The translations under genes and the position numbers were made by a program. This document shows, piece by piece, positions 1 to 64,000 of a DNA stretch of 64,000 nucleotides (the first letter of the stretch is position 1; each line of letters begins with the position of its first letter). Under the pieces are notes generated by a model that was not told the origin of the DNA, did not search any database, and worked only from the letters and a program-made list of their open reading frames with translations. This DNA is from Candidatus Limnocylindrales bacterium (GTDB taxonomy: Bacteria; Moduliflexota; Moduliflexia; Moduliflexales; JAUQPW01): assembly GCA_035559535.1 (NCBI GenBank), contig DATMBG010000012.1, positions 1 to 64,000 on the forward strand, written 5' to 3'.

Positions 1-1
1 G

Positions 2-199
2 GTGCGGAGTGAGAAGCGGCCTGGGATCTATGTGTATTCCCCTGAGGGGAAGGAGTTAGGGTATATTCCGACGGAGATTCCGACCAATGTGGGATTTGGT
101 CGTGGGGAAGAGAGCAAGACGTTGTACATTACGGCGGGCAAAAGTTTGTATCGGATCAAGTTAGGTAAGGAAGGCTATCATCTCCCTCCCAGTAAGTAA
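2..199 (+). CDS. SMP-30/gluconolactonase-like protein, C-terminal end (5' end outside window)
   Basis: This is the last 65 codons of a gene that starts upstream of the window. The pattern of a strand with YSPEGK, then PTNVGFG, KTLYITAG and SLYRI matches the last blades of the SMP-30/gluconolactonase/LRE beta-propeller family. Those enzymes hydrolyse sugar lactones with a bound divalent cation, but the metal ligands lie in the missing part, so neither activity nor substrate can be judged. The GTG at the first in-frame position is unlikely to be the true start because the family is about 300 residues long. A clear intrinsic terminator follows 16 bases after the stop. Confidence 0.75.
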   Translation: MRSEKRPGIYVYSPEGKELGYIPTEIPTNVGFGRGEESKTLYITAGKSLYRIKLGKEGYHLPPSK

Positions 200-215
200 A
201 GATCCTGTTCTTTTA

Positions 216-250
216 AAAAGGCCAGAGATTTTTTCTCTGGCCTTTTCTGT
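216..250 (+). terminator. Rho-independent terminator after the SMP-30-like gene
   Basis: A perfect 12-bp stem (AAAAGGCCAGAG at 216-227 with CTCTGGCCTTTT at 235-246) closes a 7-base loop and is followed by more T-rich sequence. The A and T runs flanking the GC core make it a plausible terminator in both directions. Confidence 0.85.
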
Positions 251-503
251 TTTAGGCATTCAAAACAACCCAGAATCTTTCAGAAGTAAAATCATAATTT
301 ATCTTTCTATTCTACCCATTTTCCCCAATCATATTCTTTCACTGGGAAAGGATCGGTCAACCCATTCCAGAATTCCTGTTGGAACCAGGCCAGAGTCTAT
401 GCGACTTCTTGCCTATTTGCCCTGAGCCAGTCAAGGAGTGAACCTCAACGGATGATCCTGGTAAACCGACGCAGAGGAAAAGAATCCTTCTCTGACCATG
501 AGA
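251..503. other. Spacer with no recognised feature
   Basis: Between the terminator and the end of the leftward small membrane-protein gene I see no convincing reading frame, RNA gene or strong repeat. Confidence 0.5.
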
Positions 504-731
504 TTAAAAAATCCAGTAGATAACCAAAAGGTAAGCCCCCAAAGAAAGGAAGGTTGCAAGGCTTAAAGCCGCATATCTACAAAATTTTTCTGAAACCTTC
601 AAACGACTAAGAATCGCAATGGTCGTTTTTGTAAATAAAAAGCCCGTTATATAGGCGATAGGGGATAGCCAGGAAAAGAAGAGAAGAAGTAAAGCCCATT
701 TCCCTCCCATGAGGAGATATTGGAAAATCAT
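504..731 (-). CDS. Small two-helix membrane protein, function unknown
   Basis: A 75-residue protein. Two hydrophobic stretches (about residues 10-33 and 53-75) flank a short basic segment with KVSEKFCRYA, so it is probably a two-pass inner-membrane protein. I recognise no family. The start is supported by GGAGG 11 bases before the ATG on the minus strand. Its leader carries two strong consecutive hairpins, the nearer one ending in a T-rich tract, so expression may be attenuated. Against it being real are its short length and lack of a known homologue; for it are the good ribosome-binding site and the membrane-protein composition. Confidence 0.5.
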   Translation of the reverse strand: MIFQYLLMGGKWALLLLFFSWLSPIAYITGFLFTKTTIAILSRLKVSEKFCRYAALSLATFLSLGAYLLVIYWIF

Positions 732-743
732 ACAAGGGGTTCC

Positions 744-828
744 TCCAAAAGGAAAAGATAGTCCTCGACTTCATAGAATCGAGGACTATCTCCACTCATC
801 AGGAATGACGGAGGTGCCTCATGAGTGG
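744..828 (-). promoter_or_regulatory. Two-hairpin leader ending in a terminator-like stem
   Basis: Read on the minus strand, 828-792 forms a 12-bp stem with one G-G mismatch (CCACTCAT...ATGAGTGG plus AGG/CCT). It is followed at once by a 13-bp stem (790-757, core GATAGTCCTCGA pairing with TCGAGGACTATC) and then TTTTCCTTTT. The second hairpin looks like an intrinsic terminator placed just before the GGAGG and ATG of the small membrane-protein gene. The loop of the first hairpin contains CACCTCC, which could pair with GGAGG. This is the layout of an attenuator or riboswitch, but I match it to no known class. Confidence 0.55.
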
Positions 829-845
829 AACTTAATCTTTAACTT

Positions 846-874
846 AGTAATACGATTATAAAATTAGTATTACT
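846..874. repeat. Inverted repeat AGTAATAC / GTATTACT
   Basis: Perfect 8-base arms (846-853 and 867-874) are separated by 13 bases of A+T-rich sequence. The same TAATACT core recurs at 1170-1178 (over the -10 region of the metal-uptake operon) and at about 1254-1262, so it may be an operator. Confidence 0.5.
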
Positions 875-958
875 TTTAGTGAATATATTTTAAAATAAAT
901 ATCACATCTGGGTACTTGTCAATAAAATAAAGGAAAATTTTTAGAGGAGACAAAACCT

Positions 959-1015
959 ATGCCTGCAGATATTCTCACCAGTGGCACCCTGAACTCTGTA
1001 CTCACGGGCAAATAG
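959..1015 (+). CDS. Possible 18-codon leader peptide
   Basis: An ATG ten bases after GAGGAGA opens an 18-codon frame (MPADILTSGT...VLTGK) ending at TAG 1013-1015. A short hairpin (GCCAGG...CCTGGC, about 1016-1038) starts right after the stop. The ribosome-binding site is good, but a frame this short can occur by chance and no family is recognised. It lies about 140 bases before the promoter proposed for the metal-uptake operon. Confidence 0.25.
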   Translation: MPADILTSGTLNSVLTGK

Positions 1016-1152
1016 GCCAGGACACTTTTGGACCTGGCTTCTATGCCGGGTAAAATGATCTTTCTTTTTTGAAATCTACCTGCTTCGATGCCTCCTAAAG
1101 GCTTAAAACATAAGAGATTTATAAAAAAAGCAAATATCCATCACTATTTTTC

Positions 1153-1180
1153 TTGACAAAGATTCTTATAGTAATACTAA
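1153..1180 (+). promoter_or_regulatory. Likely promoter of the metal-uptake operon
   Basis: TTGACA at 1153-1158 and TACTAA at 1175-1180 are 16 bases apart. The near-palindrome AGTAATACT (1170-1178) overlaps the -10 element, where a repressor could block RNA polymerase. A leader of roughly 135 bases would precede the first gene. Confidence 0.5.
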
Positions 1181-1324
1181 TTTGAATATTGTATCATAAC
1201 TCAAATCCATAATAATGAAGTATACTGGTTTATTACCAAATGAAAAAATAATCGTAATACTACTTACACAGGGGAACCGAACCGAGGTGGAGTAAATCTA
1301 TCCTTGCTATAAAGGGGAGGAGGT

Positions 1325-2542
1325 ATGACGAGAATTAGAGTCAGAAAAATTTTTTTTGCTCTGCTTACAGGAGTATTTGTCGGTAGTCTGGGTATTACGC
1401 CTGAAGTTTTTGCCCATACAAAGGGTATCAGTTTAAGTCGATATGGTCTGGTAGATATCTCCTGGACCGGTAACATTGCCTATGTGAACTTTAGTGATTA
1501 CGAGGAGGGGTTTAACCCTTTCAAGATTGGGGATCGGCATGAACGGGGATTGAATTTAACCAGTTTTGATCTATCTTTAAGTCAGGATGTCTATCAATAT
1601 AATGCCAAGTGGGCTCTATTTCTGGCCTTTGAGCGAGATTCTGCTGGAATTGAAGAGGCCTTCATTCTCTTTCATAAATTACCTGCTTACCTCCAGTTTA
1701 AAATCGGAAATTTTCGAGCTAACTTTGGTAAGATCAACCAGTACCATGATCACGAATGGATTTTTGCAGACCCTCCTCTGATTACTACTTTTCTATTAGG
1801 TGTGGATGGAATTCATAACATTGGGGCTGAGCTTGACTTTCAACCCCCTACACCGATTTTTACCGAGTTTTCCATTGACATTATGCGAGGGCCCTTCGAT
1901 TTTTTCACCTTCGAGCCGGATACAGATCCCATTTTCGGAGGAGGTAGTTTTGATGATTACATTATCTTGAGCCGGGCAACAACCTTTTTTGATTTGACCG
2001 AACACAGTAACCTCGAAATAGGAGCTTCTCTGGGAGGAGGTCGAAATAAAGAAGGCACCAATGATCAGACGATTATCTATGGATTTGACTGGACTTATCA
2101 GTACAAACCCCGGGCTTTTAGCCCTTATTTACGATGGACTACCGAGTTTTACTGGGCAAACCGGGAAAATCCTAGAATATTCCGATTTGATCGAACCCGA
2201 CCCACAGAATGTACATCGGATCCCATCCTTTGTAGCTTCATCTTTGAGGGAAACGATACAGTGGGCGGAATGTATACCGAAATCAATTATCGGTTCTCTT
2301 ACCTCTTTGACGTCAACTTCCGGTTTGATTATGTGGGCATCCCCCAGGGAGAAGAAGATCGTCAGCAACGGTTCACCGTGGGCTTACGCCATTTCTTCAA
2401 TCCGGTTAGCCGAGTGAATTTCCAGTATGAATACAACGCCGAATCCGGACAAGATAAGGCTTATTCTACCTTTATCGTTCAATTCAACATTGGAGGTGGA
2501 ACGGTTACACCCGGATTGGGTAAATTTTATAATCTTTTCTAG
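1325..2542 (+). CDS. Outer-membrane beta-barrel protein of the metal-uptake operon
   Basis: A 405-residue protein with an N-terminal signal peptide (basic MTRIRVRK, hydrophobic stretch, likely cleavage after VFAH at about residue 31). The rest alternates polar and aromatic residues as in transmembrane beta strands and ends in FYNLF, a C-terminal phenylalanine typical of outer-membrane barrels. There is no TonB box or plug domain, so it is more likely a porin-like channel than a TonB-dependent receptor. Its position just ahead of two metal-binding proteins, an ABC ATPase and a permease suggests that it lets the metal, or a metal complex, cross the outer membrane. GGAGGAGGT lies directly before the ATG. 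The family is not recognised by name. Confidence 0.75.
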   Translation: MTRIRVRKIFFALLTGVFVGSLGITPEVFAHTKGISLSRYGLVDISWTGNIAYVNFSDYEEGFNPFKIGDRHERGLNLTSFDLSLSQDVYQYNAKWALFLAFERDSAGIEEAFILFHKLPAYLQFKIGNFRANFGKINQYHDHEWIFADPPLITTFLLGVDGIHNIGAELDFQPPTPIFTEFSIDIMRGPFDFFTFEPDTDPIFGGGSFDDYIILSRATTFFDLTEHSNLEIGASLGGGRNKEGTNDQTIIYGFDWTYQYKPRAFSPYLRWTTEFYWANRENPRIFRFDRTRPTECTSDPILCSFIFEGNDTVGGMYTEINYRFSYLFDVNFRFDYVGIPQGEEDRQQRFTVGLRHFFNPVSRVNFQYEYNAESGQDKAYSTFIVQFNIGGGTVTPGLGKFYNLF

Positions 2543-2683
2543 AGAGGATAGCCAGAAAATAGGAATCCTGCCCCTTAAGAGGTATTAACGGGAAACAGGT
2601 TATGTAGAATAGAACGTGAGACACTAACTATCAGGTATTTTGCATTTTACGTTCTATACCTTAAAGGTAAGGAGTTAAAGGAT

Positions 2684-3649
2684 ATGCGAGGTTTAAGAAT
2701 CATTCTATTAGGAATCGTTCTTCTTCTAAGCTTGAAAAGTGCTCTTTTCGTCGAGGCAAAAGAAGGACTTCGTATTGTAAGCAGCTTTGCCCACGACGCC
2801 TCTATTATTAAAGCCATTGGAGGGGATAAAGTTATCGTAAATAGTTTGTCCCGTGGTATCCAGGATCCTCATTATATTCAACCTAAACCGACTTATGCAG
2901 CTCTTTTGAACCGGGCCGATATTCTGGCCGTCAACGGACAGTTGCTGGAGGTAGCCTGGCTCCCCACTGCCTTGAGTAGCTGCCGGAATGTAAAGATCCT
3001 GGAAGGTCATGAAGGATATCTCAAGCTCTCAGAGGGAGTGGATACCATTCCCTATGCACCTGAAGATCTTTACGACACACCCTTTTTTCATTTAAATCTG
3101 GTTGTAGGGGTAGGGGAGAATCGAATCGGTAACCATCATTATTATATCGACCCCGGTAATGGCCTTATCATCGCTCAAAATGTTTACCGAAAGTTAGCAG
3201 AGATGGACCCAGGCAATGAGCCTTATTATAAAGCAAACTATGAGGCCTTTATCTCTAAATTAAAGGAGAAGATAGCAGGATGGGATGCTGCCATGGAGCC
3301 GTATAAAGGGGTTCAGCTTGTGACCTATCATCGAACTTTTAACTATCTGGCCCGTCGGCATGGATTTACAATTTTTGCTTATATAGAGCCCAGAGAGACC
3401 GTTCCCCCCAATGCTGCCTATATGGCCTCTTTAGTTCAGCGGATGAAAAGTAATAACATCAAGCTCGTATTGGTAGAACATTATCAGAATAAAAAGCTGG
3501 CTCAAGAGGTAGCCAACCAGAGTGGAGCCACCCTAGTAACCCTTGCAACTTCGGTAGATGAGGAATTGGGAATCTCAGATTACATTCAAATGCTGGATAA
3601 AATTTACGAAGAACTGACCAAAGCCCTTAAGGTCCTGAATAAAAGTTAG
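2684..3649 (+). CDS. Metal ABC transporter substrate-binding protein (ZnuA-like), copy 1
   Basis: A 321-residue periplasmic protein of the cluster A-I (ZnuA/TroA/MntC) family, which binds Zn, Mn or Fe and delivers it to the permease. A signal peptide covers about residues 1-25. Candidate metal ligands sit where the family has them: H63 in DPHYIQPKP, H151/H152 in GNHHYYIDPGN, H216 in TYHRTFNYLARRHG and E265 near LVEHYQNKK. There is no His-rich loop, which often marks zinc-specific members, so the metal is uncertain. It is followed by a second, similar binding protein and then by the ATPase and permease. AAGGAGTTAAAGGAT before the ATG gives an acceptable ribosome-binding site. Confidence 0.9.
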   Translation: MRGLRIILLGIVLLLSLKSALFVEAKEGLRIVSSFAHDASIIKAIGGDKVIVNSLSRGIQDPHYIQPKPTYAALLNRADILAVNGQLLEVAWLPTALSSCRNVKILEGHEGYLKLSEGVDTIPYAPEDLYDTPFFHLNLVVGVGENRIGNHHYYIDPGNGLIIAQNVYRKLAEMDPGNEPYYKANYEAFISKLKEKIAGWDAAMEPYKGVQLVTYHRTFNYLARRHGFTIFAYIEPRETVPPNAAYMASLVQRMKSNNIKLVLVEHYQNKKLAQEVANQSGATLVTLATSVDEELGISDYIQMLDKIYEELTKALKVLNKS

Positions 3650-3688
3650 ACCACCCAAGAACCTCTCCTTTGTTCCATCCGGTGGTCA

Positions 3689-3722
3689 AGGGCCTTTCAC
3701 TTGAATCCAGGTGAAAGGCCCT
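3689..3722 (+). terminator. Strong hairpin between the two binding-protein genes
   Basis: A perfect 12-bp stem (AGGGCCTTTCAC at 3689-3700 with GTGAAAGGCCCT at 3711-3722) surrounds a 10-base loop. No T tract follows, so it may be a partial terminator or an mRNA 3'-end stabiliser that raises the level of the upstream genes relative to the transporter genes. A further palindrome CCCTTCCCG/CGGGAAGGG lies at 3803-3823. Confidence 0.55.
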
Positions 3723-3924
3723 AATATCGATTCTGATTGAACAGATTGTATTCTATTCATTTCCTGTGAAGATGGCGTATCTTTTTTCTAACCCTCGGAC
3801 TTCCCTTCCCGCATCGGGAAGGGGGAACTTAAGGATTGCTGATGTCCCAGCTCTCCCTTTCCTTTATACCATGTTTCAATGCTAACTTGAGCGTAGAACA
3901 TGTCAGGTCAGGATAGAGCTAAAC

Positions 3925-4920
3925 TTGCGTTTTATGTTTTATATCTTATCCTCTTTGTGTAAAGTCAACGTGTTTTTCATTTCGATTGTTCTTTTAGTTT
4001 TAAATCTTCTTATAGAAAGTAGCTCCCAGGCCCTGGAAAAGCTCCAGGTAGTCACTACTTTTCCGCACGATGCAGCTATTGCTGTAGAAATTGGTGGCTC
4101 CTATGTCCAGGTAGAAAGCCTGACCCGGGGGGAAGAGGATCCTCATCTTGTGACCACCCGATTCTCCCTCATTCCTCTTCTCAATCGGGCGGACCTTCTC
4201 GTCGTCAACGGGCAACTTCTGGAAGTCATGTGGTTACCGGAACTTCTACAAAAATCCAGAAACGATAAAATATTACCTGGAAAATCCGGCTATCTGGATG
4301 TTTCAAGGGGAGCGGATCTTATCTTTTATAGCCCGGATGAGGTAGGTCGTTCGCCGCTTTTCGATGCGAATTTTGTCTATGGAGCCAAGACCGGTCAAAT
4401 TGCAAATCATCATTACTGGCTTAACCCGGCTAACGGGCTGGTCATTGCCAAGAATATTTCTGAAAAGTTGAGTGAACTGGATCCGGATCATGAATCTACG
4501 TATCGAACGAATTATGAAAAGTTTGCGTCCAGGCTTCGGGAAAGAATTCAGGAATGGGACAAACAGATGATCCCCTATGCCGGACTTCAAGTGGTCAGTT
4601 ATCATCGTAGCTGGAATTATTTGCTGAATCGGCATGGGATTCGGATATTGGGTTATATCGAACCCCTGGAGCTTGGCCTACCTAAGCAGAGTTCTTTGAA
4701 GAAACTGGCCCGACAGATGAAGATCCAGAAGGTTCGGTTAATCCTCCTGGAAACCTATCAGGATAAAAAAGTAGCCGGTCAACTGGCCGGGGAGACCGGC
4801 GCCCATATCCTGGTTCTTCCCTCTTCGGTTGGCCCAAACCTCGGTGTCCAGGACTACTTTCAACTTTTTGAAGTTATTTATGGGAAGTTGCTCGAAGCCT
4901 TTAAAGGTTTGCAGGGGTGA
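3925..4920 (+). CDS. Metal ABC transporter substrate-binding protein (ZnuA-like), copy 2
   Basis: A 331-residue paralogue of the preceding binding protein. It has the same ordered motifs: FPHDAAI, DPHLVTTRFS, NHHYWLNPANG, SYHRSWNYLLNRHG and LLETYQDKK. A long hydrophobic signal peptide runs to about residue 37 (SSSQA). The TTG at 3925 gives the longest form; an in-frame ATG at 3934 is an alternative with an equally good signal sequence. The gene ends 31 bases before the start chosen for the ATPase. The two copies differ in detail (LVEHYQ in copy 1, LLETYQ in copy 2), so they may differ in metal preference or affinity while sharing one permease. Confidence 0.88.
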   Translation: MRFMFYILSSLCKVNVFFISIVLLVLNLLIESSSQALEKLQVVTTFPHDAAIAVEIGGSYVQVESLTRGEEDPHLVTTRFSLIPLLNRADLLVVNGQLLEVMWLPELLQKSRNDKILPGKSGYLDVSRGADLIFYSPDEVGRSPLFDANFVYGAKTGQIANHHYWLNPANGLVIAKNISEKLSELDPDHESTYRTNYEKFASRLRERIQEWDKQMIPYAGLQVVSYHRSWNYLLNRHGIRILGYIEPLELGLPKQSSLKKLARQMKIQKVRLILLETYQDKKVAGQLAGETGAHILVLPSSVGPNLGVQDYFQLFEVIYGKLLEAFKGLQG

Positions 4921-4951
4921 GCAAATTGGATTTTTCTATAGAATAGAAGCT

Positions 4952-5722
4952 ATGCCGGCTCAAATTGAACTGATCAATCTATCCATTGGATATGGCCATC
5001 AACCTTTACTGGAAGGAATTACCCTCTCCATTCAAAAAGGAGAGTTTTGGGGTATTGTAGGCCCTAACGGGGCCGGGAAATCCACCTTGGTAAAAACCAT
5101 CCTGGGGATTTTAAAACCTCTTCAGGGTCGAATTGAGAAAATCGATACTTTAACCTTTGGATATGTCCCCCAAAGGAGTACCCTGGATGATATTTTTCCG
5201 GTGACTGCCTTAGACGTGGTCCTCATGGGTCGGTACCCGGCCCGGGGGATAGGACGAATTCGACCTGAAGACCGGCATTTGGCTCATGATTATCTTGAAA
5301 AAGTCGGAGCTTCTTCCATTGCCGGAAAACTTTTTCGCTCTCTATCCGGTGGACAAAAGCAGCGGGTCCTGATTGCCCGGGCACTGGCTTTGGAGCCCGA
5401 TGTTCTGGTACTCGATGAACCCATGGATGGAATGGATATTGCCGGAGAAGCCAGCATTATGGAGTTAATATTAAAACTCCGTAAAGATCTTGACTGTACC
5501 CTGCTCATGGTAACCCATTCCCTTCATTTAATAGCAAATTACGGAGAGAAACTTATTTTGATTCGACCGGAGACCCGTAGAATTGAGTATGGTGAGGTTA
5601 CCTGGTTATTAACCCAGGATAAACTCAGGGAAATCTACAACCTGGATTTGGAAGTTCATAACTGGAATGAACATCGCGTGGTCTTAATGCGAGGATCTTT
5701 AAAGAGAAACAGCGAGACTTAA
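4952..5722 (+). CDS. Metal ABC transporter ATP-binding protein (ZnuC/MntA type)
   Basis: A 256-residue ABC ATPase that powers metal import with the permease downstream. Walker A is GPNGAGKST, the signature is LSGGQKQR, Walker B is VLVLDEP, and an H-loop sits in VTHSLH. I start at ATG 4952 (MPAQIELINL) because the family begins a few residues before the first beta strand; the in-frame extension back to 4829 would overlap the end of the binding-protein gene and adds unrelated sequence. It ends 118 bases before the permease. Confidence 0.92.
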   Translation: MPAQIELINLSIGYGHQPLLEGITLSIQKGEFWGIVGPNGAGKSTLVKTILGILKPLQGRIEKIDTLTFGYVPQRSTLDDIFPVTALDVVLMGRYPARGIGRIRPEDRHLAHDYLEKVGASSIAGKLFRSLSGGQKQRVLIARALALEPDVLVLDEPMDGMDIAGEASIMELILKLRKDLDCTLLMVTHSLHLIANYGEKLILIRPETRRIEYGEVTWLLTQDKLREIYNLDLEVHNWNEHRVVLMRGSLKRNSET

Positions 5723-5840
5723 ATAGCAGGGTTGTGCTTACTCCCGGATTGGTCTGTTTAACCTTAGGAAGGATCTTTGGAACTTCCTCCTGGAGGGGTA
5801 AGTATCTTCCCATGCTACCAGCTCATAGAGAGGTCTCAAA

Positions 5841-6761
5841 GTGGAATATTTACTCCATATCCCCTTAATCAAAGATATTCTACTTGCAGAAAGTAACGGC
5901 ATGACTTTCTGGGAAGCCCTACCTATTCTCCGGAACGGAATCTTAGCCTGTATGGTGGCAGCTATTCTAAGTTCTTACTTAGGAGTTTACGTTATTCTCA
6001 GGCGGATTGTTTTTGTCAGTGCGGCCCTTTCCCAGATTTCTTCACTGGGAATTGCCCTATCTTTTTTGATAAGTAACCGATTGGCCGGCCCGCAAGGATT
6101 TTCCGGGCAGGAAGGGTCTGGAAGTTTTTTCACCTTTCAGAGCGGGATGTCTTTAATTTTTGCCTGTATGGCTGCCGGCCTTATAGCTCTGCAATTACAG
6201 GAACGGCGATTGACCCGGGAGAGCGTTTTGGGAATCCTCTATACTGTACCGGCAGGGTTGGTTCTGCTCATTCTAGACCGCACAGCGAAGGACGCCCATG
6301 AGATTGAGAATGTACTTTTCGGTAATGCCGTCTTTGTCTCGACTCCCCAACTTCTTTTTCTGATCCTTATCAGCCTGGTGGTTCTATTTTTTCATGGGCT
6401 CTTTTACAAGCAATTTATCTTTACGGCTTTTGATGCCGATACGGCCCGGGCCGCCGGACTAAAAACCCATAGATTTAATCAATTGCTTTTCTTAACTCTG
6501 GCCGTAGCTATATCCATTTCCATCAGTTCCATTGGAGCTTTACCGGTATTTGCCTTTATGATCTTACCGTCAGCCTCGGCACTTCTCATCACCCATCGGC
6601 TTCTAACGACCTTTGCTGTTGCCGTGGTATTCGGATTCGGTTCGGCCCTGGTCGGATTTTACTTGTCGTTTTTATTTTCTCTTCCTACGGGTCCTACCAT
6701 GCTGGTTATAGCCGCTCTCTGTTTGATGCCGGGTTTACTTTTAGTTATTCTGAGGGCCTGA
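5841..6761 (+). CDS. Metal ABC transporter permease (ZnuB/MntB type)
   Basis: A 306-residue integral membrane protein of the ABC-3 family with about eight hydrophobic helices. It begins with a GTG codon after GAGAGG. Typical features are the N-terminal FWEALPILRNGILACMVAA, the central segment DADTARAAGLKTHRFNQLLF that couples to the ATPase, and the last helices around GALPVFAFMILPSASALL. It completes a five-gene operon of outer-membrane barrel, two binding proteins, ATPase and permease. The Zn versus Mn question cannot be settled from sequence alone. Confidence 0.9.
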   Translation: MEYLLHIPLIKDILLAESNGMTFWEALPILRNGILACMVAAILSSYLGVYVILRRIVFVSAALSQISSLGIALSFLISNRLAGPQGFSGQEGSGSFFTFQSGMSLIFACMAAGLIALQLQERRLTRESVLGILYTVPAGLVLLILDRTAKDAHEIENVLFGNAVFVSTPQLLFLILISLVVLFFHGLFYKQFIFTAFDADTARAAGLKTHRFNQLLFLTLAVAISISISSIGALPVFAFMILPSASALLITHRLLTTFAVAVVFGFGSALVGFYLSFLFSLPTGPTMLVIAALCLMPGLLLVILRA

Positions 6762-6894
6762 GGTATACAGTGAAAACCCGGGTAGCGAAATCTGTAAAAA
6801 AACCATCGACAAGTTGGTGAGAAGTAGTATATTAATAAAGGGGTATTTCCTATCCCATGGTAAAGAAAATCGAGTTGGTTTAAGAAAAGATTAA

Positions 6895-6978
6895 GCCGAA
6901 GTGGTGAAATTGGCAAACACGCTACGTTCAGGGCGTAGTGGGATTACTCCCTTGGGGGTTCGAGTCCCCCCTTCGGCA
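6895..6978 (+). tRNA. tRNA-Leu (anticodon CAG)
   Basis: The acceptor stem GCCGAAG (6895-6901) pairs with CTTCGGC (6971-6977), with discriminator A at 6978. The anticodon arm is CTACG-TTCAGGG-CGTAG, giving anticodon CAG. A long variable arm typical of class II leucine tRNAs and the T arm with GGTTCGAGTCC follow. The 3' CCA is not encoded and must be added after transcription. Confidence 0.96.
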
Positions 6979-6993
6979 TTTTAACTCCCCATC

Positions 6994-7455
6994 TTGTATA
7001 CCCGGACCCTGTTATCCCAATCTCCTGAGGAGACCCATCGGCTAGGGATTAAGCTGGGAAAAAATTTAGATGCTGGCGACGTGGTTGCTTTAACCGGAGA
7101 GTTAGGTTCCGGTAAAACCTGCTTAATTCAGGGGATTACCGTAGGATTGGATATCTTAAACCCTAGGCAGGTAACCAGTCCTACTTTTACCTTGATTAAT
7201 GAATATCAAGGCCGGGTTCCGATTTATCACTTCGATTTATACCGGATTAATAAACTCGAAGAGCTCTTCGATTTAGGATTTGAGGAGTATTTTTACGGAA
7301 AAGGCGTAACACTGGTTGAGTGGGCAGAGAAAATTTTGGACTGGCTTCCACCGCAGAGATTATCCGTTTACCTAAAGATCCTTTCGGAAGGACAACGCGA
7401 AATTCAACTTTCAACCTCCCAGACAAAGTTTGAAAGGCTTTTCCAGAGTTTGTAA
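6994..7455 (+). CDS. tsaE: tRNA threonylcarbamoyladenosine biosynthesis ATPase TsaE
   Basis: A 153-residue P-loop protein that works with TsaB and TsaD to make t6A at position 37 of ANN-decoding tRNAs. Walker A is GELGSGKT (about residues 36-43). Other family marks are TSPTFTLINEY, HFDLYR and VEWAEK. The TTG start at 6994 gives the usual family length and N-terminus (SPEETHRLG). It lies only 15 bases after the tRNA-Leu gene and has no Shine-Dalgarno sequence, so its message may be released by tRNA 3'-end processing and translated as a nearly leaderless RNA. tsaB and tsaD are not nearby. Confidence 0.9.
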   Translation: MYTRTLLSQSPEETHRLGIKLGKNLDAGDVVALTGELGSGKTCLIQGITVGLDILNPRQVTSPTFTLINEYQGRVPIYHFDLYRINKLEELFDLGFEEYFYGKGVTLVEWAEKILDWLPPQRLSVYLKILSEGQREIQLSTSQTKFERLFQSL

Positions 7456-7487
7456 GGTTTTTCCAAGATTCTACGAATAGATTAAGT

Positions 7488-7754
7488 TTAGCGCATTTTT
7501 ATGGGATTACTGGCGATAGGGACCGTTACATCTAAAACCTCCACATTATCTCCCTTTTTCAGGTTGATTTCAATATGATCCGGGTCAACCTCTACAAATT
7601 TTCTGACTACTTTGATAATTTCCTCCTTTAATTGTTCCAACAGCGGGGAATCGATGTTTCTCCTCTCGTGGTGGAGAATAATTTTTAATCTTTCGCTGGC
7701 AATATCGGCACTACGTGGTCTTGGTCTGAATAAAGTTTTAATATAATCTATCAT
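7488..7754 (-). CDS. minE: Cell division topological specificity factor MinE
   Basis: An 88-residue protein that stimulates the MinD ATPase and drives pole-to-pole or zone oscillation of MinCD. The N-terminal membrane and MinD-binding helix (MIDYIKTLFR, then ASERLKIILHHER) is followed by the dimerisation domain ending NVEVLDVTVPI. I prefer ATG 7754 over an upstream in-frame TTG at 7781 because MinE normally starts just before this helix. It is the last gene of minC-minD-minE. Confidence 0.93.
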   Translation of the reverse strand: MIDYIKTLFRPRPRSADIASERLKIILHHERRNIDSPLLEQLKEEIIKVVRKFVEVDPDHIEINLKKGDNVEVLDVTVPIASNPIKMR

Positions 7755-7839
7755 AATTGGTTTGTGTAATCGGGTGAACAATCCAGAAATAGAACCCGCT
7801 AGATTGTAACCACCAAATCTATCTCCTTGCTGCTGAGTT

Positions 7840-8640
7840 CTAGTCTATTCCAACTAATCTTTTAAGCCCCTTCAACAGTCCGCCCTTTTCTCCTTCTGGA
7901 GAGAGGACATCTACTTTCTGGCCTTCCAATCGCATGGCGATATTGCGATAAGCTTTACCGGCCGGGGATCTGGGGGATAAAGCAGCCGGTTCCCCCCGGT
8001 TTGTATAGGCCACCATGTTTTCATCGTCGGGAACGATCCCCAGGAGTTCCACAGCAAGAATCTGGAGAATCGCACTGGCATCCATCATATCCCCTCTTTT
8101 AACTAAATCCGGCTTAATTCGATTAATAATCAGTTTAGGTTGGCTCTTTTCAGAGGCTTCCAAAAGTCCTATCACCCGATCCACATCTCTTACAGAGGAG
8201 ACTTCTGGTGTCGTTACCACGATTGCAAAGTCGGCCCCAACTACTGCATTTCGAAACCCAGCTTCGATTCCAGCCGGGCAATCGATCAAAACATAATCAA
8301 ACTCCTTTTTGAGCGTCTCAATCAGTTCAATCATCTGCTCCGGAGATACGTCGTCTTTATCCCGGGTTTGTGCTGCAGGTAATAAAAATAAAGTCTTCAC
8401 ATTTTTATCTCGAATCAGCGCCTGGCTCAGCTTGCAGCGTTTTTCGACCACATGAACGAGATCATAAACAATTCTATTTTCCAGTCCTAAAATCATATCT
8501 AAATTACGTAATCCGATATCTGCATCGACAACAACCACCTTCTTCCCTAACAAGGCGAGGCCAACCCCCAGGTTGGCTGTGGTTGTGGTTTTACCGACTC
8601 CGCCTTTTCCGGAAGTAACAACAATGGCTTTACTTTCCAT
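7840..8640 (-). CDS. minD: Septum site-determining ATPase MinD
   Basis: A 266-residue deviant Walker-A ATPase (KGGVGKTT near the N-terminus) that binds the membrane in its ATP form and recruits MinC. Family marks are DADIGLRNLD, LIDCPAGIE and the C-terminal amphipathic helix around GGLLKGLKRLVG, which targets the membrane. It sits between minC and minE and reads in the same direction, 33 bases after minC. Confidence 0.97.
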   Translation of the reverse strand: MESKAIVVTSGKGGVGKTTTTANLGVGLALLGKKVVVVDADIGLRNLDMILGLENRIVYDLVHVVEKRCKLSQALIRDKNVKTLFLLPAAQTRDKDDVSPEQMIELIETLKKEFDYVLIDCPAGIEAGFRNAVVGADFAIVVTTPEVSSVRDVDRVIGLLEASEKSQPKLIINRIKPDLVKRGDMMDASAILQILAVELLGIVPDDENMVAYTNRGEPAALSPRSPAGKAYRNIAMRLEGQKVDVLSPEGEKGGLLKGLKRLVGID

Positions 8641-8673
8641 AATTTGTATCTCCTACTTGATAAAACTATCGGG

Positions 8674-9390
8674 TTAAAGAATGGATTCAATAACAACCTC
8701 TCCATCTTTTACGTATGCTTTTTCAGCCCTTTGAATATCTTGAATTTCATTGTCGGGTGAGCGACCAATATATTGAGCTATTCTAAGCTGAGAGGGACTC
8801 AATTGCAAGGCAATAACTACGGCATTTTCAGCTCCTTGAGCGCCGGCATGGGCAACCCCCCGGAGACGCCCCAGTACAATGATATCCCCTCCAGCTATCA
8901 GGTAACTGCCCGGATTTACATCTCCCAAAATAACAATGTTACCGGGATACTCAATGGTTTGACCGGATCGTATCGTTCTACGCAAAAACAGTGTATCCTC
9001 TTCATGTTTTAGGATAGGATCTACCAGATGGGTAAGCGTCCTCGATTTCCTCAGAGGATTCCCACTGTTTCGTTCAATCCGGGCAATCGATCTTTGCGAG
9101 GATTTGATCTCTCCAGCTTTTTCTTCTATAGGCCCTTGCTTATTAATAAATTCCCGAATATATAAGGTATATTTTCTCTCAACGAGGTCTTTGAGTAACT
9201 TGCGTTCTTCGGAAGAAAGTATACGATCTCCAACATAAATATCCACTTCTGCCCCAGAAAAGAAATTATTTGAATCCGCCAGCTTCTTATCCAACTGATT
9301 TAAAACCACATCAAAAAGCGCTCCTGGATCAATCAAAATAGCCAATCCAGACTTCGTGCCTTTAATTTCAACAATCTTCTCAGCTTGCAT
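8674..9390 (-). CDS. minC: Septum site-determining protein MinC
   Basis: A 238-residue inhibitor of FtsZ assembly away from mid-cell. The N-terminal domain begins EKIVEIKGTKSGLAILID, and the C-terminal right-handed beta helix has IEYPGNIVILGDVNPGS and AGGDIIVLGRLRGVAHAG, the classic MinC core that binds MinD. I start at ATG 9390: a longer in-frame form from TTG 9516 would begin inside the promoter described next, and its extra N-terminus is not MinC-like. It is the first gene of the minCDE operon. Confidence 0.93.
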   Translation of the reverse strand: MQAEKIVEIKGTKSGLAILIDPGALFDVVLNQLDKKLADSNNFFSGAEVDIYVGDRILSSEERKLLKDLVERKYTLYIREFINKQGPIEEKAGEIKSSQRSIARIERNSGNPLRKSRTLTHLVDPILKHEEDTLFLRRTIRSGQTIEYPGNIVILGDVNPGSYLIAGGDIIVLGRLRGVAHAGAQGAENAVVIALQLSPSQLRIAQYIGRSPDNEIQDIQRAEKAYVKDGEVVIESIL

Positions 9391-9488
9391 AAGTTTTATG
9401 AACTCTTGGAAAACGAAAGAACCGTTAAAATACTTACCTGTCTCACCGTTGGTAAGACCAGAAGTCCTTACGGATCTCACGATTGGTA

Positions 9489-9516
9489 AAGATAACATGG
9501 AAAGAAAAAATGTCAA
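9489..9516 (-). promoter_or_regulatory. Promoter of minCDE
   Basis: On the minus strand a perfect TTGACA (9516-9511) is followed after 16 bases by TATCTT (9494-9489). Transcription would start near 9482 and leave a leader of about 90 bases before minC. The promoter rules out the longer minC start. Confidence 0.72.
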
Positions 9517-9569
9517 GAGATATATTAGTAAACAAGCTTTACTTTAATGGAGAGGTTTAAAGGATAACA

Positions 9570-9660
9570 GGAGTCAGAAGTCAGAAGTCAAAAGAGAAGG
9601 GTTTTCCAGGGGGTTGTGATTTGATGGTTTTTATTCTGATTTCTGGCTTTCTACTCTCTA
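9570..9660. repeat. Repeat element with facing AGTCAGAA-type arms
   Basis: The left arm has three copies of an 8-base unit (GTCAGAAGTCAGAAGTC, 9573-9589). The right arm at about 9632-9656 carries the diverged complement (TTCTGATTTCTGGCTTTCT). It has the same layout as the elements at 15301-15435, 17000-17113, 47115-47277 and 57346-57427, and argues against a start upstream of about 9660 for the next gene. Confidence 0.45.
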
Positions 9661-9662
9661 AA

Positions 9663-9998
9663 ATGGTCATGTTTTCCATCTGTAAAAAATACTGGATCTA
9701 CCTGTATTTTGGAATACTTCTTGTCATGGCCGGGTGTGCGACGGCTCAAAAAACTCACCCACCCCAGCAAATACGAAGTGATGAGGAAATCACCCAGGAA
9801 GTGAAGGAAAAGCTCTATGAACGTTTTCCCCTTGGGACTCCCTGGAATTTCATCGAGGTTAAAACGGTCCATGGGGACGTTTATTTAAGTGGGACTGTAG
9901 AGGAAACTCTAACAAAAAGGGCCGCAGAAGACATAGCCCGAAATATCCAGGGAGTCAAAGATGTTATAAATGGCATTGTAGTAAGTCCGAGACCTTGA
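9663..9998 (+). CDS. BON-domain lipoprotein
   Basis: A 111-residue exported lipoprotein. The N-terminus is a signal sequence ending in the lipobox VMAGC, so the cysteine should be acylated and the protein anchored in the outer or inner membrane. The remainder is one BON domain (IRSDEEITQEVKEKL ... VKTVHGDVYLSGTV ... ARNIQGVKDVINGI), a fold that binds phospholipid surfaces and maintains envelope stability in proteins such as OsmY and DolP. Starts at 9663 or 9669 both fit; an upstream ATG at 9624 would place the start inside a repeat arm. Confidence 0.82.
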   Translation: MVMFSICKKYWIYLYFGILLVMAGCATAQKTHPPQQIRSDEEITQEVKEKLYERFPLGTPWNFIEVKTVHGDVYLSGTVEETLTKRAAEDIARNIQGVKDVINGIVVSPRP

Positions 9999-10053
9999 AA
10001 CCCGACCGGATCCTCCGAATCCTTCCCAAGGGTAAGAGTGGATTAGTAGATAT

Positions 10054-13000
10054 ATGTCAGGCAAATTGGCCGCGTTATGGAATATTTATCCCGGTGAAGG
10101 CTGGCCTATGTTGTTATTGCTGATACATTCCTTTTTCCTGGGGATCACTCTGGTCTTTTTTTACACAGCCGCTAACGCTTTATTTCTTGCTACCTTCGAT
10201 GTTAAAATTCTCCCCTATGCGTATATAACCTCGGCAGGAGTCATTACCCTAGGGGGGTTTCTCTATTCAAAGTTAGAAAAACGTCTCCCGGTTACCCGGC
10301 TTTTGCCGGGCACACTCGCCTTCTTATTCATTTCCGTTTGTGCCTTTTATTTGGGCCTTTGGGTTCCTATCCGATGGTTGATCTTTGGACTTTTGATCTG
10401 GTCCGACATGTTGGATATGCTTATGGGCCTTGAATTTTGGGGACTTGCTGGACGCCTGTTCAATGTACGACAGGGTAAACGGTTGTTCGGTTTGATCGGC
10501 TCCGGAGATACGGCTACCCGAATTCTCAGCGGCTTTTCCATCCCCTTGCTGGTTCAAGTCTTAGGTACGCCGAATCTTTTACTCATTTCGGCGGGAGGTT
10601 TGATCTTATGTCTGATTGTTCTCCTGATCATCCTCCACCGGTTCCGGGAACGCATCCTTATTCCTCAAGAAGAGCAAACAGAAACAAAGAAGGTTCAAAA
10701 TCAGATCTTTCACCTTCTGAAGGATCGGTATCTTGTTTTGATTTTTCTCTTGGCCGTTTTTTCCGTGTTCGCAACTTACTTCTTAAATTATATCTTTCTG
10801 GAGCAGGTCAAAGCAGATCGTGAGCATGCCGATGAATTATCCAGGTTTTTAGGAGTTTTTTATGGGGCAACCGATATAGTCAGCCTTGGATTCCGGACCC
10901 TTTTATCCGGTCGACTGCTTAATCAGCATGGCCTTAAAGTTGGATTGACACTCCTTCCCCTCATGCTGGCAGTAGGTACCGTATTGGCAGTCCTTGCAGG
11001 TACGGTATTTGGAGCTGTTGCCCTGTTTTTCTGGTTGGTAGCCATGAATAGGTTGACTGACCGCGTCTTGAGAAAGGCGATATTTAAACCTGCTTTTCTC
11101 ATTCTTTATCAACCCTTAAGGGCCAGCGAACGGTTAAGTGCTCAGGTTGCCGTAGAGGGTATGGTAGGACCTGTATCCAGTGGACTGGCAGGTATAAGCC
11201 TGCTCCTGTTCAATTTGAACGGTTCCTTCAGTCCGGTAAGGCTTGCTTATGTCATGCTCTTTATCCTGGCCGGTTGGGTTATCGTTTCTATTTTGATTCA
11301 GTCGGAATATGCCGTTGCTTTAACACGGGCTTTAACCCGGCGTACACTGGAAGGAATGTCCCTTTCCTTGGGTGATGCCTCGAGTCTTGCCGTCTTAAAG
11401 GAAAAACTCAAGAGCTCTCATCCCAATGAGATTATTTATTCGTTGAATATTCTAGAAAAAATAGAGCATGACGCCTTGGATTCCTTTCTAATGGATTTAT
11501 TGGAGCATCCCGCTCCAGAAGTTCGTCGGGATGTTCTGCTCAGGATTGAGCGGAGGGTAGAAGTGGAGTTTAAACCGGTTTCTTCTGTATTAACCCTGGT
11601 TAATAAAAGGCTTAAGCTGGAAAGCTCCCCATCGGTTCAGGCGGCTGCATTAAGAGCTTTAAGTGCTCTGGGAGAAACCGAAGTAGTCGAACAGGTTGCT
11701 CCTTATCTTGAAAATCCTGACCTACAGGTAAGAATGGGGGCCATGGTTGGCTTACTACGTAATGGTGGAATAGCAGGGATTCTGTTGGCCGGCGAAAATC
11801 TAACTAACTGGGTAAATTCCCCAGATCCCCATGAACGGGAACTGGCTGCACAGGTGTTGGGAGAGGTTGGAATTCGTAGTTTTTACCATCCTCTCTTGAA
11901 GTTACTCAGAGACGAAGACCCGCAAGTCCATCGAGCTGCCTTAATAGCTGCCGGGAGGGTTCAGAATCCGAAGTTATGGCCCCTGGTACTCGAGGATCTT
12001 TCCTCTCCTATGTTTTATCATGCTGCTGCTTCGGCCCTGGTTGTTGCGGGGGAATCGGTCTTATCAGAACTGGCCTTGATGTTCAATAAGAAAAACCAGC
12101 CCCGGGAGGTCCTCATTCGAATTGCCCGAATTTGTGGACGAATCCGGGGGAATCAAGTCATAACCCTGCTCCGAGACAAAATCGATTTCCCGGATGAAGA
12201 TGTCCGTTACTATATTTTAGTTTCCTTAAGTCTCTGCGGTTACCGGGCCCAGGAGGGGGAGGTCCTCAGGGTCCATCAAAAAATCCGGGAGGAAATCGAG
12301 GATGCTACCTGGACCCTGGCAGCCCTGGTAGGAATCGGAGAAGAAGCCTCGGTATTTCTTTTGAAAAAGGCTTTGACCTATGAATTAGAACAAAATCAGA
12401 AGCGAATCCTTCTATTATTATCCTTTATTTATGATTCCCCATCCATTTTACGGGCCCGGGATAATCTCCTACAGGATTCCCCCGAAAAGAGAGCTTATGC
12501 CCTTGAGATTATTGATCTTTTGATTTCTCAAGAGCTAAAACCGATGCTCTTTCCTTTGCTGGAGGGTTTAACCCCTACCCAACGTCTTAACCGCCTTCAT
12601 GCTTTCTTTCCTCAACAAAGTCTGGATCGAGGTCAACAACTAGAGAGGATTATAAGCCGATCGGACCGGTGGATACATCCATGGACTAAAACCTGTGCCC
12701 TTTATGCCCTGGCCTATAATACCTCTCTTTCCAATCCCTCTATTCTCTCTGCAGTTATTTCGGCTCTCTCGGATTCTAATCCGATAGTGAGAGAAACCGC
12801 GATCTGGACTTTATCTCGACTCGATCCCTTAAAGTATCAGAGTTATACAAGAAGTTTACCCGGCAATGTCGGTCCCGAGATCATTCGTGCTATCCGGCAG
12901 GTGGAAGCCGAAAAAAGCGGAGAAAAGGTCCCGCTCTTGCTGATCGAAAGGGTGATCCTTTTGAAAACCCTGGGTATCTTCTCGGAAACTCCGGAGCAAG

Positions 13001-13896
13001 TTCTGATCGAAGTGGCTTCTATCCTCGAGGAAATTGAAATAAAGGTAGGGCAACCGATTTTTGAAAAAGGAGATATGGGAAGTTGTATGTATATCATTAC
13101 AGACGGACAGGTACGCGTCCATGATGGAACCCAAACCCTCCGTACCTTAGGGCCCGGGGATATTTTTGGTGAGTTATCAGTGCTGGATCCTGAACCCCGC
13201 TCGGCCTCGGTGACGGCCCTTGAAAACACACGGCTTTTTCGTCTTTATCGGGATGGGCTTTATGAGCTTATGACCGATCATATTGAAGTGGTTCGTGGTA
13301 TTATTCGTGTTTTGTGCCGGTGGTTACGCACGGGGAATCAGAAAATCGTTGAGCATGTCCATTCAAAAGAAATCCTGAAGAAGCATCTCAGTGAAAAAAT
13401 TACCCGAACGATAAAACGAACAGTTGGGGAAAGAAAAAGAAGCGAATTTGTGCTGTTACCCCTTGAAAAAGTTATTATCTTAAAAACGGTTAGTATTTTT
13501 TCTGAGACTTCGGAAGAAATCCTGACCGAGATAGCCTCCCTCCTTGAAGAGGTGGAGTTAGGGGCAGGGGAAACCATTTTTGAAAAGGGAGATATGGGAA
13601 GTTGCATGTATATTGTTATAGATGGTCGGGTACGTATCCACGATGGGGAACAAACCCTGGCTTATGCCGGAGAGCGAGAAATTTTTGGCGAAATGGCCGT
13701 CTTAGATCCCGAACCCCGTTCGGCTTCTGCTACCACTACAGAAGTTACCCGCCTTTTCCGCCTTGATCAGGATGCCCTTTATATATTAATGGCCGATCAT
13801 ATTGAGGTGGTTCATGGAATTATTCGTGTTTTGTGTAAACGGATACGGGCCTCATATCAAACGCAGATTAGTCTGCAAGTTTACCCTTCTGCCTGA
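10054..13896 (+). CDS. MFS-like membrane protein with HEAT repeats and two cyclic-nucleotide-binding domains
   Basis: A 1280-residue fusion. Residues 1-425 hold about 12 membrane helices resembling the major facilitator/ATP-ADP translocase (NTT) superfamily. Residues about 450-945 are alpha-helical HEAT-type repeats (for example EHPAPEVRRDVLLRI and DEDPQVHRAALIAAG). Residues about 955-1095 and 1127-1268 are two cyclic-nucleotide-binding (CAP_ED) domains, clearly duplicated: both have EKGDMGSCMYI, and their phosphate-binding cassettes read FGELSVLDPEPRSAS and FGEMAVLDPEPRSAS with the Glu and Arg that bind cAMP/cGMP. A nucleotide-gated transporter or membrane-tethered sensor is the simplest guess; the transported substrate is unknown. 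The gene stands alone, upstream of glutamate dehydrogenase. Confidence 0.88.
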   Translation: MSGKLAALWNIYPGEGWPMLLLLIHSFFLGITLVFFYTAANALFLATFDVKILPYAYITSAGVITLGGFLYSKLEKRLPVTRLLPGTLAFLFISVCAFYLGLWVPIRWLIFGLLIWSDMLDMLMGLEFWGLAGRLFNVRQGKRLFGLIGSGDTATRILSGFSIPLLVQVLGTPNLLLISAGGLILCLIVLLIILHRFRERILIPQEEQTETKKVQNQIFHLLKDRYLVLIFLLAVFSVFATYFLNYIFLEQVKADREHADELSRFLGVFYGATDIVSLGFRTLLSGRLLNQHGLKVGLTLLPLMLAVGTVLAVLAGTVFGAVALFFWLVAMNRLTDRVLRKAIFKPAFLILYQPLRASERLSAQVAVEGMVGPVSSGLAGISLLLFNLNGSFSPVRLAYVMLFILAGWVIVSILIQSEYAVALTRALTRRTLEGMSLSLGDASSLAVLKEKLKSSHPNEIIYSLNILEKIEHDALDSFLMDLLEHPAPEVRRDVLLRIERRVEVEFKPVSSVLTLVNKRLKLESSPSVQAAALRALSALGETEVVEQVAPYLENPDLQVRMGAMVGLLRNGGIAGILLAGENLTNWVNSPDPHERELAAQVLGEVGIRSFYHPLLKLLRDEDPQVHRAALIAAGRVQNPKLWPLVLEDLSSPMFYHAAASALVVAGESVLSELALMFNKKNQPREVLIRIARICGRIRGNQVITLLRDKIDFPDEDVRYYILVSLSLCGYRAQEGEVLRVHQKIREEIEDATWTLAALVGIGEEASVFLLKKALTYELEQNQKRILLLLSFIYDSPSILRARDNLLQDSPEKRAYALEIIDLLISQELKPMLFPLLEGLTPTQRLNRLHAFFPQQSLDRGQQLERIISRSDRWIHPWTKTCALYALAYNTSLSNPSILSAVISALSDSNPIVRETAIWTLSRLDPLKYQSYTRSLPGNVGPEIIRAIRQVEAEKSGEKVPLLLIERVILLKTLGIFSETPEQVLIEVASILEEIEIKVGQPIFEKGDMGSCMYIITDGQVRVHDGTQTLRTLGPGDIFGELSVLDPEPRSASVTALENTRLFRLYRDGLYELMTDHIEVVRGIIRVLCRWLRTGNQKIVEHVHSKEILKKHLSEKITRTIKRTVGERKRSEFVLLPLEKVIILKTVSIFSETSEEILTEIASLLEEVELGAGETIFEKGDMGSCMYIVIDGRVRIHDGEQTLAYAGEREIFGEMAVLDPEPRSASATTTEVTRLFRLDQDALYILMADHIEVVHGIIRVLCKRIRASYQTQISLQVYPSA

Positions 13897-13989
13897 AAGG
13901 CTTGATGAATCCGTTGAGGGATTTCTTTATAATCGAAAATTATAAAAACTTTTCTTTTTAAGAATCATGGGATTTAGGTTTCAAGCTAA

Positions 13990-14020
13990 AAAGTGCAAAA
14001 CATAGTACGTTTTGCATTTT
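13990..14020. repeat. Hairpin with AAAAC / GTTTTGCATTTT arms
   Basis: A 12-bp stem with one G-T pair (13990-14001 with 14009-14020) and a 7-base loop lies 17 bases before the glutamate dehydrogenase start. TTTTGCATTTTA recurs at 2638-2649 before the first metal-binding protein gene, and related ACGTTTTACATTTTGCA lies at 52145-52161 before another gene, so this is a dispersed motif. Confidence 0.5.
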
Positions 14021-14037
14021 AGGCTTTGGGTTTAAAA

Positions 14038-15300
14038 ATGGTCGGAGAGAAAACAGAATGGGAAAGTCCCCTCTATCAAATGGTCGTTCGCCAGTTTAAC
14101 AAGGCCGTAGAGCGGATGAAGCTGGATCCTGGGATTGTTGAACGGCTTCGATATCCCCAGCGGTCTTTAATTGTAACCTTTCCGGTTAAAATGGATAATG
14201 GTCAGGTTGAGATTTTTGAAGGTTACCGGGTTCAGCATACGTTAAGTATGCCCACCAAAGGAGGAATTCGATATCACCAGGCAGTAACCCTGGGAGAAAT
14301 AACGGCCCTGGCTATGTTGATGACCTGGAAGTGTGCCTTAATCGGTTTACCTTTCAGTGGGGCCAAAGGTGGGGTGCGCTGTAATCCAGAACAATTATCC
14401 ATGGCCGAGCTGGAACGACTGACCCGGCGTTATACGGCCGAGATTACCAGTATGATCGGACCGGATTCGGATATCCCGGCCCCGGATATCTCTACAAATG
14501 AGCAGGTTATGGCCTGGATGATGGATACCTACAGTCAGCAAAAGGGTCATGCCATTCCGGAAGTGGTTACAGGAAAGCCGGTCAGTATTGGTGGATCTCT
14601 GGGAAGATACGAGGCTACGGGGCGAGGTGTTGTGTATGTGATTACAGAAGCTGCGAAACTTTTAGGAATGAATCTTAATGGAGCCAGAGCGGTTATTCAG
14701 GGTTTCGGAAATGTTGGATCGATTACGGCCAAACAGCTTGCTAAAACGGGTTGTAAGGTTATTGCCGTCAGTGACATCAAGGGAGGTCTTTACAATCCCA
14801 AGGGACTAGATGTTAAAGATCTTATTAACTACGTAAAACAAAATCAATTCTTGGAAGGTTATTCCCAGGCTGAACCTATCACCCATGAAGAGCTGTTCGA
14901 ACTTCCCTGTGATATCCTGGTTCCAGCCGCTCTTTCCAATCAAATTACAGAAAAAAATGCCCTCAAAATTAATTGCCGGATCCTGGCAGAAGGGGCCGAC
15001 GGGCCCAGCACCCTGGAAGCCGACCAAATCTTGCGGGATAAAGGAGTTTTGATCCTTCCGGATATTCTCTGTAACGCCGGAGGCGTGATCGTCTCTTACT
15101 TTGAGTGGGTTCAGGATTTACAGAATTACTTCTGGACCCTTAAACAGATCAACAATCGGCTCCGAAGAATTCTTACCCGAGCCTTCCGAAATGTTTATGA
15201 ACGATCCCATCGAGAGAAAACGAATATGCGGATGGCTGCTTTAATGATAGGAATTGGACGGGTTGTGGAAGCAAAACGCGTTCGAGGACTGTATCCGTGA
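14038..15300 (+). CDS. gdhA: Glutamate dehydrogenase (Glu/Leu/Phe/Val dehydrogenase family)
   Basis: A 420-residue cytoplasmic enzyme that interconverts glutamate with 2-oxoglutarate and ammonia using NAD(P). Substrate-binding PTKGGIRYH and catalytic GLPFSGAKGGVR (about Lys110) lie in the N-terminal domain, followed by PAPDIST; the C-terminal Rossmann fold has VIQGFGNVGS. Length and motifs fit the hexameric GDH type rather than leucine dehydrogenase, which is shorter. I use ATG 14038; a TTG four codons upstream is possible. No clear Shine-Dalgarno is visible, only a hairpin repeat. The following spacer is wholly occupied by a palindromic repeat. Confidence 0.93.
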   Translation: MVGEKTEWESPLYQMVVRQFNKAVERMKLDPGIVERLRYPQRSLIVTFPVKMDNGQVEIFEGYRVQHTLSMPTKGGIRYHQAVTLGEITALAMLMTWKCALIGLPFSGAKGGVRCNPEQLSMAELERLTRRYTAEITSMIGPDSDIPAPDISTNEQVMAWMMDTYSQQKGHAIPEVVTGKPVSIGGSLGRYEATGRGVVYVITEAAKLLGMNLNGARAVIQGFGNVGSITAKQLAKTGCKVIAVSDIKGGLYNPKGLDVKDLINYVKQNQFLEGYSQAEPITHEELFELPCDILVPAALSNQITEKNALKINCRILAEGADGPSTLEADQILRDKGVLILPDILCNAGGVIVSYFEWVQDLQNYFWTLKQINNRLRRILTRAFRNVYERSHREKTNMRMAALMIGIGRVVEAKRVRGLYP

Positions 15301-15435
15301 GGAGTACGGAAGTGTGGGAGTATGGGAGTGTGGGAGTATGGAAGTATGGGGGTATGGAAGTATGGGAGTGTGGGAGTGTGGGAGAAATCTTATACTTCCT
15401 CACTCCCATACTTCCATACTCCCACACCCCCCTAC
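15301..15435. repeat. Palindromic octamer-array element, copy 1 (left of carboxyltransferase gene)
   Basis: The left arm is about nine tandem copies of an 8-base unit (TGGGAGTR with variants, 15311-15384). A short core (AAATCTTATACTT) follows, and then the arm is repeated in inverted form (ACTCCCAT-type units, 15400-15428). The element starts right at the stop codon of the glutamate dehydrogenase gene and ends three bases before the next start, so it fills the spacer. Bases 15367-15399 are identical, in inverted orientation, to 17039-17071. Translated readthrough gives Gly/Val/Trp-rich nonsense that should not be annotated. Confidence 0.85.
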
Positions 15436-15438
15436 GAG

Positions 15439-16995
15439 ATGATTATGTCTATTGAAGAGAAACTCAGAGAATTGGCCAGAAAAAATGAAGAAGCCGAGTT
15501 AGCAGGCGGTTTAGAACGTATTGAAAGGCAACATAAAGCTGGGAAACTTACAGCAAGGGAGCGGGTTAATTTTCTACTGGACCCGGGGAGCTTTCAAGAA
15601 ATGGACAAATTTGTGGTGCACCGGTCCACGGATTTTGGAGTAGGTGAAAAAAAAATCCTTGGAGATGGGGTTATTACAGGGTATGGAACGATTAAAGGGC
15701 GGTTGGTTTACATTTTTGCTCAGGATTTTACCGTCTTTGGAGGTTCTCTAAGCGAGGCTTATGCCGCAAAGATTTGCAAAATTATGGACCTGGCCTTGAA
15801 GAACGGAGCCCCGATCATCGGTCTGAACGATTCAGGGGGGGCTCGAATTCAGGAGGGAGTTGTCAGTCTGGCCGGCTATGCAGATATTTTCTTACGAAAT
15901 ACCCTGGCTTCAGGAGTAATTCCTCAAATTTCTGCCATCATGGGACCCTGCGCCGGAGGGGCCGTTTATTCTCCGGCCATTACCGATTTCATTGTCATGG
16001 TCAAGGGGTCCAGCTATATGTTTATCACAGGCCCCGAAGTCATTAAAGCCGTAACCCATGAAGAAGTAAGCTTTGAAAAGTTGGGAGGAGCCATAACCCA
16101 CAGTACCATCAGTGGAGTTGCCCATTTTGCTGCAGAAAACGATGAAGATTGCCTCCTCCTCATCCGGGAACTCCTGGAATTTATCCCCCAAAATAACCTG
16201 GAAGATCCGCCCTATAAACCTACCGACGATCCCCCAGATCGGATCGATGAAAGCTTAAATACCCTGGTACCAGATAACCCCAATCAACCCTATGATATCA
16301 AGAATCTTATTCGTACCGTGGTCGACGACCACTACTTCTTTGAAGTTCACGAACATTATGCTAAAAATATGGTTGTAGGTTTCGGTCGATTAAACGGGTA
16401 TTCGGTAGGTATTGTGGCCAATCAACCGGATTTCTTAGCGGGCACTCTGGATATCGATGCTTCCCTTAAGGGAGCCCGATTTGTCCGTTTTTGTGATGCC
16501 TTTAACATTCCCCTCGTGGTCTTCGAGGATGTTCCGGGGTTCTTACCGGGAGTCGATCAGGAATATCGGGGGATTATTAAACATGGGGCTAAACTTCTAT
16601 ATGCCTTTGCCGAAGCCACGGTCCCTAAGATTACCGTAATTACCCGTAAAGCCTATGGAGGAGCCTATTGCGTTATGGCTAGCAAACATATCCGGGCCGA
16701 TCAAAACTTCGCCTATCCAACTGCCGAGATCGCCGTGATGGGTCCAGAAGCTGCTGTCAATATCGTCTTCCGAAAGGAACTGGCCGAGGCCAAAGATCCC
16801 GTAGCCCGAAAAGCAGAACTGGTTGCAGAATACCGAAGGAAATTCGCCAACCCCTATGTCGCCGCCGAACGGGGATATATCGATGAGGTCATCGAACCCA
16901 AGTACACCCGCCTCAAACTGATCCGGGCTCTGGAAATGCTAAAAAATAAGCGGGATACCAACCCGCCTAAAAAGCATGGAAATATACCGCTTTAA
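15439..16995 (+). CDS. Acyl-CoA carboxylase carboxyltransferase (beta) subunit, propionyl-CoA carboxylase-like
   Basis: A 518-residue carboxyltransferase that moves the carboxyl group from biotin to acyl-CoA (propionyl- or methylmalonyl-CoA systems). The two oxyanion-hole regions are visible: [14 protein letters not shown] followed by [14 protein letters not shown] in the N half, and [12 protein letters not shown] then [12 protein letters not shown] in the C half. The start at ATG 15439 (or the next ATG, 15445) leads into [20 protein letters not shown], the usual N-terminus. No biotin carboxylase or biotin carrier gene is nearby, so partners lie elsewhere, or it belongs to a decarboxylase complex. 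Inverted identical repeats flank the gene. Confidence 0.93.
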
Positions 16996-16999
16996 GAGC

Positions 17000-17113
17000 G
17001 GGGTATGGGAGCATGGGAGTATGGTAGGGTGGAAGGGTGGAAGTATAAGATTTCTCCCACACTCCCACACTTCCATACCCCCATACTCCCGCACTCCCAC
17101 ACCCCCATACCCC
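17000..17113. repeat. Palindromic octamer-array element, copy 2 (right of carboxyltransferase gene)
   Basis: The same family as 15301-15435 but in inverted orientation: TATGGGAG-type units, the core GGAAGTATAAGATTTCTC (17039-17056), then ACTCCCAC-type units to 17113. It fills the spacer between the converging carboxyltransferase and TPR genes. It could act as a bidirectional terminator through its strong stem. Confidence 0.85.
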
Positions 17114-17117
17114 TTCC

Positions 17118-19745
17118 TTACCTCCTTCTCCTGATGGCCTTGATCCGCTCTGCGGCCTGGCTTCCCCGTTTATCCTTGTAGTCGTTGACCATCTGCTGAT
17201 AAAGGGTCAAAGCTTCCTCCCATCTTTCCAACGTTTCGTAAATTTCTCCCATTTTAAACTTGGCCGCCACGATCCACTGATCCGAAGCAGGATGAAGAAG
17301 GGTCACCTTGTGATATTCGGTCAGGGCCTGGTTGAGATCTCCTATTTGCTGAAAGGTATCTCCTATCCAATATTGAGCTTCCGCTTTGAGTTCTTCGTCT
17401 TGAGCATGTTGGGTGACCTGTTTGAAAGCCTTTAGAGCCAGATCAAAATCGTGGGTTTTCTGGAAGAAAAGACCAATGCTGATCCGATAGGGATCTACAG
17501 AAGGTTCGTCGGGATAATGGGTAATGACCGCCTTATAGCTCTCGATGGCATGATCCATATCCTTGAGATTTTTGTAACACTCCCCGATTTTAAACTGAGC
17601 TTCTGCAGCCACCGGGCTATTTCCAAAAAGGGCAATAACCTTTTGATACCCGGCCAGGGCTTCGGCATACTTTTTTTGATCGAACAGAAGGTTACCGATC
17701 TCATATTGAGCACGGGAAGCCTGTTCGAAGCCGGGAAATCTGGAAATAATTTCTTGATAAATCCCCAGAGCTTCTTTATATTTTCCTTGTAGGCGTAGGG
17801 ATTCTGCCATTTGATAGGTGGCTTCTTTAACCAGAGGATGGTCCGGGAATTCCGAAATGAACTCAGAAAAGGCTTTTTGGGCTCTACGATAGTCTTTCTG
17901 TTGTTGAGCTTCTTGAGCCTGACGAAATTTAACTTCGGCCAGAAGTTGAGTTCTCGGGTCTTTAGCCAGAAGATCACTTAAAGTTTTTAGTCCCTGTTCA
18001 TAATTACCCGTCTTATAATAGCTCTGCCGGATTTTATACCGGGCCTCTGGAACATAGCCACTGTTGGGAAACTTCCTTATCAGTTCTTCGTAGGTAGCCC
18101 GGGCCTCCTCAAGCTGGTCAGATTGAAAGTAAGCTTCTCCCAGTTGCCATAAAGACTCTATGTAAAGGTCCGAGTCGGGAAATTGGGTCAGAAAAGCCTT
18201 AAATTCTTGACTTGCCAGCAGAGGGTCTCCTCGCTGTAGATAGACTAACCCTTTCCAGTACCGGGCTTTTTCGGCCAGGGGACTGTAGGGATATCGGTCT
18301 AAGAGATTTTGGAAATTCTGGGCAGCCAGGTTGTAATCCTTTAATTTGTAAGCTCCCCAACCTATTTGAAAAAGAGCCTGGGAGACCTGTTCATCGTTCG
18401 AAGATTTCTCTACGATTTTTTGAAAGGCTTCGATTCCGGCCGAATAATCTTCCAGGGCAAAAAAAGCTTTTCCAAGCTGGTACTGGACCTGGATCGTAAG
18501 CTCACTGTAGGGATAAAGCTTCTCTATTTTCTGGAAGAGTTCTATCGCTTTTGAAAACGCCCCCCTTTCCATATAACCCTTTCCGGCCTGAAAGAGCGCA
18601 TCATCGGCCAGAGAACTTTTTGGAAAATCGGTAGCCACCTTGAGAAAAGTGTCTATAGCCTCTTCATAACGTTGAAGAGCCTGTTGGGTAAGTCCTATCT
18701 GATAATAGACCTGATCCAGGAAGTAATTATCGGGGGAAAGCCTATCCCGGGTTGAGGATTGGACGATTTTCTGATATTCACTTAAAGCCTGTAGATATTT
18801 TTTTTGCTGATAAAGGGCCTTTCCCAGTTTATATCGGGCCTCAGCAACCAGGGGGTCTTTAGGAGCCTTTGAAATAAATTGGGTATAGGCGGCTTCTGCT
18901 TCTGGGTACTTTCCCTGTTGGAAGAAGCTCTCTCCCATCTGGAATTGGGCCGGACGACTATAATAACCGTTTGGATATTTCTCGATAAGCTGTGTCAGGG
19001 TTTCTATGGCTTTATCCGGCTCGTTTAGCTTGAGATAAGTCTGGCCTGTAAAATAAAGGGCCTCTTCGGTTAAGGGGCTGTTGAGATAATTTTTTAAAAG
19101 CTCGGAAAATGCCTTCAAGGCTCCCTGGAATTCACCGGCTAAAAGAAGCTCCTTACCCTTTCGATAAAGTTCTTGAGCTTGAGAGGGAATCGGATTACGT
19201 TTTTCTTCTACTGATTCGGCTAACTGAACAGCCCGCTGAAAATCTCCTTTTCGATAGTAAACCCAAACCATCCGATAAGTGACTTCTAAACTTAGAGGAT
19301 TTGTGGGATATCGATCCAAAAACTGTTGATAAACCTGAAGGGCCTGATCATATTTTTTAGTAAAATAATAAATATCTCCTTGATTAATCCAGGCCTCCAG
19401 AGAATGGAGATTTTCAGGATAATTCTCCAGAAGCTGGTTGAAATTTTTGAGACTTCGATCGAACTCTCCCAGTTTCAAGTTGCACATTCCAATCCAGTAA
19501 AGGATATCTCCTCCAGAAGGTTCTTTTTTCAAAGAGTTATAAAACTTTTGGAAAATTTCTCGGGCCTTGAGAAAATCCCCCTTTTGGAAATAAGCCATCC
19601 CCTGTTGAAAGATAGGTTCGTTTTCTATAGAGGATCGCGAAGGGGATATTGAAGGGTTTTCTGACTGGGCCCAAAGGGGTGACACAGAGAAGATAGAAAA
19701 AAAGTACAGAAGCCCGGCTTGCAAAATACAATATACGCTTTTCAT
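17118..19745 (-). CDS. Exported protein of about twenty TPR repeats
   Basis: An 875-residue protein with a signal peptide (cleavage likely after PLWAQ, residue 27). Nearly the whole mature chain is tetratricopeptide repeats of the YbgF/BamD-like kind, with recurring patterns such as ALYFTGQTYLKLNEPDKAIE and YPNSGYVPEARYKI (about 34-37 residues each). No catalytic domain is present. Such periplasmic TPR solenoids act as scaffolds for envelope complexes, for example with Tol-Pal or outer-membrane assembly, but its neighbours give no specific hint. The ATG at 19745 gives a normal signal peptide. Confidence 0.87.
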   Translation of the reverse strand: MKSVYCILQAGLLYFFSIFSVSPLWAQSENPSISPSRSSIENEPIFQQGMAYFQKGDFLKAREIFQKFYNSLKKEPSGGDILYWIGMCNLKLGEFDRSLKNFNQLLENYPENLHSLEAWINQGDIYYFTKKYDQALQVYQQFLDRYPTNPLSLEVTYRMVWVYYRKGDFQRAVQLAESVEEKRNPIPSQAQELYRKGKELLLAGEFQGALKAFSELLKNYLNSPLTEEALYFTGQTYLKLNEPDKAIETLTQLIEKYPNGYYSRPAQFQMGESFFQQGKYPEAEAAYTQFISKAPKDPLVAEARYKLGKALYQQKKYLQALSEYQKIVQSSTRDRLSPDNYFLDQVYYQIGLTQQALQRYEEAIDTFLKVATDFPKSSLADDALFQAGKGYMERGAFSKAIELFQKIEKLYPYSELTIQVQYQLGKAFFALEDYSAGIEAFQKIVEKSSNDEQVSQALFQIGWGAYKLKDYNLAAQNFQNLLDRYPYSPLAEKARYWKGLVYLQRGDPLLASQEFKAFLTQFPDSDLYIESLWQLGEAYFQSDQLEEARATYEELIRKFPNSGYVPEARYKIRQSYYKTGNYEQGLKTLSDLLAKDPRTQLLAEVKFRQAQEAQQQKDYRRAQKAFSEFISEFPDHPLVKEATYQMAESLRLQGKYKEALGIYQEIISRFPGFEQASRAQYEIGNLLFDQKKYAEALAGYQKVIALFGNSPVAAEAQFKIGECYKNLKDMDHAIESYKAVITHYPDEPSVDPYRISIGLFFQKTHDFDLALKAFKQVTQHAQDEELKAEAQYWIGDTFQQIGDLNQALTEYHKVTLLHPASDQWIVAAKFKMGEIYETLERWEEALTLYQQMVNDYKDKRGSQAAERIKAIRRRR

Positions 19746-19886
19746 AGAGTTATACTACTCCGGATAATAGGAGATTTTTTTACCTAAAAACTCAAGTTAG
19801 TTTATAACATTAAGTAACATGGGCCGGTTTATGTGTCAATAATTTATGTAGGATACGTTTAAGAGGCTTTTGTCTAAGGTTTTTGT

Positions 19887-19915
19887 TTGACAAAGAGAAG
19901 GATAATTCTTATTCT
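19887..19915 (+). promoter_or_regulatory. Promoter upstream of the hybrid histidine kinase
   Basis: A perfect TTGACA (19887-19892) and TATTCT (19910-19915) are spaced by 17 bases. Transcription would start near 19922, directly in front of a structured segment, leaving a leader of about 175 bases before the kinase start. Confidence 0.7.
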
Positions 19916-19922
19916 GATATTT

Positions 19923-20012
19923 ACTCTTATTGTGGCTGGCACCCATTCCCGGTGACCCGATGGAAGACTGCCTGAAAGGCAGGGGCAATCTTAACGGAGT
20001 TGTTTTTTAACT
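19923..20012 (+). ncRNA. Possible structured RNA leader (riboswitch-like) before the histidine kinase gene
   Basis: The segment begins at the predicted transcription start. A closing helix can form from ACTC/GAGT and ATTG/CAAT (19929-19932 with 19986-19989). Inside are a hairpin CACC/GGTG (19940-19954) and a 6-bp stem CTGCCT-GAA-AGGCAG (19968-19982), which together would make a three-way junction. A run of six T follows at about 20003-20008. The layout is riboswitch-like, but I do not match it to a known class. Confidence 0.4.
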
Positions 20013-20097
20013 AAAGTCTACGTTTTTCTTAATTTAAGATAAACCCTTTGATGCTTATCTTATTTACAGATGAGCCAGGAATAAGGGAGATTAGGCC

Positions 20098-23000
20098 GTG
20101 ACCAGGGTTCAAGTTATTTTTTTATCCGTGGTAGTATTTCTTGGAGTTCTCGCTACGGGTATGATCCCCCTGAGTTTTATTGGGTCCTATCAAATCCTAG
20201 AAGTTGGTTTAATAGCTGTCATTAGTCTTCTGATCTCATCTTTTGTTTATCTACTTCTTCGGCAATCGGAATGGTTTCATCAAAAAGTTGAAGTTCACAG
20301 CCGGGAATTATCCAAGATCCAGGAGGGGTTAGAAACCCCTGTGGAGGAACGTACTGTGAAGCTGGAAAATACCAACGAGCAGTTATTGTCCGAACTGGCA
20401 GAGCGCAGACGGATGGAGGAGAAATTACGCCAGCAGAATGAGTATTTGGCTGCTCTCCATGAAACAACCCTGGGGCTGATCAATCGATTAGAGCTTACAG
20501 ACCTGCTCGAAGCGATTATTACCCGTGCCGGAGCCCTGGTAGGTACTTCCCATGGCTCGATTTATCTGGTTGAGCCGGGGGAGACGCAGATGGTTCGGAA
20601 GGTAGGGATAGGGATTTGTAGTGGCCTGGTAGGTCATAGCTTAAAACCTGGCGAAGGCTTATCTGGAAAAGTCTGGCAAACCGGTCAACCCATGGTGATA
20701 GAGAATTATCCCGACTGGCCGGCCCGTTTAAACGGGCCGGGTTATGATAGTTTTCAGACTGTGGTGGGATTACCCCTCAAATCGGGATCGAAAGTTGTAG
20801 GGGTTATCGGTCTAAATTGGCTGGAGAAGGGTCGTACTTTTAAAGAAGAAGAGATGACCCTGTTGAATCGATTTGCCCAGCTTGCTTCTATAGCCCTGGA
20901 CAACGCCCGGCTTTATACCTCTGCTCAGCAAGAACTGGCCGCACGCAGACAGGCTGAGGAGGCTTTACGTAAAAGTGAAACCATCACCCGGGCCTTATTA
21001 AATGCCATGCCCGATATGATGTTTCGCGTAAGCCAGGACGGCACCTGCCTGGATGTCAAGCCCGCCAAAGATTTCGAGTTGTTACTCCCCCCGGACGAAA
21101 TACCGGGTAAAAAACTCCCTCAGGTATTACCAACCGAAGTGGCTCAACAGGCTCTACACGCCATTAAACAGGCCCTGCAAACCGGTGAGACTCAAATCTT
21201 TGAATATCAATTTTCGAAGGAAGGCCAGGTGCAGGATCTGGAAGCGCGGGTGGTGGCGATAGGAAAAGAGGATGGGCTGATTATTATGCGGGATATTACC
21301 GATAGAAAGCGTTTAGAGCGGGAATTGGTTGCAGCCCGAGAAGCCGCTCTTCAGGCTGCACAGGCCAAATCAGAATTTCTAGCCAGCATGAGCCATGAGA
21401 TTCGAACCCCCATGAATGGCGTCATCGGGACCACAGGCCTCTTGATGAAAACCCCTCTAACTCCAGAACAGCGAGAATATACCGAAACCATCCGGATTAG
21501 TGGTGAGATGCTGTTAAGTGTGATTAATGATATTCTCGATTTATCCAAGATTGAATCAGGCAAATTAGAGCTGGAAGAACGACCTTTTGAATTAAGAACC
21601 TGTATTGAAGATATCTTCGATTTGTTCACTTCCAGGGCCTTAGAAAAGAAAATAGAACTGCTCTATTTTGTGGATCCCCAGGTACCTCCGGCCATCATGG
21701 GAGACATCACCCGCTTGAAACAAATCCTGGTCAACCTTATTGGTAATGCCATAAAGTTTACGGATAAGGGGGAAGTATATGTAGAAGTCAGAAGTCGGGA
21801 ACTGAAAGTCGAAACGGATTCCGGCTCCGGGCCTCCAGCATCTGATTCCTCTGCTCTCCCCCTAGAACTTCTGTTTTCGATTAAGGATACAGGCGTCGGA
21901 ATTCCCGCCGACAAAATGGATCGCTTATTCAAATCCTTCTCTCAAGTGGATACCTCCACAACCCGCAAATACGGAGGAACCGGTTTAGGGCTTGCTATTT
22001 GCTCAAAATTGGTTCAGCTCATGGGTGGGAAAATGGGGGTGGAGAGTATTGAAGGGAAAGGATCTACCTTCTTTTTTACCGTCAAAACCGTGGCTGTCCC
22101 TTCCACTCCAAAAGCCTATTTAAATAGTAATATTCCTGAATTACATCACAAGCGGGTTCTTATTGTTGATGATAATCCCCGGCATCTCCTTATTTTAGCT
22201 TCCCAGTGCCAATATTGGGGTATGTTACCCCGAACCACTCCCTCACCTTGGGAAGCTTTGAACTGGATTGTAAAAGAGAAAAATCCCTTCGATCTGATCC
22301 TGATAGATAAGCAGATGCCGGAAATGGATGGGATTGCATTGGGACGTGAAGTTCGTAAAGCCTGCCCTACAAAGTCCTTTCCCCTGGTCTTACTCAGTGT
22401 AAATAGACTGGATGATCGGGTCTTTAAAGAAATATTCTCCACATATATTCTAAAACCCATCAAACCCTCCCGGCTCTTCGATGTTTTAATAACCTTATTT
22501 TCTCATAAAGAGAAGGCATCCGTGGACCTGGAAGTCAAACCCAGAATGGATCGAAAGTTGGCAGAACGTTTACCTTTAAAAATATTGGTAGCGGAAGACA
22601 ACGTTATCAATAGAAAACTGGTTCTCTGGATTCTTGAACAGATGGGTTATAGGGTCGATGTTGCCAATCACGGTCTGGAAGTGTTAAGTGCCCTCAAGAA
22701 ACAACCTTACGATCTCATTTTTATGGATGTGCAAATGCCGGAAATGGACGGCCTGGAAACGACCCGTCAGATTGTCCGGGATTGGCCTGAAGATAAAAGA
22801 CCTGTCATCGTTGCTATGACCGCCAATGTTATGAAGGGAGATCAGGAAAGATGCCTAGAAGCGGGGATGGATGATTATCTGGCCAAGCCTGTCACAAGCG
22901 AGGAAATTCAAAGGACTCTGGAGCGATGGGGACAAATCTGTAGGGCAAGGACTAAGGGACCAAATCTGGAGTTATCTTCCAGGATTCAAATTAATCCCTC

Positions 23001-23325
23001 TCAAATCGCCGAATTAAAGACCATTGATAAACATCTTTTGTCCGAGATGGTAGATTTATTTTTGGAACAAACTCCTCAATTGATCGGGGAACTCAGGAAA
23101 TTCGCCCAACAGGGAGATACGGCAAATATTATCAAAATCGCCCATAAACTCACAGGATCCAGTTTAAACTTAGGCATTCCTTCCCTGGCCGCTCTGTGTA
23201 AAAAAATTGAGATAAAAGGTCAGAGCAGAGATTTATCTGAAATAAGTTCCCTTATCAGACAACTGGAAGAGGAGTATGAGCAGGTCCGTCTAAAATTAAA
23301 GAATCTTCAACTCGGATATCTGTAG
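20098..23325 (+). CDS. Hybrid sensor histidine kinase with GAF, PAS, two receiver domains and Hpt
   Basis: A 1075-residue membrane signalling protein. The N-terminus has two membrane helices (about residues 3-50), then a coiled coil, a GAF domain (about 110-270), a PAS domain (about 285-405), the HisKA domain with phospho-acceptor H433 in [10 protein letters not shown], an HATPase domain with [10 protein letters not shown], a first receiver (D737), a second receiver (D877 in [11 protein letters not shown]) and a C-terminal Hpt domain (H1016 in IAHKLTGSS). This is the BarA-like phosphorelay layout. The first receiver is less canonical ([11 protein letters not shown]). The GTG start is set by the first helix. 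No partner response regulator is adjacent. Confidence 0.92.
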
Positions 23326-23386
23326 AGTATTTCTTATTTTTAAGAGGGGTCTTGAAGAAGATAGACAAATTTAAAGATCCAGATGA

Positions 23387-23413
23387 AAATCTACTGTTTG
23401 GGGGAGTAGATTT
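23387..23413 (+). terminator. Hairpin after the histidine kinase gene
   Basis: Perfect 9-bp arms AAATCTACT and AGTAGATTT enclose a G-rich 9-base loop, followed by ATTATAAG. With so few trailing T residues it is a modest terminator candidate. A smaller facing-arm repeat (GGAGACTGGA ... GAGTCTC) lies at about 23457-23495. Confidence 0.5.
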
Positions 23414-23513
23414 ATTATAAGAAGGGTTTCTTAAACTTATTCAGTTGAAGAGCTGGGGACTGGAGACTGGAAGCCGATCCTAAATCCCGAGTCTCAAGCT
23501 TCGAGATCGTAGA

Positions 23514-24926
23514 ATGGACAAGAAGAACCTTATTGAGGAACTGGCGCAAATTGTAGGGGTAGAAAATGTTTTTCATGAGCCAGAAGACCTGGTTACCTAC
23601 CAGTATGATGCTTATCTGAGTAGGGCCATGCCGGACTTTGTCGTTTTTCCTACCACCACCGAACAGGTTTCTGAGATTTTAAAGGTTGCCAGTCGAGAAA
23701 AAGTACCCTTTGTAGCCCGTGGAGCGGGTACGGGGATCAGCGGAGGTGCGATCCCTGTTAAAGGAGGGATGGTAGTTGCCCTCTCCCGCATGAATAAAAT
23801 TTTAGAGGTGGATTTCGAAAACCGAAGGGCCCGGGTTCAGCCAGGAGTGATTAATTTAGATCTGAGCCATGCGATAAAAGATAAAGGATTTCACTATATT
23901 CCTGATCCGGCCAGCCAGCAATCCTGTACCATAGGTGGGAACGTAGCCGAAAATGCAGGGGGTCCCCACTGCCTGGCTTATGGGGTCACGACCAACCATG
24001 TTTTAGGTCTGACTGTGGTTTTACCCAACGGTGAGATCATTCATACCGGCGGAAAGGCCCTGGATTATCCGGGATATGATTTAACAGGCTTGTTGGTAGG
24101 CTCTGAAGGAACTTTAGGAATTGTTACCGAAATCGTTGTTCGGATCGAGCATCGACCAGAAGCTGTTAAAACCCTTTTGGCAAGCTTTTCAAATATGTTA
24201 GATGCTGCCAAGACCGTTTCTGCCATCATTGCCAGTGGAACCATTCCGGCTGCCTTGGAAATGATGGATAAACCTGCCATTGAAGCGGTAGAAGCCTTTG
24301 CCCACGCCGGTTATCCTGTAGAAGCCGCAGCTGTTTTGTTGATAGAGCTGGAAGGTCTTAAGGATGGCATGGATCGATTGGCCAAGAAGATTGTAGAAAT
24401 TTGTCAAAGCCATAAAGCCATTGAAGTCAAGGTGGCGCAGAATGAGCAGGAACGTATGCAGCTCTGGAAGGGTCGTAAATGTGCGGCTGGAGCCATCGGA
24501 CGGATCTGTAATAAGTATTACCTCCATGATTGTGTTGTACCTCGTAATAAACTGGTGGCAGTACTCTCTGAGATTTATCAAATTGCCGAAAAATACCAGG
24601 TGCGAGTGGCCAACGTCTTCCACGCAGGAGACGGGAATTTACACCCCCTGGTTCCTATGGATATGAGTGATCGGGATCAGGTAGAAAGGGCCCTTCGTGC
24701 CGGGGATGAGATTCTAAAATGTTGTATCCAGGCCGGAGGCACCCTGAGTGGGGAGCATGGGATCGGATTGGAGAAAAATGAACTCATGCCGCTGATCTTC
24801 AATGAAGCAGATCTCAATGCCATGAAGAAAGTCAAGGCCGTGTTTAATCCCGAAGATCTCTGCAATCCAGGAAAAATCTTCCCAACCCCTGGCCGATGCT
24901 TAGAAGTGACGCAACGACCCCGGTAG
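23514..24926 (+). CDS. glcD: Glycolate oxidase FAD-binding subunit GlcD
   Basis: A 470-residue flavoprotein that oxidises glycolate (or D-lactate) to glyoxylate (or pyruvate). The FAD_binding_4 (PCMH-type) fold has VARGAGTGISGG, and IGGNVAENAGGPHC and GSEGTLGIVTEI follow. The C-terminal oxidase domain contains VFHAGDGNLHP and GGTLSGEHGIG, with histidines typical of the GlcD/D-LDH family. The gene is first in glcDEF. Its stop codon TAG forms the first bases of a 28-base palindromic repeat. Confidence 0.95.
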   Translation: MDKKNLIEELAQIVGVENVFHEPEDLVTYQYDAYLSRAMPDFVVFPTTTEQVSEILKVASREKVPFVARGAGTGISGGAIPVKGGMVVALSRMNKILEVDFENRRARVQPGVINLDLSHAIKDKGFHYIPDPASQQSCTIGGNVAENAGGPHCLAYGVTTNHVLGLTVVLPNGEIIHTGGKALDYPGYDLTGLLVGSEGTLGIVTEIVVRIEHRPEAVKTLLASFSNMLDAAKTVSAIIASGTIPAALEMMDKPAIEAVEAFAHAGYPVEAAAVLLIELEGLKDGMDRLAKKIVEICQSHKAIEVKVAQNEQERMQLWKGRKCAAGAIGRICNKYYLHDCVVPRNKLVAVLSEIYQIAEKYQVRVANVFHAGDGNLHPLVPMDMSDRDQVERALRAGDEILKCCIQAGGTLSGEHGIGLEKNELMPLIFNEADLNAMKKVKAVFNPEDLCNPGKIFPTPGRCLEVTQRPR

Positions 24927-24953
24927 TAGGGATAACCGGCCGGTTATCCCTGC
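24926..24953. repeat. 28-base palindrome family, copy A
   Basis: A palindrome centred on ACCGGCCGGT with arms GTAGGGATA and TATCCCTGC (one mismatch). It overlaps the glcD stop codon and could form a very stable hairpin in the glcD-glcE spacer. Confidence 0.85.
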
Positions 24954-25183
24954 TCAATTCCAGGGTGTGGACCTGAGGTTTTAAACAACTCCCCAGGAGT
25001 GTACTGCCAGGAAACATCCCGCCGAGAGGAGGTTTCTTGTCGAAAGAAGGATCTTGAAAAGATCTCGGTCAACGGTGTGTAGAAATCCTAGAATCCCAGA
25101 TTTCCAGGCTTCCTGAGGAGTGATCTGTTGAGAGAAATCACTTCCACCGGAGCCGGATAAGGAGGATTTTTATTCTCTATCCC

Positions 25184-26581
25184 ATGATTTTTAAACAGGT
25201 TGCGGAAATCGTAGGAGAATCCAATTGCTTAACAGAAGCCCTGCAATCCTATGCAGTAGATGGAATGGTCCCTAAATTGGTCGTTTTTCCGGAAAATGTA
25301 GAACAAGTCTCGGCTTTAATGAAGCTGGCGGATCAGGAAAGGCTGGTGGTGATTCCCCGTGGAAGCGGAACCAAAATGAGCCTTGGCAATATTCCCAAAC
25401 AAGTCGATATGGTTCTGGTCCTGAAGAAACTAAATAAGATCCTGGAGTATGAGCCCGATGACCTTACGGCAACTGTAGAAGCTGGAATACTTTTAACCCA
25501 TTTACAAGGGCGCTTAAAAGAAAAAAATCAATGTTTTCCCCTGGATCCTCCGTTTTCTTCTGAAGCTACCTTAGGAGGGATTGTAGCTACGAATTCCAAC
25601 GGGCCCGGCCGGTTTTTCCACGGTTCTGTACGGGACCTGGTGGTTGGGATTCGGGTTGTTCATCCAGGTGGTGTTATCGCCCGGGCCGGTGGAAAAGTCG
25701 TCAAAAACGTCTCTGGTTATGATATGAATAAGCTTTATACAGGATCTTTAGGGACTTTAGGGATTATTACCGAGCTGAGTCTTAAACTCAGACCTCTTCC
25801 CGAGGTGAGTAAAACCCTTCTCCTCCGATTTTCTTCTCTATCTGAAGCAGCCCGGTTGGTTCTTCAAATCTCAACCTCTGAACTGTTACCCACAGCATTG
25901 GAAATCCTGGACTCCAAGGCCTGGCAAAGAATGAATCGTACTGATCCTTCGATCAATCCGGGACAGGTCGGTAGCCTTTCATTGGAGACGGATCCTGGTG
26001 TTGCTGCTTCAGGGGTTACTTTTGCCGCTAAGTTAGAAGGATTGTCTGAGAACGTAGAACGGCAGATTATCCAAATTCGGGAGTGGGGACAACAAAAGGG
26101 GGCCACGGGAGCCGAAGTCCTGGATGGAGATCTCCATGGTAAATTCTGGGAGAAGATTCAAAATCATCCCCAAACCTTTTCGGCAGACGCTTCCAATACC
26201 CTTTGTTGCAAGGCAAGCCTTCCGGCTTCAAAGGTGGAAGATTTTTTCCAAGCGGTGAAGAAAATAGGAAATAGCCAAAACCTTGACCCGGTAATGTTCT
26301 CCCATGCCGGGAGTGGAATCGTTTATATTTATCTTGGGTTGGAGGCTGTTCCCACCGGAGTAGATAGAATATCTATTTTCTCGTATCTTATTAAAGAAAT
26401 ACGCAACCTGTCTATTCAATTCGAAGGGAGTCTGGTAGTTGAAGCGGCTCCCACCGATCTTAAAAAGAAAGTGGACGTCTGGGGCCCTGTCGGGGATAGT
26501 TGGAAGATCATGAAATTGTTAAAAGAACAGTTTGATCCTCATGGGATTTTAAATCCAGGGCGATTTATAGAGGGGATATAA
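25184..26581 (+). CDS. glcE: Glycolate oxidase FAD-binding subunit GlcE
   Basis: A 465-residue second flavin-binding subunit, with the same FAD_binding_4 fold as GlcD: VIPRGSGTKMSLG, ATLGGIVATNSNGPGR and YTGSLGTLGIITEL. It ends with the family's DPHGILNPGRF. It is longer than many GlcE proteins (about 350-410 residues) because its oxidase-type C-terminal domain is fuller, so a minor role swap with GlcD is possible. AAGGAGG lies 17 bases before the ATG, a wide spacing. Confidence 0.9.
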   Translation: MIFKQVAEIVGESNCLTEALQSYAVDGMVPKLVVFPENVEQVSALMKLADQERLVVIPRGSGTKMSLGNIPKQVDMVLVLKKLNKILEYEPDDLTATVEAGILLTHLQGRLKEKNQCFPLDPPFSSEATLGGIVATNSNGPGRFFHGSVRDLVVGIRVVHPGGVIARAGGKVVKNVSGYDMNKLYTGSLGTLGIITELSLKLRPLPEVSKTLLLRFSSLSEAARLVLQISTSELLPTALEILDSKAWQRMNRTDPSINPGQVGSLSLETDPGVAASGVTFAAKLEGLSENVERQIIQIREWGQQKGATGAEVLDGDLHGKFWEKIQNHPQTFSADASNTLCCKASLPASKVEDFFQAVKKIGNSQNLDPVMFSHAGSGIVYIYLGLEAVPTGVDRISIFSYLIKEIRNLSIQFEGSLVVEAAPTDLKKKVDVWGPVGDSWKIMKLLKEQFDPHGILNPGRFIEGI

Positions 26582-26660
26582 GTTGCGGAATTATAATTAT
26601 AAAGGTACGATGAGATTTAGATAGGGATTATAATTCTGCATCTGCCATTCAGAAGAGATT

Positions 26661-28004
26661 ATGCCTATTGAAGATCTTTTAAAAAATGTAGTAGGGGTGA
26701 CCGGCCGGTCACCCGTACTCTTCCAAGAAGATTCCATTCATGAAGAGATTATAAAGTGTGTAGGATGCGGCCTCTGTCTCCCTTATTGCCCGACCTACCG
26801 GGAGATTGGGACCGAGATGGCTTCGCCGAGGGGTCGTATCGCTTTAGCCAAAGAGTATTTTGATGGAAAACTGAAAATCACCCCCCGGTTTGCAGAACAT
26901 CTTTATCTTTGTCTGGAATGTCTGGCCTGCGAGACGGCCTGTCCTTCCGGTGTCAGGTTCCATCGGATCATGGAACCTGCCCGGGAAGCCATTGAAAAAA
27001 ATTTAGAGCGACCCTTCTGGGACCGAACAGTTCGGGATATGGTCTTTAAACATATTTTTCCTTACCCTAAAAGGCTTCAATTACTCGCCGGGTTTTTGAG
27101 GTTATATCAGGTTTCGGGTCTTCAGTGGCTTGTCCGTAAAACCGGGCTACTCCGTTCTATCTCAGAATCTCTGGAAGAAACAGAACAGATGCTGCCTCCC
27201 ATTCAACCCAAAGCCTTACGGGAGTCTTTAAAAGAGGTCACCCCCCCCCTGGGAGGTAAAAAACAATATCGGGTTGGATTTTTATCCGGGTGTGTGATGA
27301 ATCTGGTATTCACCCCCATTAATCTGGCGACGGTCCGTGTACTCGCCCGAAATGGTTGTGAGGTTATTACGCCCCGCTTTCAAAAATGCTGTGGGGCCCT
27401 TCACCTGCACAACGGTGAAACCGATATAGCCAGACAAATGGCTCGATATAACATCGATATCTTCGAAAAACTTCAGTTAGATGTCCTTCTGGTAAATTCG
27501 GCAGGGTGCGGGTCGGCTTTAAAGGAGTACGGTGAACTTTTAAAGGACGATTCCCAATATGCCCAAAAAGCCTCTGCCTTCAGTCAAAAGGTAAAGGATA
27601 TTTCGGAATTTTTAGTCGAAATAGACTTCATTAAACCTCAAGGGGCAGTCTACCGAAAGGTTACCTATGATGACCCCTGTCACTTAATCCACGGTCAGGG
27701 TATTAAATTCCAACCCCGTGAGATTCTGAAATCTATTCCGGGTCTTGAGGTGGTAGAACTTAAGGAATCTGATTGGTGTTGTGGAAGTGCCGGTATCTAT
27801 AATGTTACCCATCCGGAGCTTTCCATGAGATTACTGGACCGAAAGATGGCCCATGTAAAAGCTACCGGCGCCGATCTTCTAGCAACGGCTAATCCAGGCT
27901 GTATCCTGCAGTTACGTTGGGGAGCTAAGCGGGCCGGATTGAAACTGGATGTAGTCCATATTGTGGAACTTCTGGATCAGGCTTATTCCAAAGAATTGGG
28001 GTAA
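26661..28004 (+). CDS. glcF: Glycolate oxidase iron-sulfur subunit GlcF
   Basis: A 447-residue electron-transfer subunit that passes electrons from the flavoproteins towards the quinone pool. Two 4Fe-4S clusters are bound by CVGCGLCLPYCP and CLECLACETACP near the N-terminus. Two CCG (DUF224) domains follow, with QKCCGALHLHNGE and SDWCCGSAGIYN. Oddly, a copy of the 28-base palindromic repeat lies inside the gene (26691-26718) and encodes residues about 11-20 (VVGVTGRSPV), between the start and the first cluster motif. The frame stays open, so the repeat seems to have been absorbed as extra N-terminal sequence. GAAGAGATT precedes the ATG. Confidence 0.93.
   Translation: MPIEDLLKNVVGVTGRSPVLFQEDSIHEEIIKCVGCGLCLPYCPTYREIGTEMASPRGRIALAKEYFDGKLKITPRFAEHLYLCLECLACETACPSGVRFHRIMEPAREAIEKNLERPFWDRTVRDMVFKHIFPYPKRLQLLAGFLRLYQVSGLQWLVRKTGLLRSISESLEETEQMLPPIQPKALRESLKEVTPPLGGKKQYRVGFLSGCVMNLVFTPINLATVRVLARNGCEVITPRFQKCCGALHLHNGETDIARQMARYNIDIFEKLQLDVLLVNSAGCGSALKEYGELLKDDSQYAQKASAFSQKVKDISEFLVEIDFIKPQGAVYRKVTYDDPCHLIHGQGIKFQPREILKSIPGLEVVELKESDWCCGSAGIYNVTHPELSMRLLDRKMAHVKATGADLLATANPGCILQLRWGAKRAGLKLDVVHIVELLDQAYSKELG
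26691..26718. repeat. 28-base palindrome family, copy B, inside glcF
   Basis: Arms GTAGGGGTGACCGG and CCGGTCACCCGTAC with one mismatch, centred on ACCGGCCGGT. It is the only copy in this window that lies within a coding sequence. Confidence 0.88.
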
Positions 28005-28059
28005 TTTTCAGGGGACGATAAATGTAGAGATTCCCACCGGCATTATTAATCTCTCATTA

Positions 28060-28335
28060 TTAATCTCTACTGATAACGAATAAATGGGCTCCATCCTCTT
28101 GCTTTCCGACATACTTAAGAATATAGATCCCTCCCACCTTATACTCCCTGCGTTCATAACCGATTCTCAATCCAGGAGCCAGAGCTCCTGGAGGACCCTC
28201 GATATTTTGAGCTGACAGGGATCTTCCGACCCAATGATCCACTCCCCAGGCTATCAAATTTAAGATGAGCAGGACGGCCAAAAAAATATCTTTATATCTT
28301 TTGATAAATTGAATGATTTGCATACCAGGGGCCAT
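28060..28335 (-). CDS. Small membrane-anchored protein, function unknown
   Basis: A 91-residue protein with one hydrophobic helix (about residues 17-33, DIFLAVLLILNLIAWG) followed by a short soluble tail (YKVGGIYILKYVG ... HLFVISRD) that would face the periplasm if the basic N-terminus (KRYK) stays inside. It converges on glcF. An alternative start at residue 5 (28323) is equally possible. I recognise no family. The composition looks protein-like and the frame ends neatly, but no strong ribosome-binding site is seen. Confidence 0.45.
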   Translation of the reverse strand: MAPGMQIIQFIKRYKDIFLAVLLILNLIAWGVDHWVGRSLSAQNIEGPPGALAPGLRIGYERREYKVGGIYILKYVGKQEDGAHLFVISRD

Positions 28336-28411
28336 AATTTAGGTTTTTCTCACCTAACTCCCTATTCCCCTTCCCGACACGGGAAAGGAGCTGGGATTGC
28401 TCAGATCCCTA

Positions 28412-28439
28412 GTAGGGGTGACCGGCCGGTCACCCCTAC
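28412..28439. repeat. 28-base palindrome family, copy C (perfect)
   Basis: A perfect 28-base palindrome with arms GTAGGGGTGACCGG and CCGGTCACCCCTAC. Copy D at 28498-28525 is decayed (GTAGGGACAAACGG ... TTGCCCATAC). Confidence 0.9.
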
Positions 28440-28739
28440 CCTCCCAGGGCCACGCAGGACCTATAAGTCTGGGAAAGCTCGATCTGTAGAGTAAAACGTA
28501 GGGACAAACGGCCGGTTGCCCATACAGGGAGAATCGGAAAAGCGATTGGAACTGGCTTTTTTGCCTTTACTTTCTCACATTGTCTAACCCTCTTTCCGAT
28601 CCCCTCAACAGATTACTTGAAAATCTTTTTTCTCAGAGGCCTCCAAAAGATGGGGGAATACGTAGCCCTGCAAGGGAAGGGGAGAACCCAGAGGTCTGAC
28701 GACGACCGGCCCTCCCTTCCCGACGCGGGAAGAGGGACG

Positions 28740-28767
28740 GTAGGGGTGACCGGCCGGTCACCCGTGC
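28740..28767. repeat. 28-base palindrome family, copy E
   Basis: Same family, with the right arm ending CACCCGTGC instead of CACCCCTAC. It lies right next to a CCCTTCCCG-type hairpin (about 28712-28735). Confidence 0.85.
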
Positions 28768-28881
28768 TAAGGTCAATAAAAAAGATACCTTTCTAAGCTC
28801 CCCTCTCCATTCTCCCCCCGTCGATAGGGGTTAGGGAGAGAAGGGAGGGGTTGCCTGCTTGAAAGCCCGTAGGGTCGCCCT

Positions 28882-28936
28882 CATAGGCATCAAGCCAAGA
28901 ATTTAAGGCTTTTCCCTTTCTTAGCTTGATACCTAT
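28882..28936. repeat. Short MITE-like element with inverted ends
   Basis: Ends CATAGGCATCAAGC and GCTTGATACCTATA are inverted with one mismatch; AAGGCTTTTCCCTTTCTTAG lies inside. The ends and interior match the longer element at 32869-33027, so this looks like a deletion derivative of that family. Confidence 0.6.
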
Positions 28937-29188
28937 AAGGCGATCCCTATCCTTTAAACTCTCTTTCAATACCGATCTGGTATTATCTCTCGGTGCGGTT
29001 GGCTGAGAAGCTTACTCTTCCCAACTGCTTCCTACCTTCCTCGACCTTCCTTAAGGGTCGGGATAAGGTTTTGCGGATTTAAAAATGGGATCAATCGAGC
29101 TCCAGTGGGGCGCCATGTTAAACAGGACGCCCCTGGAGATATTGAAGAGCTCACAGCAGTACTTTACTCATGTAATTACAAATCAGGC

Positions 29189-30607
29189 TTAGCTCTTTAG
29201 ATGAAAACAGACCAGTTTGAGCTCGGTCATTTCTTCGACGGCGTATCTAGGTCCTTCTTTACCGAACCCACTTTCTTTAAGGCCTCCATAGGGCATCAAG
29301 TCGGCACGCCACTGGGGTCCCCAGTTGATCATCAAATTACCGGACTGAACCTCCCGGGCAAACTTCATAGCCCACTCCAGATTTTCGGTGAAAATTCCTG
29401 CCGATAAGCCGTAAATAGAGTCGTTGGCCATTGCAATCGCCTCGTCAATATCTTCGAACTTATTGACCACAACGGCCGGTCCAAAAATTTCATCACTATA
29501 AACTTTCATATCCGGCTTCGCATCGGCTACCACAGTTGGTGCATAGATGGCACCACTCCGTTTTCCACCGGTGATGAGACGGGCCCCTCCTTCGATAGCC
29601 TCATTGATCCATTTCTCAACCCGGATGGCATCTTGCTCCCGGACCATAGGGCCGACCTTTGTAGTTTCTTTTAATTGATCTCCGGTGGTTAAGGCTTCAA
29701 CTTGAGGCTTGAGAACCTCCAAAAAATCTCCATAGACCTTCTTACTGGTTAGAACCCGTTGCGTCGAAATACAGACCTGCCCGGCATTGGAATAGCCGGT
29801 AGCTACCACTGCCGCTGCAACCCTTTCCAGATCTGCATCGGGCATAATGATGACCGGAGAGTTACTGCCCAGTTCCATGGTTACCTTTTTGATTCCGGCC
29901 ATATGACAGATCCGTTCCCCTACGTCACGGCTTCCGGTAAAGGTGATTTTACGAACCCTGCGATCTGCGCAGAGGGTATCCCCGATTTCTCCTCCAGGTC
30001 CTGTGAGACAAGCAATGCCTTCTTCAGGAATTCCGGCTTCCAGCAAGAGTTCTGTCAGTTTAAGGGCCGATAACGGGGTATCGGTAGCCGGTTTGATAAC
30101 CACGGCATTACCCGCCGCCAACGCCGGACCCACTTTATGGCAAACCAGATTTAAGGGAAAGTTAAAGGGGGTAATGGCAGCTACCACCCCACAGGGAACC
30201 CGAAGTGTGAAAGCCAGTTTTCCGGCCCCACCTGGCGCTCCATCTATGGGAACCGTCTCCCCATGGATCCGCTTGGCTTCCTCAGCCGAAAGTGTTAGTG
30301 TCTGGACCGCCCGACTCACCTCAAAACGGGCTTCACCGATAATCTTTCCTTCCTCTTTACTGATTACCTGGGCAAACTCTTCCGCTCTGGCCTCAAGCAT
30401 ATCAGCAGCCTTACGAAGGATACGATAACGGTCATATCCAGGCATGCGGGCCATTACCTTAGCCCCCTGAACCGCTGTCTGAAGAGCTTTGTCTACATCC
30501 GTATGGTCCCCTTTGGGAACCGTATCTATGAGGGAATTATCATAGGGATTGCGTACTTCAATCTTTTCAGATTTATCAATCCATTTACCTCCTATAAACA
30601 TTTTCAT
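29189..30607 (-). CDS. NAD(P)-dependent aldehyde dehydrogenase (lactaldehyde/glycolaldehyde dehydrogenase-like)
   Basis: A 472-residue aldehyde dehydrogenase that oxidises aldehydes to acids. The catalytic cysteine is C279 in NAGQVCISTQRV, the general base is E245 in MELGSNSP, the oxyanion Asn is in ITPFNFPLN, and the cofactor loop is FTGSRDVGE. The SNSPVIIM and GQVCISTQRV signatures are closest to lactaldehyde and phosphonoacetaldehyde dehydrogenases. It lies beside glcDEF, so making glycolate or lactate from glycolaldehyde or lactaldehyde is an attractive but unproven role. GGAGGTGAG before the ATG is a strong ribosome-binding site. A duplicated copy of that site lies 15 bases upstream. Confidence 0.9.
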   Translation of the reverse strand: MKMFIGGKWIDKSEKIEVRNPYDNSLIDTVPKGDHTDVDKALQTAVQGAKVMARMPGYDRYRILRKAADMLEARAEEFAQVISKEEGKIIGEARFEVSRAVQTLTLSAEEAKRIHGETVPIDGAPGGAGKLAFTLRVPCGVVAAITPFNFPLNLVCHKVGPALAAGNAVVIKPATDTPLSALKLTELLLEAGIPEEGIACLTGPGGEIGDTLCADRRVRKITFTGSRDVGERICHMAGIKKVTMELGSNSPVIIMPDADLERVAAAVVATGYSNAGQVCISTQRVLTSKKVYGDFLEVLKPQVEALTTGDQLKETTKVGPMVREQDAIRVEKWINEAIEGGARLITGGKRSGAIYAPTVVADAKPDMKVYSDEIFGPAVVVNKFEDIDEAIAMANDSIYGLSAGIFTENLEWAMKFAREVQSGNLMINWGPQWRADLMPYGGLKESGFGKEGPRYAVEEMTELKLVCFHLKS

Positions 30608-30676
30608 AGAAACTCACCTCCATCAAAATAACCTCTATCAAAATAAACAATGCGATGAATTAAGTTGATAATTCAA

Positions 30677-30704
30677 TTAATATGTGATAACGGTCTGTTG
30701 TCAA
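30677..30704 (-). promoter_or_regulatory. Promoter of the aldehyde dehydrogenase gene
   Basis: On the minus strand TTGACA (30704-30699) is followed after 16 bases by TATTAA (30682-30677). This gives a leader of about 65 bases that includes two copies of TATTTTGAT(A/G)GAGG. Confidence 0.68.
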
Positions 30705-30776
30705 TCGTTAATTACTAAATATTCCCGGTTAATGGGGGGGTGAGGTGGCGAAACGCCCGCGCTCCCGGGTAACAGA

Positions 30777-30804
30777 GTAGGGATAACCGGCCGGTTATCC
30801 CTAC
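30777..30804. repeat. 28-base palindrome family, copy F (perfect)
   Basis: A perfect palindrome with arms GTAGGGATAACCGG and CCGGTTATCCCTAC, ending six bases before the queC stop codon. It may serve as the queC 3'-end hairpin. Confidence 0.9.
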
Positions 30805-30810
30805 TTCATC

Positions 30811-31512
30811 CTAGAGGTTAGGGATGAGCCGGTATTGCGTTTTATCTTCAACTCCCGCCGTCTTAAACCCACGAATTCGTTCGGCACATTTGTTGCAATT
30901 ACCACAATGAATCCACTCACCCGGGGAAACCGGTTGGGGATTATTGCAGGTTAACGTCAGTTCCAAAGGCAGTCCCAACTCCATTCCTATTTGGATAACC
31001 TGGGTTTTTGAAAGTTCACGGAAGGGAGTAAGAATCTCTATCTTTTTTCTTAATCCCATGCTCAACCAGGTAGATCCCAGCTTAAAAAACTCCGGAGTTG
31101 CGTCTGGAAAAGGGTTTCCTGCCAGTGAACCCAGAGCAATCGTTTGAATTCCTTCCAGGGTACAATAAATGGCCGTCTTGGAAAGTAAAACAATATTTCG
31201 ACCTGTAATCTCAACGGCTGCATCGGGTGCATGATAGCCCGGAACGTTTTGGCCACTTAAGCTCCAATCTTTGGGGTTATAAACATCCGTCATGGGTAAG
31301 GAGAGCACTTTGGGACCCCGAACCCGATAACTATCCTCAGGAAACTGCCCCCGGATTACCTTTAAGATCTTTCTTAGCGCGATAAGCTCTGCTTCTTCCC
31401 AGGGATGACCCGCTTTAACAAAGACAAAGTAAACCTCATTTCCTTCTTTGGCAAGTTTGAAACCCAAAACCGTGCTATCGATCCCGCCGCTGGATAAAAC
31501 TGCAATCTTCAT
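30811..31512 (-). CDS. queC: 7-cyano-7-deazaguanine synthase QueC
   Basis: A 233-residue enzyme that makes preQ0 from 7-carboxy-7-deazaguanine, ammonia and ATP in queuosine synthesis. The PP-loop is SSGGIDST (residues 7-14). The zinc site is C189, C203, C206 and C209 (TCNNPQP ... HCGNCNKC). The middle (GRNIVLLSKTAIY) is slightly unusual, because most QueC proteins read GRN with a different following segment, but the family assignment is secure. It follows queD after about 90 bases, which hold a perfect 20-base palindrome (31541-31560). queE is not in the window. Confidence 0.92.
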   Translation of the reverse strand: MKIAVLSSGGIDSTVLGFKLAKEGNEVYFVFVKAGHPWEEAELIALRKILKVIRGQFPEDSYRVRGPKVLSLPMTDVYNPKDWSLSGQNVPGYHAPDAAVEITGRNIVLLSKTAIYCTLEGIQTIALGSLAGNPFPDATPEFFKLGSTWLSMGLRKKIEILTPFRELSKTQVIQIGMELGLPLELTLTCNNPQPVSPGEWIHCGNCNKCAERIRGFKTAGVEDKTQYRLIPNL

Positions 31513-31540
31513 TTTTATCAGTTACCCGCCCCACCCCTAC

Positions 31541-31560
31541 CCTCCCCGCATGCGGGGAGG
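31541..31560. repeat. Perfect palindrome between queD and queC
   Basis: CCTCCCCGCATGCGGGGAGG is a perfect 20-base palindrome. Similar C/G-rich facing arms occur at 3803-3823, 34565-34577, 34684-34701, 37490-37512 and 37531-37555. Confidence 0.8.
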
Positions 31561-31602
31561 GAGCGAGAAAGGGGCAGGGAGGATCAACGGGCAGTGGACA
31601 GG

Positions 31603-32010
31603 TTAATTCTCTTCATTATAAGCAGCCAGAGAGCCAGGGGTTTCCCAGACCCGAACTTCAAACACCGGAAGTCCCTGGGTCTTGGCCTGGATAAAAATTT
31701 CTCGGGCAATAACTTCTGCGGTCGGATTATCCTCAAAGAGGTACACCGGCTCTCCCCGACCTTTGAATACTTCTACCAGAGGGTCTTTTTTGTTTAATAA
31801 CATTTTATGATCAAGAGTCTCGTAGATCCAGGTTTTCATCGTTCTCTCAATATCATCAAAATCGTACACCATTCCCAGGGAATCCAGTTTATTGGAGCGC
31901 AGTTCTATTTCCACAAGCCCATTATGTCCATGTACCTGTGCACATTTACCCTTGTAATTGAGAAGTCGATGACCGTAGATAAAATGAATTTGTTGAACTA
32001 CTCTATACAT
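31603..32010 (-). CDS. queD: 6-carboxy-5,6,7,8-tetrahydropterin synthase QueD
   Basis: A 135-residue member of the PTPS/QueD family that converts dihydroneopterin triphosphate to 6-carboxytetrahydropterin. Zinc ligands H14, H27 and H29 and the catalytic C23 are in place (HRLLNYKGKC then VHGHN). DFDDIERTMKTWI and LDHKMLL also fit the family. It is transcribed with queC and follows an SDR gene by about 85 bases. Confidence 0.93.
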   Translation of the reverse strand: MYRVVQQIHFIYGHRLLNYKGKCAQVHGHNGLVEIELRSNKLDSLGMVYDFDDIERTMKTWIYETLDHKMLLNKKDPLVEVFKGRGEPVYLFEDNPTAEVIAREIFIQAKTQGLPVFEVRVWETPGSLAAYNEEN

Positions 32011-32094
32011 AATTCTGTGGAAGATAAGGGATAAAACGTATCTTTCCTCCTTTATACTTCAACCGGGGACGGTTAAGCTACCACATCCCTTTGA

Positions 32095-32853
32095 CTAAAA
32101 CGTCCGAACCCCCGCACCGGCATCTATAAGAATTGTACTCCCGGTCTTTCCTTTAGACTTAACCAGATGAACTACTTCTTCTGCGATTTCTTCGGGAGTC
32201 ACTTCCTGTTTTAAGGGAAGTTTCTCCCGAATCTGCTGGATTTCTTCGGGAGAAAAATCCTCGGGAGCTATAACCAGTGCAGGCGCAACGGCGTTGACTA
32301 AAACCTCGGGTGCAAGCTCTTCGGCAAGAACCTGGGTGATACCGTAGAGTCCATATTTGGTTATCAAATAGGGTCCATAATCTTTATAAGCCGTCCCTTT
32401 AATGGTACATCGATCTGTAATGTTAATAATCCGACCCCATCCCCTCTGTTTCATGTCCATTCCTATCTTCCCGGCCAGATAGAAAGGAGCCCTCATATGG
32501 ATTGCAACCAACTGATCAAAAATCCCTTCATAGAACTCACGATTCAAGAAAAGCCCTTCAAAGGGCGTTTTAGGGAACTCGGAAGCATTATTCACCAGAA
32601 TATCGATTTGTCCAAATTCTGCCACAGCCTTTTGAATGAGAGAATCACAATCTGCCAGTTTGACCAAATCTGCTTGAAGAGCAAGGCCCCGAGCTCCTCT
32701 TTCTGTGATGGCTCGAACTGTTTCTAACGCTTCTTCCCGGCTCCTTCGGTAATTGACAACCACATCGATACCTTCTTCTGCAAGCCTTAAGGCGATCTGC
32801 CTACCGATTCGTCGAGCCCCTCCTGTAACCAGAGCCACCTTTCCTTTAAGCAT
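32095..32853 (-). CDS. Short-chain dehydrogenase, pteridine reductase-like
   Basis: A 252-residue Rossmann-fold oxidoreductase. The cofactor motif TGGARRIGR, with Arg-Arg in place of the usual residues, is typical of the FolM/PTR1 dihydropterin-reductase branch. NNAS, the YxxxK catalytic pair (YLITK, from residue 172) and a usual C-terminus (GSTILIDAGAG) are present. Because queD directly follows and also works on pterins, a role in pterin reduction is plausible. Other SDR activities such as sugar or acyl reduction cannot be excluded. The ATG at 32853 starts MLKGKVALVTGG, as in the family. Confidence 0.82.
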   Translation of the reverse strand: MLKGKVALVTGGARRIGRQIALRLAEEGIDVVVNYRRSREEALETVRAITERGARGLALQADLVKLADCDSLIQKAVAEFGQIDILVNNASEFPKTPFEGLFLNREFYEGIFDQLVAIHMRAPFYLAGKIGMDMKQRGWGRIINITDRCTIKGTAYKDYGPYLITKYGLYGITQVLAEELAPEVLVNAVAPALVIAPEDFSPEEIQQIREKLPLKQEVTPEEIAEEVVHLVKSKGKTGSTILIDAGAGVRTF

Positions 32854-32868
32854 GGTTCATTCTCATCC

Positions 32869-33027
32869 CATACGCATCAAGGTAAGGATTAGATGTGGGG
32901 TCCAGGCCTCCCCCTTGCCTTCCCCAAAGGTGGATTTAGAAGGTTACCCGCCAAATTCCCTCTGGAGGGGGAAGGGAGGTGTTCAGGCTAAAAATAAGGT
33001 TTTCCTCTTCTTAGCTTGATGCGTATG
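32869..33027. repeat. MITE-like element with 13-base terminal inverted repeats
   Basis: CATACGCATCAAG (32869-32881) and CTTGATGCGTATG (33015-33027) are perfect inverted repeats bounding 159 bases with no gene. The interior has CTCCCCCTTGCC-like and GGGGGAAGGGAGG arms and AAAATAAGGTTTTCC near the right end. Related ends occur at 28882-28936 and near 44265 and 44600-44640. Confidence 0.75.
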
Positions 33028-33164
33028 ACCCTTAAGCCCCTCTCCCACAGCGGGGGGTTAAAAGACCCCCTTTCCCAATCCTTCCCCTTCTCCGGCAGGG
33101 GAAGAAACGTTGTGGTTAAGTTCCCCTTCCTTACGAAGTGGGGAAGGGTTAGGGTTAATAAAAA

Positions 33165-34331
33165 TTAACATGTGGTCCCGGAAGGATCGCCAAGATAAGC
33201 AGCCCTTTGCCTTTCTTCTCTATCCGGGAGTTCTGCCTTTTTGATTACTTTATTATAAACCATTTCAATGTTACCATCGATACGTTCCCGGTACTGGCCC
33301 CGAGGGTACTTGGACATGGGTTTCTCATACTGAGGGGCCAATTGATCCGCCACGGCTTTCTTCATTTCATCCAGGGTCGCTCCTTCTGCGGCAGCCTTCT
33401 TTACCGCTGCAATGAGATCGGTTAAATAACCTCGAAAGAATTTTAGATGATCTTTGGGAGCTACTTCTCCATGTCCCACGATCATGTGGGTGAAGTCTAA
33501 TTTCTCTACTTCATTTAAAGTCTGTATCCATTCCTCCGGATAGCTGTCGTTGAGAAAGGGCATCCAGTCGATAACACTGTCTCCCGTTATCAGGACTTTT
33601 TCCTGAGGTAAATAAATAAATACATCTCCGGAGGTATGGGCCCGACCCAGATAAAGGAGTCGAATTTCTCGCCCTTTTTCATAAAGGGTGATGGAATTTC
33701 CAAAACTTGCAGTGGGTAAGGTCGGCTTCAGTTCTTTAAGTTCTTTCAGATACGCTTCGGCCTGTTGCAGGTTGGATTCTATGCTGGCTTTTACCTCAGG
33801 GTCGGTAGCCCTACGAAGATCCTCCTTCAGTTTTTCGATTTCTTGGGGGACAATTTCTTGAATTTGTTTTTCTATGTAGGAAATACCTCCCACCCCTGCC
33901 CCGGGCCTGATCATATTATCTCGGGTAATATGAGAAGTCACAATTTCCGTATCTGGAAAAGCCGCCGCATACACTTCATTTCCCTGCCAGTGATCCCAGT
34001 GAAAATGGGTGTTGATCAACTTACGAATCGGTTTGTTGGTGATTCCCTGGATCTCCTTCAGAAGAGATCGAGCCGCCGAGGGCTTAGAATGGGAATCCAC
34101 TACAATGACTCCATCTTCATTCACAATTACGGCCGCGTTACAATTAACTTTATATTGAAAAGCCGCAATCCCTGCGTATACCCCTTCGGCTACCTGCTTT
34201 AATTCAAACAATCCTTTGGTTTCTTCTTCGGCAAACACCCGTGAAGGATCCAAGGTATCGAAGGTTTGAATGGCAGTGGCTGCAATCCCCATCCCTGCTA
34301 AAAATTGTCTTCGGGTCCATGGAGTTTCCAT
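33165..34331 (-). CDS. Tat-exported metallo-beta-lactamase-fold hydrolase
   Basis: A 388-residue protein. The N-terminus has a twin-arginine motif (TRRQFLAG, residues 6-13) and a hydrophobic stretch, so the folded enzyme is exported to the periplasm. The metal site is HFHWDH (H109, H111, D113, H114), followed by ITGDSVIDW and GHGEVAP, giving a binuclear zinc centre. The family resembles periplasmic MBL proteins linked to quinoprotein or SoxH-type systems; the substrate is unknown. A roughly 35-residue helical insertion (about 155-195, QEIEKLKEDL...) separates the two metal-binding regions. No partner gene is adjacent. Confidence 0.85.
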   Translation of the reverse strand: METPWTRRQFLAGMGIAATAIQTFDTLDPSRVFAEEETKGLFELKQVAEGVYAGIAAFQYKVNCNAAVIVNEDGVIVVDSHSKPSAARSLLKEIQGITNKPIRKLINTHFHWDHWQGNEVYAAAFPDTEIVTSHITRDNMIRPGAGVGGISYIEKQIQEIVPQEIEKLKEDLRRATDPEVKASIESNLQQAEAYLKELKELKPTLPTASFGNSITLYEKGREIRLLYLGRAHTSGDVFIYLPQEKVLITGDSVIDWMPFLNDSYPEEWIQTLNEVEKLDFTHMIVGHGEVAPKDHLKFFRGYLTDLIAAVKKAAAEGATLDEMKKAVADQLAPQYEKPMSKYPRGQYRERIDGNIEMVYNKVIKKAELPDREERQRAAYLGDPSGTTC

Positions 34332-34831
34332 TTTTTGTTTCCCCCCTTTATCTTATAACCAAATTAAGTTTAGAATCGCTGATTTATCCTTAAAGTACCC
34401 CTCCCCTCTGGCCCTCCTTTCAAGGGTACCTTTTTTGGATCTAACCCCTCCAACTCCCATAAGGACCAGGACAAGGATAAAAAGCCCCATCAGGGGGCGC
34501 ATGGTTGGTAGCCCCCTCTGGGGCTAACCTTCTTATCCTGGCGTGTAGGCCTCCGACCCCCCTTCCCTACGAGGGAAGGAGAAAATTGGAACCCAGGTCA
34601 TCCCCGAGTTCCCCTTTCCGGACACGGGAAGGGGGTTAGGGGATCAGGTTAGAAAAAACCTGCGTTCTTCAGGCCCCAACCCTCCCGCTTCACAGGGGAG
34701 GGACTTTGACTGCAACGTTCCTTAAAAAATATCGTTGGATTAGCTATAGAGTTATATTCAAAGATCTCTCTTGTCAAACAAAATTTGTCCGGCAAGGCGG
34801 AATTCAAATGGAAATTTTTTAATAATTTTTC
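34332..34831. other. Repeat-rich spacer without genes
   Basis: No credible gene. It contains a MITE-like element (about 34458-34548: ACCAGGACAAGGATAAAAAG ... CTTATCCTGG with AGCCCC/GGGGCT arms inside) and C/G-rich hairpins near 34565, 34610 and 34685. It ends at the promoter of the cyclase gene. Confidence 0.6.
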
Positions 34832-34861
34832 TTGACTTGCTCACTTTTAAGTGTCTAGATG
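34832..34861 (+). promoter_or_regulatory. Promoter of the CHASE2 cyclase gene with an operator-like repeat
   Basis: TTGACT (34832-34837) and TAGATG (34856-34861) are 18 bases apart. The spacer holds CACTT-TT-AAGTG and the 9-base word TTAAGTGTC (34847-34855), which recurs in inverted form upstream of the XRE regulator (54172-54180). Confidence 0.5.
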
Positions 34862-34977
34862 AGAGAACAAAGATAAGCTAGAAATGAGGAATTTGATTCT
34901 GGAAAATTAAGGATCTCCGTGGAAAAATCGATAGAGTAAACCTTAAGTTCTCCCTCCGTGGAGGAAAGTCTCGGACC

Positions 34978-37443
34978 ATGAAGATTTGTTTTAATAAATC
35001 TCAAACTTTTCTGAAAAAATGGCTCCTCCGGCAGAGAGATCCCCCTCTACCTCAGGGGGATAATACGCCGGTAGACCTCTTCCGGTTCAGAAAAAGGGAA
35101 AACCCTGTAGACCTTCCTAAAGAAACAAATCCAGATTCTTCACATTTGGCACAAAAAATGAGAAACTGGAGAGGTAAGAATCCTCTTCCCCTTCCTGGGT
35201 CCAAAGCGATTATCCTGGGTTTCCTGGTAGGAATATCAGGGCTTGTAATTGGTTTATCCCCTATTGGGTTTATCCTTGAGGAAAACCTGGGTCTGAATCT
35301 ACTGTTCCGACTTAGAGGGGCCCGGCCACCTCCGCCTGAAGTCCTGATCGTCAATATAGATAAGGCCTCTGCAACTCATCTCAAATTATCCCATAATCCC
35401 AAGAAATGGCCACGCTCTCTCTACGCTCGCCTTACAGAGAGCCTGGTAAAACAAGGGGCTGCCATTATTGTCTTCGACCTGATTTTTGATGAACCCGGTT
35501 CCCCCAGTGAAGATGCTCTGTTTGCAGATGCAATCCATAAAGCCGGTAATGTCATCCTCTTTAAATACCTGGATGGAGAAATCGTCTCCTTGCCGGATAA
35601 GAAAGGCTTGTCGACTGTAGGTTTGAATATTGAGAGATGGGTCCTGCCGATTCCTCCTCTTGCCCAATCTGCTCTGGCCATAGCTCCTTTTCCTTTGCCC
35701 AAGGTGCCTGCCCGGCTGAATCAGTATTGGATGTTCAAGGCGGGTGCAGGGGATATGCCTACTTTGCCGGTTGTAGCGTTCCAAACCTTCGCGTTACAGG
35801 TCTACGACGAATTTCTCCAGTTGTTGAAAAAGGTGAATCCGGCTCAAGCCGAGAAACTTCCCGGGGATAAACGGGTTCTTACCACTTCCGCTGATATTGA
35901 AAACCTCATTTTGACGCTGCGATCCATATTTCAAAACAATCCACGGGTCGCAAGGGAAATGCTCAAAGAACTCCAGATCTCCAGGGTCTTGGTGGAGGAT
36001 GGGAGAAAGAATCGAATTCTGCAATCCCTGATCCGGATGTATCAGCACGCGGATACCCAATACTTGAACTTTTACGGCCCTTCCGGTACGATGCCGACGG
36101 TTTCTTACCCTGAGGTTCTACAGGTTGAGGAAAAATCTGTTGCCAGTTCTCATCTCGTAGATTTAAAAGGTAAAGTGGTCTTTATTGGATCCTCTGGAAA
36201 CCTGCGGTCAGAGCTGAAAGATGATTTTCATACCGTTTTCTCCCAACCCAATGGATTGGATCTGACAGGCGTTGAAATTGCGGCAACCGCCTTCGCAAAC
36301 CTGTTGGAAGATGAATCTATTACGCCCCCTTCCCTTCTTGAGCAATCCGTCATTATTCTTCTATGGGGAATAACCTTGGGAATTCTTTGCCGTTTACTTC
36401 CGATTGTTCTCGGAGCCATGGGTGTCTTAGGACTCAGCATCCTGTATCTTATGGCTACTTATTATGAATTTAAAACAACGGAGAGCTGGTATCCAGTGGT
36501 CATACCTCTCCTTTTCCAGGTTCCCCTGACCTTCTTTGGGGCTGTTCTGTGGAAGTATCGGGATGCTCACCGGGAACGTCAAAACATTCGGGAGGCCCTG
36601 GGTTATTACCTGCCCAATGAAATGGTGGATCAGTTGGCAAAAAACGTAGCCCATATCAAAACAGGCGGTCAACTGGTTTACGGAGTTTGTTTAGCAACCG
36701 ATGCAGAACAATACACCCCTCTGGCGGAAAGGGTGAGTCCTCAACAATTGAGCCAGATTATGAATGAATATTATGGGGCTGTGTTTGAGCCGGTCCTGCA
36801 AAATAGCGGAGTTATATCCGATGTAATAGGAGATTCCATGCTTGCCTTGTGGGTGGCAACGCAACCGGACCGTGCTCTCAAGAATCAAGCCTGCCTGGCA
36901 GCCCTTGGAATCGCCGGCGCTGTGGATCGGTTCAATCAATCTTCCCATAATTTACAACTTCCTACCCGTATTGGCCTTCATTTTGGTCAGATGTCGTTGG
37001 GGAATATAGGTGCCATCCGTCACTATGAGTACCGTGCTGTCGGAGATGTGGTCAATACGGCCAACAGGCTTCAGGATCTGAATAAGCAAATGGGTACCCG
37101 CATATTGATTTCCAGTGAAGTATCCGATCAATTGGAGGGTTTCTTGATCCGGGAGCTGGGTAAATTTCTGCTACCCGGAAAGTCGAACCCCGTGGGAATT
37201 TGTGAATTAATGGGTCGTACAGAGACGTGTAGAGAGCAACAACATCAACTTTGTGCGATTTTCACCATGGCCCTGGAGGCCTTCCGCAGGCAATCTTGGG
37301 AAGAGGCTATTGAAAAGTTGAATGAGATCCTCAAAATCCATAAAAACGACGGACCTTCACTCTTTTACTTAAAGTTGTGTAAGCAATACCAACAGAATCC
37401 CCCCAAGGAACCTTGGGACGGCACGGTTCGTATGAAAAAATAA
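34978..37443 (+). CDS. CHASE2-domain adenylate/guanylate cyclase (class III)
   Basis: An 821-residue membrane signalling enzyme making cAMP or cGMP. A first membrane helix (about 75-95) is followed by an extracytoplasmic CHASE2 sensor domain (FRLRGARPPPPEVLIVNID ... GKVVFIGSS, about 105-445), then two or three helices (about 455-530), a linker and a class III cyclase domain (about 560-740) with ATDAEQYTPLAE and DVIGDSMLALW carrying the two metal-binding Asp, and EYRAVGDVVNTANRLQ. A short TPR-like tail follows. GGAGG lies 13 bases before the ATG. The next gene encodes a FecR-TPR-barrel protein, a pairing that suggests envelope sensing. Confidence 0.92.
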   Translation: MKICFNKSQTFLKKWLLRQRDPPLPQGDNTPVDLFRFRKRENPVDLPKETNPDSSHLAQKMRNWRGKNPLPLPGSKAIILGFLVGISGLVIGLSPIGFILEENLGLNLLFRLRGARPPPPEVLIVNIDKASATHLKLSHNPKKWPRSLYARLTESLVKQGAAIIVFDLIFDEPGSPSEDALFADAIHKAGNVILFKYLDGEIVSLPDKKGLSTVGLNIERWVLPIPPLAQSALAIAPFPLPKVPARLNQYWMFKAGAGDMPTLPVVAFQTFALQVYDEFLQLLKKVNPAQAEKLPGDKRVLTTSADIENLILTLRSIFQNNPRVAREMLKELQISRVLVEDGRKNRILQSLIRMYQHADTQYLNFYGPSGTMPTVSYPEVLQVEEKSVASSHLVDLKGKVVFIGSSGNLRSELKDDFHTVFSQPNGLDLTGVEIAATAFANLLEDESITPPSLLEQSVIILLWGITLGILCRLLPIVLGAMGVLGLSILYLMATYYEFKTTESWYPVVIPLLFQVPLTFFGAVLWKYRDAHRERQNIREALGYYLPNEMVDQLAKNVAHIKTGGQLVYGVCLATDAEQYTPLAERVSPQQLSQIMNEYYGAVFEPVLQNSGVISDVIGDSMLALWVATQPDRALKNQACLAALGIAGAVDRFNQSSHNLQLPTRIGLHFGQMSLGNIGAIRHYEYRAVGDVVNTANRLQDLNKQMGTRILISSEVSDQLEGFLIRELGKFLLPGKSNPVGICELMGRTETCREQQHQLCAIFTMALEAFRRQSWEEAIEKLNEILKIHKNDGPSLFYLKLCKQYQQNPPKEPWDGTVRMKK

Positions 37444-37653
37444 CCTGTTTCCCGTTTTAATCCTTTGGTAAGTACTCCCCATCCGCTCCCTCCTCCGTTT
37501 CACAGGGGAGGGAACTTTGATCACAACCTTCTCTCCCCTGCGGAGCGGGGGAAGGTCAGTAGGTTAACCTTCCCCGGTTGATGTGAAGGGGACTTTCTCA
37601 AATACCCGGGCCTCTATTTGAGCTCCTCAACGGGAGCGAGAAAGGCTGTGGCT
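37444..37653. other. Spacer with C/G-rich hairpins
   Basis: Two hairpin-like repeats (CTCCCTCC...GGGAGGG near 37488-37513; CTCCCCTGCGGAGCGGGGG near 37532) lie between the cyclase and FecR genes. No promoter is obvious, so the genes may be co-transcribed through them. Confidence 0.45.
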
Positions 37654-40600
37654 ATGAGCACAAAAATAACCAGGTATCCAAGGTTCCAATTCGACTTACT
37701 TTTTTTAAGCCTATCTCTGTTCATAGGTTTATTAGCAATGTTTCTCTTCCCCAATTCGGCGGTTGCAGAATTCTGCGAGGCACCTGTAGCCAACGTGGTT
37801 TCCGTGGAGGGGAGCGTAGAAGCCCTCAGGGCAGGGGAGACCGAATGGGAGCCGGTTTTATTTGGGGATAGTTTCTGTCCTGGAGATAGGATCCGGGTCC
37901 AGGCAAACAGTCGGGCTGCCATCCTCTTGAGTAATGAGACCCTTCTCCGTTTAGATGAGAATACCGTCGTGACCTTCCTGGAACCGGAACCCAAAGAAAC
38001 CTCCCTGTTAGATTTATTCATCGGAGTTATCCACTTTATCAGCCGGGTTCCCCGAGGCTTAAGAGTCACCACTCCTTATATTAATGCTGCTATTGAGGGA
38101 ACTGAGTTCTTGATGGTTGTCGAAGAAGACCGGGCCCGGATCACCGTATTTGAAGGACGGGTCGTAGCGGCGAATGAGTTTGGAAGTCTGACCCTCACCG
38201 AGGGCCAATCCGCCGAAGCCCTGGCAGGTCAGGCTCCTGTTTTACGCATTGCCGTCCGTCCAAGGGATGCCGTACAGTGGGCTCTGTATTATCCCCCTAT
38301 TCTGGATTATCGTCCCGGTGATTTTGCAGGAGGGGCCGATTGGCAGGTCAGGGTTCGTCAATCCATTCAATTCTACAACGAGCGTAACCTGGCTCAGGCC
38401 TTTGCGGTTTTGGAAGGAGCCCCGGAAGATATCTCGGATCCTCGGTTTTACCTCTATCGGGCGGCATTACTCCTTTCGGTGGGACGGGTGGAGAAAGCCC
38501 AAAGGGATATTGAGAAGGCGTTAAGTTTGGATCCCCGGAATAGTTCTGCCTTTGCCCTTCAGTCTATGATAGCCGTGGTTCAAAATGATAAGGATCGGGC
38601 ATTAAGTCTGGCCCAAAAGGCCGTAGAGGTAGATCCCCAATCGGCTTCTGCGCGACTGGCACTTTCTTATGCCTTACAGGCCCGGTTTGAGGTACAGGGA
38701 GCTTTAGCAAGTCTGCGGGAGGCAGTGAAGCGGAATCCCGAAAACAGTTTAGTGCGGGCTCGGTTATCAGAGATGTGGTTATCGGTGGGGAATCTGGGTA
38801 AAGCTGTGGAGACGGCAAAGAAAGCGGTAAAGTTGAATCCGAAATTGGCCCGTACTCAAACGGTTTTGGGATTTGCTTACCTGGATCAAATCAAGATCCG
38901 GGAAGCCAGGAAGGCTTTTGAGGAAGCCATCCAATTGGATCAGGCCGATCCTCTACCCCACTTAGGTTTGGGGTTGACGATCCTACGGGACGGGGATCTG
39001 AAAAAGGGTCGGAGAGAACTCGAGATTGCGGCGAGTCTGGACCCGAACACCTCATTGATTCGCAGCTATTTGGGTAAAGCCTATTATGAAGAGAAGCGGG
39101 ATAAGCCGGCCGGGAAAGAGCTGGCAACTGCCAAAGAACTGGACCCTCAAGATCCAACACCTTGGTTTTATGATGCGATTCGAAAACAGACCATGAATCG
39201 ACCTGTGGAGGCGTTGCGAGATTTGGAAAGATCCCTGGAGTTGAACAACAATCGGGCCGTCTATCGATCCCGACTCTTATTGGAAGAAGATCTGGCCGCC
39301 CGGAGCGCTGGTCTCTCTCGAATTTACCACGATCTCGGATTCGAGCAATTAGCCTTGGTAGAAGGTTGGAGATCGGTGAATACCGACCCCGCTAACTACT
39401 CGGCCCATCGACTCCTGGCCGATTCCTATGCGGCTTTACCCCGCCATGAGATTGCCAGAGTGAGTGAACTTCTCCAATCTCAACTCCTTCAACCCCTTAA
39501 CATTACGCCGATTCAGCCCGAGCTGGCAGAAACTAACCTCTTCATTTTGAGTGGAGCAGGTCCAACCGAGCTTTCATTTAATGAGTTCAATCCGCTTTTT
39601 AACCGGAACCGGTTTGCGTTGCAAATCCATGGAATTGCCGGTGAGAATAATACCTTCGGCAACGAGATAATCCATTCAGCAGTACAGGGGAGACTCTCGT
39701 ATAGTATCGGCCAATTCCACTACGAGACAGAGGGATTTCGAGAAAATAACGACCAGAATCAGGACATCTACAATGTATTTACCCAACTACGCCTCTCTCC
39801 CGAAGCGAGTATCCAGGCTGAACTCAGATATAGAGAGACTGAAAAAGGGGATCTCGGACTTAGATTCGATCCCAATAACTTTAATCCTACGCTTAGACAA
39901 AAAGTACAGCCGGAATCTATTCGGCTGGGTTTCCATCAAGCTTTTACCTCCCGTTCTGATCTCCTTGCCTACATTATTTATCAGAATAGGACTGAAGATG
40001 TCGATTTTACGTTGGATAGCACTTCTACCTTTGAGGAAACTCTAAAAAGTAACGATTATATGGCTGAAATCCAGCATCTGTTTCGCTTCGAACGATTTAA
40101 CCTGATCAGTGGTATAGGATATTTCAACTCGGATTTGAGAACCGTCGTAAATTTCCTTCCCTTTTTTTCAGATACCCAGGAAAACCTCCTTCATCACACC
40201 AACCCTTATGTATATTCACAGATCGATTATCCGAAAAACATGATCTGGACTCTTGGGGGAAGTGGGGACTTTTTTGAAGGTGTGCCGGTGGATCGCAACC
40301 AATTCAACCCCAAACTGGGGTTAACCTGGAATCCACTTCCTACGACCACCCTTCGCGCGGCCGTATTTAGGGTTTTGAAAAAATCCCTGATTCTGAACCA
40401 AACCCTTGAACCGACCCAAGTAGCCGGTTTCAATCAGTTTTTTGACGATGGTCCTGGCACAGAGTCCTGGCGCTACGGTATCGCCGTTGATCAAAAGCTC
40501 CCTGCGCAGATCTATGCCGGTGCGGAGTTTTCCAAACGAGACTTGAACGTCCCCTTTGAAAAGATAATGGGGCCAATCCGGCAAATCCAGGAGGCTAATT

Positions 40601-41052
40601 GGGAAGAGCATCTGGGTCGTTCCTATCTCTACTGGACACCCCAGGTTTGGCTGGCAGTCAGTACAGAATATCAATATGAACGTTTTGAAAGGCCACTTGA
40701 CGCGACAGGCCCGGAATTAATAACCGAGCTCAGGACCCATCGGCTCCCCTTAGGGGTCAGCTTTTTCCATCCCTCAGGATTTAAGGTGCGGCTAAAAGCA
40801 ACCTATGTGAATCAAAAGGGCAATTTCGTAAGTTTTGGAGCCGGTCCGATTCCGATTGTTACACCCGATGCCGATCAGTTTTGGGTCATTGATACCTCTA
40901 TCGGTTACCGTCTGCCCAGGCGGTGGGGTCTCCTCACTCTTGAGGCTAAAAATCTGTTTAATGAAGCGTTTAAGTTTCAGGATACAGATCCTGAAAATCC
41001 ACAAATAGAGCCGAAACGTCTGGTCTTTGTCAGGCTTACTCTGGCATTCTAG
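37654..41052 (+). CDS. FecR-domain protein with TPR repeats and a C-terminal outer-membrane beta barrel
   Basis: A 1132-residue exported protein. A signal peptide (to about residue 39, SAVAE) precedes a FecR-type domain (about 50-185: VEGSVEALRAG, VTTPYINAAIEGTEF, FEGRVVA). A TPR region follows (about 250-620, for example SLDPRNSSAFALQS and VKLNPKLARTQTVLG). The last 480 residues alternate aromatic and polar residues and end LVFVRLTLAF, a typical outer-membrane barrel end. It may span from periplasmic ligand sensing to an outer-membrane pore. I choose ATG 37654; a TTG 36 bases earlier would add residues before the signal peptide. Confidence 0.88.
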   Translation: MSTKITRYPRFQFDLLFLSLSLFIGLLAMFLFPNSAVAEFCEAPVANVVSVEGSVEALRAGETEWEPVLFGDSFCPGDRIRVQANSRAAILLSNETLLRLDENTVVTFLEPEPKETSLLDLFIGVIHFISRVPRGLRVTTPYINAAIEGTEFLMVVEEDRARITVFEGRVVAANEFGSLTLTEGQSAEALAGQAPVLRIAVRPRDAVQWALYYPPILDYRPGDFAGGADWQVRVRQSIQFYNERNLAQAFAVLEGAPEDISDPRFYLYRAALLLSVGRVEKAQRDIEKALSLDPRNSSAFALQSMIAVVQNDKDRALSLAQKAVEVDPQSASARLALSYALQARFEVQGALASLREAVKRNPENSLVRARLSEMWLSVGNLGKAVETAKKAVKLNPKLARTQTVLGFAYLDQIKIREARKAFEEAIQLDQADPLPHLGLGLTILRDGDLKKGRRELEIAASLDPNTSLIRSYLGKAYYEEKRDKPAGKELATAKELDPQDPTPWFYDAIRKQTMNRPVEALRDLERSLELNNNRAVYRSRLLLEEDLAARSAGLSRIYHDLGFEQLALVEGWRSVNTDPANYSAHRLLADSYAALPRHEIARVSELLQSQLLQPLNITPIQPELAETNLFILSGAGPTELSFNEFNPLFNRNRFALQIHGIAGENNTFGNEIIHSAVQGRLSYSIGQFHYETEGFRENNDQNQDIYNVFTQLRLSPEASIQAELRYRETEKGDLGLRFDPNNFNPTLRQKVQPESIRLGFHQAFTSRSDLLAYIIYQNRTEDVDFTLDSTSTFEETLKSNDYMAEIQHLFRFERFNLISGIGYFNSDLRTVVNFLPFFSDTQENLLHHTNPYVYSQIDYPKNMIWTLGGSGDFFEGVPVDRNQFNPKLGLTWNPLPTTTLRAAVFRVLKKSLILNQTLEPTQVAGFNQFFDDGPGTESWRYGIAVDQKLPAQIYAGAEFSKRDLNVPFEKIMGPIRQIQEANWEEHLGRSYLYWTPQVWLAVSTEYQYERFERPLDATGPELITELRTHRLPLGVSFFHPSGFKVRLKATYVNQKGNFVSFGAGPIPIVTPDADQFWVIDTSIGYRLPRRWGLLTLEAKNLFNEAFKFQDTDPENPQIEPKRLVFVRLTLAF

Positions 41053-41064
41053 CTTTTCCCAACG

Positions 41065-41168
41065 AAAGGAGGTGATTACATCGGATCCAACACCAGTGGG
41101 TTTAAAATGGAGTGAAAGAATTATTGTAAACCCCTAAGAGGGTTTACATCCTTAACAGGAGGTAAACA
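41065..41168 (+). promoter_or_regulatory. Switch-like leader of the 70-residue protein gene
   Basis: AAAGGAGGTGATT (41065-41077) is an almost complete complement of the 16S 3' end but has no normal start codon after it. GTAAACCC (41126-41133) and GGGTTTAC (41140-41147) form a perfect 8-bp hairpin. GTTTAC of the right arm could instead pair with GTAAAC (41162-41167), which sits between the AGGAGG and the ATG of the next gene. The two pairings exclude each other, as in a translational switch. Confidence 0.5.
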
Positions 41169-41381
41169 ATGGCAAAATTCATGAAAATTATGATAGAAAT
41201 AGATACTGGAAAAGTTACTGTAACAGATGAAAATGATGTTCCTGCTAAAACAGGAGACAGTCCTGATAAAAGAGGAGGGATCACCCGGGAGGAAACCTGG
41301 AGGGTGGTTCATACTCAGTCCAGTCCGGGATGCCAATGGGTTCTTACCGGTGCAGGTTGGCAATTTGTTTGCAGCCCCTAG
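41169..41381 (+). CDS. Small protein of unknown function (70 residues)
   Basis: A 70-residue soluble protein with a strong ribosome-binding site (AGGAGG seven bases before ATG). The N half is acidic and strand-like (KIMIEIDTGKVTVTDEND), the middle is charged, and the C-terminus is rich in Gly, Trp and Cys (PGCQWVLTGAGWQFVCSP). It has no signal peptide or membrane helix. The two-part layout, hydrophilic first and Cys/Gly/Trp-rich at the end, resembles ribosomally made peptide precursors, but no modification enzyme is near. It follows the FecR-barrel gene by 116 bases and may belong to the same unit. Confidence 0.65.
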   Translation: MAKFMKIMIEIDTGKVTVTDENDVPAKTGDSPDKRGGITREETWRVVHTQSSPGCQWVLTGAGWQFVCSP

Positions 41382-41951
41382 CTTCGAGGGAAGAATACAC
41401 TCCTCCAGAGAGCCGGACTCATGTCCCCTCGATTGTTTTGCTTAAGGAAATTTTTTGTTTCATTTAAGGACGAGAGTGGCCTGCAGTTCGGCTCTGAGGA
41501 TTTACAAGGAAAGGGGCGAGAAGGTTCAGGTCCTTTAATAACTTGAACTCGCATCAACGGCCCTTAAGGGATAGGGAGTGTTTCTTCTTTCCGCTACTAA
41601 GTTGATATGGATTTCATTGAGGTTGAAGTCTGGGAACAAGAAGAAAGATTCTCTATTCTTACACGGAATAAGAAATTTTCCGTTGACTCCAAACCCCCCT
41701 GATAGGATCTTAAAGATAAAGCTGAGACATTTCCTCTTTGTTAACCTGAACCCTGCAGGTTATGGGGAACTGAAAAGAGCCTTTAAATCCGACCGGATCG
41801 TTCGTGGGGTTGAAAAACGATGCCCCTGGATGAAACCAGAAAACCTTTAAGGATCAAAAGGGTTGAAGGGTATCTGCGGGATGAGCTTCGGAATGTGGCT
41901 TACATAAACGGGAGGAAAGCAGGGATCTGGAGAAGAAAATCCAAGTAAAAT
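41382..41951. other. Spacer with at most a doubtful short frame
   Basis: No clear gene. A 42-codon frame (41820-41949, MPLDETRKPLRIKRV...) ends two bases before the phospholipase D start and is basic, but it lacks a ribosome-binding site. A longer frame at 41578-41850 has no protein-like features. Confidence 0.4.
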
Positions 41952-44210
41952 ATGGGAAAATATCAGGATACGATTTTGCAGACGGGAGAAACGTGTAGTC
42001 GAATTGCTTATGCCGAGACTTCAGGGATTTTAGTGGATGGAGAGCAGTATTATACCGCCCTGGATCGGGTTTTTGATAGTGCCGAATCTTATATCCTTCT
42101 TTCGATGTGGCAGTTTGATACGAGAACGAGGTTACTTCGGGCTAAAGAAGAAACCCCCACATTCCTGGAGCGACTGGTCCAGCTCCTGGATGAGCGTAAA
42201 AATCTGGAAGTTTATATCCTTGCCTGGGATTATTCGGTTTTATTTCAATTTGAAAGGGAATGGTTTTCTCAATTAAAGGTAGAACTTGCGGGGCATCCGC
42301 GTCTTCATTTCCAGTTCGATGATGTACATCCCATCTGGGGTTCCCACCATCATAAAATGACCGTAGTAGACGGGCGTATAGCCTTTGTGGGCGGACTGGA
42401 TGTGTGTGAAGATCGATGGGATACCCGGGCTCATCAATATCTAGACCCCCGCCGGAGGAATTACGATGGAACGCTTTACAGACCCTTCCATGACGCGGTA
42501 GCTTTTGTTACCGGTCGTGCAGCCCGAGCCGTTGAACGTGAGTTCTGCTATCACTGGAAATGGGCTACAGGTCAAAAACTCTGGCTTACACGTCCTGGGA
42601 ATGGAAAACCTCTACCCGATTTCCAAACGGTTAGCCAGATCCCAGGAACTCAGGTAGGAATTGCCCGAACCTTACCTCCCATGCTTTTCCCTCCCCAAAC
42701 GGCTCGACGAGATATTCAACATCTTTACCAAAAGGCTATCCTTTCTGCAAAACGCTCTATTTACATCGAGAATCAATACTTTACCTCTCGAGCCGTATTG
42801 AAAGCCCTCCAGGAGCGGCTTGCTCAGGTAAATAGCCCTGAGGATCCGTTGGAAATTGTGGTAGTATTACCCAAACTTCCTTCCGGTCTGGTGGAAATCC
42901 TGGCGATTCTCAATAACCAGCTATCCTGTTTGAGAAACCTGGCAGAAGCCTGCCGGAAAGCAGGGGTACGGTATGGTTTCTTCTATCCGATTACTGTAAG
43001 CCCGGAGGGTTCAGAACAGTTTATTTATACCCACGCTAAAATATTGGCCGTGGATGATACTTTACTGACCGTAGGATCTGCCAATACGAGCAATCGAAGT
43101 ATGGAGTACGATACCGAATGTAATCTGGTCTGGGAAGCCCACGAAAACTTTGGGGATGAAAAAAATATCCGTCGGTTCATCAGGCAAACCCGGGACGAAC
43201 TCCTGGCCGAACACTGCGGGGTTTCCGTGGAGGTGTGGCGTGAAAAACTTCATCAGCACCAGGGACGACTCCTAGATACCCTGGAGAGTTTGAAAAACCA
43301 GGGAGTAGAAAAAAAGCTGATTCCCTTCCATGAAGAGGACATCCGGGGTTCCCATAACGCCCCTCTGGAGATTCTCCCTGAAAACTTTGCCGTAGATCCT
43401 TCAGATCCTTTCTGGATTAACCCGGAAATGATGGAAGATTTAAAGGAAACCTGGGAGATCCTTCAAGGGAGCTCGGCAACCTCTCCTGACTCCGAAAAGG
43501 TAGAAAAGCCTGAGGAATCCCCTGAAGCAGAATTTAGCCGAATCAGTATTTTACGAATCCTGGGTTTAATAGGGGGTTTAATGACCCTGGTTCTCCTGGT
43601 TCGCTCCTTCTTGCCGGAAGAATTGACCATCCATAACCTTCTTGTATTCCTAAACAATTTACGTCAACAAGAAAATGCGCCCTGGTTACTGGCAGGTCTC
43701 TTCCTCTTGGCCACCCAGGCCTTTGTCAGTGTGACGGTGATGGTTATCGTTACCGCTTTGATTTTAGGGGTTGAAAAAGGTCTTGTCGTAAATGCCGGAG
43801 GAATCATCGTATCCGCTTTACTGGGATATTTCTTGGGAAGATTGGTGGGACCTAAAAGTTTAAAACAGCTATTACCTGGATGGGTTTCTCGACATATTGA
43901 TCGGGTTTCTAAACTCGGCCCCTGGTCGGTAGCTTTCTTCCGAACCGTACCCCTTCTGCCTTATCAAATATTTAACTTGATAGCCGGCGCCGCAGGATTA
44001 CGTCTGAGGTCTTATATGCTGGGAACCCTGATGGGGGACCTTCCCGCTACCCTTTTAATCACCTGGTCCGTAGGAAATCTCCAAACTGCAAATTGGCAGG
44101 AGGGTATCCCCTGGCAGACCCTGTTAGTGGCTATAGGAGTTACAGGAATTTTAACCCTCTCAGGTTATGTTCTATCTCGAAGATTGAAACGATATGCTTC
44201 TCTGGATTAA
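41952..44210 (+). CDS. Phospholipase D-family protein fused to a VTT (DedA-like) membrane domain
   Basis: A 752-residue protein. Residues 1-500 form a phospholipase D superfamily domain with two HKD motifs, HHHKMTVVDG (about 132-141) and THAKILAVDD (about 358-367) followed by GSANTSNRS, which make one phosphodiester-hydrolysing or transferring site. Residues about 530-745 are membrane helices of the VTT/SNARE-associated (DedA/TVP38) type: GLVVNAGGIIVSALLGYFLGR and FRTVPLLPYQIFNLIAGAAG. VTT proteins move lipids across membranes, so the fusion may act on membrane phospholipids at the bilayer. The gene is flanked by repeat-rich spacers and has no obvious operon partner. Confidence 0.9.
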   Translation: MGKYQDTILQTGETCSRIAYAETSGILVDGEQYYTALDRVFDSAESYILLSMWQFDTRTRLLRAKEETPTFLERLVQLLDERKNLEVYILAWDYSVLFQFEREWFSQLKVELAGHPRLHFQFDDVHPIWGSHHHKMTVVDGRIAFVGGLDVCEDRWDTRAHQYLDPRRRNYDGTLYRPFHDAVAFVTGRAARAVEREFCYHWKWATGQKLWLTRPGNGKPLPDFQTVSQIPGTQVGIARTLPPMLFPPQTARRDIQHLYQKAILSAKRSIYIENQYFTSRAVLKALQERLAQVNSPEDPLEIVVVLPKLPSGLVEILAILNNQLSCLRNLAEACRKAGVRYGFFYPITVSPEGSEQFIYTHAKILAVDDTLLTVGSANTSNRSMEYDTECNLVWEAHENFGDEKNIRRFIRQTRDELLAEHCGVSVEVWREKLHQHQGRLLDTLESLKNQGVEKKLIPFHEEDIRGSHNAPLEILPENFAVDPSDPFWINPEMMEDLKETWEILQGSSATSPDSEKVEKPEESPEAEFSRISILRILGLIGGLMTLVLLVRSFLPEELTIHNLLVFLNNLRQQENAPWLLAGLFLLATQAFVSVTVMVIVTALILGVEKGLVVNAGGIIVSALLGYFLGRLVGPKSLKQLLPGWVSRHIDRVSKLGPWSVAFFRTVPLLPYQIFNLIAGAAGLRLRSYMLGTLMGDLPATLLITWSVGNLQTANWQEGIPWQTLLVAIGVTGILTLSGYVLSRRLKRYASLD

Positions 44211-44772
44211 TTTTCTATCCTTTGTCCTCCACGTTTTACTTCACTTTTAAGCGGCCCTTACCCTCGGCTCCCATACGCACCAGGATAAGAAGGTTAGCCC
44301 CGGCGGGGTGACCTGTTCACAGGCCGCTCCTCAATCCCTCTTGCCTCCTTCCCCCGTGTACGGGGAGAATTTCCCCGCATGGGGGGGGAAGGGGGGATAA
44401 TAGAGGAAAGGGAGGCTTCCTTGGGAGCTTGAAAAAAATTCTGAATGACTGAAACCCTGTTCGCCCCTGACAAGGTTTTTCAGCTTAACCTGGCACGTAT
44501 GCCCCCGGCTCCTCTCCCACGCCAGGATTAACCTTCTTATCCCGACGCCTATAGGGAACACCTCCTAGTCCCCCCTCGAGGGGGCATGGGGGGCGTTTAG
44601 GTCGAAAATAAGGCTTTCCCCTTTCTTAGTTCCATGGGTACGGGATTGGGCCTGCTTTATACTCCATTTCACTACCGGCCTGATATAAGTCCCCGGTATG
44701 GAGCAGAAGCTGGGAACGAGAAAAATCTGGTCAAATAATTGCATAGCTTGTTGTCCAGATGTATTTTTATAA
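44211..44772. other. Repeat-rich spacer
   Basis: No gene. It contains mosaic repeat elements: CATACGCACCAGGATAAGAA at 44270-44289 with AGCCCC/GGGG arms, a C/G-rich inverted pair near 44346-44395, CTTGAAAAAAATTCTGAATG ... TTTTTCAG near 44430-44481, a second GGATTAACCTTCTTATCC-type end at about 44524-44541, and a segment AAAATAAGGCTTTCCCCTTT at about 44603-44622. The same pieces occur at 32869-33027, 34458-34548 and 54560-54700. Confidence 0.6.
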
Positions 44773-44825
44773 TTAAGAGTCTGTTAAAGAATTTTTAGGA
44801 GGTACCTTCCCGGAGAGACTCTTAA
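44773..44825 (+). promoter_or_regulatory. Ten-base-pair inverted repeat in the leader of the wHTH gene
   Basis: TTAAGAGTCT (44773-44782) and AGACTCTTAA (44816-44825) pair perfectly. The enclosed 33 bases include AGGAGG and a small palindrome AGGTACCT. It lies 66 bases before the start of the next gene. Confidence 0.5.
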
Positions 44826-44891
44826 AGCCTATAGCCGGAGAGTTCTCATCTGTTTTCGCATCAACTCGAAGAACATCGGAGATAGAACCTT

Positions 44892-45230
44892 ATGGAAGAA
44901 ATCCGAACGGTAACCCAATTGTCTGAGGTGGAAAAGTCGATTCTCATCTTACTGTATAAAAATCCATCCGGTCTTACCCTTCAACAACTCCAACAAGAGG
45001 TGGGGTGCACACGAGAGGATCTTTACAACCTGGGGAATGATACCTTTCATCTGGAAACCCGGGGAGTGGATCAATATATCAAGCTGATTTATCTTTTTGA
45101 AGATACTTCCCAAAGGCAGGAGAACAGGTGGAAATACCGACTGACCGATCCCGGAATAAAATTTATGAAGAGTGTTCGGGCCTTTGCTTCCGGGCCTTCC
45201 AGACTGCCACTTAAAAAACAGAAGTTGTAA
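44892..45230 (+). CDS. Small protein with a predicted winged-helix fold
   Basis: A 112-residue protein. Residues about 10-45 (LSEVEKSILILLYKNPSGLT then LQQLQQEVGCTREDLYNL) follow the helix-turn-helix pattern of winged-helix regulators, and residues 60-90 (YIKLIYLFEDT ... WKYRLTDPGIKFM) look like the wing, ending with a final helix. It lacks a ligand domain, so it may be a simple DNA-binding protein. The start is preceded by CGGAGATAG. A clear terminator follows. The target is unknown; the inverted repeat in its own leader could be an autoregulatory site. Confidence 0.65.
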   Translation: MEEIRTVTQLSEVEKSILILLYKNPSGLTLQQLQQEVGCTREDLYNLGNDTFHLETRGVDQYIKLIYLFEDTSQRQENRWKYRLTDPGIKFMKSVRAFASGPSRLPLKKQKL

Positions 45231-45321
45231 AAAATAAAAGTTTGTTAATTTTTCCCTTGAAGAAAATAAAAACAAACATATATTAATTTGTGAACCCCAA
45301 CTCATCAGAAAGTGGGTGATT

Positions 45322-45365
45322 AAGCCCCTATCCTGGGTTTCGACTCGGGTTAGGGGTTTTTTTAT
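45322..45365 (+). terminator. Rho-independent terminator after the wHTH gene
   Basis: CCCCTA (45325-45330) pairs with TAGGGG (45351-45356), extended by flanking A-T pairs and inner C-G pairs, and is followed by TTTTTTT. Confidence 0.8.
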
Positions 45366-45596
45366 GCCTTTCCGGGGATGTGTATAAAATTTACTTGAAT
45401 GCCAATTTATGTTTGACGTTCAAAGAAAATGTAGCTATTTTATTCCTGATTTGTAAGAATTTATCCTTTATAACCTTTTTCTATCTAAGCATTCTCCTAT
45501 CCCTTTCCAAGGGAGATTAAAGCGGCCTTACTTTCCCCTAAATCCCTCCTTGCGGAAGGGAGAAGGAGGTTTCTTCTTAAGGAGGATCCGTCGATC
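45366..45596. other. Spacer before the exported helical protein
   Basis: A+T-rich, with a run of ATTTATGTTTGACGTT-like sequence and a C/T-rich tract near the end. No gene or strong repeat is recognised; AAGGAGGATC just before the next ATG is its ribosome-binding site. Confidence 0.4.
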
Positions 45597-46271
45597 ATGA
45601 AAACCAAAATTTTAATTTCGTTTTTACCCATTCTTTTAAGTTTTACTTTCTGGAATCCCCTGGAGCTTTCATCCCGTGAAATTCAACCCCTCAATCGCCA
45701 GGGCTCTCCGGTGGGATTTTATCAGGGAACTCTTAGCAATTTACAGGAAGCGCAGAGAAGTTTTGAAAATAATAATATCGTAGAAGCAACCCTGCGTCTG
45801 GTCCGCGCACGCGAGAACTTGAATAGGCTTCAAAGACAGCTCCAGGAAGCCCAGGATAAGGTGAACGATGCCCTTCAGTTTCTTAATCAGGCAAAACCAG
45901 ATCAGGCCAGGGCTTCGATTACCCTTGCCCTGGATGCCCTGGATCCCAACAAGCAAATCCTGGAATCCAGGCCGGCAATTACTCAACGGGATAGGAGAGA
46001 GAATTTGAAAATGGTAAAAGAGGATTTGCTTCAAGCCCGGGACCGTTTCCGAACCGGAGATATAGCCGGGGCTATTCAAAGTATTCGAACCGCTCAGGAT
46101 ACTCTGGATATTCTACAACAGCAATATCCAGAGTATGGAAATGAAATCCAACAAGCCCAATCTCGACTCAATGAGGCCGTTTACTTTCTCAATCAAAATA
46201 AACCCAGAGAAGCCGCCAACGCTGTAAAAGGTGTGGTCGATATTTTAGAGCCTCTTCGAGAAGGATCGTAA
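45597..46271 (+). CDS. Exported alpha-helical protein with internal duplication
   Basis: A 224-residue protein with a signal peptide (MKTKILISFLPILLSFTF..., cleavage near residue 25). The mature part is helical and appears duplicated: an early segment (about residues 45-105, LSNLQEAQRSFENNNIVEAT ... VNDALQFLNQAKPDQARASI) resembles a later one (about 140-215, VKEDLLQARDRFRTGDIAGA ... LNEAVYFLNQNKPREAANAV). These are TPR-like or four-helix repeats. No family is recognised with certainty. AAGGAGG precedes the start by 10 bases. It stands alone between two terminator-like spacers. Confidence 0.7.
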   Translation: MKTKILISFLPILLSFTFWNPLELSSREIQPLNRQGSPVGFYQGTLSNLQEAQRSFENNNIVEATLRLVRARENLNRLQRQLQEAQDKVNDALQFLNQAKPDQARASITLALDALDPNKQILESRPAITQRDRRENLKMVKEDLLQARDRFRTGDIAGAIQSIRTAQDTLDILQQQYPEYGNEIQQAQSRLNEAVYFLNQNKPREAANAVKGVVDILEPLREGS

Positions 46272-46347
46272 AGATAGGGGACCGCGGGTTCAAGACCCAC
46301 AGCCTGTGGGGTTAACAAACAAAAATTAAATTTTTAACTTAAAACAC

Positions 46348-46375
46348 TTGACAGAGTTCTCTCACTTCCTATAGA
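46348..46375 (+). promoter_or_regulatory. Promoter of the small two-gene unit
   Basis: TTGACA (46348-46353) and TATAGA (46370-46375), 16 bases apart, are close to consensus. The leader would be about 53 bases. Confidence 0.72.
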
Positions 46376-46434
46376 GTAGAGAATCCAGAGAAGGGGTAGC
46401 TTATAGATTAATTCTTGCCAGGGGAGGTTTTCTT

Positions 46435-46749
46435 ATGGAGAGAAGTAGAAGGAAAATTTTTTCTTCGAGAGGAGAAGGTTTAAACCGGAAACAAATGTCG
46501 GAACTTGTGGAGGTTATTACCTCTCTAAAGGAGGAATCTTCAGAAAGTTTAAAACGACTTCCCACCGGTTTTAAAGAGACCACCGCCCGATCAACCCTCC
46601 TGAATCCAATGACAAAAGCCAGAGGGTATAAGTTTTATCTTTTCAATTTAATGAGTAATGCCTTTTTAGCCTACATTCATTTGCTATCGGGCAAACTGCA
46701 GAATTTAAATACAAAAGCCGATGAGGCTTTGAAAATTATAAAATCTTAA
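46435..46749 (+). CDS. Small helical protein of unknown function
   Basis: A 104-residue basic protein, mostly helical, with a charged N-terminus (MERSRRKIFSS), a serine/lysine-rich middle (SLKEESSESLKRLP) and a mildly hydrophobic C-terminal helix (FYLFNLMSNAFLAYIHLLSG). GGGGAGG precedes the ATG. It forms a two-gene unit with the coiled-coil protein that starts 18 bases later. No family is recognised; phasin-like or stress-related partners are only guesses. Confidence 0.6.
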   Translation: MERSRRKIFSSRGEGLNRKQMSELVEVITSLKEESSESLKRLPTGFKETTARSTLLNPMTKARGYKFYLFNLMSNAFLAYIHLLSGKLQNLNTKADEALKIIKS

Positions 46750-46767
46750 CGGGTAAGGAGAGTCGGT

Positions 46768-47103
46768 ATGATGCGAGAGATTCTTGAGGGGTTGAAAAAC
46801 TTGGCGAACATCAATAAATCCGTCGAAGAGTTAGAGAAGAAAATGGATCGCATGATAGACGGGATGGAGAACATTCGAAATAATATAGGGCATGTAGATC
46901 GGCGTGTGGTTCGGCTTGAAGAAGCTCGGAACTCGATCCAAGCCGATGTGAAATCTTCTCTCATGGAAGAGCTTACGCACATGATGATCGGCATGAATGA
47001 TAAAATAAATAACCTCGAAGATAAATATAATGACTTAAAAAAGGAAGTTGAGCGTGTTTCCCGAAGTCGTAAGAAAAAACGAAGGAATCCACTTGGCCTA
47101 TAG
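46768..47103 (+). CDS. Small coiled-coil protein
   Basis: A 111-residue protein that is almost wholly coiled coil (about residues 5-98, with heptads such as VEELEKKMDRMIDGMENI and INNLEDKYNDLKKEVERV). It ends in a strongly basic tail (SRSRKKKRRNPLGL) that could bind nucleic acid or acidic lipids. AAGGAGAG lies before two consecutive ATG codons. It converges on the GlcG/HbpS-like gene across a large palindromic repeat. Function unknown. Confidence 0.65.
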   Translation: MMREILEGLKNLANINKSVEELEKKMDRMIDGMENIRNNIGHVDRRVVRLEEARNSIQADVKSSLMEELTHMMIGMNDKINNLEDKYNDLKKEVERVSRSRKKKRRNPLGL

Positions 47104-47114
47104 AGACCCGGGTT

Positions 47115-47277
47115 TTGGGACGTAGGGGCTTAGGGACGCGGGGACGCAGGGACACGGGGACGCGAGGATGCAGGGACTGGGAAAAACAAACTGGGAAAAA
47201 CAGAATTTAAGGAGGCAAGAACATAAGGAATTCTGTCTCCGCGTCTCCGTGTCCCCGTGTCCCTGCATCCCCGCGTC
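47115..47277. repeat. Palindromic octamer-array element, copy 3 (GGGACGCG type)
   Basis: The left arm has tandem GGGGACGC/GGGACACG-type units (47117-47176). The core has a tandem 12-base repeat CTGGGAAAAACA and an inner inverted pair CAGAATT/AATTCTG. The right arm has the inverted units (GTCTCCGCGTCTCCGTGTCC, 47235-47254, onward to 47277). The architecture equals that of 15301-15435 with a different unit. It fills the spacer between converging genes. Confidence 0.82.
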
Positions 47278-47283
47278 AAAAAG

Positions 47284-47874
47284 TTATTTTGATACCTCTT
47301 TTGCAAAGACATCTAACGCGGCTCGACAGGCTTCTGCATCTTGATCCCCTCGGGCTCCACTCGCTCCACATGCCCCGATGACTTCCTCACCCACTTTGAT
47401 GGGAAGTCCCCCTTCCAGGATAACGATCCCGGGGATGTTCTGGATTCCATAGGCCCGACCTCCAGGTTGGGCGATTTCTTGAAATGCTTTGGTTTCCCTT
47501 TGGAAGGCAACGGCAGTATGGGCTTTACCCATGGCAATTTGAATACTTCCTAAGAAAGCTCCATCCATACGATGGAAAGCTAAAAGATTACCGCCGTCAT
47601 CGACGATGGCAATATTTAACTTCCAGCCGTTCTCCCGCGCCTTAGCCTCCGCAGCTTCTAGCATTTTTTTAGCCAATTCCAGGGTTAAGGTTTTCCGATC
47701 CCGAAGAAGACTGCCGGTTTGACCCGTTTGGGATTGACCGGCTTGGGGTTGGCTTGCCTGGGGCTGACCGGACTGGGGTTGACCGGTTTGCTGTTGAGCA
47801 AAGGCTATAAAATCTAAAGCCGTTAAGGCTATAGTTACTATAACAAAAAGTTTCCAAAGGTTCAATTTTTGCAT
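47284..47874 (-). CDS. GlcG/HbpS-family heme-binding-like protein, exported
   Basis: A 196-residue protein: signal peptide (MQKLNLWKLFVIVTIALTAL..., cleavage near FAQ at about residue 26), a low-complexity linker of tandem QTGQPQSGQ-type repeats (about residues 27-55), then a DUF336/GlcG domain (about 60-195: LTLELAKKMLEAAEAKA, IAIVDDGGNLLAFHRMDGA, GKAHTAVAF, GGLPIKVGEEVIGACGASG). HbpS homologues bind heme and sense redox stress, and glcG accompanies glycolate oxidase genes, which lie about 19 kb away here. Start ATG 47874 is chosen because GGGAGGTGAC precedes it; a longer frame lacks a signal peptide. Confidence 0.87.
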   Translation of the reverse strand: MQKLNLWKLFVIVTIALTALDFIAFAQQQTGQPQSGQPQASQPQAGQSQTGQTGSLLRDRKTLTLELAKKMLEAAEAKARENGWKLNIAIVDDGGNLLAFHRMDGAFLGSIQIAMGKAHTAVAFQRETKAFQEIAQPGGRAYGIQNIPGIVILEGGLPIKVGEEVIGACGASGARGDQDAEACRAALDVFAKEVSK

Positions 47875-48158
47875 AGTCACCTCCCTGGTTAGGAGGTCTT
47901 GAGAGGTCTCATCGCGAAACGGACCCCTCAAGACCTGAAAATGCCTGTTTCTGATAGCCCGTTTAAGGAAGACCTAAAACCGACTTGATTAAGCAGAACT
48001 TTAGCCTGCTAAGATAATATTTCATGACCTTTTGATCCCTTCGTCAAGGATTAACGCTAAAAAAATCTTAACTCTTCAGGCTCTTGCCCTTCTCCCCCAG
48101 CATGGAGAGGGACCAGGGGTGCGGGGAAGGGGAAGAAGGCAAAACGTTACAAAAAATC
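47875..48158. other. Spacer between the GlcG-like gene and moxR
   Basis: It holds the ribosome-binding site of the GlcG-like gene and an inverted pair TCTTGAGAGGTC...GACCCCTCAAGA (about 47898-47934) upstream of it, plus C-rich repeat remnants near 48090-48140. No gene. Confidence 0.4.
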
Positions 48159-49097
48159 TTAAATGGGTACCGGGACACTTTCCAAAACCTCTTGGATGGC
48201 GGATTCCGCATCTTCATAGGTTCCCATCGAGCCTAGTTCAGTATTCAGGACCACCCGGTGGGCCAGTACAGGGACGGCTAAATTCTTAATATCATCCGGG
48301 ATACAGTAATCCCGCCCTTCCATAAGCGCCAGGGCTTTTGCGGCTTTACAAAGAATCAATCCTCCCCGAGGACTGGCCCCGAGCTTGAAAACTTTGGATT
48401 TGCGGGTCATTCCCAAGATGGCCAGGACATAGTCCAATAAACTATCCTCCATTTTAACCTGATCTACCCGTTTCTGCAATTCGAGGATTTCTTCGGCGGT
48501 CAAAACCGGTTTTAAATCTTCCACAGCAGTATGTAACCGCTGATTTTGAAGGATCTTCTTTTCATCGGCCTCCGACGGGTACCCAATTCGAATGCGCATC
48601 ATAAAGCGATCCAATTGAGACTCCGGAAGTGGATACGTTCCATGATGTTCGATGGGATTCTGGGTTGCCACCACCATAAAAGGTTGAGGAAGGGGATAAC
48701 TGATATTATCTACCGAGACCTGGGCATCGCTCATGGCTTCCAGTAAGCAGCTCTGGGTCTTTGGAGTCGTTCGGTTGATCTCGTCGGCCAGGATCACATG
48801 GGCAAAAATAGGCCCTTTTTTAAATTCAAATTCTCCCTTCTGTTGATTATAAATGGACACTCCAATGATATCCGAAGGAAGTAAATCACTGGTAAACTGG
48901 ATACGATGAAACGTACAGTGGATAGACCTGGCCAGAGCATGGGCTAAGGTAGTTTTCCCAATCCCTGGTACATCCTCAATGAGAAGGTGGCCTCTGGCAA
49001 GAAGGGTCGTCAGGGCCAGCCTGATTACCTGAGCCTTCCCGATAACGGCCCTCTCAATATTATCTTGAAGTTTTTTGAGCCTGGCTTGAAGTTCCAT
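48159..49097 (-). CDS. MoxR-family AAA ATPase
   Basis: A 312-residue AAA+ ATPase of the MoxR family, chaperone-like proteins that mature enzyme complexes. Walker A is EDVPGIGKTT, Walker B is ILADEINRTTPK, sensor 1 is VVATQNPIEHHGTYPLPES, and LGASPRGGLILCKAAKALA follows near the end. The start at ATG 49097 (MELQARLKK) matches the family; an upstream TTG would add 12 residues. MoxR genes usually sit beside a DUF58 (von Willebrand-like) gene and a transglutaminase-like gene, but none is adjacent here, so this is an orphan or its partners are elsewhere. Confidence 0.93.
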   Translation of the reverse strand: MELQARLKKLQDNIERAVIGKAQVIRLALTTLLARGHLLIEDVPGIGKTTLAHALARSIHCTFHRIQFTSDLLPSDIIGVSIYNQQKGEFEFKKGPIFAHVILADEINRTTPKTQSCLLEAMSDAQVSVDNISYPLPQPFMVVATQNPIEHHGTYPLPESQLDRFMMRIRIGYPSEADEKKILQNQRLHTAVEDLKPVLTAEEILELQKRVDQVKMEDSLLDYVLAILGMTRKSKVFKLGASPRGGLILCKAAKALALMEGRDYCIPDDIKNLAVPVLAHRVVLNTELGSMGTYEDAESAIQEVLESVPVPI

Positions 49098-49280
49098 CCC
49101 TTCTATGCTATAGCCCCTGTTTTGAAATGTCAAGCCTGTACCTGAGGATATAAACCTTGACAGAAAGCTGGTACCTAAGTACCCTATAAAGTAGATACCT
49201 GTAGTTTATCTGTGGCCTGTTGTTTGCATAACTACCTGGGAAGAGGTAGCTTACAAGGGGACCCGGATAACAGACCGAGC

Positions 49281-50072
49281 ATGAAAAATCTGGTTTCATC
49301 CATCGGGAGTTCCATCATAGAATTTAGTAATTATGTAGGACGGCTTTTGTTTTTCTTAGCCGATACGTTTAGATGGACTTTTGTACCTCCTTTTCTTATT
49401 CGAGAAACCATTAAACAAATTTATCTTATTGGAGTCAAATCTATTAGTTTAACTTCCATATCGGCCCTGGCCATAGGTTTAGTTTTGGCCATGCAGACCA
49501 TCTGGATTCTGTCGAAATTTGGGGCCATCAATTACCTGGCTGCGGTCGTAGGGCTTGCCATAGTTAAGGAGTTGGGTCCTGTGGTAACGGCGCTCATGGT
49601 GGCAGGAAGGGCGGGTTCGGGAATCAGTGCTGAACTGGGTTCCATGAAGGTAACCCGACAAATCGATGCCCTCCGGGTATCCGCCGTCAATCCCACGAAA
49701 TACCTGGTAACCACACGGGTAATAGCCTGTATGATAAGTCTTCCCATTTTAACCGTGTTTGCAGATGCCTTAGGAATCCTGGGGGGTTGGTTGATCGGGG
49801 TGAGTCTCGGAGGGATTAACTCCCGACTTTACTGGGATACGACCCTTCGCTATGTTACCCTGGATACGGATTTGATTCCAGGGCTTTTTAAAACCATTTT
49901 TTTTGGGCTGATTATCGGCGTGGTAGGTTGTTTCCATGGCTTTAATACCTCGGGTGGGACCGAAGGTGTAGGTCTCTCCACCACCTCTACGGTGGTTTCT
50001 GCTTCGCTGATGATTTTAATCTCTGATGTTTTTTTGACCCGACTTTTGCAACTGTTTATTGAGGGAATTTAA
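49281..50072 (+). CDS. mlaE: Mla/Mce-type lipid transport permease MlaE
   Basis: A 263-residue inner-membrane permease of the MlaE/YrbE family, which works with MlaF and an Mce protein to move phospholipids between the membranes. About five helices and the family segments IGLVLAMQTIWILSKFGA, VVTALMVAGRAGSGISAELG and TRVIACMISLPIL are visible. Start ATG 49281 gives the usual length; the in-frame extension to 49212 has no Shine-Dalgarno and unrelated residues. The stop TAA is directly followed by the ATG of mlaF. Confidence 0.92.
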   Translation: MKNLVSSIGSSIIEFSNYVGRLLFFLADTFRWTFVPPFLIRETIKQIYLIGVKSISLTSISALAIGLVLAMQTIWILSKFGAINYLAAVVGLAIVKELGPVVTALMVAGRAGSGISAELGSMKVTRQIDALRVSAVNPTKYLVTTRVIACMISLPILTVFADALGILGGWLIGVSLGGINSRLYWDTTLRYVTLDTDLIPGLFKTIFFGLIIGVVGCFHGFNTSGGTEGVGLSTTSTVVSASLMILISDVFLTRLLQLFIEGI

Positions 50073-50882
50073 ATGCCCAATTTGGAAACTCCGGAAATTT
50101 TCGATCTGACTACCCTACAGGCAAACCCTGAGGAAATCATTATCATGCAGGGAATCAAAAAGTCCTTCAACAGTCAGGAGGTGTTGAGGGGAGTTGATTT
50201 AACCATCCATCGAGGAGAAACCCTGGTTATCCTGGGGAGAAGCGGCGGGGGCAAGTCTGTTCTGGTCAGCATGCTGGTAGGGCTTCTCACACCCGATGAA
50301 GGGAGTATTCTCATAGAGAACCAGGATGTGACCCAGTTTCAAAGTGAAAAGGAGTGGAATCAAGTTCGGTTGAAAATCGGCTTCCTGTTTCAAGGCGCTG
50401 CCCTTTATGATTCCATGACCGTCGGAGAAAATGTGGCCTTTCCTTTAAGACAACATACCAAACTTTCGGAAGATGAGATTCAAAGGCTGGTAGCTGAAAA
50501 GTTAAAATGGGTGGAGCTGGAAGGAATCGAAGATAAAATGCCCTCCGAGCTCAGTGGCGGTATGCAAAAGCGGGTTGGCCTGGCCAGGACCATGGCTTTA
50601 AATCCTAAAATTATTATCTATGATGAACCCACCACCGGCCTGGATCCGGTCACTTCGGATACTATTGCCGAGTTGATTCGGAATCTTCAGCAAGAATTTC
50701 AAGTCACTTCTATTGTGGTAACCCACGATATTCGAACGACTTTTTATGTGGCAGATCGAATTGCCATGTTGCACGAAGGAAAAATTCTTACTGTGGGAAC
50801 GGTGGATGAAATCCAGAATAGCCCTTATCAAGAAGTCCAACAATTTATCCATGGGACTCGGAGAGGGAAGAAAAAAGGATGA
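50073..50882 (+). CDS. mlaF: Mla/Mce-type lipid transport ATPase MlaF
   Basis: A 269-residue ABC ATPase for lipid transport. Walker A is GRSGGGKS, the signature is LSGGMQKRVGLART, Walker B is IIIYDEPTTGLDP, and the H-loop is VVTHDIRT. The residues SGGGKS and SGGMQKR are typical of the MlaF branch. It starts at the base after the mlaE stop. Its own stop codon lies inside the left arm of a strong hairpin that separates it from mlaD. Confidence 0.94.
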   Translation: MPNLETPEIFDLTTLQANPEEIIIMQGIKKSFNSQEVLRGVDLTIHRGETLVILGRSGGGKSVLVSMLVGLLTPDEGSILIENQDVTQFQSEKEWNQVRLKIGFLFQGAALYDSMTVGENVAFPLRQHTKLSEDEIQRLVAEKLKWVELEGIEDKMPSELSGGMQKRVGLARTMALNPKIIIYDEPTTGLDPVTSDTIAELIRNLQQEFQVTSIVVTHDIRTTFYVADRIAMLHEGKILTVGTVDEIQNSPYQEVQQFIHGTRRGKKKG

Positions 50883-50945
50883 ATTATAAAAGATGAAGGA
50901 GGAAACTGGGCTAGACCTCTCCTTCCTCCTTTATAATTCATCCTT
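50875..50945 (+). promoter_or_regulatory. Hairpin between mlaF and mlaD
   Basis: AAGGATGAATTATAAA (50875-50890) pairs perfectly over 16 bp with TTTATAATTCATCCTT (50930-50945). Inside, GGAGGAA (50898-50904) pairs with TTCCTCC (50923-50929) after a 7-base bulge. The stem contains the mlaF stop codon. Only 12 bases separate it from the mlaD ATG, which has no evident Shine-Dalgarno, so the stem may set the MlaF:MlaD ratio. Confidence 0.65.
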
Positions 50946-50957
50946 GATCCTATTATC

Positions 50958-52076
50958 ATGGCAAAGAAGAAATTTCCCTATGCAGAAACCCTCGTGGGTG
51001 CATTTATTCTTAGTGGTTTGATTGTTCTGTTTTTGATGATCCTTTTTGTCGGCAGTAAACAGAACTTGTTGGAAGGAAGGTTTAAAGTCCAGGCTATTTT
51101 CAGCAGGGTGGGAGGACTTCGGGTCGATTCTCCGGTAAGACTGGCAGGCATCGAAGTCGGAAATGTGGAAGATCTGCGGTTTAATGGCCAAGGGAAAATC
51201 GTGGTTACCATGAGTATTCAACAAAGGTACCGGGAACAGATCCGAAAAGACTCTCTGGCTACCATTGGATCGGTAGGTTTGCTGGGAGATCGAACGGTAG
51301 AAATTAAGGTGGGCTCTCCAGATGCCGAAATAGCCCCTCCAGGCAGTGTGCTTCCTTCTCAAGATGCCTTTGAAATTACAGAGGTTCTAGATCAAATCGG
51401 ACCGGCTATTGAAGACGCGAAGAAAATCATGGCTAATGTGGTTACGGTTACAGAAAAACTCAAATCCCAGGGGAATACCCTGAGCTCTGCTATGGATCAT
51501 GCCAATGAGATCCTGGAAAAGGTTAATACGGGTAAAGGGACGTTGGGAGCCCTTATTAGCGATCCAACACTCTACCAACAGGTCACGGACCTGCTTGGGA
51601 ATAGCAAAAAGGTGGTCAGTAGACTGGAAGTGGCCGCTCAACGAATTGAAGGACTCACAGCCCAACTCTCTAAACTAACACCTAACCTCCAAACTACCAT
51701 GAATAACTTCCAGGAAAGTTCTGCCTACATCAAGGAAAGCTCCGCCGCCTTAAAAGAATCTCTGGAACAGTTCCCGACTCTGGTTAAAAAAGGAGATAAG
51801 ATCCTGGATAATGTGGTGGTTACTTCGGAGAATATTCGAAAAGCTTCTTCGAATATCCCGGAGATCGTCCATACCGGTCAAGAAGCCGTCGATGGTGCAA
51901 ACAAAGTCATGGAGGCTGCACAGAAACATTGGCTCCTGCGTGGCTATGTGGATAGAGAAGAATCGGCCAAAGTGATCACCATGGATAAACGAGATCAGCC
52001 GTACCCTCATGAAACCCCGGGTTCGCTAAACCGGCCGGAACCTGTCGCAGAGAAGGCTAAAAAATCAACGAAGTAA
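50958..52076 (+). CDS. mlaD: Mce-domain lipid transport protein MlaD
   Basis: A 372-residue protein anchored by one N-terminal helix (VGAFILSGLIVLFLMILFVG) with a periplasmic Mce domain (about 35-125: FSRVGGLRVDSPVRLAGIEVG, IGSVGLLGDRTVEI). The C-terminal region (about 135-330) is helical, with VNTGKGTLGALISDPTLY and repeated NFQES/IKESSAALKES heptads, likely a helical bundle or needle as in longer Mce proteins. It binds and moves phospholipids with MlaEF. No mlaC or mlaB gene follows; a TPR lipoprotein gene does. Its stop codon overlaps a 61-base palindromic repeat. Confidence 0.92.
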   Translation: MAKKKFPYAETLVGAFILSGLIVLFLMILFVGSKQNLLEGRFKVQAIFSRVGGLRVDSPVRLAGIEVGNVEDLRFNGQGKIVVTMSIQQRYREQIRKDSLATIGSVGLLGDRTVEIKVGSPDAEIAPPGSVLPSQDAFEITEVLDQIGPAIEDAKKIMANVVTVTEKLKSQGNTLSSAMDHANEILEKVNTGKGTLGALISDPTLYQQVTDLLGNSKKVVSRLEVAAQRIEGLTAQLSKLTPNLQTTMNNFQESSAYIKESSAALKESLEQFPTLVKKGDKILDNVVVTSENIRKASSNIPEIVHTGQEAVDGANKVMEAAQKHWLLRGYVDREESAKVITMDKRDQPYPHETPGSLNRPEPVAEKAKKSTK

Positions 52077-52133
52077 AACGCACTACGTAAAACGTAATAG
52101 GAGACGGTGAACGCTTTACGTAGTGCGTTTTAC
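52073..52133. repeat. Long hairpin repeat with 19-bp perfect arms
   Basis: GTAAAACGCACTACGTAAA (52073-52091) pairs perfectly with TTTACGTAGTGCGTTTTAC (52115-52133). Further inner C-G pairs and a 17-base loop (about 52095-52111) complete it. AAAACGTA-type words also occur at about 28493 and 32034, so it is the best-kept member of a dispersed motif family. Confidence 0.82.
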
Positions 52134-52156
52134 GGTTTATCTCTACGTTTTACATT

Positions 52157-53146
52157 TTGCAGAAAATAATTACCCAACTTCGAAAGCTCCTCTCTACCCT
52201 TTGGATGACCTTACTGGTCCTGAGTGGATGTGGAGGACCCATCCAAAAAATGCCCGAGTTGGCTCAAGAAGCCATCAAACTCAATAACAAAGGTTTTGAC
52301 TATTATCGAGAAGGACATCTGGAGCAGGCACTGGAGAATTATCAAAAGGCCCTGGAGATCAATCGGGTGATAGATAACCGTCGAGGTGTTGCAGCAAGTT
52401 TAAATAATATCGGAGCCCTTTATGAACGCCGTGGAGACCTGGATCAGGCACTTCGATATTATCAACAAGCTTTGGAAGAAAATAAGCAGGCCGGAAATGA
52501 GGCGGGCGTGGTAGCGAATCTTAATAATATCGGAGGTATCTACGAAACCCGAGGAGACCTGGCGACCGCCTGGAAATATTATCAAGAGGCTTTAAATCTC
52601 AGTGAAAAAATCAATGACGACGCAGGTCGCGCCGTTTCTCTGAATAATATAGGCCACTGGTTAAAACAAAAGGGATATTATCCAGATGCCTTGAAGAACT
52701 ATCAAAAAGCCCTGGAAATTGATACCAGGCTTAAAAATAAGGCCGGGATGGCTATCCGGTTGAATAACATAGGTGCCGTTTATCAGGCTCTGGGGGATCT
52801 GGATAAAGCCCTGGAGTATTACCAACAGGCCTTGGAGTTAGATAAGCAAATTGAGAATTTGGAAGGAATCGCTGCAGGGCTTATGAATATTGCAGAAATA
52901 CAAAAAACCCAGGGCCATCTGGATGTAGCCCTGGATTATTATGAACGGGCTTTAACGGTAAACCAGGCCCTGGGTAACGAAACCCAGACTTCTTATACTT
53001 TAAGGAAAATTGCGGAAATTTATCAGGCCAAAAAAGAAGACGGAAAAGCCCGAGAATATTATCAAAGAGCTTTACAATCTCTGCCGGCTTCCAAAGGAGA
53101 AAAAAAACTCATCGGGGAAATCCAGTCCGGTAATAACACCCGATAG
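52157..53146 (+). CDS. TPR lipoprotein following mlaEFD
   Basis: A 329-residue protein with a lipoprotein signal (LVLSGC, acylated Cys at residue 25) and at least six TPR-type repeats of about 40 residues, each marked by a core like LNNIGALYERRGDLDQALRY. The repeats are of the NB-ARC/Kinesin-light-chain style (NNIG, YYQQALE). It lies directly after mlaD where mlaC or mlaB would be expected, which suggests an accessory role in the same envelope system. The TTG start at 52157 gives the signal peptide; no nearer ATG keeps the lipobox. Confidence 0.8.
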   Translation: MQKIITQLRKLLSTLWMTLLVLSGCGGPIQKMPELAQEAIKLNNKGFDYYREGHLEQALENYQKALEINRVIDNRRGVAASLNNIGALYERRGDLDQALRYYQQALEENKQAGNEAGVVANLNNIGGIYETRGDLATAWKYYQEALNLSEKINDDAGRAVSLNNIGHWLKQKGYYPDALKNYQKALEIDTRLKNKAGMAIRLNNIGAVYQALGDLDKALEYYQQALELDKQIENLEGIAAGLMNIAEIQKTQGHLDVALDYYERALTVNQALGNETQTSYTLRKIAEIYQAKKEDGKAREYYQRALQSLPASKGEKKLIGEIQSGNNTR

Positions 53147-53480
53147 CCCACGCGACCTTTCAGGGGTTCTCCAACCCTCTTCCCAGGATCTGTCCTGGAT
53201 CCTCCATGCTGGCCTTCCCACCTTATCTTCCCCTGAACGGGAAGAAAAAGAGATACAACGTAGCCTCTCCTCAACCCTTGTAACAAATTTCCCAATAGCC
53301 CGATGGGGAATAGATTTCAAATCTCCATCCTTACCCTCTACAAAAACCACCCAACTGATAGGCCAGCCCCTCCTATCCTCGGGTTTGGTCGTAAAACCGG
53401 AAAAGGACTCAAGACAGAGTTTTGGGTACCATGGAAGAATAAGGGAGGAAGATCCTGCTCTACGATTCGGTTTTTAGGAT
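53147..53480. other. Spacer without a supported gene
   Basis: C/T-rich 330-base stretch between converging genes. Overlapping frames exist in several directions, but none has a ribosome-binding site, family motif or gene-like composition. Confidence 0.4.
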
Positions 53481-54068
53481 CTATTCGACCCCCACTACTT
53501 CCCTCAAAACATCATAGAGGGGAAGTTTTTCTTCTCTGTCTTCGATATATAAGATGGCTACAATATAGTCGAGCACCTTCTTCAAGAAAATTTCGTCCTT
53601 TCCTACCAGTCTATCGACAATTTTATAGAGGAGGTCTTTCCGACTGAAATGCTGTCCTTCAAAAATAAGTCCATCGAAGGTGGCATGGGTTTGGAGATAG
53701 GATAAGATCATCTTCTTTTGATCTTCACCCAAACCTTCAATAGCCTGCAAAAGCTCTTTGTCCTGAGCCGAAAGGGTAACCCCCATGTAGGGTTTTCCAC
53801 CAGTTTCACCCTGCAGGATAAACTCTTCATTTAAATACTTAGAGGCTTCTCGAGCATCCCGATTAAAATAGGCGAAGTCACGGAACCACTCCCGATTTAC
53901 CTTCAAGGCATCTGCCAATTTATATAGAATGAGCATGTCCTTTGGAATTCGCATGCCATCTTCGATATGTTTAATATAAGCATCGGAAATCCCTGCTCTC
54001 TCAGCCAGTTCCTTTTTGTTTAGACCTAACTTTTCTCTTCTGGATGAAACGAATTCATGAAACTTCAT
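53481..54068 (-). CDS. XRE-family transcriptional regulator
   Basis: A 195-residue protein. The N-terminal helix-turn-helix (residues about 5-60, RREKLGLNKKELAERAGISD then YIKHIEDGMRIP) is of the Cro/CI (XRE) type. The rest (about 65-195) is helical with no recognised domain; it may mediate dimerisation (LEDREEKLPLYDVLREVVG-like end). GAGGTAAGG before the ATG is a good ribosome-binding site. An inverted repeat TTAAGTGT...ACACTTAA upstream could be its operator. The same word appears in the promoter of the CHASE2 cyclase gene. Confidence 0.85.
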   Translation of the reverse strand: MKFHEFVSSRREKLGLNKKELAERAGISDAYIKHIEDGMRIPKDMLILYKLADALKVNREWFRDFAYFNRDAREASKYLNEEFILQGETGGKPYMGVTLSAQDKELLQAIEGLGEDQKKMILSYLQTHATFDGLIFEGQHFSRKDLLYKIVDRLVGKDEIFLKKVLDYIVAILYIEDREEKLPLYDVLREVVGVE

Positions 54069-54143
54069 ACCTTACCTCTATTTCATGGGTTTGTTTGATA
54101 ACTCTTTCACAAATAAACGTTAATCTCGATTAATAAAAATTAG

Positions 54144-54180
54144 TTAAGTGTAAAATCCTTTCATTCAAATAGACACTTAA
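54144..54180. promoter_or_regulatory. Operator-like inverted repeat upstream of the XRE gene
   Basis: TTAAGTGT (54144-54151) and ACACTTAA (54173-54180) are perfect inverted arms 21 bases apart, centred roughly two helical turns apart in an A+T-rich promoter region. Confidence 0.5.
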
Positions 54181-54233
54181 GTTTTAAAAGAGTTTAATCA
54201 ATCTGAAACAAAAAGAGATATTTTTATGCAATT

Positions 54234-54503
54234 CTAAAATTTACTATAGTTTGGGGGGAGTTCCCCCTCTTTCATGACCAGGGGAGGGAAGAAATAAAAG
54301 ATAAACGGGACCATCCAACCGGGGTAGAAGGAGACAATAGTTCCCACGACCCGGTAGTCGGCTATAGGGCAGGTTTTAGGAGGTTGTAGCTTAACACAGG
54401 GAATACTTGGATTCTCATCCAGATTAAGCGAATCCACCTGGTAACCCATGAATAAAATTAGGTAGTGTGGGAGTCGAGACGGGTCTTTTCTGTCTATCAA
54501 CAC
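54234..54503 (-). CDS. Doubtful small protein, possibly a gene remnant
   Basis: An 89-residue frame. A segment with PCVKLQPPKTCPIADYRVVG and one hydrophobic stretch (IVSFYPGWMVPFIFYFF) looks protein-like, but the N-terminus is not convincing and no ribosome-binding site is evident. It may be a fragment of a former membrane protein or a chance frame. It lies between the XRE operator region and a mosaic repeat. Confidence 0.3.
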   Translation of the reverse strand: MLIDRKDPSRLPHYLILFMGYQVDSLNLDENPSIPCVKLQPPKTCPIADYRVVGTIVSFYPGWMVPFIFYFFPPLVMKEGELPPNYSKF

Positions 54504-54559
54504 TCGGGTTCCCGGGGTAGCTGTATCAATTTAGTAAGTGGAAGAAGAAACACCCCTAT

Positions 54560-54713
54560 CCCCCTATGGGCCAGGATAAGACTGTTAGCCCCGACGGGGC
54601 AGCCTGTTTAACTTGAAAAAATTATGAATTCTGAATCTCCCGACTTGCGTCGAGGGCTCCCAACCGTCTGCCCCTGACAGGGCTTTTCAGTCCTTATACC
54701 AGGACTGAAGTCC
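54560..54713. repeat. Mosaic MITE-like repeat at the pckG 3' end
   Basis: Pieces include GGGCCAGGATAAGACTGTTA, AGCCCC-GAC-GGGGC arms, CTTGAAAAAATTATGAATTC and GCCCCTGACAGGGCTTTTCA, in the same order as in the spacer at 44270-44481. The right end CAGTCCT...AGGACTG (54690-54709) reaches into the last codons of pckG, so the repeat appears to have contributed the gene's final residues. Confidence 0.6.
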
Positions 54714-56484
54714 CTCTTTTGAGGCGTTTGAGAAGTTTCTGATGCTCCTGTAAAATTTCCTGAGGCAAGGTATCCCCGATTTTATTGAAAAATTCCCTCT
54801 GACTTTCAGCTTCTGCGATCCAATCATCGAGATCGATATTTAAGAGAGTCGATTCGAGTTTTTCCCTGGAGATATTTAAGCCTTCCAGGTTGATACTACT
54901 GGCTTTGGGCAGATAGCCGATGGGACTTTCTACAGCTTCGGCCTTACCAGTGGCTCTTTCAATAATCCATTCCAGGACCCTCAGGTTATCCCCGAATCCG
55001 GGCCAGATAAATTTGCCGGTTTCATCCATTCGGAACCAGTTTACGTGGAAGAGTTTCGGGGGATAGGGTATTTTTTTTCCCATATTGAGCCAGTGTCTGA
55101 AATAATCTCCCATGTTATAACCACAGAATGGGAGCATGGCCATAGGATCCCGACGAACCACCCCTACGCGACCGGTGGCCGCTGCCGTGGTTTCAGAGGC
55201 CATACTTGCCCCCACAAAGACCCCATGTTGCCAATCAAAGGATTGATAAACCAGGGGAGCGACCCGGGCTCTGCGTCCACCGAAAATAATGGCACTGATT
55301 GGTACACCTCTGGGATTTTCCCATTCGGGTGATATGGAAGGACATTGGGAGGCTGGAGCGGTAAACCGGCTGTTGGGATGGGCACCTTTTTCTCCGGAGG
55401 CCGGTGTCCAGGGTCTTCCTCTCCAGTCAATACCTTCTGCAGGAGGATCTTCGAGACCCTCCCACCAAACCGTACCATCCAGCTTTTTTAAAACGTTGGT
55501 GAAAATGGTATTTCTCTGTATGGTAGCCATGGCATTGGGATTTGTTTTCCAATTGGTACCCGGTGCAACTCCAAAAAAACCGGCTTCCGGGTTAATGGCC
55601 CATAATCTTCCGTCTGATCCAATCCTCAGCCAGGCTATATCATCTCCCACCGTCCAGACTTTATAACCCCGTAGCGAGGGGGGTGGGACCAACATGGCCA
55701 GATTTGTTTTCCCACACGCGCTGGGAAAAGCTCCGGCCAGGTAGTGGATCTCTCCCTGGGGATTTTCCACGCCTACAATGAGCATATGTTCGGCCATCCA
55801 CCCTTCTTTTCTCCCTAACCAGGAAGCTATCCGCAAAGCCAGGCATTTTTTCCCGAGTAAGACATTACCTCCATAATTGGATCCCACACTCCAGATGGTA
55901 TTATCTTCTGGAAAATGACAGATGTAACGCCGATCCACGCGAAGGTCAGCCTTACTGTGTAAACCCCTGGTAAAATCGGAGGAGGAACCCAATTCATCCA
56001 AAGCCACCTTACCCATCCGGGTCATGATTCGCATGTTCAGGACTACATAAATACTGTCGGTAAGCTCAATTCCGATCTTGTTGAAGGGGGATCCGGGAAT
56101 GCCCATAAGAAACGGAACCACGTACATGGTTCTTCCTCTCATGGAACCTCTAAAGATATCCCCTAACTTTTTATAGGCCTCTCGGGGGTCCATCCAGTTG
56201 TTGGTGGGCCCTGCATCTTTCTGGGATCTTGAGCAGATGAAGGTTAAGTGTTCAACCCGAGCCACATCATTCTCAGCACTCCGGGCATATAAACAACCCG
56301 GTAATTTTTCTTGATTCAGCTCTTCTACTTCACCGCGTTCTATGGCTTGTTGTGTCAACCGAATTTTCTCCTCCTCAGAGCCATCGCACCACACGATTTC
56401 ATCCGGCTGGCAAAGTTTTGCCATTTCCTCAACCCAGGCTAAAAGAGTTTTATTGTTCGTCGGTGTTTGATCGGTCCTTTTCAT
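54694..56484 (-). CDS. pckG: Phosphoenolpyruvate carboxykinase (GTP)
   Basis: A 596-residue enzyme that makes phosphoenolpyruvate from oxaloacetate and GTP, the first committed step of gluconeogenesis. The GTP-type signature FPSACGKTN contains the reactive C257 and P-loop K259. [20 protein letters not shown] is the substrate loop, and VGDDIAWL carries a metal-binding Asp. Length fits the GTP family (about 600-620), not the ATP family. The C-terminal LVLV-like end coincides with a repeat boundary. The start MKRTDQTP is normal for bacterial members. Confidence 0.97.
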
Positions 56485-56565
56485 AAGGATGTGTAGTAAT
56501 GATTTTGGTCGTTTACGTTACTAAAGTGACTGGTTTAAGAACGACTAAAGCCGTTACTACCCCTC

Positions 56566-57339
56566 TTATTGGCCCTTAAAGTGGGCTTCTCGTTTTTCGA
56601 TAAACGCTTTCATTCCTTCTGTTTTGTCCTCAGTGGCAAAAAGAAGATTGAAGCACTGAGACTCAATGGCCAGGCCACTTTCCAGATCAACATTAAGGCC
56701 GTGAAGGATCGATTGTTTAGCCATCTTAACGGCCAGGGGTGGACGTTTAGCCAGTTCAGCCGCTAACTTCTTAGCTTCCGCAACGACCTGCCCTTTTGGA
56801 ACCACCCGGTTAACAAGACCCCATCGCTCGGCCTGAGCTGCATCGATAAAATTCCCCAGCAGGACCATCTCCATGGCCCGATGTTTTCCAACCAGTCGCG
56901 GAAGCCTTTGAGTTCCCCCGGCCCCCGGCATAATTCCCAACTTAATTTCCGGTTGCCCGAATTTGGCCGACTCAGAGGCGATGACAATGTCGCAACACAT
57001 AACCAGTTCGCAACCTCCCCCCAAGGCGTATCCACTAACCGCTGCGATCATAGGCTTGGTAATTTTACGGATTCGTTGCCAGGTATTCCCATGGACTCCC
57101 TGCATCATCTGAACGGCATCCCGGGTTACCATCTCTTTAATGTCGGCCCCTGCGGCAAAATTTTCTTCTCCCCCGGTCAGGATAATCACCCGCAGCTCCG
57201 GGTCTGCCTCCCAGGTTTCCAAAGCCTCTGCAAGTTCCTTCATGAGAGCCGGATTTAAAGCATTTAATACTTTAGGTCTATTCAGCGTGATGGTTCCCAC
57301 GGCCCCCTCTTTCTCTACCAGGATATATTCATAGCCCAT
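56566..57339 (-). CDS. Enoyl-CoA hydratase/isomerase-family protein
   Basis: A 257-residue crotonase-fold enzyme, probably an enoyl-CoA hydratase of beta-oxidation or short-chain metabolism. [16 protein letters not shown] and [20 protein letters not shown] form the oxyanion hole; the catalytic Glu pair falls at GGCELVM and [16 protein letters not shown]. Start ATG 57339 ([15 protein letters not shown]) is the family start; an earlier start would lie in the repeat at 57346-57427. It follows pckG's upstream side by about 80 bases, in the same direction, so the two may be co-transcribed. Confidence 0.92.
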
Positions 57340-57345
57340 AGCCTT

Positions 57346-57427
57346 AAAAAGGTAAAAGGTAAAAGGTAAAAAAGGTGAAAGGAAAGATCCGCTTGACCCT
57401 TTCACCTTTCGCCTTTCACCTTTTGCC
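57346..57427. repeat. Palindromic heptamer-array element, copy 4 (AAAAGGT type)
   Basis: The left arm has four or five tandem AAAAGGT units (57346-57382). A 15-base core follows. The right arm has the inverted units (ACCCTTTCACCTTTCGCC and onward to 57427). It fills the spacer between the enoyl-CoA hydratase start and the J-domain gene stop. Same architecture as the other facing-array elements. Confidence 0.75.
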
Positions 57428-57449
57428 TGGTCCTTTGTTGGGTCCTTTA

Positions 57450-58316
57450 TCAGGACACTTGAATTTCCAGATATAAATCCCCTACGGCCCCATCCCGGGT
57501 TTTCAATCCCTTCCCTTTCAACCGCAATCGGGTTCCTGCCCGAATTCCAGCCGGAATTTTAATTCTTACCCTCTCGGTCTTTCCATTGGTCTGGTAATTA
57601 AAGATTTTTTCGGTGCCGTGGATGGCTTCTTGAAGGGAAATAGAAAGAACCGAAAAGAGATCTAAACCCTTTTTTTGAGGCGATTCGGCCGGGGCTTCCA
57701 GAATTCCGGCGAGTTTCTTTAAGAGATAATGCCCAACCTTCCGACCTATTTTTTTCGCCCACTGATTCAGAAAACCTGCAGGTTGTTGACCTCTGGTTTC
57801 TCCGGCTTCTGATCTGACCCAGGTCCCGTTAAAAGGTCTATAACTTCGATAGAAAACCCCGCCGGGGGTTGTAAAGATAAAGGTATTGATCCCACCTCTC
57901 TTCCCGCCGGAAAGTAGATGGTCCCAGAAAGCCTGATCCAGTCGGAGCCCCATCCGGCTAAACTCTTCATGGAGTTGATCGAAAATATCCCGGGTCAAGG
58001 GGTTATTAAAAAGATCCCTCAAAATATCTTGCTGGGAATAGTTGAAACCCTGGCTGTAGGTCTGTCCTGTATGGGTCGAATCCCATGGGGAATTTCTTAA
58101 CTGATCGTACTGCCACCTCTTGTCTTTATCCATTAAAACCGCATAGGCTTCACTGATATCTTTAAACCTCTCTTCAGCTTGTTTATTTCCGGGATTTCGG
58201 TCTGGATGATATTTAAAGGCTAATTGCCGGTAAGCCCGTTTTATCTCTTCTTCGCTGGCTTCCGGCTTAATTCCAAGGATTCCGTAATAGTCTTTATTAA
58301 ATACATTTCGTGGCAT
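57450..58316 (-). CDS. J-domain protein with DnaJ C-terminal domain
   Basis: A 288-residue DnaJ-type co-chaperone that should stimulate a DnaK ATPase. The N-terminal J domain (residues about 8-75) has the HPD triad in [10 protein letters not shown]. There is a Gly-poor linker, then a DnaJ substrate-binding domain (about 205-288: [41 protein letters not shown]). It lacks the cysteine-rich zinc fingers, so it is the CbpA (class B) type, but shorter than usual because only one C-terminal beta domain is complete. It follows a second J-domain gene by 12 bases. Confidence 0.88.
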
Positions 58317-58328
58317 TTCAGGACTCCT

Positions 58329-58742
58329 TTACCATCTAAAAAAGAAATCCTCCCAGGGGGCTTCTTCCAACCATTGTTGCAATCGGTTCAACTCCTGCCA
58401 TAGCCGATTGAAAACATAATCGGCAAAGGGATCATGGAAAAAATCCCGTACCAGGGGTTCCGGTGCATAACCCCTACGCCGGGGGGAGGTAACCCGAAGG
58501 TGATATTCCAGGGACCGCTTCCGGGCCCGATCATACTCCCCTCTTTTTTCTTTATCCATTAAAACCGCATAGGCTTCACCGATTTCTTTGAACTTTTCCT
58601 CGGCTTCCTTATCCCCTGGGTTTCGATCCGGATGATATTGCAAGGCCAGTAATCGATAAGCTTTTTTGATCTCCTCACCGCTGGCTTCTGGATGGACTTC
58701 CAGGATCTTATAATAATCCTTCATTAAGGGATACCAAAACAT
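58329..58742 (-). CDS. Short J-domain protein
   Basis: A 137-residue protein. The J domain has the HPD motif in [10 protein letters not shown] and is very like that of the next gene ([20 protein letters not shown] against [20 protein letters not shown]). The tail (about 80-137) holds a helical segment ([23 protein letters not shown]-like) with no DnaJ C-terminal domain. It was probably made by tandem duplication and loss, or serves as a separate DnaK recruiter. ATG 58742 has AGGTAGGGG before it; ATG 58724 is an alternative. Confidence 0.85.
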
Positions 58743-59019
58743 TTTTATCCCCCCTACCTGATCCTCTTCGAAGCTTTCTTATCTTAACTCTTTAAAAAAC
58801 TGTACCTTTACGATTCTCCCTAAAGGTACAGAAACATGGAGGAAAGTCTAACTTCTGATCTTATCGGGCTCTCTATGCCTCTGTGGTTTGAGATTTCTGC
58901 AAAAGTATCGTAAAAAGGTAGCTTTATTTATCATAATGCAGTATCTCCCCTCCCTTGTCAAGGATAGAAGATAGGAAGTAGAAGGGACGGAGGCCTGGAT
59001 ATTTACTTTTTATGATTTT
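58743..59019. other. Spacer without a recognised gene
   Basis: It holds TGTACCTTTACG...CTAAAGGTACA (about 58801-58831), an inverted pair with 10-base arms that could be a terminator or operator. No gene. Confidence 0.4.
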
Positions 59020-59865
59020 TTACCTGTAGGGTTTTTGAAAGTGCAGGATAAAGTTGTACATAACATAACACTCTAAGGCAAAGGGTGGGAATCCCAGGAA
59101 GCCTAATAAGGGCATCTCAAAAACTTTTAGGAAATCTCCGACAAAGGGGACGGTGTAAACCCATTTGGATCCGGCCCAGTAGTTCCAGAATTCCCAGAGA
59201 AATCCACAAACCAATCCGGCTAACAGCAAAGAGTAGATCTTAGTTAAACGTCCATTTTCCAGATCCCGGAGTAAGGATTTCTCTCCCAACCAGTAGTTGA
59301 TGGGATCCAGGAAAAAAACGAAACTCCCCCAGACCAGGGGGAAGGTATATGTGGGAAATAAAAAAGGAACAATCAAGGTAATTACGCCGATTCCCAGGGA
59401 TAGGTAAAGCAATCTTGGAGTGATTTTCCATCTCTTCGTAGTGGAACCTTGAAAAATCCCCAGGGCTTCGATAAAGTCGGTGGTTTCAAAAATGCCGGGA
59501 AGTACGGTGGCGAAGGAAATGGTATAACCTAACAGGTTAACTCCCAAGGATTGGGGTAAACCTACATAACGCCAGTTTTGAATAAAAATATTGTACACCT
59601 CAAACACCAGCCATACTAAAACGGACCAGGGTAACATCAGGAGGAATTCTTTGGGTCGATTTACGATCAAGGACTGACCTTTTAACTTGAAGATAACACT
59701 ATCCAGGAAGAGAATATACCCGTACCAGGCAAAGGGGTAAAAGAAAGTGACAAAGGGTTCAACCTTCAAAAACATCAGGACTTCGGCCACCACCAGCGTA
59801 AAGAGTCCGATATAACCATGAAGCTTGAGGCCCTTAGCGTGAAAAGGTAAGTTTATTCTGTTCAT
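59020..59865 (-). CDS. Multi-pass membrane protein with two similar halves
   Basis: A 281-residue protein with about seven to eight hydrophobic helices. Two halves share a pattern: WLVFEVYNIFIQNWRYVGLP then LGYTISFATVLPGIFET, and GFLWEFWNYWAGSKWVYTVP then FEMPLLGFLGFPPFALE. Acidic residues after aromatic FE/WE and the W-Y pair lie inside the membrane, as in proteins with a buried active site. The fold-doubling recalls lycopene-cyclase-like or related conserved membrane families, but I cannot name it. It reads with the CxxC-protein gene that precedes it by 12 bases. Confidence 0.78.
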   Translation of the reverse strand: MNRINLPFHAKGLKLHGYIGLFTLVVAEVLMFLKVEPFVTFFYPFAWYGYILFLDSVIFKLKGQSLIVNRPKEFLLMLPWSVLVWLVFEVYNIFIQNWRYVGLPQSLGVNLLGYTISFATVLPGIFETTDFIEALGIFQGSTTKRWKITPRLLYLSLGIGVITLIVPFLFPTYTFPLVWGSFVFFLDPINYWLGEKSLLRDLENGRLTKIYSLLLAGLVCGFLWEFWNYWAGSKWVYTVPFVGDFLKVFEMPLLGFLGFPPFALECYVMYNFILHFQKPYR

Positions 59866-59877
59866 AGCGTTCAGGTC

Positions 59878-60249
59878 CTACTCAAAACGAAAAAATTCTG
59901 AAGTAGCCGTATAATTACAGGCTTTACAGGAAACCTTCATTTCTTGTGGCCTTAAAAAGATTTCGTTTCGAGCTGAAAAGCATCGGTCACAAGAAATGGT
60001 AAAATCCTTAAATTTAATTCCGGCATACTCACGACCTACCCCATCAATAATTGTGCTATAACCGCTGGGTGGACGACATTGGCGAGGACAGACGGTTTGA
60101 ACCGTTACGAATAATCTTGTAAAGTATCGATGATGAATGACGAGTTCCAGCGAGGCTGGAGATTGGCAGATGTCGCAATGGACCTGGAACCCATCGAGAA
60201 GAAATTTGCGACTGTTTAACTCCTCCTGATTTTTGATTCGAATTTTCAT
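59878..60249 (-). CDS. Small protein with four CxxC pairs, possible zinc-binding
   Basis: A 123-residue protein with cysteine pairs CDIC, CPRQC, CDRC and CKAC placed at roughly even spacing, enough for two zinc sites. The sequence between is beta-rich (LELVIHHRYFTRLFVTVQTV). Start ATG 60249 follows AGGAGGGG by 11 bases; a longer GTG start would lie upstream of that site. It is the first gene of a pair with the membrane protein. No family is recognised. Confidence 0.7.
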   Translation of the reverse strand: MKIRIKNQEELNSRKFLLDGFQVHCDICQSPASLELVIHHRYFTRLFVTVQTVCPRQCRPPSGYSTIIDGVGREYAGIKFKDFTISCDRCFSARNEIFLRPQEMKVSCKACNYTATSEFFRFE

Positions 60250-60279
60250 AATTTGGACATCCCCTCCTTTTCTCTTCAC

Positions 60280-60518
60280 GATTTTCTTAAACTATTCTGT
60301 TAAGTAACGGGATCAGGATATTATTCTCCCGAGTCTACACAAACGGTTGTCATTGCCTTTATTATTCCGTTCCGTAACGAAATTATGATAGAATCATTCC
60401 TTTAAGTAAGTCAAAAAAAAAGTTTAAATTTTTAAAACTGCCTCAAAGCCGGAAGCCCGAGGTCATCCAAAGTCGGAGGTTATTTTGACTTTAGATTTCT
60501 GAATAAAAGGGTGCGGGG
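60280..60518. other. A+T-rich spacer upstream of the CxxC gene
   Basis: On the minus strand it holds TTCGTTACGGAACGG and CCCGTTACTTAAC, two copies of a CGTTAC word about 60 bases apart that may be regulatory. No gene. Confidence 0.4.
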
Positions 60519-62141
60519 TTAATGCACACGTTTCTCGTACCCCTTCCACTCTTTCTCCCGTAACACATACTTTTGGATTTTTCCTGTGGAAGTTTTGGGC
60601 AGCTCGCAGAACTCTACCACTTTAGGGCATTTATAATGGGCCAGGTGTTCTCGACAGAAATTAATGAGATCCTGTTCCGTTGGATGAGTTCCTGGTTTAG
60701 GTGTGACAAAGGCTTTGGGGACTTCTCCCCATTTCTCGTCGGGGATGGCAATCACAGCGGCTTCCAGGACATCGGGGTGTTTATAGAGAACGTTCTCCAC
60801 TTCGATGGTTGAGATGTTCTCCCCACCACTGATAATAATATCCTTTTTTCGATCTTTAAGCTCCATATATCCATCGGGATGAAGTACCGCTAAATCACCG
60901 CTATGGAACCAACCACCCTGAAACGCCGCTTCGGTGGCCTCCGGATCTTTGAAATACCCCTTCATGACAGTATTTCCTCGCATGACTACCTCTCCCATGG
61001 TTTTACCATCGGCGGGTACCTCCTTCAGATGGGCATCGACAACTCGAAAAAGTTTCGCCGTAATATGGGAGACCCCCTGACGGGCCATCAACCGGGCCTG
61101 AGTTTCTTGATCCAGAGTATCCCAGTGGGGTTGCCACTCACAGACCGTATTAGGTCCGTAGGTTTCGGTCAAACCGTAAAGGTGAATGACTTGGATTCCC
61201 ATTCCTTCCATCTTTTGGATGATGGTCGGCGAAGGGGGAGCTCCTCCCGTTGCTACCTTAATCGGGTGGGAAAATCGAATTTGATTGGCCATGGGATGAT
61301 GGGCTAAACCAATGAGGACCACGGGGGCTCCACAGAAATGAGATACCCGTTCCTTTTCAATCAGCCGAAAGACCTGCTCGGGGTCTACTTTTCGTAAGCA
61401 AATATGGGTTCCTCCCGTGGCAGTTACGCCCCACGTGAAGCACCAACCATTACAGTGAAACATGGGAAGTGTCCAGAGATAAACGCTCCGACTATTCAAC
61501 CCTAACTCCAGGGCATCTCCCAGGGCATTCAGATAAGCTCCTCGATGGGTGTACATGACTCCCTTGGGTTGACCTGTGGTTCCACTGGTGTAATTGATGG
61601 TGATGGTTTCGTTCTCATCCTCAGGCCAGGTTCCGGGGAGTTCTTCTTTCCCTTCTTGAAGAAAAGTTTCATAATCGGGACCTGGTAGAAGGGGAGAGGA
61701 CCGAGTCATTCCCGTGTTTTCATCTACCACGTTAACCCAGGTGGTAACACTCTTCATTTTTTCCTGGATAGGCTGGATGAAGCGTGCAAATTCGACATCT
61801 ACAAAAAAAGCCTTGGCCTCGGCATGGTTTATAATATAGGCAATTTCCTCCGGGCTGAGTCGGATGTTGATGGCCACTAGGATACCTCCGGCCAGGGGAA
61901 CCCCATAATGGGCTTCCAAAAGTGGAGGAGTATTGGGCACTAAAAAGGCGACCCGGTCTCCTTTGGTAACTCCTGCTTTTTGTAAGGCATGGGCCAGTCG
62001 ATGAACTCTTTGGGAGAATTGCCGATAGGTATACCGGGTCTCGTTGTAAATAATGGCCGTTTTTTCCGGAAAAACATAGGTACTCCGCTCTAAGAAGCTT
62101 AAGGGAGTTAAGGGTACGTAATTTATACCAGGCTGAATCAT
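60519..62141 (-). CDS. AMP-binding acyl-CoA synthetase
   Basis: A 540-residue member of the adenylate-forming family that activates a carboxylic acid to its acyl-CoA via an acyl-adenylate. The P-loop is INYTSGTTGQPKGVMYTHRG, the A5 motif is HLYGLTETYGP, and WFHSGDLAVLHPDGYMELKDR and the C-terminal KTSTGKIQKYVLRE (with the catalytic Lys) are present. It resembles medium- or long-chain acyl-CoA ligases of the FadD/AlkK type; the substrate cannot be read off. It is followed after 40 bases of spacer by the toxin-antitoxin pair on the same strand. Confidence 0.92.
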   Translation of the reverse strand: MIQPGINYVPLTPLSFLERSTYVFPEKTAIIYNETRYTYRQFSQRVHRLAHALQKAGVTKGDRVAFLVPNTPPLLEAHYGVPLAGGILVAINIRLSPEEIAYIINHAEAKAFFVDVEFARFIQPIQEKMKSVTTWVNVVDENTGMTRSSPLLPGPDYETFLQEGKEELPGTWPEDENETITINYTSGTTGQPKGVMYTHRGAYLNALGDALELGLNSRSVYLWTLPMFHCNGWCFTWGVTATGGTHICLRKVDPEQVFRLIEKERVSHFCGAPVVLIGLAHHPMANQIRFSHPIKVATGGAPPSPTIIQKMEGMGIQVIHLYGLTETYGPNTVCEWQPHWDTLDQETQARLMARQGVSHITAKLFRVVDAHLKEVPADGKTMGEVVMRGNTVMKGYFKDPEATEAAFQGGWFHSGDLAVLHPDGYMELKDRKKDIIISGGENISTIEVENVLYKHPDVLEAAVIAIPDEKWGEVPKAFVTPKPGTHPTEQDLINFCREHLAHYKCPKVVEFCELPKTSTGKIQKYVLREKEWKGYEKRVH

Positions 62142-62181
62142 GGATTCCTCCTTATGGGGGAGGGGGGATCCCGCTCCTTTA

Positions 62182-62565
62182 CTAAGGACTGGATTCGGGA
62201 GGAAGACGTCTCCGACGGATCCCCCCTTTGTCGATGATTACAATGGAATTGGATAATTCGATACTTGCCGTGGTTTCAAGTACCTGTTTCAAGTATTTTA
62301 TAACCTCCTGTTCGCTATAATTTCCGCCTCGAAAGAGAATCAGACCGGGTCCTTCGGCCTGTGCTAAAGTCAGAATTTTGGAATAGTTCAAATCCAGCGT
62401 AGCTACTGTGATGACAATACGATGCTCCTTTCGGGCATAGGCTAAAAGAGCCGCATCTGAGTCTCGACTCAGTCCCCGGTCAATGGCATGAATGGCGTCG
62501 TGGCCTTGCAGGATAAGCCAAAAGGCCAACTCCGGAGATAGCATCAAATCGACAAGAAATCTCAT
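62182..62565 (-). CDS. DUF5615 PIN-like toxin
   Basis: A 127-residue PIN-like (Mut7-C-type) ribonuclease candidate. The first acidic residue lies in FLVDLMLSPELA, followed by GHDAIHAID, then an acidic pair around RDSDAALLAYARKEHRIVIT and DLNYSKI. These would form the metal site. It overlaps the upstream DUF433 gene by four bases (ATGA), typical of toxin-antitoxin pairs. The first motif has L-M-L in place of the usual E-N-L, so an acidic catalytic residue may be altered. Confidence 0.85.
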   Translation of the reverse strand: MRFLVDLMLSPELAFWLILQGHDAIHAIDRGLSRDSDAALLAYARKEHRIVITVATLDLNYSKILTLAQAEGPGLILFRGGNYSEQEVIKYLKQVLETTASIELSNSIVIIDKGGIRRRRLPPESSP

Positions 62566-62786
62566 GGCAAAAATTCGACCGTTTCTTCTTCTGCAAGGCG
62601 AGCTGCATACCCTAAAGCCTCTAAAATATCTTCGGCTTCCAGGTAAGGATAGGCTCTCAGGATGGTTTCTTGGGTCTCTCCGGAGGCTAAAAGCCCCAGC
62701 AAGCGTGAAACCGGGAAACGAAGCTCACGGATACAGGGTTTACCACTACATACCCGGGGATCTACGGTAATACGTTCGAATCTCAT
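62562..62786 (-). CDS. DUF433 antitoxin
   Basis: A 74-residue helix-rich protein of the DUF433 family (ITVDPRVCSGKPCIRELRFP, then LLASGETQETILRAYPYLEAED). These proteins have a winged helix-type DNA-binding fold and are encoded directly before DUF5615 toxins, as here. Start ATG 62786 matches the family; a longer frame begins in repeat sequence. The stop overlaps the toxin's start codon. Confidence 0.87.
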   Translation of the reverse strand: MRFERITVDPRVCSGKPCIRELRFPVSRLLGLLASGETQETILRAYPYLEAEDILEALGYAARLAEEETVEFLP

Positions 62787-62820
62787 CTGCTTCTGATTTA
62801 GAAATTTATTGATTACCGGA

Positions 62821-62860
62821 GGGTCAGAAGTCGAAATGCCACCGGACCCCTGACTTCTCA
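62821..62860. repeat. Short facing-arm repeat (GTCAGAAGTC type)
   Basis: GGGTCAGAAGTC and CCCCTGACTTCT face each other across 16 bases. The unit matches the array at 9570-9660. It lies just upstream of the toxin-antitoxin pair. Confidence 0.4.
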
Positions 62861-63025
62861 TCCTAAATCTAAATAGAAAGGTTGTCTAACCTGCCGGGCG
62901 ATCCTGGGGATCACCCTTAAACAGGAAACCCACCTCACCCTCCCCCTCGTTCCCCTCTCCTGAAGCTTCAGAAGAAGGAAAAGAAAGTGAGGCCTGCAAG
63001 GTTCAACAGAGAAATGGTATAACAC

Positions 63026-64000
63026 CTAAAATACTTTCCTGGGTTGGAGTAAACCCATTTCTATACTTGTTTCCTCTCGGATAGAGAACTCTAAGGGATG
63101 ATGGGTAATATTTAAATAAGCTGTCTCATCACCAGGGTGATAAGAAGGTAGAAAATAAAAGTAGACTTGATAACGATGCCGACCGTTATCAACCGTTAAT
63201 AGATCAAAAAGATGTCCAATACGGATAAAAAGCTGTTTACTCCCATCAGGTAAGAGGTTCATGGTATCTATATAGACAAGTTCCCCCTTCAGTTGGCTCA
63301 ACGTAGGCCCCCGTTGAATAACGGTCATAAAACTCCCCTGTTTGCCTGTAAGTACCGACCATTCTTGATGGCTACGATCCAGATTTTTTTCGGCCTCCGA
63401 CATGACCCCGTCTAAAACCACTCCCTGCCGGTTATTGGAGTTATAGAATTTCATCCCCAGGGCGTTTTCGTTAAAGTCCAGAGCTCCCAGTACCGAGGCC
63501 TGCGAACAGTAGCGACTCAATTTAATGGGGCTATGGATAATATTGGTATAGTAAAAGTGATTTAAGTAATAAATAGAATCCACTTCTTCCGAAGGAAGCT
63601 TAATTCCCAAGATAAGTTCCAGTTCAGGTTTACCTCGTATGATCACCCGGACGGGTCCATCTTTGTAAGCACTCAGTCTGAATCGGATATCGTCTTCATC
63701 TCGCTTGAAGGTTTTAATGGCTCCTAACAAGAAAAACCATTCCAATCGAGCCCGCCCTTCTATACGGGATTTTTTGATGAGATTCTTTCCATTCCCCCCT
63801 CCGGCTTCCGTGATGAGGAGTTTCGTATAGTAGGCTCCTTCCGGCGGAGAGCTGACCAGATAATAATCGGTTGAAATGATATGTTCGCTGGAACTAAGGG
63901 TATATCGAACATAGTCCAGAGGAGATCTTTCCGGAGGATTAGAAAAATAAAAGACATATGCCCAGCCTCGACAGGCTGTTAAAGGGTCTCGAACCTCGAC
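63026..64000 (-). CDS. Unrecognised protein, C-terminal part (5' end outside window)
   Basis: The open frame continues to the window edge, so at least 324 residues are present and the true start is beyond 64000. An internal TTG at 63745 is not the start. Visible features are an N-terminal segment like TACRGWAYVFYFSNPPERSP, then SEHIISTDYYLVSSP, GYYTKLL-like strands, and a beta-rich body with YLNHFYYTNI and ALDFNENALGMKFYN. The composition suggests a secreted or periplasmic beta protein. No family is recognised, and no membrane helix is visible. Confidence 0.7.
   Translation of the reverse strand, partial: VEVRDPLTACRGWAYVFYFSNPPERSPLDYVRYTLSSSEHIISTDYYLVSSPPEGAYYTKLLITEAGGGNGKNLIKKSRIEGRARLEWFFLLGAIKTFKRDEDDIRFRLSAYKDGPVRVIIRGKPELELILGIKLPSEEVDSIYYLNHFYYTNIIHSPIKLSRYCSQASVLGALDFNENALGMKFYNSNNRQGVVLDGVMSEAEKNLDRSHQEWSVLTGKQGSFMTVIQRGPTLSQLKGELVYIDTMNLLPDGSKQLFIRIGHLFDLLTVDNGRHRYQVYFYFLPSYHPGDETAYLNITHHPLEFSIREETSIEMGLLQPRKVF

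What the first reader, a model, noticed from the sequence alone, without database searches (positions are those of the whole stretch)
41065..41381. A possible translational switch in front of a 70-residue protein
GTAAACCC/GGGTTTAC form a perfect hairpin, and GTTTAC can instead pair with GTAAAC next to the downstream AGGAGG. An isolated, almost full anti-16S match (AAAGGAGGTGATT) lies 50 bases upstream without a normal start codon. The protein ends in a Cys/Gly/Trp-rich tail. A ribosome standby site, a leader peptide or a ligand switch are all possible.
Basis: partly seen in the sequence, partly recalled or inferred. Interest (0 to 1): 0.6.

Follow-up and report, generated by a model that had tools for sequence, protein, structure and literature searches.

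The report
Orphan ribosome-binding site protecting mRNAs
The proposed RNA switch is probably a chance hairpin, but the start-less, nearly perfect ribosome-binding sequence beside it belongs to a small conserved set of such sites about 70-140 bases ahead of genes for mostly exported proteins, as expected if a parked ribosomal subunit shields those messages from decay.

Summary
All the elements described exist. The switch does not hold up. The only relative found with the 70-aa protein (69/70 identical) lacks the GGGTTTAC arm, so both the hairpin and the alternative helix over the start site are lost while the protein stays. A perfect 8-bp hairpin also turns up in 3% of shuffled leaders. The real signal is the orphan extended Shine-Dalgarno at 41065-41076, a 12-nt perfect complement of the host's own 16S 3' tail. 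The genome has 10 intergenic start-less copies with at least 11 nt of complementarity. Nine lie 69-139 nt upstream of a same-strand gene start, against about 10% for random intergenic positions. In the sister species the nine motifs are 98% identical while flanks are about 87%; the one copy without a gene has decayed. Two further cases occur in another family of the order, both ahead of exported proteins. RNase J is present. Best reading: STAB-SD-like 5' mRNA stabilisers, in which a bound 30S subunit blocks RNase J, as described for Bacillus cry3A, here in a little-sampled, probably diderm lineage. Standby, leader-peptide and DNA-site readings are weaker but not excluded. Transcript ends and half-lives are untested.

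The parts
41065..41076 (+). Orphan extended Shine-Dalgarno (SD1), AAAGGAGGTGAT, 12 nt complementary to the 16S 3' tail, no start codon at normal spacing; proposed STAB-SD-like 30S docking site
   Evidence: identical in G001; one of 10 intergenic orphan sites in the genome
41050..41052 (+). Stop codon of the upstream FecR-TPR-TonB-barrel gene (37618-41052); SD1 begins 13 nt after it
41126..41147 (+). Hairpin GTAAACCC-CTAAGA-GGGTTTAC; lineage-specific, probably incidental
   Evidence: -11.2 kcal/mol; right arm absent in G001; 3.2% of shuffled leaders have as good a hairpin
41142..41167 (+). Alternative helix GUUUAC-A-UCCU / AGGA-G-GUAAAC that would cover part of the start-proximal SD
   Evidence: -10.0 kcal/mol; left arm absent in G001
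41157..41162 (+). Ordinary Shine-Dalgarno AGGAGG of the 70-aa gene (6-nt spacing)
   Evidence: region fully conserved in G001
41169..41381 (+). 70-aa protein gene, two Cys in a Gly/Trp-rich tail, no family match
   Evidence: 69/70 identical in G001 with 6 silent changes and one changed codon; no significant Pfam, NCBIfam, PHROG or PDB match

Best explanation
SD1 (41065-41076) is a start-less, extended Shine-Dalgarno in the 5' leader that most likely works like the STAB-SD of Bacillus cry3A. A 30S subunit pairs its 16S tail with SD1 without initiating there and blocks 5'-to-3' decay by RNase J. This would fix a stable 5' end about 100 nt upstream of the start codon and let the downstream cistron outlive the rest of the transcript. 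Translation of the 70-aa protein itself starts from its own SD at 41157-41162. The GTAAACCC hairpin is an incidental, lineage-specific feature. Shown by sequence: SD1, its conservation, its genome-wide siblings at 69-139 nt from gene starts, and the presence of RNase J. Inferred: 30S binding, protection from decay, and the transcript 5' end.
For: The complement of the host 16S tail matches SD1 over 12 nt. A whole-genome search gives 10 intergenic start-less sites with at least 11 nt complementarity. Nine have a same-strand gene start 69-139 nt downstream, against 10.4% of random intergenic positions for a 70-140 nt range; P(>=8 of 10) about 5e-7, with the range set after looking. Nine motifs: 102/104 identical in G001 against 86.5% in flanks, binomial P about 4e-5. 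Seven of nine keep the 11- or 12-mer letter for letter against 23.7% of other 11-mers in the same leaders. L125 keeps 11 nt by trading a 3' T for a 5' A, and the one site without a downstream gene (L109) decayed in G001. No start codon at normal spacing is conserved after any of the nine. Two more cases in a 0.87 Mb sample of another family of the order, 88 and 130 nt before proteins with signal-peptide-like N-termini. RNase J present at 622 bits, cut-off 400. Precedent: the cry3A STAB-SD near the -129 5' end does not direct initiation, and a 30S there blocks RNase J1 (PMC4113751).
Against: No transcript ends, half-lives or ribosome data are at hand for this lineage, known here from metagenome assemblies. 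Only two genomes carry the full comparison, and the 70-140 nt range was chosen after seeing the sites. SD1 is predicted partly paired in its own leader (about 35% unpaired). L121 is reduced to 9 nt in G001 and L119 lies in the end of an upstream ORF. Enrichment appears only at 11 nt or more, not for 7-10 nt matches. The 70-aa protein has no export signal, unlike most of the other targets.
Confidence: 0.55

Rival explanations
1. Ribosome standby or loading site: 30S subunits dock at SD1 and slide or jump about 90 nt to a sequestered start region, raising initiation (as in tisB).
For: SD1 lies about 100 nt upstream, as does the tisB standby site (PMC7708055); in the window the start-proximal SD can be covered by helix 2.
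Against: Start regions of the nine downstream genes are no less accessible than in 150 other genes (0.41 vs 0.44 unpaired, p 0.47); the sequestering arm is absent in G001.
Confidence: 0.15
2. Leader peptide translated from SD1 with a non-canonical start (ATC at 7 nt, or ATT/ATG at 2 nt), coupled to the downstream gene.
For: The ATC frame ends in a stop in both genomes (TGA/TAA) and G001 has ATG at 2 nt; one G002 leader has a GTG ORF that overlaps the next start as ATGA.
Against: None of the nine leaders conserves a normal start at usable spacing; 2 nt is too short for P-site placement (general knowledge); too few changes to show coding.
Confidence: 0.12
3. Translational switch: hairpin 1 (start open) against helix 2 (start closed), possibly ligand- or temperature-driven.
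For: Two near-equal exclusive states, -11.2 and -10.0 kcal/mol.
Against: Shared arm missing in the only relative while the protein is conserved; leader folds no better than shuffles; hairpin not rare by chance; no Rfam match.
Confidence: 0.05
4. The motif is a DNA site (transcription factor or promoter element) that happens to resemble an SD.
For: Intergenic, fixed orientation and distance, mostly exported enzymes downstream.
Against: It is the complement of the 16S tail, in the mRNA sense in all nine cases (though it was searched for as such), and L125 shifts its ends while keeping 11 nt of 16S complementarity.
Confidence: 0.13

Closest known systems
STAB-SD of Bacillus thuringiensis cry3A (5' mRNA stabiliser; PMC4113751)
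   Same: Start-less SD complementary to the 16S tail about 100 nt or more upstream of the start codon; host has RNase J; downstream gene has its own SD.
   Different: Probably diderm, little-sampled lineage; long complementarity (11-13 nt); about ten genes per genome, mostly exported enzymes; stabilisation not measured.
Polypurine 5' stabiliser of mycobacterial katG (PMC2358910)
   Same: 16S-complementary purine tract linked to mRNA stability and 5' processing outside Firmicutes.
   Different: Lies 4 nt upstream of the start codon, at the position of an ordinary SD; needs translation.
tisB ribosome standby site (PMC7708055)
   Same: Ribosome contact about 100 nt upstream of the main RBS.
   Different: [quoted passage not shown] here the start regions are not unusually structured.

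Membership tests
STAB-SD 5' mRNA stabiliser | Extended complementarity to the host 16S 3' end | tested here: met
   12 nt match to the complement of the genome's own 16S tail
STAB-SD 5' mRNA stabiliser | Lies in the 5' leader far upstream of the start codon (about 100 nt or more) | tested here: met
   Motif start 104 nt before the ATG; nine sites at 69-139 nt
STAB-SD 5' mRNA stabiliser | Does not direct translation initiation | tested here: inconclusive
   No conserved start at 3-13 nt in nine pairs; no ribosome data
STAB-SD 5' mRNA stabiliser | Host has a 5'-3' exonuclease RNase J | tested here: met
   TIGR00649 at 622 bits in G000 and 620 in G001, cut-off 400
STAB-SD 5' mRNA stabiliser | Stable transcript 5' end just upstream of the SD | not testable with these tools
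   Needs 5'-end mapping
STAB-SD 5' mRNA stabiliser | Mutation shortens mRNA half-life | not testable with these tools
   Needs an experiment
Translational switch or riboswitch leader | Both alternative pairings kept in relatives | tested here: not met
   GGGTTTAC arm absent in G001
Translational switch or riboswitch leader | Match to a known family | tested here: not met
   Only sub-threshold chance hits
Leader peptide | Conserved start codon at usable spacing after SD1 | tested here: not met
Ribosome standby site | Downstream start region sequestered in structure | tested here: not met
   Predicted accessibility like other genes

The most novel reading that the evidence does not exclude
Bacteria of this order carry a small regulon marked not by a protein-binding site but by start-less extended Shine-Dalgarno elements about 70-140 nt upstream of genes for mostly exported proteins, so that the 30S subunit itself sets mRNA lifetime and 5' ends; a STAB-SD-type system working far outside the Gram-positives where it was described.
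Probability: 0.4. Interest if true: 0.65.

Novelty: new member of a known kind. Interest (0 to 1): 0.45.

Why it matters
STAB-SD elements are known mainly from a few Bacillus mRNAs. Conserved, genome-wide siblings in a distant lineage that has RNase J would suggest that 30S-blocked 5' exonuclease decay is an old and general way of choosing which mRNAs last. It would also give a simple sequence rule (at least 11 nt of 16S complementarity, no start codon, 70-140 nt before a gene) that can be tested in any bacterium with RNase J.

Tried and rejected
Switch and ligand-switch readings: rejected by the relative and by shuffles. Rfam search: nothing. The hairpin as a terminator: only a weak minus-strand match with no gene to terminate. 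The 70-aa protein in Pfam, NCBIfam, PHROGs, PDB, phages, viral contigs and 385 genomes: no relative but G001. AlphaFold2 on two sequences: low confidence (pLDDT 53, six possible strands), not used. Weaker SD matches of 7-10 nt: no positional excess at 60-140 nt.

Full report
The observation. The sequence at 41060-41381 is as described. SD1, AAAGGAGGTGAT at 41065-41076, starts 13 nt after the stop of a 1144-aa FecR-TPR-TonB-barrel gene. The hairpin is at 41126-41147. The 70-aa ORF at 41169-41381 has its own AGGAGG at 41157-41162. Helix 1 scores -11.2 and helix 2 -10.0 kcal/mol; they share the GTTTAC arm and exclude each other. The leader as a whole folds no better than shuffles (z -0.78), and 3.2% of shuffled leaders contain an equally perfect 8-bp hairpin.

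The gene. Of 385 genomes only one, of the same genus (G001, contig JAUQPW010000075.1), has the protein. It is 69/70 identical with 6 silent changes and one changed codon, so the gene is real and constrained. No significant family, structure or phage match was found.

The switch fails. In G001 SD1, the start-proximal SD and the start codon are intact, but the hairpin region is 61% identical with gaps, and GGGTTTAC is replaced by a run of C. Both proposed pairings need that arm. One caveat is that G001 is a metagenome assembly with a C9 tract here and a low stated coverage in its record title.

SD1 is one of a family. The complement of this genome's own 16S tail reads AAAGGAGGTGATCC (L006). Exact AAAGGAGGTGAT occurs 9 times (reversed control 1), AAGGAGGTGAT 17 times (control 2) and AAAGGAGGTGA 19 times (control 8). 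I sorted the distinct sites by context. Some are ordinary SDs, some lie inside genes, one is the 16S gene, and ten are intergenic (one of them, L119, at the very end of an upstream ORF) without a usable start. Nine of the ten have a same-strand gene start downstream: L110 (this finding) 104 nt, L116 112, L119 91, L121 69, L122 120, L123 139, L124 76, L125 89, L142 119. For a random intergenic position the chance of a same-strand start 70-140 nt downstream is 10.4%, giving P(>=8 of 10) of about 5e-7. The range was set after looking, so this is indicative. In a 1.25 Mb sample all sites of at least 11 nt are intergenic, and the reversed control has none there. The excess is confined to matches of at least 11 nt.

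Conservation. All ten sites were chosen from G000 alone and then aligned with G001. The nine with a downstream gene are 102/104 identical against 86.5% in the flanks (binomial P about 4e-5). Seven of nine are letter-perfect against 23.7% of other 11-mers in the same leaders. L125 trades a 3' T for a 5' A and so keeps 11 nt of complementarity. L121 drops to 9. The tenth site, with no gene downstream, has two changes inside the motif. At L142 the upstream flank is 36/50 and the downstream 48/50, as if the conserved transcript began near SD1. No start codon at usable spacing is conserved after any of the nine.

Targets. The downstream genes encode a PQQ alcohol dehydrogenase-type protein (L123), an acetamidase/formamidase (L119), a metallo-beta-lactamase-fold hydrolase (L122), a cyclase (L116), an amidohydrolase (L125), a polyketide-cyclase fold protein (L142), an apiosidase-like protein (L121) and an unassigned membrane protein (L124). 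Five of nine have a strongly hydrophobic N-terminus within 30 residues against 198 of 987 genes, and seven do within 60. In G002, another family of the same order, the only two sites of at least 11 nt in 0.87 Mb are intergenic, 88 and 130 nt before proteins with signal-peptide-like N-termini, one with a weak periplasmic-binding-protein match. One of these two could instead serve a 26-codon leader ORF that overlaps the next start as ATGA.

Mechanism. In Bacillus thuringiensis the cry3A STAB-SD near the -129 5' end does not direct initiation; a bound 30S subunit there blocks RNase J1 (PMC4113751). A strong SD without a start codon is named among the common determinants of stable leaders in Bacilli (PMC3997798). 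Anatomy, spacing, lack of a start and presence of RNase J fit here. A standby site would predict buried start regions, which are not seen. The decisive data, transcript 5' ends and half-lives, are not at hand, so I file this as 'works like' STAB-SD with moderate confidence and not as a proven member. The adjacent TonB-barrel gene suggests an outer membrane (inference), so the host is probably diderm.

Noticed in passing
window 41952-44210 (+): Protein with two phospholipase D motifs fused to a C-terminal VTT (DedA-like) membrane domain, conserved at 94% in G001.
   Followed up: no
window 34978-37443 and 37618-41052 (+): CHASE2-guanylate cyclase gene followed by a FecR-TPR-TonB-barrel fusion; no full-length ortholog of the fusion in the two other genomes of the order.
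   Followed up: partly
window 41546-41636: 91-nt stretch in the intergenic region present in the window genome but absent in G001.
   Followed up: no
L046 and L122, between the orphan SD and the gene: The leader between the two SDs evolves by indels while both SDs stay fixed.
   Followed up: partly
G002:C7:99334: Extended SD followed by a GTG-started 26-codon ORF overlapping the next gene's start as ATGA: possible coupled leader peptide.
   Followed up: no
L043 (G001:C42:2671): A second, different 16S 3' end in G001, suggesting a contaminant contig.
   Followed up: no
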